Below, one piece after another: positions 1 to 32,744 of a stretch of 32,744 nt of DNA; positions within the stretch are counted from its first letter, which is position 1, and each line of letters starts with the position of its first letter. Under the pieces are notes generated by a model. It was not told the DNA's origin and searched no databases. It saw nothing but the letters and a program-made list of their open reading frames with translations. The position numbers and the translations under genes were made by a program. Origin of the DNA: a virus; IMG/VR virus record IMGVR_UViG_3300045413_000162, positions 1 through 32,744 of that record. One strand, given 5' to 3'.

Positions 1-167
1 AAAGGAACCAAACCTTCATCGAGAGAAACGATCTTTACATAATTTTTTGCAAAATAAACTGGATCATCATTGCACTTAATAAATTCCTCAATCTGACTAC
101 CAGTGAACTCAATTGGAGTGTTAGCCTTTTTGAGGTTTGGATTACCAAGATATACACCTTCAACCAT
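1..167 (-). CDS. gp17: Terminase large subunit, N-terminal 55 codons (cut by window edge)
   Basis: This is the start of the large terminase, the ATPase/nuclease motor that packages DNA into the prohead. Only 55 codons are visible and the frame stays open to the window edge. Translation begins MVEGVYLGNPNLKK and continues through EEFIKCNDDPVYFAKNYVKI to SLDEGLVP. The run DPVYFAKNY-K-IV..D.GLVPF is the N-terminal signature of T4 gp17-type terminases as I remember it. The ATG at 167 has an AGGAG seven bases upstream (175-179), which supports this start. The gene follows a 53-residue ORF ending at 178. The Walker and nuclease motifs lie outside the window. The assignment rests on the N-terminal segment plus the T4-like context. 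Confidence 0.93.
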   Translation of the reverse strand, partial: MVEGVYLGNPNLKKANTPIEFTGSQIEEFIKCNDDPVYFAKNYVKIVSLDEGLVP

Positions 168-174
168 TTAACTA

Positions 175-179
175 CTCCT
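175..179 (-). promoter_or_regulatory. Shine-Dalgarno of the large terminase gene
   Basis: The minus strand reads AGGAG here, seven bases before the ATG at 167. It is one of the clearest ribosome sites in the window and overlaps the TAG stop (178-180) of the upstream small gene. Confidence 0.75.
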
Positions 180-339
180 ATATTTTCACAGAATCATCTT
201 TATTTTTATTTGTCTTGTTTGTTTTACTTTTTATTTTAAAATCCGTATCACCAAGAAATGATCCAACAGCAAGAATGAGAACCTTAGAATGTGCATCTCT
301 GCTTGTGTTTTCTAATTCTACTTGACCCTCTGGAAGCAT
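178..339 (-). CDS. Small hypothetical protein, 53 residues
   Basis: This is a short ORF between the nuclease gene and the large terminase gene. Translation begins MLPEGQVELENTSRDAHSKV, continues with a short hydrophobic stretch (LILAVGSFLGD) and ends in a Lys/Asn/Thr-rich tail (KSKTNKTNKNKDD) before TAG. It fills the gap almost exactly and ends ten bases before the terminase ATG. A GGTGG lies about ten bases upstream of the start, and an AATAAATA late-promoter motif falls between the two. Its even fit between neighbours makes it a probable gene. I do not recognise a family with certainty and assign no function. Confidence 0.65.
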   Translation of the reverse strand: MLPEGQVELENTSRDAHSKVLILAVGSFLGDTDFKIKSKTNKTNKNKDDSVKI

Positions 340-342
340 CAC

Positions 343-350
343 TATTTATT
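343..350 (-). promoter_or_regulatory. Late-promoter motif AATAAATA
   Basis: The minus strand reads AATAAATA, a NATAAATA-type T4 late motif. It contains the TAA stop (346-348) of the nuclease gene. Its expected start site lies inside or just before the 53-residue ORF, so its most likely useful target is the large terminase gene at 167. Confidence 0.5.
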
Positions 351-777
351 CCACCAGAGTTCCTCTTTGTCGTCTAATAGTGTTTAACATCTCAAAGTCT
401 TTTACTTTTTTGTCTCCCTTATACGACCAGGCATAACCCGCATCAATCATCTGCTCATTCAGTGATGTTGGTTCATTATTAATAAACAAGTGCCCAATGA
501 TACGACCATACTTCTCTGTGCTGTTTGGAAGTTCGGTCTTGATGAGAATATCTTTCGCAAATTGTAATCTGTTCTTCAACCACTCTTTTGATTCGAGTCC
601 AAGTTTCTTTTCGTATGCGTCCGTAGTGCGCGATTCAGGCGTATCAACACCCGCAAGACGAATTCGCTTAGTAAGGGAAATATCAAAACCCAAATCAATA
701 TCAGCGTCAATAGTGTCCCCATCGACTACCTTATGGATTGAGCGTATACGATATATGTATGGGTCTTTATTATCCAT
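346..777 (-). CDS. Staphylococcal nuclease-like (thermonuclease family) protein
   Basis: This 143-residue protein is close to the size of a mature staphylococcal nuclease domain. The active-site pattern is complete: VVDGDTID (Asp21), IRLAGVDTPE (Arg40, Asp45, Glu48) and EKYGRIIG (Arg92). These match D21, R35, D40, E43 and R87 of the staphylococcal enzyme. That family is calcium-dependent and cleaves DNA and RNA to 3'-phosphate ends. A later AGYAW motif is also typical. There is no signal peptide, so it should act inside the cell. Sitting just upstream of the large terminase gene, it may serve host DNA breakdown or nucleotide recycling, but that role is inference. A late-promoter motif and a terminator lie directly upstream. 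No close Shine-Dalgarno precedes the ATG. Confidence 0.92.
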   Translation of the reverse strand: MDNKDPYIYRIRSIHKVVDGDTIDADIDLGFDISLTKRIRLAGVDTPESRTTDAYEKKLGLESKEWLKNRLQFAKDILIKTELPNSTEKYGRIIGHLFINNEPTSLNEQMIDAGYAWSYKGDKKVKDFEMLNTIRRQRGTLVE

Positions 778-802
778 CAGAAAGGAAACTTAATACTCCC
801 TG

Positions 803-810
803 TATTTATA
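803..810 (-). promoter_or_regulatory. Late promoter TATAAATA upstream of the nuclease gene
   Basis: This is the exact T4 late consensus TATAAATA on the minus strand, 25 bases upstream of the nuclease ATG. It lies directly after a terminator hairpin. It is the only copy at a gene boundary in this window with T in the first position, and the best-placed one, since it sits in true intergenic DNA. Confidence 0.8.
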
Positions 811-835
811 AAAAAGAGGGTGGTGAAGCCCTCTT
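811..835 (-). terminator. Rho-independent terminator after the 203-residue gene
   Basis: On the minus strand AAGAGGG (835-829) and CCCTCTT (820-814) form a perfect 7-bp stem with an 8-base loop. The stem ends in a T run (T5 at 815-811, counting the last stem bases). It lies 13 bases past the stop of the 203-residue gene, and the next bases are the late promoter TATAAATA. Confidence 0.82.
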
Positions 836-848
836 AATTATATCAATT

Positions 849-1460
849 TTACTTGGGCATTCTAGCACCACTCTTATGGCGCTCTTGTCCACTTTCATCA
901 GTCCAAGTTTCTCTTTCTCTTCTTGGAGAAACATAACCTACACCAGGAACAGCACCAGTTTGCCCCCTATCTCTAGCAGCATTTCTTGCTGCTGCTCTTT
1001 CTGCGGCTCTCTTGCGATTTCTATCATAAGAAGACATCGCTTCAACAATATCTTCTCTCCACTCTTCACTCATATTCACCATAATTGCTTCTGCTGCTTC
1101 TGGTGTTTCAGCATATCCTTCATCAAGAAGGTGTGAAAGGATAATGTCGTATAAATCTACTTGTTCTTTTTTTAGTTTTGATTGTGCTTCCTTTTCTGCT
1201 CTGTAACTATCTGGTTGTCCAGTTTTCTTTGCTTTTGCAGCAGCAGTTTTTCTTTTTGAAAACTCGGCACCTACTTTTGCCATTTTTGGGTCTCTATAAC
1301 CGTGAGGGTCTTCTGGAGTTCCCATTCCCATACCACCTCTTTTAGAAAGTTTGGCGAGATAATCCTTTCTATTAAATCTTGGTTCTTGATAACCTTCATC
1401 AAGTTCCTGATAAACTTCCATATATGCTTCTTGAAGATTGCGAAGTTCTTGTGTGTCCAT
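849..1460 (-). CDS. Charged marine T4-like phage protein, 203 residues, unknown function
   Basis: The protein is highly charged and probably mostly helical. Its N-terminus has a helical segment ending YMEVYQELDEGYQEP. Residues about 35-95 are a Gly/Lys-rich linker. Near residues 100-140 is the segment DLYDIILSHLLDEGYAE, followed by AAEAIMVNMSEEWREDIVE. I recall that segment as recurring in many cyanophage proteins of unknown role. The C-terminal third is Arg/Ala-rich (RNRKRAAERAAARNAARDR). There is no membrane segment and no catalytic motif. An AATAAATA motif lies 20 bases upstream of the ATG and a strong terminator follows the stop, so it may be transcribed alone. Its position in the late block suggests a virion or assembly role, which is inference. 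Confidence 0.85.
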   Translation of the reverse strand: MDTQELRNLQEAYMEVYQELDEGYQEPRFNRKDYLAKLSKRGGMGMGTPEDPHGYRDPKMAKVGAEFSKRKTAAAKAKKTGQPDSYRAEKEAQSKLKKEQVDLYDIILSHLLDEGYAETPEAAEAIMVNMSEEWREDIVEAMSSYDRNRKRAAERAAARNAARDRGQTGAVPGVGYVSPRRERETWTDESGQERHKSGARMPK

Positions 1461-1479
1461 TTTACGAATACTTTTTAGT

Positions 1480-1487
1480 TATTTATT
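1480..1487 (-). promoter_or_regulatory. Late-promoter motif AATAAATA upstream of the 203-residue gene
   Basis: NATAAATA-type motif on the minus strand, 20 bases before the ATG at 1460. It overlaps the TAA stop (1486-1488) of the upstream 70-residue gene. With the terminator at 811-835 it would define a single-gene late transcript. Confidence 0.65.
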
Positions 1488-1698
1488 AGAATGGGAGTTT
1501 AAACTCTTTGGTATTTAGTTTCGGAATCGGTAGTTTCTCAAAAGCCTTATTCACTTGATTCTCCACGACTTTCCCAACGAACTGCTCTGGGTTGTTGAGG
1601 ATTGCTTCTGCTCTCTTATAAGTCACATAAGCACCATAACAAAGTGCTCCACTAATCAGAAGGCTTGTCGTTGATAGAATAATTGCTAGGTTCTTCAT
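1486..1698 (-). CDS. Small membrane-anchored phage protein, 70 residues
   Basis: The protein has one N-terminal hydrophobic segment (AIILSTTSLLISGALCYGAY, about residues 5-24) flanked by Lys. A soluble tail follows with FVGKVVENQVNKAFEKLPIP and ends in a Lys/Phe-rich stretch. This looks like a signal anchor or an uncleaved signal with the tail outside the cytoplasm. Its likeness to small proteins in other marine T4-like phages is from memory. GAGGAA lies seven bases upstream of the ATG and supports the start. The gene begins inside the end of the 50-residue membrane gene upstream (47-base overlap in another frame), so the two are probably translationally coupled. Function unknown. Confidence 0.8.
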   Translation of the reverse strand: MKNLAIILSTTSLLISGALCYGAYVTYKRAEAILNNPEQFVGKVVENQVNKAFEKLPIPKLNTKEFKLPF

Positions 1699-1804
1699 TT
1701 TTCATTTCCTCATTTGCTAATTGTAATATGTAGTAGATGATGTATGCGGTAAATGCAAGTCCGCAAGAAAGCATAATAATCACACTCCAAACAGGTTCAG
1801 TCAT
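1652..1804 (-). CDS. Small membrane protein, 50 residues
   Basis: Translation begins MTEPVWSVIIMLSCGL and continues AFTAYIIYYILQLANEEM, then an acidic polar tail ending KPSD before TAG. Residues about 7-28 form a single membrane helix. The ORF fills the gap between the 91-residue gene (9 bases away) and the 70-residue gene, whose start it overlaps by 47 bases in another frame. The Shine-Dalgarno for the 70-residue gene is encoded in its Asn-Glu-Glu codons. The paired, overlapping layout of two single-helix membrane proteins resembles phage lysis or membrane-associated pairs, but nothing in the sequence proves that role. Confidence 0.68.
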   Translation of the reverse strand: MTEPVWSVIIMLSCGLAFTAYIIYYILQLANEEMKNEEPSNYSINDKPSD

Positions 1805-1812
1805 TTTATTTT

Positions 1813-2088
1813 CTAACCTTGATAAACCACCGAAGTTGCATAAACATCATTTCCACTATCAACTTTTATTGTGTCGTCCCTATCTTTCTTTATCAACAGA
1901 GTTGAGTTTGATGGTATATAAATTGATCCAATAGTTACTCCAGCACCAGTTTGTTGTGTGATAAAATGATCTCCCGCACCAATATGTTGAACTAATACAT
2001 ATTGTGCTCCGACATTATTAGCATCAGAAACCGTGGTTCCAATTCCCGATAATTGGTGTAGATTTCCTATAATTTTAATTGGGTTCAT
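1813..2088 (-). CDS. Small beta-rich hypothetical protein, 91 residues
   Basis: The protein starts MNPIKIIGNLHQLSGIGTTV. It has alternating hydrophobic and polar residues throughout (AQYVLVQHIGAG, GVTIGSIYIPSNSTLLIKKD, TIKVDSGNDVYATSVVY), the pattern of a small beta-sandwich or barrel. There is no signal peptide and no Cys. An AGGT lies near the right spacing before the ATG, and a CATAAATA late motif lies 17 bases upstream. I recall similar small proteins in other marine T4-like phages, so a small virion protein is possible. This is inference only. Confidence 0.8.
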   Translation of the reverse strand: MNPIKIIGNLHQLSGIGTTVSDANNVGAQYVLVQHIGAGDHFITQQTGAGVTIGSIYIPSNSTLLIKKDRDDTIKVDSGNDVYATSVVYQG

Positions 2089-2104
2089 TAGTATTTACCT
2101 AGAT

Positions 2105-2112
2105 TATTTATG
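2105..2112 (-). promoter_or_regulatory. Late-promoter motif CATAAATA upstream of the 91-residue gene
   Basis: NATAAATA-type motif on the minus strand, 17 bases before the ATG at 2088. It begins three bases after the stop of the 51-residue gene upstream. Confidence 0.65.
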
Positions 2113-2114
2113 TT

Positions 2115-2270
2115 TTAGGATTTGTTCCAAAAATCAGACCAATCTCTTTCGTTATCACTTATTTCCCAACCAGGTTCATAGAATGAACATGGTTCTTGGA
2201 AAAGTTCATCAATTTTTGCTTTATTGACTCTTTTTTGAAGATCCTTTAAGTCTTCATTGGTGATACTCAT
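2115..2270 (-). CDS. Small acidic hypothetical protein, 51 residues
   Basis: Translation begins MSITNEDLKDLQKRVNKAKI, continues DELFQEPCSFYEPGWEISDN and ends DWSDFWNKS before TAA. It is acidic, with a Lys-rich helix at the N-terminus and a Trp-rich end (three Trp in the last 17 residues). It overlaps the end of the 56-residue gene upstream by 17 bases and is followed by a late-promoter motif. Support comes from the tight, overlapping packing and lack of any alternative in the gap. No family recognised. Confidence 0.6.
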   Translation of the reverse strand: MSITNEDLKDLQKRVNKAKIDELFQEPCSFYEPGWEISDNERDWSDFWNKS

Positions 2271-2424
2271 TGATGATATCCAGAATTCGATTTAATACTT
2301 CGTTCGCCCCCCTTTTCTTTTCCTCAGAAAAGTTTTTAAAAATATCAGAATTTTCATAAAGTGATTTTTTTAAACCATAAATTTTATGAAGCATATCTAT
2401 TCGGGTCAACATGCCTCTTGGCAT
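2254..2424 (-). CDS. Small helical hypothetical protein, 56 residues
   Basis: Translation begins MPRGMLTRIDMLHKIYGLKK and continues SLYENSDIFKNFSEEKKRGA, then NEVLNRILDIINEYHQ before TGA. It looks like two amphipathic helices joined by a charged loop. I recall short proteins with an MPRGM.TRI.MLH start in cyanophages, which supports a real gene, though no function is known to me. A weak GAG lies upstream of the ATG. It overlaps the next 51-residue gene by 17 bases. Confidence 0.68.
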   Translation of the reverse strand: MPRGMLTRIDMLHKIYGLKKSLYENSDIFKNFSEEKKRGANEVLNRILDIINEYHQ

Positions 2425-2456
2425 AATTTTAATCTCATGGAATAATATCTATCGCA

Positions 2457-2708
2457 TTAATCTCCTGGAAAATCTTTTTCAAGATCTTCATTTCTTTGTT
2501 GCCAAGTGACTCCACCATCTATACCTCTACATGGATTGATACAAGCGTCATCATCTAAATTATTACAAACAAGTCCAGCAAGATCTAATTCATTTCCTCG
2601 TTTACCAGTTCCAGACCAATAATGTTCACCATTTAACCAAGTAGCACCACATTTGAGGCATTCTTTTCTTTCTAATGAAAGATCAGACAGTTCTTTTTCA
2701 ATGTTCAT
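2457..2708 (-). CDS. Cys-rich small protein, 83 residues (possible zinc ribbon)
   Basis: The protein has Cys residues in the order KECLKCGATWLNG, then LVCNN, then ACINPCRG. The CxxC plus three later Cys suggest a zinc-binding ribbon, though the spacing is not a textbook family. The C-terminus, VTWQQRNEDLEKDFPGD, is acidic. A strong GGAGGAA sits seven bases before the ATG, inside the end of the 76-residue membrane gene that it overlaps by 11 bases. Similar proteins (SLERKECPKCGATW) are, from memory, widespread in cyanophages without a known role. Confidence 0.8.
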   Translation of the reverse strand: MNIEKELSDLSLERKECLKCGATWLNGEHYWSGTGKRGNELDLAGLVCNNLDDDACINPCRGIDGGVTWQQRNEDLEKDFPGD

Positions 2709-2928
2709 TTAAATGTTCCTCCATTTCTTTTTTGAATGATGTTCTTGGTAGATTCAATTGCTTTTCGAGCTTTCTCTTTATGAAAAACATTTGAATCTTA
2801 ATCCAAGTGTATCTAATGTTTAAATCCACATATGAAAAAAGGCGTATGCTGCTTTCGTAACCACCATACGCGAAGAGTAACCCAGTTAATAGGAGAGTAA
2901 TGTAAAAACCCGTTAAGGTAGGTTGCAT
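2698..2928 (-). CDS. Small membrane protein, 76 residues
   Basis: The N-terminus is strongly hydrophobic (TGFYITLLLTGLLFAYGGYE, residues 6-25), giving one membrane helix. A second amphipathic stretch follows (RYTWIKIQMFFIKRKLEKQL), then a charged C-terminus. GGAG lies seven bases upstream of the ATG, one of the best ribosome sites here. It is the first gene after a 228-base intergenic region and may head a small operon with the 83-, 56- and 51-residue genes. I recall homologues in marine T4-like phages. Function unknown. Confidence 0.82.
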   Translation of the reverse strand: MQPTLTGFYITLLLTGLLFAYGGYESSIRLFSYVDLNIRYTWIKIQMFFIKRKLEKQLNLPRTSFKKEMEEHLNEH

Positions 2929-2972
2929 AGATTTCTCCGATAAAATCTTACAAGTAGTAAAATCATAATGTA

Positions 2973-2983
2973 TATAGACTATA
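2973..2983. repeat. Short palindrome TATAG-A-CTATA inside the candidate promoter
   Basis: Perfect 5-bp arms around one base, in the spacer between the candidate -35 and -10. It would suit a dimeric regulator binding site, but it is AT-rich and could be chance. Confidence 0.35.
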
Positions 2984-3079
2984 CTATCATGCCAACTATA
3001 ATGTTGTAAAATTTAATACTAATATTCTGACATTTGACAAGATATCAAAATATGATTAGAATATCTTTGTTAGGGATGA

Positions 3080-3097
3080 TAGATAAGGTATAGATAA
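3080..3097. repeat. Direct repeat TAGATAA, 11-base spacing
   Basis: Two exact TAGATAA copies (3080-3086 and 3091-3097) are spaced one helical turn apart in noncoding DNA upstream of the candidate promoter. This could be a protein-binding pair; chance is also plausible. Confidence 0.3.
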
Positions 3098-3156
3098 TAT
3101 TTAACTATTTTGTTTCTCTCCGCCGCAGTGCCGCACGTATGTTAATATCTGCATTT

Positions 3157-5058
3157 TCAACATCTCCAACGACGACGTGCCTTACAGATTGCCTTGTCTG
3201 GATCTTTTGAGCAATCAATGTTATGCATCTTCTGCTGCCCCGCTGAGCGGGCACAGAAGGACTTACGACGCTTTGATCTTCCAGGACCAGGATCTTTCTC
3301 AGTAACTGCTGTTTTGAGTTTTGAACCAGGATTTTCGCGACGATAAACATTAACTGCTTTTTGACTCATTCCATCAGTTTTATCAGACTTGTTTACCTTT
3401 TGCCAATCTTCTTCAAATTCAACTTGTTCTCTATATGATGGTAATCCTGCTGAACCAGTTTGAATCAATGGTTGCCCAGGAGTAAATTCAGATATTACAT
3501 GATTAACAACTTTTGATCCAGGGTATATTTTTTGAAGTTCATCTGTTACTTCTTGACGACTTGGTAGTTTTGCTTGTGGGAAGAACATACGAATTGAATA
3601 ATACTTTCCTCTCCAAGACAACGTAATAGCGACAATGTTTCCTGTTTGAGCTTGCAGTCTTGTTGCTTCCTCAATTTGAGACTTAAATCCCTTAATAGGT
3701 TCTGGTTTAATTAAATCAACAATTTCTGTAAAAGTATTGCCATCAACATCTTCAATAGTTACATCCTCTGCTTTCACACAATTTGGATATCTTTTTCCAA
3801 ACATTGTTTTCATGCCCTTTTTCTTGTACCCAGGCCAGCATTTTTCATTTAAAAGTTCATCTAAAATTTTATCAACTAATTTTTGCTCCTTCATTTCTCC
3901 ACTTGCAACGTAATCTGCTGCTGTATCAATATAATCTGCTGCCTTGGTAATTTTTGATTGAACCCAAGCTTCTAAATTTCCTTCACCTTTTCCGATTGAC
4001 ATTTTTAATTTTTTAACTGCATCTTCAATATTTTTTAGTTCTGATCTTGCCATGGAATATTCATGATCTTTTTTTTCTTCAAGAGTTGGACATACATTAG
4101 ATCCGTGCATTGGGCAAGTAGTTCCTTTCTTTGTATGATTACAAAACTTTTCTTCTGCTACAGATTTTCCAATCCCCACTTCGGTTGGTTTTACTGACTG
4201 CCCAGGAACATTAAATCCTTTTGGAAGTGGTTTACATTCTTTGTTTGTGTTGCACCAATACATACCTTTGCCACATAGTTCTTCACCAAGAATTATTTGT
4301 TCTATAGTTATTTTTTCTTCCGATTTAGTTCCCCAATTGTCAGCACCAACTTTACGGCACTTTACGAGTGCGCCAGATGCATACGCACTTGGCCAAACTC
4401 TATAACGTGATTTTACTTTATGATAGCAAGCATCTTTATTGCCACTGCCTTTACCTTTTTTATCTTTTGCTTCTTGTACGTTTATTTCTTCTTTCATTTT
4501 TTTTCTTGGAGAATCGGTAGAAACATAAGTTGGTTTTGCAGCCCCTGATTTTTCTTGTTGACCGGGATCTGCGATTTTTTTTCTTCTGGATGCCGACAAT
4601 CTTTCTGCTTTTGTCATACTTGCCCTTTTAGAAGAAGAAACGCATTTTGGCGTTCCCTCTCCTGGTTCATCACTTGCACAAGTCCCACCAGTCACTACAT
4701 TCACCCAACCAGACTTTCCATCTTTTGATTTTGATTTTCCAAACCAATCACGAAGACCTTCCTCATTCATTTCTTTTGTTTTTTCTTTCATAGAGTTAAT
4801 GAATTTTCTGTAAACTGCTGCTTCTGATGTTTTTCCAGATGCTCTTGCTCTTTGTTCCATTGCGATAGCTGCTTGAATTTTATGAGCGTGTGAACGACTT
4901 GATTTTTTTATTTTAGTTACTGATTGTTTTGCAGTCTCAACATCCTTAAATCCGAGCCCATGAATAGTGCCTTTTGGATTTTCATCCGTATAAAGATCAG
5001 AGTGTTTTTTTGATCCCGCAGGTTGTCCTGGTTTTCTTGAAATACGAGGATTGTTCAT
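3157..5058 (-). CDS. Cys/Lys-rich mosaic protein of several marine-phage modules, 633 residues
   Basis: Function unknown. At least six modules, all familiar to me from marine phages, are strung together. They are: residues 1-95, a Lys-rich helical module with HKIQAAIAMEQRARASGK (DUF6321/DUF5872-like, label uncertain); about 100-190, GLRDWFGKSKSKDGKSGW plus GGTCASDEPGEGTPKC; about 207-245, ACYHKVKSRYRVWPSAYASG; about 260-395, a Cys-rich CGKGMYWC/CNHTKKGTTCPMHG part leading to HEYSMARSEL and a helical AWVQSKITKAADYIDTA; about 405-430, CWPGYKKKGMKTMFGKRYPN; about 445-540, a domain with VAITLSWRGKYYSIRMFFP; and about 560-633, YRRENPGSK followed by RRKSFCARSAG, ending RRRWRC. Paired Cys/His suggest zinc knuckles, and the strong positive charge suggests nucleic-acid contact or packing inside the head. 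Both are inference. Its ATG overlaps the stop of a 51-residue gene (ATGA). Confidence 0.85.
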   Translation of the reverse strand: MNNPRISRKPGQPAGSKKHSDLYTDENPKGTIHGLGFKDVETAKQSVTKIKKSSRSHAHKIQAAIAMEQRARASGKTSEAAVYRKFINSMKEKTKEMNEEGLRDWFGKSKSKDGKSGWVNVVTGGTCASDEPGEGTPKCVSSSKRASMTKAERLSASRRKKIADPGQQEKSGAAKPTYVSTDSPRKKMKEEINVQEAKDKKGKGSGNKDACYHKVKSRYRVWPSAYASGALVKCRKVGADNWGTKSEEKITIEQIILGEELCGKGMYWCNTNKECKPLPKGFNVPGQSVKPTEVGIGKSVAEEKFCNHTKKGTTCPMHGSNVCPTLEEKKDHEYSMARSELKNIEDAVKKLKMSIGKGEGNLEAWVQSKITKAADYIDTAADYVASGEMKEQKLVDKILDELLNEKCWPGYKKKGMKTMFGKRYPNCVKAEDVTIEDVDGNTFTEIVDLIKPEPIKGFKSQIEEATRLQAQTGNIVAITLSWRGKYYSIRMFFPQAKLPSRQEVTDELQKIYPGSKVVNHVISEFTPGQPLIQTGSAGLPSYREQVEFEEDWQKVNKSDKTDGMSQKAVNVYRRENPGSKLKTAVTEKDPGPGRSKRRKSFCARSAGQQKMHNIDCSKDPDKAICKARRRWRC

Positions 5059-5210
5059 TCAACTGGTTTTGATTTAGTCTTCTCACCTTTTGCTCTTTTT
5101 TTTCTCGCGGCACAATGTGCTTTTTGAGAAAATCCTTTTGGATTTGAGCAATCAATACTTCTTTTATATTTATTGCTCCACTCTTCTTGAAACTCTTTAT
5201 AAGTTTTCAT
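5055..5210 (-). CDS. Small Cys-containing basic protein, 51 residues, coupled to the mosaic protein
   Basis: Translation begins MKTYKEFQEEWSNKYKRSI, continues DCSNPKGFSQKAHCAARKKR and ends KTKSKPVE before TGA. The CSNPKGFSQKAHCAARKKR stretch is a module I recall from many marine phage proteins, usually fused to the same Cys-rich domains found in the 633-residue neighbour. Here it is a separate gene whose TGA overlaps the neighbour's ATG by four bases (ATGA), which points to coupled translation and joint action. Two Cys and a His 12-13 residues apart could bind metal. The short helix before it (KEFQEEWSNKY) may be an interaction segment. Confidence 0.85.
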   Translation of the reverse strand: MKTYKEFQEEWSNKYKRSIDCSNPKGFSQKAHCAARKKRAKGEKTKSKPVE

Positions 5211-5211
5211 T

Positions 5212-5219
5212 TATTTATG
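5212..5219 (-). promoter_or_regulatory. Late-promoter-like motif CATAAATA at the 508-residue gene stop
   Basis: CATAAATA on the minus strand contains the TAA stop (5215-5217) of the 508-residue gene and ends only one base before the ATG of the 51-residue gene. A start site would fall inside that ORF, so if active it would serve the 633-residue gene. A second motif, AATAAATA at 5167-5174 inside the ORF, could do the same. Confidence 0.4.
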
Positions 5220-6741
5220 CGAGGGTAATGTTTGCTGATCTTAAAACTCCATCAGTTCCTCGTACTTTAATTCTTAAATTAGTGTTACTTATAAGTTCAA
5301 AACTCATTTGAGAATTATTTGGAGGTGTTGAAGTGGTTCCTAACCCAATGGTAGATATTCCTACAATTAAAGAATTTCCGACAACTTGGGAACTACCATG
5401 AACAAATAAACTTGTACCAGAAGCACCTACTGCACCAACAGTTAATGTGTGCGAAGAGTTTGTTGTTCCTATTCCAGTGTTGCCACTTACAGATTGTCGA
5501 TGAAGAGTAGAACCACTTACCGTCCAAAAGTTTAAATCTGATTGATGAGAGATAAACTGCAAAATATCATTTGCTCTGGCAGAAGTTGCGATGCCAACTG
5601 TTGTTGAGTTTATTTCTGTAAATTCTGATGAATCGAGTTTAATGCCATTGTAGAAAACATCTATTGAATTTGTATTTGTATCATATGCAGAAACTGTAAA
5701 TGATGTCTGACCAGTAGATGCAGTTGCGTTTGTAACAGATCTCTTTGGAGTTGTGGCTGCTTTTGGTCGATATGTAATAATATCAACATCGTCACCAACA
5801 AAAGTCGATGATGATATACCTACGGTTGTTCCATTTGTTGCAGTATAATCAGATGATGCTAAACGAACTCCGTTTAAGAATACATCAAGATATCCAACTT
5901 CATAATTTACACTAAAACTTGTCTGCCCTTCTGTTGCAGTAAAACGAGTTTCATTTTTTTCAAATATCCCAGTTAACCCAGTAAAATCTAACTTGATTGT
6001 GCTTATTCCTGCGGAAGGAGTTGTAATTGAACTTACCGCAGACCCAATAAAATTTAGTGTAGTTACTCCCGATCCAATGTAAGTTCCAGTGCTCTGAACT
6101 CCAACACCAGCAATTAATCTTCCATCAGATGCTGTTATAATTCCTGTGTATATTGCATTTCCTGTAACATGTAGTTTTGCAGTTGGATTTGTGGTTCCTA
6201 TACCAAGATTATCAGAAACATAAGCACCACCAGTTACTTGAAGATCTTGACCTGCCGTTCCAGTAGAAGTTCCAGTTCCAATTAATACTGGACCATTTGT
6301 AAAATCAACTTCCGTAGTAAAAGTAGAAAAACCAGTTACATTTAAGTTTGTTGAATTTAATCTTGTAACAGTTCCAATTGTGCCAGTTAAGTTGGTTGTA
6401 TCAAACCTTGTAACAGTTCCAATTGTTCCAGTAAGATTAGTTGTGTCTAATCTTGTAATTGTTCCTACACCAGCATTAATTTGACCACTAAACGTTGCTG
6501 CTGTAAGAATTCCAGTTATACTTACATTGCCAGTATATGAAATATGACCCGCACCATAAGATTCTGCCCAAGGATTAACTGCGCGTACCGTTGTAGCGAT
6601 TCCTACGCCGCCAGTATCCTGTCTGACATACAAAGTTCCATCATAAGTGTTTAGAGCCACTTCGCCTAGATCTAAATTTGCCAATGTTGGCCTCTTACCA
6701 GCAGTTGCTGATCTCTTTAACTTAATTTTTGGATCTGCCAT
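5215..6741 (-). CDS. Fibre-like virion structural protein, 508 residues
   Basis: The N-terminus (MADPKIKLKRSATAGKRPTL, then LGEVALNTYDGTLYVRQ) is the common start of marine T4-like tail-fibre-type proteins. It is followed by a Gly/Thr/Ile repeat region. Three 15-residue units of the type TRLDTTNLTGTIGTV lie at about residues 90-135. A segment LGIGTTNPTAKLHVTG near 175-195 resembles fibre proteins that carry endosialidase-type chaperones, but no chaperone domain is present. Residues about 262-400 hold two DVF.NG.KL..S.(Y/F) modules that recur in the 2916-residue baseplate protein. The gene sits downstream of a late motif and a leader hairpin. No Shine-Dalgarno is visible. A host-recognition or fibre-shaft role is likely but inferred. 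Confidence 0.85.
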   Translation of the reverse strand: MADPKIKLKRSATAGKRPTLANLDLGEVALNTYDGTLYVRQDTGGVGIATTVRAVNPWAESYGAGHISYTGNVSITGILTAATFSGQINAGVGTITRLDTTNLTGTIGTVTRFDTTNLTGTIGTVTRLNSTNLNVTGFSTFTTEVDFTNGPVLIGTGTSTGTAGQDLQVTGGAYVSDNLGIGTTNPTAKLHVTGNAIYTGIITASDGRLIAGVGVQSTGTYIGSGVTTLNFIGSAVSSITTPSAGISTIKLDFTGLTGIFEKNETRFTATEGQTSFSVNYEVGYLDVFLNGVRLASSDYTATNGTTVGISSSTFVGDDVDIITYRPKAATTPKRSVTNATASTGQTSFTVSAYDTNTNSIDVFYNGIKLDSSEFTEINSTTVGIATSARANDILQFISHQSDLNFWTVSGSTLHRQSVSGNTGIGTTNSSHTLTVGAVGASGTSLFVHGSSQVVGNSLIVGISTIGLGTTSTPPNNSQMSFELISNTNLRIKVRGTDGVLRSANITLA

Positions 6742-6770
6742 TTTTTAGTCGTTATGTAACGTCAAGTCGG

Positions 6771-6788
6771 AAGCGATATATATCGCTT
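6771..6788 (-). other. Perfect 18-base palindrome in the 5' leader of the 508-residue gene
   Basis: AAGCGATATATATCGCTT is fully self-complementary. On the minus strand it begins four bases after the late motif AATAAATA, near the expected transcript start, so the mRNA would begin at or next to a hairpin. On the plus strand the same palindrome is followed by seven T, so it could also stop antisense transcription. It does not look like a minus-strand terminator because CC, not T, follows. Confidence 0.7.
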
Positions 6789-6792
6789 TTTT

Positions 6793-6800
6793 TATTTATT
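6793..6800 (-). promoter_or_regulatory. Late-promoter motif AATAAATA upstream of the 508-residue gene
   Basis: NATAAATA-type motif on the minus strand, overlapping the TAA stop (6799-6801) of the upstream coiled-coil gene and 51 bases before the ATG at 6741. The long leader holds the palindrome at 6771-6788. Confidence 0.68.
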
Positions 6801-7356
6801 AAAATTCTCCACCATCCTCTGCAATTGTGGAATCTTCTGCATCAACTTTGATTGTGAAAAACTCCAAATTTTTTGGTATCTCCACATTCATAATTTTTTC
6901 ACTTAAATCAGAATCTAATTTTTTCTTTTTTCTACTGTTACTTTTTGGTAACACAATTTTTTCTTCTATTTGTGGAGGAGGTGGTGGAATAATTTTTTCT
7001 TTTACTTTTATGAGTTCTTCCGCAGCATCTCTCATACAATTCATTCCACCTTCTAAATCATACATACGCTCATCCAGTTTCATTAAATAAGATATGCGAT
7101 TTTCAATATTAATTACCTTTTGAGTAACATCAGTATGTTTTGAGATTACATCCTGATGACTTTGAATTAGAATTTTTTCAACACTAGTCCCTTCAAGTCT
7201 TGCTTGTTGATCTGCAATAATTTTTTCCAACTCCTTTATCTTTTCAGAGAAAAACATTAGTTTAGACTCTAACCCAATATTTAAATTTGCTATCTCTGAA
7301 TATTTTTTTTGATATACTGCAATGCAAGTTTTAAGTTCAAGAATTTCATCTTCCAT
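6799..7356 (-). CDS. Coiled-coil virion-associated protein, 185 residues
   Basis: Residues 1-125 are almost entirely coiled coil: heptad-like Leu/Ile spacing in MEDEILELKTCIAVYQKKYS, KIKELEKIIADQQARLEG and VINIENRISYLMKLDERMYD. A Pro run (PPPPPQIEEKI) follows, then a Lys-rich stretch (SNSRKKKKLDSD). The C-terminus has a short hydrophobic part (NLEFFTIKVDAED) and ends AEDGGEF. The final D-G-G-E-F resembles the ends of the 639- and 348-residue proteins encoded just upstream. I chose the ATG at 7356; a TTG two codons earlier is in frame but has no better ribosome site. Its place between two fibre-like genes suggests a fibre-associated or assembly protein, which is inference. Confidence 0.78.
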   Translation of the reverse strand: MEDEILELKTCIAVYQKKYSEIANLNIGLESKLMFFSEKIKELEKIIADQQARLEGTSVEKILIQSHQDVISKHTDVTQKVINIENRISYLMKLDERMYDLEGGMNCMRDAAEELIKVKEKIIPPPPPQIEEKIVLPKSNSRKKKKLDSDLSEKIMNVEIPKNLEFFTIKVDAEDSTIAEDGGEF

Positions 7357-7370
7357 GGTCAAAAAATCAA

Positions 7371-7390
7371 TCTAATCTATTTAGATTAGA
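7371..7390 (-). other. 20-base inverted repeat at the end of the 639-residue gene (terminator-like, with a degenerate late motif)
   Basis: TCTAATCTATTTAGATTAGA has perfect 9-bp arms around TT. It includes the TAA stop (7386-7388) of the 639-residue gene. On the minus strand it is followed by TTGATTTTTT, so it could form a weak AT-rich terminator. Its centre reads TCTAAATA, one mismatch from NATAAATA, 22 bases before the next ATG, so a late promoter is the other reading. Confidence 0.5.
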
Positions 7391-9305
7391 AAGCACCAGC
7401 GTCAACAGTGATGTTTTCTAAAATTCTTGCAGTTCCATCATAACGAATTACATCAGTATCACCAGCAGCATCATTGACTTTTAAAGAACCAATTTTTAAA
7501 TTGCCAACAACAGTTGCAGCACCAGAAACATTAACGTCAATGGCACTCATCAACCCATTAATGTTAACTCTGGCAGAAAATGTAGAAACGCCAGTTACAT
7601 TAATTCCACCCGCACCAACAATTAATCCACCACCGCCATAAGTTAAGTTTGCACTATCTTCAAGGGATCCAGAAGTTCCTGCCAACACAACTCTGCCAGA
7701 AGTAAGATCTGAGACAGTTGCTGATGATAGAACTGTTTCTCCACCACTAATGTCAGCTCCACCATTAGCATCAATTGCACCAGTAAACGTCGAAACACCA
7801 GTAACGCTTAGGTTCGTTGCATTAATTCTTGTTACAGTTCCTATCGTGCCAACTAAGTTGGTAATAGTGCCACTAGTGCTGTTTAATGTAGTGATAGTCG
7901 CAGCAGTGCCTGTAAGATTCGTAATAGTACCATTTGTACTATTCAGAGTAGTAATTGTAGCAGCAGTACCTGTTAGGTTTGTGATTGTGCCACTAGTGTT
8001 GTTTAGTGTTGTAATAGTAGCAGCAGTACCAGTTAAGTTAGTAATTGTACCACTAGTACTGTTTAATGTTGTAATTGTACCAATAGTTCCAACAAGATTC
8101 GTAGTGTCGAGTCTTGTAATTGTGCCAATAGTACCACTGAGATTAGTTGCAGTTACATTTGTAACGCTTAATGTTGCAATCGTTGCTGCACTTGAAACAT
8201 TGACATCATCAAGTTCCGCTAATCCATCTACATATAAATTTCTCCATTCTTGTGCTGGACGCCCAAGATCATAACTATCATCTGCACTTGGGGAGAAATT
8301 TTGATTCACTTCCCACGAGTCTGTTGCATTCTGCCAAAGTAGAGTATAATTATAATCTCCATATACTTCAATACCAGAACCATTTGCACCAGCATCTGAT
8401 GGAGTGGATGTTGAAGCAATACCAACAATTTTGTCCTCAACATCCAATCTTTCGGTGTGAATGATTGTCTCAGTTCCGTTAACAGTCAAATTACCACTGA
8501 TTGTTAAATTCTGAGAAATTAAAACATTCCCTCCACTAAAAGTAGATGCACCAGAAACATTGACGCCGCCAGCACCTACAACTAATCCACCACCACCATA
8601 AGTTAAGTTTGCGCTATCTTGAAGTGCGCCATTTGCGCCAGCAAGAACAACTCTACCAGAAGTTAAATCAGAAACTGTTGCTGATGAAAGGACAGTTTCT
8701 CCACCACTAATATCTGCACCACCATTAGCATCAAATGCACCAGTAACAGTTAAAGCTCCTCCAACAGATGCACCTTTTGTTACTACCAAGTTTGTAGTAA
8801 CTGTCAATGCTCCACCAACAATAACATTGTCTGGCATTCCAATAGTGACCTGGTTATCACTCACTGCCGTATTAATTTCATTTGCAGTTCCTGCAAATGT
8901 TATTGTCTGTCCAGTGCTTACTACGTCAGGAGTTCCACTATCAGCAGCAATTGTAAAATTACTTACAACTTCTCCCCAAGAAAGATTACCAGATCCGTCT
9001 GTTTTGAGATAATAATTATTTGTTGGAGAAGATGGAAATGTATAAGTTACATCTGCTGCAATGTTTGCTGGGGCAGCAAAAGAAATTGAATTTGTTCCAT
9101 TTGCAGTTGCTTCGTATACTTTTACTGCACCACCAGTTGATGCAGTTTCTGTTGTCCAAAATCTACCACTGCCAATGAGTTTATTTCCTGCTGCACTACC
9201 AACGTATAAGTCATATTTGTCAGTTGTAAATCCAGGTTCTCCACTATTCAATGCTGGGAGGTTTGCAAGTAAACCTCTTTTAAATTTTAAAATAGGTGCC
9301 GCCAT
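7386..9305 (-). CDS. Repeat-rich fibre-like virion structural protein, 639 residues
   Basis: The N-terminus MAAPILKFKRGLLANLPALN, with GEPGFTTDKYDLYVG soon after, is a signature I recall from tail-fibre-type proteins of marine T4-like phages. It is followed by an FWTTETASTGGAVKVYEA beta domain. Two copies of a roughly 68-residue domain (DANGGADISGGETVLSSA through NLTYGGGGL.VGAGG.NV) lie at about residues 189-258 and 508-577. Between them, after HTERLDVEDKIVGIAST and a segment with DSYDLGRPAQEWRNLYVDGL, comes a Thr/Ile/Leu/Asn repeat at about 380-490, including four 20-residue units. Such repeats suit a long beta-structured shaft, probably trimeric. The C-terminus ends TVDAGAF. A late motif precedes the gene; no Shine-Dalgarno is visible. 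Confidence 0.87.
   Translation of the reverse strand: MAAPILKFKRGLLANLPALNSGEPGFTTDKYDLYVGSAAGNKLIGSGRFWTTETASTGGAVKVYEATANGTNSISFAAPANIAADVTYTFPSSPTNNYYLKTDGSGNLSWGEVVSNFTIAADSGTPDVVSTGQTITFAGTANEINTAVSDNQVTIGMPDNVIVGGALTVTTNLVVTKGASVGGALTVTGAFDANGGADISGGETVLSSATVSDLTSGRVVLAGANGALQDSANLTYGGGGLVVGAGGVNVSGASTFSGGNVLISQNLTISGNLTVNGTETIIHTERLDVEDKIVGIASTSTPSDAGANGSGIEVYGDYNYTLLWQNATDSWEVNQNFSPSADDSYDLGRPAQEWRNLYVDGLAELDDVNVSSAATIATLSVTNVTATNLSGTIGTITRLDTTNLVGTIGTITTLNSTSGTITNLTGTAATITTLNNTSGTITNLTGTAATITTLNSTNGTITNLTGTAATITTLNSTSGTITNLVGTIGTVTRINATNLSVTGVSTFTGAIDANGGADISGGETVLSSATVSDLTSGRVVLAGTSGSLEDSANLTYGGGGLIVGAGGINVTGVSTFSARVNINGLMSAIDVNVSGAATVVGNLKIGSLKVNDAAGDTDVIRYDGTARILENITVDAGAF
7861..8100 (-). 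repeat. Four 60-bp tandem units inside the 639-residue fibre-like gene
   Basis: Units at 7861-7920, 7921-7980, 7981-8040 and 8041-8100 encode variants of TTLNSTSGTITNLTGTAATI. The second half of the 8041-8100 unit diverges (GTIGTI-type). Codons vary at synonymous sites between units, so the array is not a very recent duplication. Related shorter motifs continue on both sides. Confidence 0.85.
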
Positions 9306-9333
9306 TGTATTGTAAAAAATTCTTTGCTATGTT

Positions 9334-9341
9334 TATTTATT
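9334..9341 (-). promoter_or_regulatory. Late-promoter motif AATAAATA upstream of the 639-residue gene
   Basis: NATAAATA-type motif on the minus strand, overlapping the TAA stop (9340-9342) of the 348-residue gene and 29 bases before the ATG at 9305. Confidence 0.68.
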
Positions 9342-10386
9342 AAAAAGTTCCATAATCAATAATGTCATCATCTATATTGTCAGCAAGATCCATCACTTCT
9401 GACGGGTCCACAAAAACAAAAGTACTTGTAGATGCCTCGTAAATAAGAAGTCTCCTGTTTGCCAAATTTGAGGTGTTGACATCACTTAACGTAACTAAAC
9501 TTCCACCTCCACCAGATGCATCAGATCCTTCCCATTTGCCAGTTGTTGAATTGTATTTTAAAAACTTGTTGTTGACGGTTGCACTTGCTCGGTCAATGTC
9601 GTCCATGAATTCAAGACGAACTTCTCCACCACCACCCTGAACAGAAATATCTCTTAGACCTTGATAAAGAAGATTTCTTAGATCTCTCACTTCTTTTTTA
9701 AGACTTTCTATTTCGGTATTTTTTTCTCCAACAATATTATCATCTTTGATGAGAGATTTTAAAGTTTTTAATACCTGAGATACTGATGGGTTTTCTTCTT
9801 CGATTTTTTCACCATTTTCAATTTCTGATGAATTCGAAATTTCATCAATTAAATCTTCATTCTCATTTTGAATATTGTTAATTTCTTCATTTGTTTCTTC
9901 TTCTTTATTTTCTTCCTCAAAAGTAATTTCGATTGGAATTTCATAATCTTTAATAGGAACTTCAATTAATGATCCTGATATTTTTTGTTTGTCCTCGTTA
10001 AGAGTAACAAACTCATCTACAACTTCAATTGACTCATTAAATAACCAATTTTCAAATGCTTTTATTTCCTGTGTTTCTTTTTTCTTTTTTTTCTCTTCTT
10101 TCTTTTTTAATACTACAAGTTCTTCAAATAAGTTATTAATATCTATTTTTGGTTCTTCTATTTTAATTTCTTCTTTTTCTTTTTTAATTTCTATATCTTT
10201 TTTTGATTCTTTTATATCCGATGATTTTTTATTAGAAATCTTAGAAATTTTATCAAGTTCAGTCAGAACAAAATTTAAGTCTCCTAAAAGAGACTGATAT
10301 TCTTCTTCTTTCTTCTTTTTTTCCTCTTTGATAAGAGAGAAGAAATCGCCTAGATTTGTTTGGTTTTCATCTTTTGTTCTAGGCAT
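9340..10386 (-). CDS. Lys/Glu-rich coiled-coil virion-type protein, 348 residues
   Basis: The N-terminus (MPRTKDENQTNLGDFFSLIK) leads into a Lys/Glu/Ile-rich low-complexity region over about residues 15-215, with poly-Lys/Glu runs, most likely extended helix or coiled coil. A heptad-like segment (EIESLKKEVRDLRNLLYQGL) precedes a compact C-terminal domain with GGGGEVRLEFMDDIDRAS, NNKFLKYNSTTGKWEG and a Gly-rich linker. I recall that domain from virion structural proteins of marine T4-like phages. The protein ends DDDIIDYGTF. The start overlaps the end of gp16 by eight bases, with AGAGAA before it. It may link fibre-like proteins to the virion, but that is inference. Confidence 0.82.
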   Translation of the reverse strand: MPRTKDENQTNLGDFFSLIKEEKKKKEEEYQSLLGDLNFVLTELDKISKISNKKSSDIKESKKDIEIKKEKEEIKIEEPKIDINNLFEELVVLKKKEEKKKKKETQEIKAFENWLFNESIEVVDEFVTLNEDKQKISGSLIEVPIKDYEIPIEITFEEENKEEETNEEINNIQNENEDLIDEISNSSEIENGEKIEEENPSVSQVLKTLKSLIKDDNIVGEKNTEIESLKKEVRDLRNLLYQGLRDISVQGGGGEVRLEFMDDIDRASATVNNKFLKYNSTTGKWEGSDASGGGGSLVTLSDVNTSNLANRRLLIYEASTSTFVFVDPSEVMDLADNIDDDIIDYGTF

Positions 10387-10804
10387 TTTCTCTATTAGAT
10401 AAACCCTGCTTCAATAATTTTTGAAGTTCTGCTGTGGATCCAACAAATAGGGCATTATTAACTGTGGTGGGACCTTTTGGCGTGTCCTCTGTTTCCAAGT
10501 CTTTTAATTTTCTTTGCAAATCCATCAATTTATCAGTTGCATCAGAAACACTCTTAATCAATTGACCAGCAACTTCATAGGCTCTTGGAGTGTCATTTTC
10601 CTGAGCCAGTTCCAATATATTATTTATTGCTTCTTGACCTTTTTCAATTATGGAATATAAGTTTCCCCTTGTATATTCATAGTCTTTTCTGATGTCTGTG
10701 CTACTAGATACTTTTTGTATTTCTTTTGATAATTTTTCAGCAGATACAATTTCTCCTTCTACATCAAATACATCATTCAATTCGCTGAATTTATCGGTTT
10801 TCAT
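10379..10804 (-). CDS. gp16: Terminase small subunit
   Basis: This 141-residue protein (T4 gp16 is 164) has the expected plan: a poorly conserved acidic N-terminus, a central pair of long helices (RKDYEYTRGNLYSIIEKGQE through YEVAGQLIKSVSDATDKLMD), then NNALFVGSTAELQKLLKQ. The last segment matches the N-A-x-x-F-x-GS-x-x-EL motif near the gp16 C-terminus. The small terminase forms a ring that binds DNA and regulates gp17. The start overlaps the gp15 stop by four bases (ATGA), and the end overlaps the 348-residue gene. In T4 gp17 follows directly; here it lies about 10 kb further on. Confidence 0.9.
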   Translation of the reverse strand: MKTDKFSELNDVFDVEGEIVSAEKLSKEIQKVSSSTDIRKDYEYTRGNLYSIIEKGQEAINNILELAQENDTPRAYEVAGQLIKSVSDATDKLMDLQRKLKDLETEDTPKGPTTVNNALFVGSTAELQKLLKQGLSNRENA

Positions 10805-11844
10805 AGGTCAATATCAGTATTAAGTGTTGGACTAAATTCTTTAAAGTCTTGGAAGAAAGAAACAGTCTCATTGAAACCAAAATCATCTCCAATTTCAATC
10901 AGAGCGTCGTCAGCAGTTGTAATTGTTTTGACCGCAGATCCTCTTACATGTTCCGTTTCAACTGTGTTATCCTGACCCCTCTTAACTGTAAGTTTATTAC
11001 CAGATATTGAAGTAACATACATTTCTTCTTTATTCACGTAAATATATGATGACTCAGATAGACCTGTGGCATCGTTCACGACAAAGATTGTTTGTCCAAC
11101 TGGAATATCTTCATCAAGAGTAGTGACAATACTATTGTCATAGTCTTTGACTGCCCTAGGAGTTACTGTATATCTCATTTCTCTCTTAGGACTCTCAATA
11201 CCAGTCATAACATCAACAGTAGCCTTCTTGATAATCTTACTATCTTGTACAGGACCAAACAGATGAGTTTTGGCAGTAAAGATTAATGTATAGACAAGAG
11301 CTCTTCTTGTAGTATAATCTCCCTCATATTGATCATCCATTGAAATTGATTCCAACTGAATTGGAACATCTTTCTTTTCGTCAATTGTATCAACTAAATT
11401 GATAGTTAAATTATAAGATGGTTGAAAATATGGTAATATTTGCTCAATAATTTGAAGAGCATCATCATTTGTTTTTGATAAAATTGACAGTTCAAACCTC
11501 ATGTTGTAAGGCACAGGCATGAATGTCTTTTTTTGAAGTGTTGGATTGGATGGATTTTTTGTTATGAAAGATTTTGTTGATGATGTTTTTCTAGAAGGAT
11601 CGTATGTAACTCCAGTAAATTCAAAAGACATTCTTGGTAATGTCAGTTGGACTGGTTTATTGAGATCTGCCGACTGCTCCAATCTCGCTAAAAATTTCTG
11701 AGTAGGACCATAAGCAAGAGGAACCTTCATCACACTAAAAGTGTTATTGCTATTGTCCTTATGTTTAATGTTTATATTATTGAAAAGAGTGCCAAATCCA
11801 ATGACAGTTCTTCTAAAAATTTCGTGATAAAAATATTCAAACAT
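10801..11844 (-). CDS. gp15: Tail sheath stabiliser / tail completion protein
   Basis: The start MFEYFYHEIFRRTVIGFGTL matches T4 gp15 (MFGYFY..SFRR). The core has RFELSILSKTNDDALQIIEQ and then ILPYFQPSYNLT, the gp15 signature. gp15 caps the tail tube and sheath and joins the tail to the neck. At 347 residues it is longer than T4 gp15 (272). Much of the extra is an inserted beta-rich segment at about residues 240-308 with VGQTIFVVNDATGLSESSYI and NKLTVKRGQDNTVETEH, which recurs in both giant baseplate proteins. Upstream, TAGGATC precedes the ATG. The 41-base gap to gp14 has no exact NATAAATA, only TATATAATA. Confidence 0.95.
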   Translation of the reverse strand: MFEYFYHEIFRRTVIGFGTLFNNINIKHKDNSNNTFSVMKVPLAYGPTQKFLARLEQSADLNKPVQLTLPRMSFEFTGVTYDPSRKTSSTKSFITKNPSNPTLQKKTFMPVPYNMRFELSILSKTNDDALQIIEQILPYFQPSYNLTINLVDTIDEKKDVPIQLESISMDDQYEGDYTTRRALVYTLIFTAKTHLFGPVQDSKIIKKATVDVMTGIESPKREMRYTVTPRAVKDYDNSIVTTLDEDIPVGQTIFVVNDATGLSESSYIYVNKEEMYVTSISGNKLTVKRGQDNTVETEHVRGSAVKTITTADDALIEIGDDFGFNETVSFFQDFKEFSPTLNTDIDL

Positions 11845-11885
11845 TTTTTGATCCTATTATATAAACTATTTAACAACTTTTTAAA

Positions 11886-13241
11886 TTATGGTTCGCCAAA
11901 GGGATTTCTTTGCGTGAAGTCTAAAATATCATCAGCATTGAGTTCAATAACATCATTTTGAGCATATGAATCGACAAGATCCTGAGTTTCTGCACTATAA
12001 AATGCATATACTGCTCCCGATTCTGATCCTGTGATTGCCTCACCATTTACAAAACTGCCGTTAATAATACTGATTTGAAGTTCCTTAGTTGATGCTGTCC
12101 ACTTTTTAACTCTTGCAGTTGTTCCAGAATTACTACCAATAATTATTTCATTGAATACATAATTTCCTGCTCCGAGTGTATTGGGTGCGGCAACTGTGAC
12201 TGATGGAACAGAAGTATACCCAGATCCAGCATTAGTAATGTAGATCGCTGATATAGCATTTCCAGATAGAATTGAATATCCCTTTGCCGTAGTTCCTCCA
12301 CCAGGAGCACCCGAGAAAGTGATGATTGGTGCAGTTGTATAACCAGATCCACCACTTGTGATTGTTACAATACCCACTGTTCCAGTTGTTCCAATACCTG
12401 CGGTTGCAATTCCCCCACTACCCGTTGTACTTATAAAACTAATTCCTGGTGGATTAATATATCCAAAACCAGGATTTAAGATTGCAACTGAACTAATACC
12501 AAATCCAGAGTTTGCAAATGCCAGAGCCGATGCAGTTTTTCCTCCTGCTGGTGCAGAAGATATTGCTACAATTGGATCACTTTCATAACCATATCCATCA
12601 TTAATCAATTGAATATATTGTAATCCGCCATTTCTAATTGTAGTCAAAGCAGTAGCCGTTGATCCTATTCCAACAAGAGTAAGAGTCTGAATATACCCAT
12701 CTTCTTTAACATTATCATCAATATTTGCAACATCCGTATCGATAACTTCGTCTTCATAACGGAAGAGTTCACATCTCAGTTCATAAACATAAGTCTTTTG
12801 AAGTTGATAGAAAGGTTGCTCATGCTCAACAAATTTAATCTCAAATAATCTATCGCCAAGAGGAAACCAAATTAAATCACCTTCTTTTGGTCTAGTTGAT
12901 AGTTCAATATTTGGTAGATTTTTTATCAGCGGAGAAATATAATTTTCATATCTTTCTTTGGATATAATTAATGTTAAATCATTTAGAGGTTGTACACCAA
13001 ATTTTGATAAAATAGTTCCCTGTCCTTCATATCCATCATAAGTATTCACATAAGCTTCTATTGGATATGCATCATCAAATTTTGATTGTATTACTTCTTT
13101 AATAACTGTCTTTTTGGTTACATATTTTCTGGGAAGATAATAAACTTCAACTCCATACATTCGGAGTTGTTCGTTAATCAAACTCTGTATTAATCCTTGT
13201 TCTGCGGATGTTCCCTGAGTAAAAAACGGATTAAGTGCCAT
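11886..13241 (-). CDS. gp14: Neck protein gp14 with an inserted GxGY-repeat domain
   Basis: Residues 1-165 align with T4 gp14: MYGVEVYYLPRKYV, AYPIEAYVNTYDGYEGQG, LSKFGVQPLNDLTLIISKER, KEGDLIWFPLGDRLFEIKFV and PFYQLQKTYVYELRCELF. gp14 forms the neck with gp13 after DNA packaging. The C-terminus LDFTQRNPFGEP corresponds to the short T4 end. The protein is 451 residues against 256 in T4. The extra lies between about 185 and 425 and holds four G-x-GY repeats (LINDGYGYESDP, LNPGFGYINPP, TSGGSGYTTAP, TNAGSGYTSVP), then an SG(T/A)-x-A-x-V module (SNSGTTARVKKW, GEAITGSESGAVYAF). Both module types recur in the baseplate proteins. One base separates the ATG from the gp13 stop. Confidence 0.95.
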   Translation of the reverse strand: MALNPFFTQGTSAEQGLIQSLINEQLRMYGVEVYYLPRKYVTKKTVIKEVIQSKFDDAYPIEAYVNTYDGYEGQGTILSKFGVQPLNDLTLIISKERYENYISPLIKNLPNIELSTRPKEGDLIWFPLGDRLFEIKFVEHEQPFYQLQKTYVYELRCELFRYEDEVIDTDVANIDDNVKEDGYIQTLTLVGIGSTATALTTIRNGGLQYIQLINDGYGYESDPIVAISSAPAGGKTASALAFANSGFGISSVAILNPGFGYINPPGISFISTTGSGGIATAGIGTTGTVGIVTITSGGSGYTTAPIITFSGAPGGGTTAKGYSILSGNAISAIYITNAGSGYTSVPSVTVAAPNTLGAGNYVFNEIIIGSNSGTTARVKKWTASTKELQISIINGSFVNGEAITGSESGAVYAFYSAETQDLVDSYAQNDVIELNADDILDFTQRNPFGEP

Positions 13242-13242
13242 A

Positions 13243-14088
13243 TCATCCTATCATGTCTAGTGGTGGTAATTCGTAATAAGATGAACTTTTCTCCATGAGA
13301 GCATCAATTTCTCTTTGTCCATCATCATAAATTTGCCTTCCATTGAGTTCTACACCACCAGGAAGTCTTACTCCTTGGAATTTAATTAGATTCATTCCCC
13401 ACTGTCTTTTTACGAGAGCAGTTAAATATTGCTTTAAGAAAGAATCATTCCAAACTCTTGCGTATGTATTTGGATCTAAAAGTCTATAACAATCAATAAT
13501 TATATAATCTCCCACATTTAAACTTTGGAAATCAACATCCAAATAAAGTCTATCTTGTCTCTTATTAAATCTAATCGGTTTATGAGTGCTCAATAAGAAA
13601 TCAATAGTTTCCAAGTAAGTTCTTGTCATAGAATATGTCAAAAGTTCTGTTGATCCCCAATAATAAATATCATTCAAAAATAATTGATATTTGATACTAA
13701 ACATGTTGTTGGTCAAAGAATTTGACCCATCAAATCGAAATATTTTTGTAACTCCAATTACAGATGGAGGAACTTCGATGTAATTGCTGTTTTCGTTGTA
13801 TGTAAATGTGGTAGCAGCACCAACCATTGTTGTTGTAACAGTTTCTGTTGTTAATCCCACAACAGAGTTCTTTGCAGGTGCTCTTCCTCTGTTAATATCA
13901 TCTTGGGTAATTTGATATTTTAAAAAAGCTTGATATACGCCATCAAAATGTCTTTCTTGGAAATATTGAACAGCATCATCTACAAGGTCTTCAATTTGCT
14001 CATCGGACACGTTAATCTCCAAAACTGGTGCTCCCAGTTTTCTTTTTACGTAATCAATTAATTCTCCCCTCGATGCTGGTTGCGCCAT
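13243..14088 (-). CDS. gp13: Neck protein gp13
   Basis: Residues 12-60 (YVKRKLGAPVLEINVSDEQI, then EDLVDDAVQYFQERHFDGVY) match the T4 gp13 N-terminus (KKSLGAP..NIEVTDDQI). The rest has the typical gp13 features KYQLFLNDIYYWG, FNKRQDRLYLDVDF and NDSFLKQYLTALVKRQWGMN, and the end YYELPPLDMIG. Its length of 281 is close to T4 gp13 (309). Unlike gp8, gp14 and gp15 it carries no inserted module. gp13 and gp14 together seal the filled head for tail joining. A CATAAATA motif lies 24 bases upstream. Confidence 0.95.
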   Translation of the reverse strand: MAQPASRGELIDYVKRKLGAPVLEINVSDEQIEDLVDDAVQYFQERHFDGVYQAFLKYQITQDDINRGRAPAKNSVVGLTTETVTTTMVGAATTFTYNENSNYIEVPPSVIGVTKIFRFDGSNSLTNNMFSIKYQLFLNDIYYWGSTELLTYSMTRTYLETIDFLLSTHKPIRFNKRQDRLYLDVDFQSLNVGDYIIIDCYRLLDPNTYARVWNDSFLKQYLTALVKRQWGMNLIKFQGVRLPGGVELNGRQIYDDGQREIDALMEKSSSYYELPPLDMIG

Positions 14089-14111
14089 AATCAGTTTTTT
14101 ACTATTTTAAA

Positions 14112-14119
14112 TATTTATG
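14112..14119 (-). promoter_or_regulatory. Late-promoter motif CATAAATA upstream of gp13
   Basis: NATAAATA-type motif on the minus strand, containing the TAA stop (14115-14117) of the 131-residue gene and 24 bases before the gp13 ATG. It would start a gp13-gp14-gp15-gp16 transcript. Confidence 0.7.
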
Positions 14120-14510
14120 GAGCAGATGATATGCCAGGTTTTACAATGATATTGCCGTCTACAATTCTATAAACTGTTGATCCCGAACTTACTAGTACAT
14201 CATAAACATATCTTCCTTCTTTCAAATTTCTCGTTTGTGTTGATCCAAGAGATATTTTGAACTTTCCTCCTGCTGCACTTGTAAATCCAACATTGAAAGT
14301 TGCCAAAGCATAAGATGATGATCCTATTGAAACACTTTTTGTTAGTTGTGATGAACCAGTCCAGGTTGTTCCAGCACCAGAAAAATCAAAAACAGATCCC
14401 GAAGTTGTTTTTACTGTAAACTCATTTACAAAGTCTGCCCCACTATTAATTGTTAAATTAATAGCAACAGGAGTACCTGATGTTGGGTCAAAGGTAAGAG
14501 AGTTTGCCAT
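14115..14510 (-). CDS. Beta-sandwich virion-type protein, 131 residues
   Basis: The protein is Ser/Thr/Gly-rich with alternating strands: AINLTINSGADFVNEFTVKT, VFDFSGAGTTWTGSSQLTKS, YALATFNVGFTSAAGGKFKI and LKEGRYVYDVLVSSGSTVYR, then IVDGNIIVKPG. I recall this plan from small baseplate or fibre-associated domains in several phage groups (resembling the N-terminal domain of BppU-type proteins, from memory). It has no Cys and no membrane segment. It overlaps the upstream coiled-coil gene by one base (TAATG). Between the giant baseplate protein and gp13 it is most likely a small virion protein. The exact role is unknown. Confidence 0.85.
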   Translation of the reverse strand: MANSLTFDPTSGTPVAINLTINSGADFVNEFTVKTTSGSVFDFSGAGTTWTGSSQLTKSVSIGSSSYALATFNVGFTSAAGGKFKISLGSTQTRNLKEGRYVYDVLVSSGSTVYRIVDGNIIVKPGISSAP

Positions 14511-14740
14511 TATTGTAATTTCTCTATAAAAGTTTTAAGAAGATTTTTTATTTCGTCAACATCGTCTTTTATATTACTAATTTCATTTTCAATATTCTTA
14601 ACTCGATTCACTTCATTTTCTTTTTGTTTTTTTAGACGCATATATTTCTCATATTCGTATTTAGAGTCATTAACAATCGCATTGCTCTTCTGATCTCTCA
14701 AAAGAGCATCATTATCTTTTACTTTAATATAATCACTCAT
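14510..14740 (-). CDS. Small coiled-coil protein, 76 residues
   Basis: The protein is almost wholly helical and charged. After NDALLRDQKSNAIVNDSKYE comes YEKYMRLKKQKENEVNRVKN, then a heptad run IENEISNIKDDVDEIKNLLK up to the C-terminus. Ile/Leu at heptad spacing (IENEISNIKDDVDEI) supports an oligomeric coiled coil. It overlaps both neighbours by one base (TAATG at each end), so it should be made at a fixed ratio to the giant protein and the 131-residue protein. It may help assemble or trimerise a baseplate part, which is inference. Confidence 0.82.
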   Translation of the reverse strand: MSDYIKVKDNDALLRDQKSNAIVNDSKYEYEKYMRLKKQKENEVNRVKNIENEISNIKDDVDEIKNLLKTFIEKLQ

Positions 14741-17700
14741 TATGCCAATGCGAGTGCTCGCATGTCTTTGATCTTAGGAACGTAAGCTTGATTTATTGAT
14801 GTCAATACAATTTTAATTCTAAAATACTTAAAGTCTGGTAAGTTATTTGCAGTAAATTCATAATTTGCATAACTATCAATTGTAGAAATCGACTGATTAA
14901 TATAATTTTTATCAATGAACTTGTCTGATGTTCCATCATTATTTGCAAAATTAATAACATCACCATCAACATCCAGATTCTGATACCCTGGGAAAGGAAT
15001 GAAAACCGGGTCTCCATTCTCAGAATTATCTATTGCATAAAATGCTCTAATATCGGAATCTACATTTATATGAGCAGATAAGAATAATTTGATTGATCTT
15101 GCTGGATTTTTCAATCTAACAATTTTAGTTACATATTGACAATCTGATGGATCTTCAAAGAACGAATTAACTCTTGGATCAGTCTTATAGTCTGTAAATA
15201 CGCTATTGATTCTATTAGAAGTTGTAATTATATTGACTCTTGTTGTATCAATAATAGGAGATAACCTTGTATTATCTGTTGCCAGATTCATTGACATTGT
15301 AAGAGATTTATTTCCAGGTAAAGTTGGAAGTAAATTCTTTTCATTTACCTTAGACGCAATAATTCTTGGAGAATTCAGATAATTTGTTCTATTAAGAATT
15401 ACAGATTCATATCCTTGATCAATGAATGATGTTTCTGAACCACTAATACTTGTTCCACTGACTGTTCTAATCTGAGCGTTGACAGATGTTAGATTTGGAA
15501 TAAAGGTTTGAATATTAGGAGTTACAGCTTCGAATGGAATGTTTTGAGTTGCTTTTGCAATATTTCCACCAGCAGTTGTTGTATCATCGAAATATAGTGG
15601 AATATATGTAGACTGTTCATTACTTCTATCTACGCCATAATCTGAATCCTTCGTATTTAATTTAATGTAGTAGTAATTCAATCCGACTGGATTTGCAACC
15701 GTAGAATCGGATAATCTGTGTGTCTTATTAATTCTTCTCAGTGAAACTCCACTGTATTCATACTTATAAATCACATCACCACTAGTAATTGCCTTTCTTA
15801 CACTGTTGCCAATTCCCCTGGTAATAGTGATAAGTTGACCATTACTTACACCTTCATATTTGATGATTTCTTCATTGACAAGAATGTATCCTGGATTTGC
15901 ACCAGATACTGAAAGATTTTCAAAAATTTCAAATCCAGAAACACTTCCAACTGCAATCTCTCCATTATAGTCCTTAGTATAAGGAACAGTAATAGTTGTT
16001 GGAGAAACGTCTGGAAGTACACCTTTTAATGTTACATAGTTTGTATTTGAATGCATACCATGGTTTTTGTGATTGACCTTAAAGTGCAATCCATCAGATA
16101 CTACATCTATTGCACCAGAGATGTACAGTTCAGATCCAGAGGAATTTATAATCGCTGTTGTTATCCCTGCACTAGTATATTTGTAAATTGTGTTAGCAAC
16201 ACCCGCAATAAAGTTACCTTGTACGTTATCAATAACCAATTGATTTACATCGCTCACTGATGTAACATTAATCTTTAAGTTAGTACCAGTTGATGTTGTG
16301 CCAAAAGTTGCGGTTAAAACATCACCAACAGAGTATCCAGTTCCACCAGACACTAATGCTATTGTTGCAACTACACCATTTTGAACTGTTATATTTGCTG
16401 TTGCATCTTTTCCTGTTCCGGTTAAAGTTTTTAATGCAACCGCAGAATAAATTTCAGTTCCTTCTAATGGAGCATAACCAAGTCCACCATTCAAAATGGA
16501 CAGACCACTTGCCTTTCCAACTGACCCAACATAATTGCCATAAGCACCAGTTGAAAGTTGAATCACACTGTTGCCAAGGATAAAATTATTATCAGAAAGT
16601 GCAGATGAAATACCAATCTTAATTCTTCTTGAATTTGATGTAATTGGATTTTGTACTAAGATAGGAATTTGTGCATTTCCTTCTGCTAAATCGGGGTTAA
16701 AGAATGAAATACTTCCACTAGTTGCAAACTCGGCTCTATACAGTTTAAATGTCAAATCATCTGTAACTGTTGGTTGCCAGTTTGATGCATTTTGTGACTT
16801 GTATAGTGCGCCGAGAATTGGTTGAGTTGAAACCAAGACTTGTGAAGAAGAGGATGGTTTTTTATCAACTTCACCTAGTCTAGATGTCCAAACTTTGTAG
16901 TTATTTGAATTAGTTGATAAAACAATTGCATAACTTCTCTTTCCTTCCAGATAAACTGGTGACTTAAATGCAAAGTGAGTTGGAGTTGTTGCATCAGAAG
17001 TCTTCACCACAGAACTTGCATCAAGAGTAACTTCACTGAATGGAAGAACTACATCTGATGGTTGATTAAAATCAACAGTTCTAAGTTGGCAAGTAACTGG
17101 CAGTTCATCATCTTTATCTTTAAAGTAAATATCAAGACCTGTTAAGAAAACACCAGTTTCATCATCAACAATGAAAGTCTGTGCAAGAGGATCAATATAT
17201 TTTCCACCAAAAGATGAAACAACAGAATTTTTAAATGTAAACTTACTAATCTTTTTAGGACTCTTAATTGAAGCAATATCATCTTCAACTGCTTCAATTG
17301 TGCCAACTGACAAGTACTTGTCCTCGGATACAGAATTAAGAACCTGAGTAGAAGAACTATTGACTGAACTATTAGTCAGTTTAAATACTTTTTCACCAGT
17401 TGTGAACTTTGGATTAACTGCAACATTTGGATCTGGAATATAGAAGGACCCGATTGCAGTTCCAGTGCTATCATTTACGATTCTGACATTTTGAACTGTT
17501 GCTTGTGCTCCACTCGTTTGTCCATATAGTTTCATTCCAACTGCAATAAATCCAAAGTATTCACCTTGTGGTTTGTTTGCAAGAGAATATGTATCAATAT
17601 TTAGAAGTGTTGATGTGGATGAATACTGAGCTGGAACTGTGAGATCTGAATTGTATGGGTTAAACTTATGTATTTCCGTTGGAGCATTGTATGGACCAAA

Positions 17701-20700
17701 CTTGTGATTTGATATTGCCACTCTGAATGCAATCTTTGGATTCACTCCACTGATAACATCATCATAATCAATTCCTGGGAAGAATCCACTGACAGTTTCC
17801 CCAACAGAGAAAGCACCAGAATCCATTGTAATTTCAACCAATTTAGGAACCACAAAATTATTAACATCTACGCCATCAAAAAATGCATACATTCTAGAAT
17901 ATGGTTGCAGACGCTTAGAAACAAATTCTACGTTTCTTGAACGGATAAATGGAGTAATTTCCGAAGCAATTGATTTATCACCAACCGTTAAAGTTTCAAA
18001 TTCTTGGGTATCAATAGTTTGAGAATAAGTCTTATCAGTATCGGATGTGATAGATTCAATTGTTACACCATCTGAACTCTTTTCAAGACCAATCCATCTT
18101 AGATCTCCATTATTTGAAGAAGTTCCATTATTATTAAAGAACTGTGTATAAGTTGATCTTGTTTCTGATTTACCATTCAATAAGTTTCTATTTCCTGTCC
18201 AAATAATGTTCCACGACTCCCAAATAGTGGGAATAAATCCAATTTGAGAATCATAATTTTCTAACTTAGCAATTTTATCAATTGTTGAAGTAAAGTTTCC
18301 AGCAACATTGAGATTTTCTGGATCGAGTTTTACAGAATCTACCCAAATATCCGAATCTGGTGTAAGATCAAGAGTTCCCTCCCAGAAGTTAACCAGATAT
18401 GGTGAAATTTGTTCAGTTCTAGTTGCAAATGGTTGAGATAACCATTCAGTTGTGGTGTAATCTAAACTAATTACATCGCCAGTTTTCTTGACATTTGAAC
18501 CTTGAAGATCCGTTACATAGTTTAAATCAGCATAAGGATCCGATGACTGTCCGATTCCAATAATAGAATTTGAACCTAAAATTAGATCAATCGCACTGGT
18601 GTAGTGTGATGGTCTCATCTCTCCGACGTTTGGATTGATCGAATTCTTTACACCGTTTCTTACATCTTGATTGGAACTGTTTTTGAAATTATCTACAAGA
18701 AAACCAGACTTAAATTGATTGATGCCATTTTTATCTGGAACTGAAAGGTTTGCAGTGTCTGTTTCGAGTAAAGAAAGTGTTGTAAACTTTTCTAGACTGT
18801 TAATTCTAGTTTCCAGTCTAGAAATATCAGCCATTGTGTATCTCTTATAACTTTGTTGAGATACAGACGCATTTTGTGTATTATACAGATAAGGTGGTAA
18901 GAAAATTTGAGCAACCTCGATTGCATCATCAATTGAAGTTGGTGGATTTGGTGTTTCCGAAGATACACCTTGAACCAACTTAAATATTCCATTTTTATTG
19001 AGGAAAACTTTGTCTATTCTTGGAAGATAGAATTTAAAATCAAGTAAAATCTGCTCATCAGATGCCAAAATATTTTTTGCACTATTTCCCGATTGTGCAA
19101 ATGATCTTCCAGAAAACTCAAATGGTGATTTTGCACCAGATGAAACCGTATAAGATGCAACTCTTGGACGAATATCAATAATATCTGTATTTCTTAATTC
19201 ATTGTAATATGGAACATCCTTATTAAAATTGAAGGAGTTGTATGAGTTTACAGTTGTGATATCTCCATCATCATTTGAAGAATAATAACCATATTGGAAA
19301 TAAACTTTAATTTTTTTCTTTGGAGAATCTTTTTCTGAGATTCTTCTTATTCTTCCATAGTCATAAAAAGTATCTCTTTGACCATTATCTAGAATATATG
19401 AACTTGTAATATCTCTACCATTAGCAGTTACGCTAGAAACCCTAGATTCAATCCCAGATTCCTCAAAAACGAGAATTTCCCCGACCGTGAAAGATTTTTG
19501 ATTGAGATATACAATTTCAACTGTGGTGTCTGTTGTTTTCTCAACATATGTCGCTCTGGCACCGCTGAGAGCGCCTCTAACGGTCTCTCCTAGGATTAGA
19601 TCTGCCGTAGTAGCATTTGGTCCTGTAAGCGATTCTAGGGACAATCTGGGAGCACTTGGATTATCTGTTCCGTAAGATTCAAAAACACCACGAAGTTTGA
19701 TAATGTCTGGAACATTAAGAGAAATTTCTTCGTCTTGAACTCTTGTTCCATATGGATAGTCTCCATAAGAAAGACCATCATTTAACGTAGTTGTTCCAAT
19801 TCCAGACGAAGCATTTGCTGAGTATGAAACAATCAAACTGCTTGATCTCTGATTTTCTTTTGCTTTGGAAACTACATTAATTTTTCTTAAAGTGGCAATC
19901 AGTCTTGCATTTCCACTCTCGTTGATGCCGTTTATAGTTAATCTAGTAGAACCTGCACCAAACGTGAACATATCAGACCTTAAAGCCTGAACTGTACCAT
20001 CAGAGAAAGTTAAGATATATCTTTCTTCGTCAAAAGGAAGGAAAGTTTCATTTGCTGCTGCTATTACCGTATTGGTAGAATTTGCACTTACAACAACATC
20101 ATACTGTTTTCTAATTGTTAAATTTGAAGATGACAAATTAATATCTGAAACGTTTCTTCTTGAAAGCGGTGTATAGAGAGTATTGTCAGAAGATTCTGGT
20201 AATTTTGTACCAATTACTTCTAAATCCGAAACGTTTATTGTATTTTTTGGTAAATTTCCATTATTGACACCAGCAACACTTGTAGTTCCTTCAACTATAA
20301 GGGTTGTAAATCCATTATTTGTTCCTATGGACTTAACTTTTGCATAAGACTTATCATAAGCCGTTGCAGCAGCCTGTATGCTAAATGCTAATGTTGAATA
20401 TGAAATAAACTCTACAATGTCACCAGCACTCAGTCCAACTCCAAATACAACAGAAGTGCCACTTATTGCATCATAGTTTGAATAATCAAGTTTAATACCG
20501 TTTACGTAAACATCTAAAAATCCTGGTGTATATAAAACCGTGAATGTTTGTTGACCCTCTGTTGCTGTAAATTTTGAATCAGAAAAATAATTACCACTTC
20601 CATAGAGAATCACCTCTACCAAATCATTTGTAAATAATTCATAGTTAAGTAAGAATGATGAGTTCTGAGCAAATTGCACAAAATCATTTTTGTTATACTT

Positions 20701-23490
20701 AACGCCATCTACAAATATTTCATAATCTTTTGACGAATTATTTGGTATAAAATCATCTTGTGATTCAGATGAAGTTATTGTACTTGCTGATGAAACATAA
20801 GACGCTGATGGATACGAAATAATTTCAACTCTATCACCTGCAACAGCTGGACTTGGTACATAAATTTCAGTTGCTGTGTTTTCAATAAATTCTGTTGGTC
20901 TCAGCAACACACCATTATAAAAAACGTCAACATATCCAGAATTATATGATGGTACAGTATATCCAGTTTGTAGTCCAACCGCAGTAATTGTTGTTGCAGT
21001 ACCAGTTATTGAACTTTGTTGTACAATCTCTACAATATCACCAGGATTTGTGTCATTTACTAAATTAATAACTGCTCCACTCGTTGCAGTATATTCAGTA
21101 TTTTTGAGAAGTTTTACACCATTGACATATACTTCTTCTCTACCTGGCGTGTATGCAGCAGTAAATGATGTTGTTGCAATAGATGTTGTTACTGTCGATA
21201 ATCCAATTTTTGATCCAATAGCATACTCTCTAATTGCAACATAAGCATCTACGGTTGGAGGAGTATTTAAGTGAATAATACCAGTTCCAGTGTAGATATT
21301 AAATAAACTATCATCAATTTTAATGCCATTAATGTATAATTGAGTATTATTTTTATCTGTTGTAGTTAATGATGTTGTCGTCGAGAATGGTATGACAGTT
21401 TGTCCTTGATATGCAACAACTTCTTGCGACTGCCTAATTCCAGAGACGAAAGCATTAACTTCTACTTCATCACCAAAATTTGTTCCAACATTCAATTGAA
21501 TTGCAGTTGCACCAAGAGAAACATATTCGGAAGATGCTAATTTGATACCGTTTACATAAACATCATTATATCCAGGATTATTTTCTATCGCAAATACAGT
21601 CTCTCCTGCTGCTGAGGAAATTGATGTGATTCCTTTTGATGCAGCAGTTTCTAAAATAAAGTTATTTGAGTCAAAATATGATATTAGATTACCTTTTTTA
21701 ATTACCTTGGAGAAAGTAAGATTTGGAATTGTTACAATGCTGGTATTGGTTGCAGCATCACGCAGAGAAATAGTTGCCTCACCTATGGTTAATTTCTTGG
21801 TTTGAGTTGTATCTGCATTGAATGTTCCAGCAGCACCAACAAATCCATAAATTGATTGAACATCTTCTACGCCAAATGTTGTAATTGCAGTTGATACTCT
21901 TCCGTTTTCAGTTCCATTGAATGAAAAATTTTCACCAACAATAAAAGATCCTTTAACACTTTGTAATTGAATTTCTGTTTGATTTGTTACGCCAGTTTTT
22001 ACAAAACCAGTGGCTCCACTTGATCTACCTTTTACATAAGTGGATGCCGAAAGAGTTACTGGTTGATTGAGTACAACATTTGTATAAGTTTGAATATCAT
22101 ATAAAGATATGTCCCACTCATTCGATGCTGGATTTGTTGTATTGTAGGATCCGCTTTCTAGTGCGAAATCATAAACTCTTGCAACACCAATTTCATTTCC
22201 ATTAAAAACATTTTTGTTTGCAATCCTAGAATCTCTAAGGCTAACAACGTAGGTATTGCCAATTCCAATTACTGGTGATCCAGAAACATTGTTTAATGAA
22301 ATTGCTGGGCCAGTTAGATAATTAATTCCTTGCTCTTTTAACTCTTTTCTGTCTCTTGGTTTTTCAACATCTAAGAATGTTGGCGCGGTTGTGTCAACTC
22401 TATAACCACGGACATATGCTTTACCAGGAGATATTTTGTAAACTGCAAGATTGTCGGATGGTGTTCCTCCATTATAAGTTAGTTGATTTTTTTTAAAAAT
22501 ACCATTATTTCCTTCTTCATCATTTAAAGATTCTACACAAGTTAACTTAAATGGTTTAATGTAGTAATCACCAGATTCTTCATAAGTTCTTGCTGCAAGA
22601 GTATCATTAATTAAATTATATTGCGTGTCATTTGGAGTATTTCTTAAAAGTCCATTTTGAACCGTTGCAATTTCAATGAAGTTTTTATCATCAAAATCTA
22701 AAATAGATTTCTTTTTTAGGATGGCAGTGATCTTTAATCTATCTGCACCAGGAGAAGTATAATTGTTAAATCCTTGCGAATTGTCATAAAGGGTTTCATC
22801 GGTATCTGATGTGATCGTTTCTTCAATAATATTGAAACCAATTCTATAAGTTGGGGTGTTGGAATATTGGTCTAAAATAATTGTCTGTGTAGAAATATTA
22901 ACAAATGTTCCTCTTAAAAAATATACTCCATCTTGTACTGTAAACGAAGAAGCAACTGACGTTGAGTTTTGACTTACAGTTGTTGCAAAATTTTCATTTG
23001 GAATGAAAATAATATTCGACGTTTGCAGTCCACTTTCGGTTAGTAAGTTTTCCCCATCACTAAAAGACTGTGCAGAATTTGTTGATCCCGATGAAATATA
23101 ACTTATATAAAGAGAAGCATTTCCTCTATCCGATTTTTCTGAAGGAAGAACAGATTCAACTCTTGCTCTTACACCAGAGGTCTCACCCTTAATAGTTGTT
23201 CCTACAAGAGATTCAATGTAAGATGACACTGGAATTCCAGTGAATGAGTTTTCAATTTCAACAACACTATACTGTGTATTGTACAGCGTTTGTCCAGGAA
23301 TAACTTTTGCACCCTCTCTAAAAATATGAGTTCCAAACTGCTCTGTTTGATTTTGCAGTATAGATTGTAAGGTTGTCAGTTCCCTTGCTTGAACTGGATA
23401 ACCTGGTTTGAATAATACTTTATAATAATTCTTTGTTGGATCAAAGTCGTCAAAGTATGGAGAGACGTTTAAGTTAGTTTCCTGTGGCAT
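14740..23490 (-). CDS. Giant baseplate-associated structural protein, DUF4815/VrlC type, 2916 residues
   Basis: The N-terminus (YFDDFDPTKNYYKVLFKPGY, PVQARELTTLQSILQNQTEQ) is the start of the DUF4815 family found in marine T4-like virion proteins. VrlC-like is another name used for giant proteins at this locus. Residues about 620-1035 hold six tandem D(V/I)(Y/F)VNG(V/I)KL modules. The middle has MADISRLETRINSLEKFTTL (coiled coil) and PDKNGINQFKSGFLVDNF. SRNVEFVSKRLQPYSRMYAF follows, then KYIDPLAQTFIVDDETGVFL and HFAFKSPVYLEGKRSYAIVL, all known to me from this family. G-x-GY repeats lie at nt 16320-16500 and the module shared with gp15 at about nt 15740-15990. The position corresponds to T4 gp9-gp12, suggesting an outer baseplate component, possibly binding fibres. 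No frameshift is seen over 8.7 kb. Confidence 0.88.
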   Translation of the reverse strand: MPQETNLNVSPYFDDFDPTKNYYKVLFKPGYPVQARELTTLQSILQNQTEQFGTHIFREGAKVIPGQTLYNTQYSVVEIENSFTGIPVSSYIESLVGTTIKGETSGVRARVESVLPSEKSDRGNASLYISYISSGSTNSAQSFSDGENLLTESGLQTSNIIFIPNENFATTVSQNSTSVASSFTVQDGVYFLRGTFVNISTQTIILDQYSNTPTYRIGFNIIEETITSDTDETLYDNSQGFNNYTSPGADRLKITAILKKKSILDFDDKNFIEIATVQNGLLRNTPNDTQYNLINDTLAARTYEESGDYYIKPFKLTCVESLNDEEGNNGIFKKNQLTYNGGTPSDNLAVYKISPGKAYVRGYRVDTTAPTFLDVEKPRDRKELKEQGINYLTGPAISLNNVSGSPVIGIGNTYVVSLRDSRIANKNVFNGNEIGVARVYDFALESGSYNTTNPASNEWDISLYDIQTYTNVVLNQPVTLSASTYVKGRSSGATGFVKTGVTNQTEIQLQSVKGSFIVGENFSFNGTENGRVSTAITTFGVEDVQSIYGFVGAAGTFNADTTQTKKLTIGEATISLRDAATNTSIVTIPNLTFSKVIKKGNLISYFDSNNFILETAASKGITSISSAAGETVFAIENNPGYNDVYVNGIKLASSEYVSLGATAIQLNVGTNFGDEVEVNAFVSGIRQSQEVVAYQGQTVIPFSTTTSLTTTDKNNTQLYINGIKIDDSLFNIYTGTGIIHLNTPPTVDAYVAIREYAIGSKIGLSTVTTSIATTSFTAAYTPGREEVYVNGVKLLKNTEYTATSGAVINLVNDTNPGDIVEIVQQSSITGTATTITAVGLQTGYTVPSYNSGYVDVFYNGVLLRPTEFIENTATEIYVPSPAVAGDRVEIISYPSASYVSSASTITSSESQDDFIPNNSSKDYEIFVDGVKYNKNDFVQFAQNSSFLLNYELFTNDLVEVILYGSGNYFSDSKFTATEGQQTFTVLYTPGFLDVYVNGIKLDYSNYDAISGTSVVFGVGLSAGDIVEFISYSTLAFSIQAAATAYDKSYAKVKSIGTNNGFTTLIVEGTTSVAGVNNGNLPKNTINVSDLEVIGTKLPESSDNTLYTPLSRRNVSDINLSSSNLTIRKQYDVVVSANSTNTVIAAANETFLPFDEERYILTFSDGTVQALRSDMFTFGAGSTRLTINGINESGNARLIATLRKINVVSKAKENQRSSSLIVSYSANASSGIGTTTLNDGLSYGDYPYGTRVQDEEISLNVPDIIKLRGVFESYGTDNPSAPRLSLESLTGPNATTADLILGETVRGALSGARATYVEKTTDTTVEIVYLNQKSFTVGEILVFEESGIESRVSSVTANGRDITSSYILDNGQRDTFYDYGRIRRISEKDSPKKKIKVYFQYGYYSSNDDGDITTVNSYNSFNFNKDVPYYNELRNTDIIDIRPRVASYTVSSGAKSPFEFSGRSFAQSGNSAKNILASDEQILLDFKFYLPRIDKVFLNKNGIFKLVQGVSSETPNPPTSIDDAIEVAQIFLPPYLYNTQNASVSQQSYKRYTMADISRLETRINSLEKFTTLSLLETDTANLSVPDKNGINQFKSGFLVDNFKNSSNQDVRNGVKNSINPNVGEMRPSHYTSAIDLILGSNSIIGIGQSSDPYADLNYVTDLQGSNVKKTGDVISLDYTTTEWLSQPFATRTEQISPYLVNFWEGTLDLTPDSDIWVDSVKLDPENLNVAGNFTSTIDKIAKLENYDSQIGFIPTIWESWNIIWTGNRNLLNGKSETRSTYTQFFNNNGTSSNNGDLRWIGLEKSSDGVTIESITSDTDKTYSQTIDTQEFETLTVGDKSIASEITPFIRSRNVEFVSKRLQPYSRMYAFFDGVDVNNFVVPKLVEITMDSGAFSVGETVSGFFPGIDYDDVISGVNPKIAFRVAISNHKFGPYNAPTEIHKFNPYNSDLTVPAQYSSTSTLLNIDTYSLANKPQGEYFGFIAVGMKLYGQTSGAQATVQNVRIVNDSTGTAIGSFYIPDPNVAVNPKFTTGEKVFKLTNSSVNSSSTQVLNSVSEDKYLSVGTIEAVEDDIASIKSPKKISKFTFKNSVVSSFGGKYIDPLAQTFIVDDETGVFLTGLDIYFKDKDDELPVTCQLRTVDFNQPSDVVLPFSEVTLDASSVVKTSDATTPTHFAFKSPVYLEGKRSYAIVLSTNSNNYKVWTSRLGEVDKKPSSSSQVLVSTQPILGALYKSQNASNWQPTVTDDLTFKLYRAEFATSGSISFFNPDLAEGNAQIPILVQNPITSNSRRIKIGISSALSDNNFILGNSVIQLSTGAYGNYVGSVGKASGLSILNGGLGYAPLEGTEIYSAVALKTLTGTGKDATANITVQNGVVATIALVSGGTGYSVGDVLTATFGTTSTGTNLKINVTSVSDVNQLVIDNVQGNFIAGVANTIYKYTSAGITTAIINSSGSELYISGAIDVVSDGLHFKVNHKNHGMHSNTNYVTLKGVLPDVSPTTITVPYTKDYNGEIAVGSVSGFEIFENLSVSGANPGYILVNEEIIKYEGVSNGQLITITRGIGNSVRKAITSGDVIYKYEYSGVSLRRINKTHRLSDSTVANPVGLNYYYIKLNTKDSDYGVDRSNEQSTYIPLYFDDTTTAGGNIAKATQNIPFEAVTPNIQTFIPNLTSVNAQIRTVSGTSISGSETSFIDQGYESVILNRTNYLNSPRIIASKVNEKNLLPTLPGNKSLTMSMNLATDNTRLSPIIDTTRVNIITTSNRINSVFTDYKTDPRVNSFFEDPSDCQYVTKIVRLKNPARSIKLFLSAHINVDSDIRAFYAIDNSENGDPVFIPFPGYQNLDVDGDVINFANNDGTSDKFIDKNYINQSISTIDSYANYEFTANNLPDFKYFRIKIVLTSINQAYVPKIKDMRALALA
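20390..21630 (-). repeat. Six tandem protein modules in the 2916-residue protein
   Basis: Approximate boundaries. Each unit of about 60-75 residues follows GQ(T)xF-xx-Y-x-PG-x-x-DVYVNGIKL-x-x-x-Y-x(8)-I-x(6)-GD-x-VE-x-x-x-Y. Core copies are GYNDVYVNGIKLASSEY, NTQLYINGIKIDDSLF, REEVYVNGVKLLKNTEY, YVDVFYNGVLLRPTEF, YEIFVDGVKYNKNDF and FLDVYVNGIKLDYSNY. They diverge strongly at the DNA level. Confidence 0.8.
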
Positions 23491-23496
23491 TATTCT

Positions 23497-25056
23497 TTAA
23501 AATTGCAAAATAACTTTGATATCTTCTTTTTGATTGGTCGATCTAGTAATAGATGGTCTATTATCGACATAAATTATGTTTCCAGAATATTTTTCAACCT
23601 CTGGTTGCGCCACACCACTTATAAACGATTGACCAAGGTTATAGGTCCTATTATTTATTACGGTAGATATACCAGTAAATGAAGTATCAATTTGTAATCC
23701 AGTGCTTACTCCATCATTACTGATAAGAGTAGAACCACCAGATCCAACTGTTGATGCAAATTTATTCAATGTTAACCCATACTTTGGAGTTAAATTTTGA
23801 ACACCACTGGTTGTAAATCCAGCCATGCTCTTGTCTTGCCAATATTTTAAGACACCAGTTACATTATCATATGAAATAACTCTACCAACAGCGGTAGATG
23901 CCAAACCAACAGTTTGGGTGATGAAACTATCGGCAGTTGGAGTAAAAGTCGTTACAGCAATTCCAGTGAGTCTAAGTGCATATACTCCACTTGCTTTACT
24001 AAGATTTAAGTTAGATGTAGAACTATAAGCTTTTGGATTTTGAACAATTCCAACTCTGGCAATTTGATTTCCCGTTATGAAATCTGGATTTTCTATATCA
24101 TTTTCAATTCTGGAATAAATTAAAACATTACTCGCACCCAATTCACGGTAAATGTCTTTACCATGACCTCCTTGTGAAGGAATAATCACATTAAATGAAG
24201 GAGTTGTTGTGCCTGTGGGAACATTTCCCGAAACCAAATCTACAATTCCATATGTATAACCAGAACCACCTTTTGAAATGTTTATTGATTCAATTTTTGA
24301 ATCATTTCCAACAATAATAGTTGCTTCTGCACCAGAACCATTTCCTTTGATTGGAACTCTGGTATAAGTTCTATTTGCAGTCCCAAGACCAACGCCTCTA
24401 TTTGTAATAGTTACAATTTTAAGTTGACCACTAGTTTCAGCATTATTTCTAACTGCCGCATTATCTGTGCTAGTTGTCCAATTAGTTGGCACTGGAATAA
24501 AATCAATCGAATCAAATTTTATAATGTCGCTAGGATTAACAGTGTACAAATATTTCCAAATATATCCATCTCCACTGGATCCAGCAGATTTTGGTTCTAG
24601 ATCAACAAAGTTTGGTTCATCGAGAGATGGTCTGCCATTTGTATTTTCGGGATCAGTTCCATTTTGTAGACAAATATAAACTTTATACTCACTGTTCATT
24701 ACATAAAAATTAGAATCATATAAGTTTGTCGAATTTGATGGTTTTGATAGATTATCTCTGGTTATATCGTGACGATACATGTCATATGTTGTTCCATAAG
24801 TCCACGTTATTTTACGAATAACTTGTCTCACATCAGATGTCGTTATTTTTTTTAGAGCAATAACAGTGTCCCAAATATCATTCTCTTCCGAAAAACTATC
24901 TTTTGGGGATGGTGGAATCGTGTTCCATGTAGAACTTATATCTGTGGCGTTTGGCAAACCAATGAAAGTATAATATGCATTAGCAGTTGACGCCACGGAT
25001 GTGACAAAGTTATTTGCACTTAATATTCTGAACTGATCAGTTATAATAGCGGACAT
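23497..25056 (-). CDS. gp8: Baseplate wedge subunit gp8 with inserted domain
   Basis: Both ends align with T4 gp8. Near the N-terminus, ITDQFRILSANNFVTSV is followed by PPSPKDSFSEENDIWDTVIA. The middle has SEYKVYICLQNG and GSSGDGYIWKYLYTVNPSD (T4: GDGYVWEYLF), then FIPVPTNW. The last residues IIYVDNRPSITRSTNQKEDI then KVILQF match the T4 end (IYMENRPPI...EEINILFTF). gp8 dimers are part of the baseplate wedge. The protein is 519 residues against 334 in T4. The extra, at about residues 215-470, includes a KGGSGYTYG repeat and other beta-rich segments also seen in gp14 and the giant proteins. The 2916-residue gene starts six bases after the stop. Confidence 0.94.
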   Translation of the reverse strand: MSAIITDQFRILSANNFVTSVASTANAYYTFIGLPNATDISSTWNTIPPSPKDSFSEENDIWDTVIALKKITTSDVRQVIRKITWTYGTTYDMYRHDITRDNLSKPSNSTNLYDSNFYVMNSEYKVYICLQNGTDPENTNGRPSLDEPNFVDLEPKSAGSSGDGYIWKYLYTVNPSDIIKFDSIDFIPVPTNWTTSTDNAAVRNNAETSGQLKIVTITNRGVGLGTANRTYTRVPIKGNGSGAEATIIVGNDSKIESINISKGGSGYTYGIVDLVSGNVPTGTTTPSFNVIIPSQGGHGKDIYRELGASNVLIYSRIENDIENPDFITGNQIARVGIVQNPKAYSSTSNLNLSKASGVYALRLTGIAVTTFTPTADSFITQTVGLASTAVGRVISYDNVTGVLKYWQDKSMAGFTTSGVQNLTPKYGLTLNKFASTVGSGGSTLISNDGVSTGLQIDTSFTGISTVINNRTYNLGQSFISGVAQPEVEKYSGNIIYVDNRPSITRSTNQKEDIKVILQF

Positions 25057-25070
25057 TGTAGGTTTTTATG

Positions 25071-25078
25071 TATTTATT
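25071..25078 (-). promoter_or_regulatory. Late-promoter motif AATAAATA upstream of gp8
   Basis: NATAAATA-type motif on the minus strand, containing the TAA stop (25074-25076) of the giant upstream gene and 14 bases before the gp8 ATG at 25056. The leader would be only about 8-10 bases and has no Shine-Dalgarno. Confidence 0.58.
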
Positions 25079-28000
25079 GGATATAATTAAAGTTTTCTAG
25101 GGGACTCAACCTTCTTACCAAAGGAGACGTTTCAATTCCAGATAATCCATTATTATATATTGCAAAAGTATTAGTCCCACTTCTACCTGTAACTGTCATT
25201 CTTGCCCAGGAGTATTCACCAAATGCTTTTCCATATCCTAGATTTGTGAGTCCATTATAATCAGTTAGACTTACAGTCACTTGCATAACACTAGTTGTAC
25301 CAATACCCGCAGAAACATAAGATTGTCCAATTGAGACCGAAACAACTTCGTAGACGTTATCAATGTTATTCGTACCATTCCATACAATAGAACCACTAGA
25401 ATTTAAAGAAGTTACTCCATTACCCACGTTCGAATTTTTAACAACAAATCGATATCCAGTTTGAATTTGACTTAAAGTAATTGCAGTTCCAACAATTGAA
25501 GCATCTCTCAGGAAAGACTTCTCTGGAATGTAGAAATCAAATACAAGTCCCGTTGGTGCCACTCCAACGCTGGTAGTTTTAATACCCGTAATCTGACCAA
25601 AATCACCAGAGTAAGTTACATCAGTGACAGTTTCAATGTCATTACTTGGGGCAGCGATTAAGACATTTGGAGCTTGTGTATAACCAGTTCCAGCATTTGT
25701 TATTGATATTGTAGAAACTGCTCCGCCAGAAATTGTTGCTGTTGCTTGTGCTCTCGAAGTTGTTCCTAGTCCAGTTGGACTTTCAAAAGTAACCACAGGT
25801 GGTTGAGTATAACCAATACCAGCGTTTGTTATGGTTATGACAGTAACTGTACCACTTCCAGAAATTGTTGCTGTTGCTGCCGCAGATACCTTAGAATCCT
25901 GACCAATAATTTGCACAGTTGTTCTTGTTGCAATTGGAGATGGATTCTCATTTACCGAATCAAAGAAAGTTTTTGCTCCTTCAACAAATATTTCTGTGTC
26001 CGAAGGAGAAACAGATTTAATAACATTTGTTGTTGGATAAATTAAAGATTCGTATTCTTCTCTATTTTTTGGAATATAATTTCCATTAACGAGTGAATCT
26101 GAACGCTGCTTGCACCAAATTACTGGTCTAAGTAATCCTGTTGTAATAATTCCAGGACCATCATATGTGTTTGTTGTGACAACATCGATAGAGTCAATAG
26201 AGAAAACGGTTCTTTCATCTTGACGATTATCTGCCTCTGGTGGGAAAATTCTGAGTCCATCACCAACCTTTACAGTTTCTAGAATGTCTTTATTGATAAC
26301 ATCATTATCTTTATTGCCTTGATAGAATAGAATAGTAGCATTATCACCTTCTCTTGGAGCTTCTGTGAATGAAAGAACACTACCACCATTGAACTCATAT
26401 GCTTTTCCTGGTTCTTGAAGGACTTCATTTAAGAAAATTAATAAAGTATATGCCACATCAATTCCAGAACCTTCTCTTCCTATAATGGACTGTCGTATTC
26501 CATCAATTCTAAGTGGGAATTTAGTTTTAAATCCATCAAACAAGTTACTTATATCATCAAATAAAGTTAGATTGCCAATAGTCCACCCATTAAATTGTTC
26601 CTGATACTGCTCCGTTACTGTTAATTGGAATTCATTATATGATTTTGAAGTGTCAGTTGGTATTCCACTGGTTCCACCAATAGTAAATGTAAGTTTATCT
26701 CCAACTTCATATCCTCTTCCAACATTAGTAATTTCAAAGTCAATAATGCTAGATCCTTGACCAACTACAATACTCACCTTGGCTCCCGTTCCAACACCAG
26801 TTGTTCCTCCTGTATATTTTAAATCTAGATTTTCATATGAGAATGGAGAATCGAATACAACAAATGGTGGATTTGAGGAGGTGTATCCAGATCCAGGGTT
26901 TGTGATTGCAACACTTACAACAATTCCATTTGAAATTGTTGCCGTTCCAACTTTTTGAAGATTTGAAATAGTTAATGATGAAGTTCCAACTGATACATTG
27001 ATTGTTGTTTGTATCCCAATTCTATAACCAGAACCACTATTTCCAATAGAAATAGCAGAGATAGTTCCTGCGGAAGAAACAATTGCTGTTCCGCCAGCAG
27101 CAACAAGTGGTTGATAACCAAGACCCTTTGTAGAACCAACAGAAACAATTTCTCCACCAACAGGAGAACTATTAAAGAATATTGAAGTTATTCCTGATTT
27201 TTCTGTTAAGTATTGGTTGTTTATAATTGGATTTGAACCAAATCTTGTTGGTGACTGTAATATACCATTTAACAGAACAACTGCATTATCAGTAGAAATA
27301 CCACTTACCGTTCCTCCTGCGGATGTAATAGTAAATTCTGTCTTAATTCCAGTGAAAGAATCTGAGATATCATCAAAGATATAATTCTTATGATATGGTT
27401 CAATGGTAGAATTCTTTGCAGAAGTCTTCATAAATGCCCTTCCACCAAAACTTGAACTGGTAGTTATTCCAGCAAAATCTCTATCATCTGGTGGATTTGT
27501 TACAGTTCCGATTGGAGATTTGCCATAAGGTGCCGCAACAAAGTTGATAGTGTTATCAACAATATTGTAATTTCCTTTAACTTGCTTCACAACCGCTGCT
27601 GTTGTGTGAATACCAATATTTGTTCCCATCCATCCTCTTCTCACATCAACAACTTTTGTCGATGAGTTTATTGCATCAATGAAACAAATTTCCTGATCAA
27701 CCTGTAATAATTGCCCAACAAATAATTTTTCTATTGAATTTAAACTAAACTGATCGTCAAACGATGTTGCCGTAGATGTAAGGTGTGTTGTAACTGATGT
27801 TGCAACTACTGGCGATTGAATTAAATCGTCAATAGTTACAACAACTCTTTGGTTCGATTTTTTAGATATGAATCTATGAGATATTCCTATTCCAGCAGAA
27901 GTAATGTCTAGTGGATTTGGAGGGACTACCAAAGAATCTGTTGCCGAAAGAGCAACTTTTATTGAAAACTTATCAACTTTAATTAGATAAACGTTACCTG

Positions 28001-31000
28001 GAAGTTTATCAGTAGAAATGCCAGATATTGTTGTTGATGCAATTCCAATAGGAGAAAATCCATCAATATTTGGATATGAATAAAATACCTCTTCCCCAGT
28101 TGTAAAGAAGTGCTCATTGGAGAAAGTAATTGTATTTGCACTTAAATTAATAACTCCCGTTTCAGTAGCAACTCCTACTCTTGGATCTGTTGTTGGACTA
28201 AAATATCTTTGGAAGATATCTTTTTGATTATGAGTCAGATCAAAAGACCTTCTTATATCGAGCTCAGTTCCAGCATAAGTTCCCTTTCCAGAATTTAAAC
28301 TTGCATTATTGAAACTAATTCCAGTGAGACTATTGAAGTTGTCAACCAACCTCATAGTGTGCTGCCACACTCTGACATCGACATCAATATTAGCGTTTGG
28401 AGTGTATAAAATCTTTAAAGTTGAGTTGGTACATGCAATTCCAATTGTTCCAATTCCAGAATCTGTTTGCAGTAAACCATACTCAGTAAATGATTGATCA
28501 AGATCATCCTGTGCAGCAATTAATTCTAAAAATTCATATTCATCATTAGTCTTATCCTCAATACCGATAATTAAATATCCAGCATTAAAGTTATCTGTTG
28601 ACCATCCAGCAATTCTACGAGCAACAGGTGTTGATGTTGATCCAATTCCCGTGTAAATTGTTTCAACAGTATTAGTATTAAATGTTATAGATCCTATCCC
28701 AGTTGCATCAGTAATTCCCATACCAATGGTTAATGCATGTACTGTTCCAGCAACTCCCGCATTTGGATAGAAATCCAAAACCATTCTATCAGATTCAAGA
28801 GTCATTTGTGTGACTCCATAGTTATCAAAATCATTACCACTATTGGTAGGTTGATTTAGTCTGAATAATGTACTAGAAGTTTTTGCTGCTTGTGGAAGAA
28901 TTGCGCGATATTCTTGAAGAGTTGCAGAACCAGTTGTTGGAACAATGACACCAATATCAACAAAATTGCTTCCATCCGTGCTATATCCAACACGAAGGTC
29001 ATCCCCAGGTTCTGGATCTTCGCCACCATTTGAATCATTTCCAACAATTGCCTTTACTAATATTTCGTCATAATTTCTAGCATCAATTGGATTTAAAGTA
29101 AGATTCCTATTTCCAACTCCCGTAAATCTTGTATGTGGACCAACTGCAAATCCTCCAAATGGTCCACTACCAGTTCCTCCTGGTGAAGTTGTAACGCCAG
29201 AACTACTGAAATATTCAGAAATTTTTACAGTTGGTATAACTTTTAATGGGACATTTGCATCATATGTTCCGAATCCAGATATTACAGATCCAGTTAGTGT
29301 TGAGTCTGTAAGTTGTCCATATTCCAACATTAAAACGTTTCTATCTTTATCTTTAACAAGACTTATTTCGTCATACTGATGTTGAAAATCGGTCGTTGAA
29401 ACTGAAACTAAAATCCTTGCAGCTCTATGAGTTGAAGATACACTTACAATAGGAATAGATGTTAACCCAGCACCAGCAGAAATAACTGAGCGAGATGAAT
29501 ATATTTGAGCAACGGATCCAACTGACGTGCTTCCTATTCCAGTTGCTTGATCTATAATATTATAAGATGCAAGGCTTATGTCATAATTGTTGACTTTATA
29601 TTTGTTTGGATAGAATAATAATTGTCCCTGCAAATTATTAATACCAAAATCAAAAGAACCAAGATCAAATTCAAATATTCCTAGATCTTTTTGTGTATTA
29701 ACTCGACCATACTGACTTAAATATCCCGTTGTATTGTCATGCAATAATGTTACCAACATTATTTGTCTTTCATTTGTAAATCTCTTATCCTTAACATAAG
29801 TGATATACTTTTTGTATCGTTGCGACAAATCAAACGTATCAACTACACCAAATCTATCAGTTCTCTCATCACTTAGGAATTGATCACTTATATCATCAAT
29901 ATTTAAAACTCTGTTACCAACAGATTCGAAATAATTTTGAATCAACTTAGAATTAAAGATTATCTCATCGGATGCTACGTTTCCTACAATGTGCTTAAAG
30001 TTCTCATCAACTAAATCCCAGTCAAAATAGCAATTTGTATCAACAACATTAATAATATCAGTTATAGCACTGAAATCTCCACCATCCTGAGTAGTTCCTA
30101 TTCCAATAGCAGATTTGCTATTGATCAATAAATTGCTAAACTTTTTATATCCAGCTGGATGATTTAAAGATTGTACTGGTTCGTCCCAAGTCTCATATGA
30201 GACTTCCGATTTTAAAGCGTACGAAAAATACTGATAATAATCACTATCTTGCACTCTCTGAGTGTCATTATTTAAAAATCCTGTTTCTCTCTTCCATCCT
30301 TTTCTAACCTTTGAAGATGGACCCAATTTGTACTCAGTTTCAAACGAAGTTGATTTATTAATAATGGCTTTTGTTCCTGAGGTTTCCCCTTCAATAACAT
30401 CATCAATAATAAATGATCCAAAAGGAGATACTACTTTTACCAAATTGCTTTGTGGATTCCATTTATCAACGAATCCAGAAGATCCATTAGTATTATTTTT
30501 AATCTTCTCGTTTAATAAGAAATCATTTTGTTTTAATTTGATCGTAAATACTGGAAAGTCTTTTGCTGGTATAACTCTACCAGCAGAATTTAGTGCATCA
30601 AACTGACCAGGATATTCTCCATTTTTTAGATTAGAAGCAAGATTATAGGTTATAGTTGGATTTGATCCACCATATTTCGGATCTATATGTGTTAAAGTGA
30701 ATGTAGAATATGAATATTGATTTGAATTGTATCCTTTTCCAGCAGTTGTAATGCCAATATTTTCAATGAAAACTTTATCTCCAACTGAGAATGGGAATCC
30801 ACCAACCGTTGCAAATGAACCAACTAATGTAACAGTAACATTTTTAGAAGTTTGATTATATGCAACTGTGTTTATTCCAACTCCGTTAGAATTTTTAGTT
30901 GGAATAATTATTGGATTTACATCATATAAATCTCTGGTATTTTTGATAATCTTTACCTGAGAATTTCCAATCTCATATTTCAATTTAACATCGATAACGT

Positions 31001-32744
31001 TATTTGTTACACTATCAATAACAACTAATTCTGGCGGAGTTGTGTAACCCTTTCCAGCACTTGAAACACCAATACTGTCAAAAGAACTGAATCTTTCAAT
31101 ATTTAAAATGTTTGAAAGTTTTACTGTTGGTCTTAGAGTATTATCAGTTGGATAGTCAAATCCAATATCTTCAATTTTTATTTTTTTAATTTTTCCAATA
31201 CTTGTTGAGATGCCATTCAATAAAGAATTAGATCCTGTGGATGATAGTGCATCAATTTTGGGTATATCTGAATATCCATAACCACCAGATGATACTCTAA
31301 TTGAAGAAATAGGTCCAACAGCAGTGGTTGAACTTGTCTCATACGAAATTTTATTTGAAATTAAATCATATTCAGATATTTCAGGTTGCTGACTTACTGT
31401 GTATGTGAAAGAAGTTGAGGCAATTGAAGTTAATTGATGTCTTCCAGAGTAAACACTTGGAACTTGAATTATCGTATTTGCACTATCAATTTTTTCATTA
31501 TCATAAATGATTGATGACTTTATTGGTTGATTTATTCCAAATCTTGGTTTTAATGCATAATAAAGAATTTGTGGAGTAATGTTAGAAGATTGGAAAACTA
31601 AGTTTGCGTTAGTATCAATTCCAATTCTTCCTGTTTTAGATACGTTAAATGAACCAATGTCTTGCGAAGTTAGATATTCATTTTCAAAATTTTGATCTGT
31701 ATATAAATTAAAATCAAATGCAGATTCACTTACTGCATTGTTAACAAATGATAGTGAAGAATCTGAAAGATCGAAAATAACATTTTGACTCGAATAATAT
31801 TTTACTTGCGGATTTACCGCAGATATTGTGCCAGAAAAAACAGAGGTAAAGTTTTTATATACTGGAACGTCTAAAACACTTTCGTAATATGAATTTGATA
31901 GTCTTATTTTATTATCATCATAAACAATAACATAATAAATCATGTTATTGTCTAACTGTGTAGTTGAAGAAGAACTGAATATTACTTTCTGTCCAGTATA
32001 GAAACCATGATTGTTAATTCTGATTGTATCTGTATTCAGATTTATATCTGATGAAGTAAAGTTCTTAGGATTAATTACAATTCTTCTATTATAATCATCA
32101 TATACAACCTTAATTGTAGTTGTTATTCCAACGTCAATACTGACTGTTACTTCATCCTTTAATGATAATCCGTGAGTAGAAGCTGTTGCAACAGTCACTT
32201 GATTTCTTTCAATTTGTCCAAAGATTACATCATTTTTTACCGTTTCAAAACTATGATAGGTTCCAGTTCCAATTCCGATAAATTGTAGAATTGTGTCATC
32301 GCTGCTTAGATCTCCAATAGTCTGAGCTATTGAAATCAAATCATCAGAAATTTTCTTAACAAATAATTCTTGGTTTTGTGTTAGTGTTGATGATGTTGAA
32401 ACTCTTCTTACTGATAAAGTTGTTCCTCCATTTGACTTATAAAGAATTTTATCTGATGTTTTTAATCCATGATTTTCTATTAAAATAGTTCTGGTTGGAA
32501 CTTCATCAACTTCATATTTGTTTAGATATATTGTAACTCCTAATCCAGAAAGATTTGAACTATCAAAATCAATATTAATTGAAGTGGTTCCTACCGAAAG
32601 AATGTTTACTTCATCTTGATTAAATCCAGATGACGTAGCATTTGTCAGGGCAATATATCCACCACCAGCAAACTTATTAATGTCTGCTGCCTTTTGGAAA
32701 ATTAAAATTGAAGTAGAACCAGTTGAAATAGAAACGGGAGATTG
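25074..32744 (-). CDS. Giant baseplate-associated structural protein in gp7 position, 5' end cut by window (at least 2556 residues)
   Basis: The reading frame is open without a stop from 25074 to the window edge. The true start lies outside, and a TTG at 32339 is not needed. The visible protein is a chain of beta-rich domains. G-x-GY repeats occur near nt 31250-31310, 31010-31070, 30730, 26990-27050, 26870-26920, 26710, 25800 and 25680. SG(T/A) modules occur near 30300-30500. Two FDDIS..F.G.KT.F modules with VLLNGILQSPTRF or IFLNEVLQEPGKAY lie near 27130-27390 and 26320-26600. The module shared with gp15 is near 27580-27810. A compact region (DNTTGYLSQYGRVNTQKDLG, FDLGSFDFGINNLQGQLLFY) lies at about 29590-29750. 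By order it replaces T4 gp7 (1032 residues), but I cannot show direct similarity, so gp7 is an inference from position. Confidence 0.82.
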   Translation of the reverse strand, partial: QSPVSISTGSTSILIFQKAADINKFAGGGYIALTNATSSGFNQDEVNILSVGTTSINIDFDSSNLSGLGVTIYLNKYEVDEVPTRTILIENHGLKTSDKILYKSNGGTTLSVRRVSTSSTLTQNQELFVKKISDDLISIAQTIGDLSSDDTILQFIGIGTGTYHSFETVKNDVIFGQIERNQVTVATASTHGLSLKDEVTVSIDVGITTTIKVVYDDYNRRIVINPKNFTSSDINLNTDTIRINNHGFYTGQKVIFSSSSTTQLDNNMIYYVIVYDDNKIRLSNSYYESVLDVPVYKNFTSVFSGTISAVNPQVKYYSSQNVIFDLSDSSLSFVNNAVSESAFDFNLYTDQNFENEYLTSQDIGSFNVSKTGRIGIDTNANLVFQSSNITPQILYYALKPRFGINQPIKSSIIYDNEKIDSANTIIQVPSVYSGRHQLTSIASTSFTYTVSQQPEISEYDLISNKISYETSSTTAVGPISSIRVSSGGYGYSDIPKIDALSSTGSNSLLNGISTSIGKIKKIKIEDIGFDYPTDNTLRPTVKLSNILNIERFSSFDSIGVSSAGKGYTTPPELVVIDSVTNNVIDVKLKYEIGNSQVKIIKNTRDLYDVNPIIIPTKNSNGVGINTVAYNQTSKNVTVTLVGSFATVGGFPFSVGDKVFIENIGITTAGKGYNSNQYSYSTFTLTHIDPKYGGSNPTITYNLASNLKNGEYPGQFDALNSAGRVIPAKDFPVFTIKLKQNDFLLNEKIKNNTNGSSGFVDKWNPQSNLVKVVSPFGSFIIDDVIEGETSGTKAIINKSTSFETEYKLGPSSKVRKGWKRETGFLNNDTQRVQDSDYYQYFSYALKSEVSYETWDEPVQSLNHPAGYKKFSNLLINSKSAIGIGTTQDGGDFSAITDIINVVDTNCYFDWDLVDENFKHIVGNVASDEIIFNSKLIQNYFESVGNRVLNIDDISDQFLSDERTDRFGVVDTFDLSQRYKKYITYVKDKRFTNERQIMLVTLLHDNTTGYLSQYGRVNTQKDLGIFEFDLGSFDFGINNLQGQLLFYPNKYKVNNYDISLASYNIIDQATGIGSTSVGSVAQIYSSRSVISAGAGLTSIPIVSVSSTHRAARILVSVSTTDFQHQYDEISLVKDKDRNVLMLEYGQLTDSTLTGSVISGFGTYDANVPLKVIPTVKISEYFSSSGVTTSPGGTGSGPFGGFAVGPHTRFTGVGNRNLTLNPIDARNYDEILVKAIVGNDSNGGEDPEPGDDLRVGYSTDGSNFVDIGVIVPTTGSATLQEYRAILPQAAKTSSTLFRLNQPTNSGNDFDNYGVTQMTLESDRMVLDFYPNAGVAGTVHALTIGMGITDATGIGSITFNTNTVETIYTGIGSTSTPVARRIAGWSTDNFNAGYLIIGIEDKTNDEYEFLELIAAQDDLDQSFTEYGLLQTDSGIGTIGIACTNSTLKILYTPNANIDVDVRVWQHTMRLVDNFNSLTGISFNNASLNSGKGTYAGTELDIRRSFDLTHNQKDIFQRYFSPTTDPRVGVATETGVINLSANTITFSNEHFFTTGEEVFYSYPNIDGFSPIGIASTTISGISTDKLPGNVYLIKVDKFSIKVALSATDSLVVPPNPLDITSAGIGISHRFISKKSNQRVVVTIDDLIQSPVVATSVTTHLTSTATSFDDQFSLNSIEKLFVGQLLQVDQEICFIDAINSSTKVVDVRRGWMGTNIGIHTTAAVVKQVKGNYNIVDNTINFVAAPYGKSPIGTVTNPPDDRDFAGITTSSSFGGRAFMKTSAKNSTIEPYHKNYIFDDISDSFTGIKTEFTITSAGGTVSGISTDNAVVLLNGILQSPTRFGSNPIINNQYLTEKSGITSIFFNSSPVGGEIVSVGSTKGLGYQPLVAAGGTAIVSSAGTISAISIGNSGSGYRIGIQTTINVSVGTSSLTISNLQKVGTATISNGIVVSVAITNPGSGYTSSNPPFVVFDSPFSYENLDLKYTGGTTGVGTGAKVSIVVGQGSSIIDFEITNVGRGYEVGDKLTFTIGGTSGIPTDTSKSYNEFQLTVTEQYQEQFNGWTIGNLTLFDDISNLFDGFKTKFPLRIDGIRQSIIGREGSGIDVAYTLLIFLNEVLQEPGKAYEFNGGSVLSFTEAPREGDNATILFYQGNKDNDVINKDILETVKVGDGLRIFPPEADNRQDERTVFSIDSIDVVTTNTYDGPGIITTGLLRPVIWCKQRSDSLVNGNYIPKNREEYESLIYPTTNVIKSVSPSDTEIFVEGAKTFFDSVNENPSPIATRTTVQIIGQDSKVSAAATATISGSGTVTVITITNAGIGYTQPPVVTFESPTGLGTTSRAQATATISGGAVSTISITNAGTGYTQAPNVLIAAPSNDIETVTDVTYSGDFGQITGIKTTSVGVAPTGLVFDFYIPEKSFLRDASIVGTAITLSQIQTGYRFVVKNSNVGNGVTSLNSSGSIVWNGTNNIDNVYEVVSVSIGQSYVSAGIGTTSVMQVTVSLTDYNGLTNLGYGKAFGEYSWARMTVTGRSGTNTFAIYNNGLSGIETSPLVRRLSPLENFNYIQ

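Follow-up and report, generated by a model that had tools for sequence, protein, structure and literature searches.

The internal proteins of phage T4 and their processing by the prohead protease gp21 are well known. The protease cuts after Glu in the motif L/I-X-E, and in the T4 capsid-targeting sequence residues 4 and 7 serve targeting, while residues 8 and 10 allow processing (PMC9026906). IpIII, for example, is cut after residue 10 of MKTYQEFIAE/A (record X04567; here and below, a slash marks a bond that is cut or is a candidate for cutting). Other substrates of gp21 are Alt, cut at ITE-6 and LTE-619, and gp22, gp67 and gp68, which are shredded into short fragments (PMC5694885). Of 15 papers found on capsid targeting sequences, none, judged by title, concerns cyanophages. 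For the T4-GC 119 proteins of cyanophages, known as hypothetical or structural, no mechanism was found in the records or literature surveyed.

In this study, we analyzed a window of 32,744 nucleotides (positions 1 to 32,744 of IMG/VR virus record IMGVR_UViG_3300045413_000162), in which a large mosaic gene, P0001, and a small gene, P0002, are coupled on the minus strand. We propose, with a probability of about 0.7, that P0001 is a polyprotein which gp21 cuts into internal head peptides, and that P0002 is a single module targeted to the capsid.

Genomic location and family of P0001

A preliminary description of this DNA had singled out a Cys/Lys-rich mosaic protein of 633 aa and a 51 aa gene just upstream, coupled to it by ATGA; the open reading frames and their four-base overlap bear this out. 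P0001 has a pI of 9.5, with 19% Lys+Arg, 16 Cys and 10 His, and P0002 a pI of 9.9 with 29% Lys+Arg. The minus-strand genes of the window run from VrlC-like and neck proteins through gp15, gp16 and tail-fibre-like genes to P0002 and P0001. The position of P0001 after gp13, gp14, gp15, gp16 and tail-fibre-like genes is the same in relatives, and the same order, with gp17 next, directly or a few genes later, is found in S-SM2, Bellamy, S-SM1, S-B43 and S-SCSM1. The window ends about 3 kb beyond P0001, and gp17 was not seen in it; since it stops before gp17-gp23, the gp23 sites given below come from related phages. Positions 1-3156 hold small ORFs where relatives have gp17 after the P0001-type gene, and probably represent the variable region already known to separate gp16 from gp17. 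One ORF (346-777) resembles, by eye, a staphylococcal-nuclease-like protein. Another, P0003 (849-1460, minus strand), encodes a second basic mosaic protein with LQE/A and LDE/G motifs near its N-terminus, and has a module in common with S-SCSM1_89, which carries the label “virion protein”.

By homology, P0001 is a member of T4-GC 119, a cyanophage cluster, and its gene position agrees on the gp16 side. It is homologous to SSM1_115 and SSM2_109, matches the latter, annotated as T4-LIKE GC 119, at 53% over 96% (tblastn), and has matches in 467 phage records, mostly Synechococcus T4-like myoviruses. Members of this cluster (Sullivan's scheme) lie between the terminase genes gp16 and gp17, and the family member in S-B43 is annotated as “structural protein, cyanophage only”. 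The C-terminus of P0001 (residues 559-631) is Pfam domain DUF6321 (E 7e-11, 43.1 bits for a gathering cut-off of 28.5); other Pfam domains found in relatives are DUF5661 and DUF192. In podoviruses of Prochlorococcus and Pelagibacter, DUF6321 stands alone, with neither site nor leader. Such lone proteins are encoded in P-SCSP1d (L171:4956-5210), directly after the major capsid gene, and in HTVC010P (L172:4953-5234). S-SZBM1_190, a “virion structural protein” encoded between gp16 and gp17, was ruled out as a T4-GC 119 protein, none of the modules being present.

Modular organization and shuffling

HMMs based on relatives resolved nine modules in P0001 (Table 1), where the preliminary description had counted at least six. 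Structure prediction, which that description had suggested, was done with AlphaFold2 and 48 relatives, and the model resembles beads on a string, with separate confident modules on disordered linkers (pTM 0.27). The confident segments are helices at residues 55-96, M6 (326-390) and M8 (470-525). P0001 gave no phmmer match in the PDB at E<=1, and its model, of low overall confidence, no Foldseek match to solved structures at E<=0.001. As DUF6321 is the only Pfam domain in P0001 and neither its sequence nor its fold matched the PDB, assignment to a known enzyme was rejected. The best PDB matches of P0002 are zinc fingers with E values of 0.3-0.5, which are not meaningful, and this assignment was rejected. 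The Cys/His patterns in P0001 are real; binding of metal or nucleic acid by its modules would be a guess from the sequence.

Table 1. Features of the P0001-P0002 locus (window coordinates; residues are those of the encoded protein; a slash marks the candidate bond).
Feature	Residues	Coordinates	Strand	Basis or remark
P0001, 633 aa ORF, T4-GC 119 family mosaic		3157..5058	-	putative polyprotein giving rise to internal head peptides
P0002, 51 aa gene, targeting-like leader + module M12		5055..5210	-	overlaps P0001 by ATGA
Leader MKTYKEFQEE	P0002 1-10	5181..5210	-	capsid-targeting-like; cf. T4 IpIII MKTYQEFIAE/A
Module M12 (WSNKYKRSIDCSNPKGFSQKAHCAARKKRA)	P0002	5091..5180	-
M1	P0001 3-91	4786..5052	-	HMMs
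Putative prohead-protease site MNE/E	P0001 99	4762..4770	-	before M2
M2	P0001 102-187	4498..4755	-	HMMs
Putative site VQE/A	P0001 196	4471..4479	-	11 residues upstream of M3
M3 (KDACYHKVKSRY..ALVKCRK)	P0001 208-243	4330..4437	-	HMMs
Putative site LGE/E	P0001 259	4282..4290	-	before M4
M4 (CGKGMYWCNTNKECKP)	P0001 260-283	4210..4281	-	HMMs
Putative site VAE/E	P0001 302	4153..4161	-	before M5
M5, Cys/His cluster CNHTKKGTTCPMHGSNVCP	P0001 305-324	4087..4146	-	HMMs
Putative site LEE/K	P0001 328	4075..4083	-	before M6
M6, helical	P0001 331-388	3895..4068	-	HMMs, AlphaFold2
Putative site LNE/K	P0001 405	3844..3852	-	before M7
M7 (CWPGYKKKGMKTMFGKRYPNCVK)	P0001 407-429	3772..3840	-	HMMs
Putative site IEE/A	P0001 464	3667..3675	-	before M8
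M8	P0001 467-532	3463..3660	-	relatives also have a separate leader-bearing gene just downstream
Putative site FEE/D	P0001 550	3409..3417	-	before M9
M9 = DUF6321	P0001 552-633	3160..3405	-	Pfam, HMMs

Profiles made from twelve seed modules were searched against all ORFs of 157 IMG/VR loci and of isolates. This survey of module combinations in viromes, also proposed in the preliminary description, returned 243 non-redundant environmental ORFs with modules in about 70 orders, the modules being shuffled, lost or duplicated. Module M12 (CSNPKGFSQKAHCAARKKR), the detached module noted earlier, is encoded separately in some cases and in others is fused to the large protein or embedded in it. As a separate gene it was found in 58 non-redundant ORFs, and its distance to the start of the mosaic gene is -4 nt in 54 and -1 nt in 15 of 72 pairs (69/72 overlapping). 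The coupling of the two genes is thus conserved. A separate M8 gene follows <=4 nt from the end of the mosaic gene in the 41 cases with both genes present. One locus (L160:5287-7395) encodes a 702 aa protein with the order M6-M12-M6, a C-terminal stretch that by eye resembles phage lysozyme, and many [LIVMF]-x-E motifs between its parts.

Prohead-protease-like sites at the module borders

Side-by-side reading of six isolate proteins suggested that a hydrophobic-x-Glu motif precedes each module. In the 157 environmental loci, 74% of 504 distinct junctions have [LIVMF]-x-E no more than 10 residues ahead of the module, compared with 26% in shuffled sequences; because the distance from site to module is fixed per module, these junctions are not independent events and the fair unit is about 12 module types. 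The proportion reaches 100% for M7 and 98.5% for M8. M3 appeared as a module without a site, an artefact of the 10-residue window: its site lies farther away, 11 residues upstream, and is found within 14 residues in 87% of cases vs 22%. Two residues ahead of the last Glu before a module (E-2), one of Leu, Ile, Val, Met and Phe is present in 63% of 447 distinct contexts; the corresponding figures are 16% for Glu residues within modules and 33% for those of other ORFs. At other offsets from the junction Glu, hydrophobic residues occur at 5-26%. Control motifs, with other spacing or with Asp or Lys, had observed/shuffled ratios of 0.56-1.40, vs 2.2 for the hydrophobic-x-E motif (psi-x-E). The distance from site to module is typical of each module (always 3 for M8, usually 1 for M7, usually 2 for M2), so that each site is part of its module and travels along with it, irrespective of the module in front. 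The residues within the motif vary.

In related phages, gp23 carries sites of the same kind, FLAE/A in S-SCSM1, which aligns with T4 FLTE/A, ILTE/T in S-SM1, ILTE/A in S-SZBM1 and LLTE/A in S-CREM2. A motif of this L/I-x-E type, scored with the wider residue set LIVMF, is present at the module borders of P0001. Of a total of 15 [LIVMF]-x-E motifs in P0001, two lie inside parts predicted by AlphaFold2 to be folded, and eight in segments with a pLDDT below 50, which agrees with our model without being a test of it, because 40% of the chain is also below 50. The module borders thus carry prohead-protease-like sites, and the motif is statistically real. The mosaic protein had previously been left outside any known pathway; it is now seen to fit the head-core and proteolytic-maturation pathway of T4.

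A motif distance fixed per module would also be expected of inherited linkers, and P0001 could conceivably be an uncleaved, flexible multi-domain virion protein, in the head or at the neck, in which [LIVMF]-x-E marks linkers travelling with the modules. Detection in virions would require no cleavage of such a protein, and the predicted beads with disordered linkers suit it. However, the motif fits the published rule for gp21 in both offset and residue, and the controls are much less enriched or even depleted; P3 and P1 are kept and P2 is free; and the same Glu junction is present where a module follows a capsid-targeting leader. We consider this reading unlikely. It is similarly improbable that P0001 is a scaffold-like protein of the head core, shredded by gp21 with most pieces leaving the head, and that its modules act in assembly and not in the host. 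T4 gp22, gp67 and gp68 are precedents for such shredding (PMC5694885) and the gene is located in the head and packaging cluster, but each module is conserved in its own right, the modules are shuffled and exchanged, and they are also found alone behind leaders or as lone podovirus genes. Conserved, swapped and stand-alone modules suit cargo better than scaffold. The lone DUF6321 proteins of podoviruses, without site or leader, further suggest that this module has a function independent of gp21; this counts against a need for the cleavage route, yet would suit a cargo role.

A capsid-targeting-like leader in P0002 and in relatives

The leader of P0002 aligns without gaps with MKTYQEFIAE of IpIII, with 7/10 residues identical, including Y4 and F7. 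An L/I-x-E processing site was not found at residues 8-10 of P0002, which read Q8-E9-E10 where T4 needs I or L at position 8; an alternative site, F7-Q8-E9/E10 (F-Q-E/E-W), is possible and falls outside the T4 L/I rule. In P0001, whose N-terminus is MNNPRISRKPGQPAG, no N-terminal 10-residue capsid-targeting sequence was found. Most of its long homologues are likewise without a leader, which is present in a few: MKTYQEFISE/A is directly followed by M7 in two loci (L145, L159), and MKNFKEFIEE/A by M5 at the start of a seven-module protein in a third (L055). In relatives MKSFKQFLSE/S also stands before M8, and S-SZBM1_192, a mini DUF6321 protein, has MKTFKQYITE/A before a Cys cluster and DUF6321; these leaders are better copies than that of P0002. 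M12, M7, M5, M8 and the mini DUF6321 protein are all found directly behind leaders of the MKTFKQF/MKTYQEFISE type. The targeting-like leader is statistically real, and of 106 distinct N-termini that have it, 93 are those of module proteins, a figure that reflects an association and not a genome-wide rate, because the loci were collected through these modules.

Immediately beyond its cut site, gp23 has a stretch (PTNxVGxxGF...GPxAGxDP) that recurs in small or virion-detected proteins, as if they copied the N-terminal arm of this major capsid protein. These are SSM2_108 (L002:7576-8004), where it lies between a capsid-targeting leader and M12, SSCSM1_97 (L008:43121-43306) and S-CREM2 ORF160 (L175:36343-37236).

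Family members and leader-bearing enzymes in virions

The S-CREM2 homologue of the P0001 family (108049-109518) lies exactly at ORF137 (108049-109521), which was detected by mass spectrometry (MS) in purified virions with 4 unique peptides (PMC10665884 Table 3). Another homologue, S-SCSM1_29, is labelled “virion protein” in its record; this is supporting and not decisive, because 48 S-SCSM1 proteins bear the label vs 45 in the published virion list. An identity of these labels with the MS list was rejected, the two numbers being close but not identical, and the S-CREM2 and S-SZBM1 tables were used. S-SZBM1_139, which carries M7, was detected by MS with 4 peptides (PMC9146016 Table 1). This protein (L170:2989-4362), encoded beside the NMNAT gene, combines M7 with long repeats rich in Ala and Lys that recall histone-like tails. 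The lists of MS-detected proteins contain neither S-SZBM1_192 nor the M8 genes with leaders. Of the earlier suggestion that the protein is perhaps inside the head or injected, a place in the virion is supported by the detection of ORF137 and the label of S-SCSM1_29, by the junction sites and by the leader of P0002; injection is not part of this support.

All four packaged non-structural enzymes of S-CREM2 also carry such a leader, beginning with MKDFDSFLEE (SAM hydrolase), VKRFDAFLTE (kinase) and MKNFSSFLTE (NMNAT), and Cas9 has LRFASFMAE/A after a short N-terminal extension. The genes for SAM hydrolase, Cas9, kinase and NMNAT lie at 3837-5081, 7704-10313, 10579-12846 and 124608-125468 of OR473000. 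The pattern [FLYW]..F[LIMVF].E occurs in the first 30 residues of 7/52 MS-detected S-CREM2 proteins vs 1/167 other proteins (p = 2e-4); among the seven, the match in ORF122, a baseplate protein, is probably due to chance. That all four of these enzymes carry a T4-like leader supports true encapsidation rather than contamination. Among the annotated proteins of S-SCSM1, only NMNAT, a virion protein (PMC9602691), and the M8 gene beside the T4-GC 119 protein start with the leader (from a scan of ORFs compared by eye with the annotation). For S-SZBM1, in the part that was searched, the leader-starting proteins are NMNAT, detected in virions (PMC9146016), and the two T4-GC 119-type genes.

It is very unlikely that P0001 is a metal-bound nucleic-acid-binding protein used in the infected cell and present in virions as a contaminant only, as its Cys/His clusters, its high Lys/Arg content and the carry-over of abundant cell proteins in MS of CsCl preparations (noted by the S-SCSM1 and S-CREM2 authors) might suggest, since the gene sits among head and tail genes, the family was detected or flagged in two phages, and protease-site-like junctions and neighbouring leaders are present.

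Proposed role

In our preferred reading, that of a precursor polyprotein, P0001 would be a string of small, basic, Cys-containing modules, each placed after a putative gp21 site, and would be taken into the prohead core with no N-terminal leader of its own. The protease would cut it at [LIVMF]-x-E/ into separate peptides, which may stay with the DNA and would presumably be delivered into the host by injection. P0002 would be one such module with a gene to itself, carrying at its N-terminus a capsid-targeting sequence of the T4 type. A broader proposal, on which we are evenly divided, is that a cut site and its module form an interchangeable, protease-releasable cargo cassette, shuffled in polyproteins or carried singly on a leader. 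The virion would then bring a multi-peptide kit for host takeover or DNA protection from one precursor, and the same leader would deliver NMNAT, SAM hydrolase, kinase and Cas9 inside cyanophage heads.

T4-GC 119, among the most frequent of the unexplained protein clusters in marine T4-like phages, would thereby gain a testable role. The T4-type targeting leader could serve as a short sequence rule for predicting which proteins cyanophages carry in their heads, among them enzymes whose detection in virions had been hard to explain or had raised a suspicion of contamination. A head-maturation strategy in which many small internal proteins are packed as a single precursor, to be cut by a protease, was not found in the literature surveyed; nor did the records and literature surveyed describe modules shuffled within a string and cut one by one.

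Comparison with known systems

By homology, P0001 is a member of the group known as T4-GC 119, PHROG 727, 3477 and 12753, or DUF6321, and its gene position agrees as far as the window extends. Like the ejected head proteins of phiKZ and SPN3US, internal proteins in which the prohead protease has a single site or several, it has candidate sites within the chain. Those phages, however, use S80 proteases that recognise A-x-E and remove propeptides from proteins ejected into the host; the specificity differs, the sequences are unrelated, and the strings of modules are a feature of P0001. The likeness to T4 IPI, IPII and IPIII is closest for P0002, small and basic, whose leader shares Y4 and F7 with that of IPIII, and for the modules of relatives placed directly behind a leader with a Glu site. 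No sequence relation to the IPs was detected beyond the leader, and unlike these single proteins, which are cut once, P0001 is long and multi-modular and has no N-terminal targeting sequence. In having multiple L/I-x-E-type motifs in one chain, P0001 resembles T4 Alt, gp22, gp67 and gp68. Unlike the T4 core proteins, which are shredded and mostly expelled, it carries its putative sites at the borders of discrete conserved modules.
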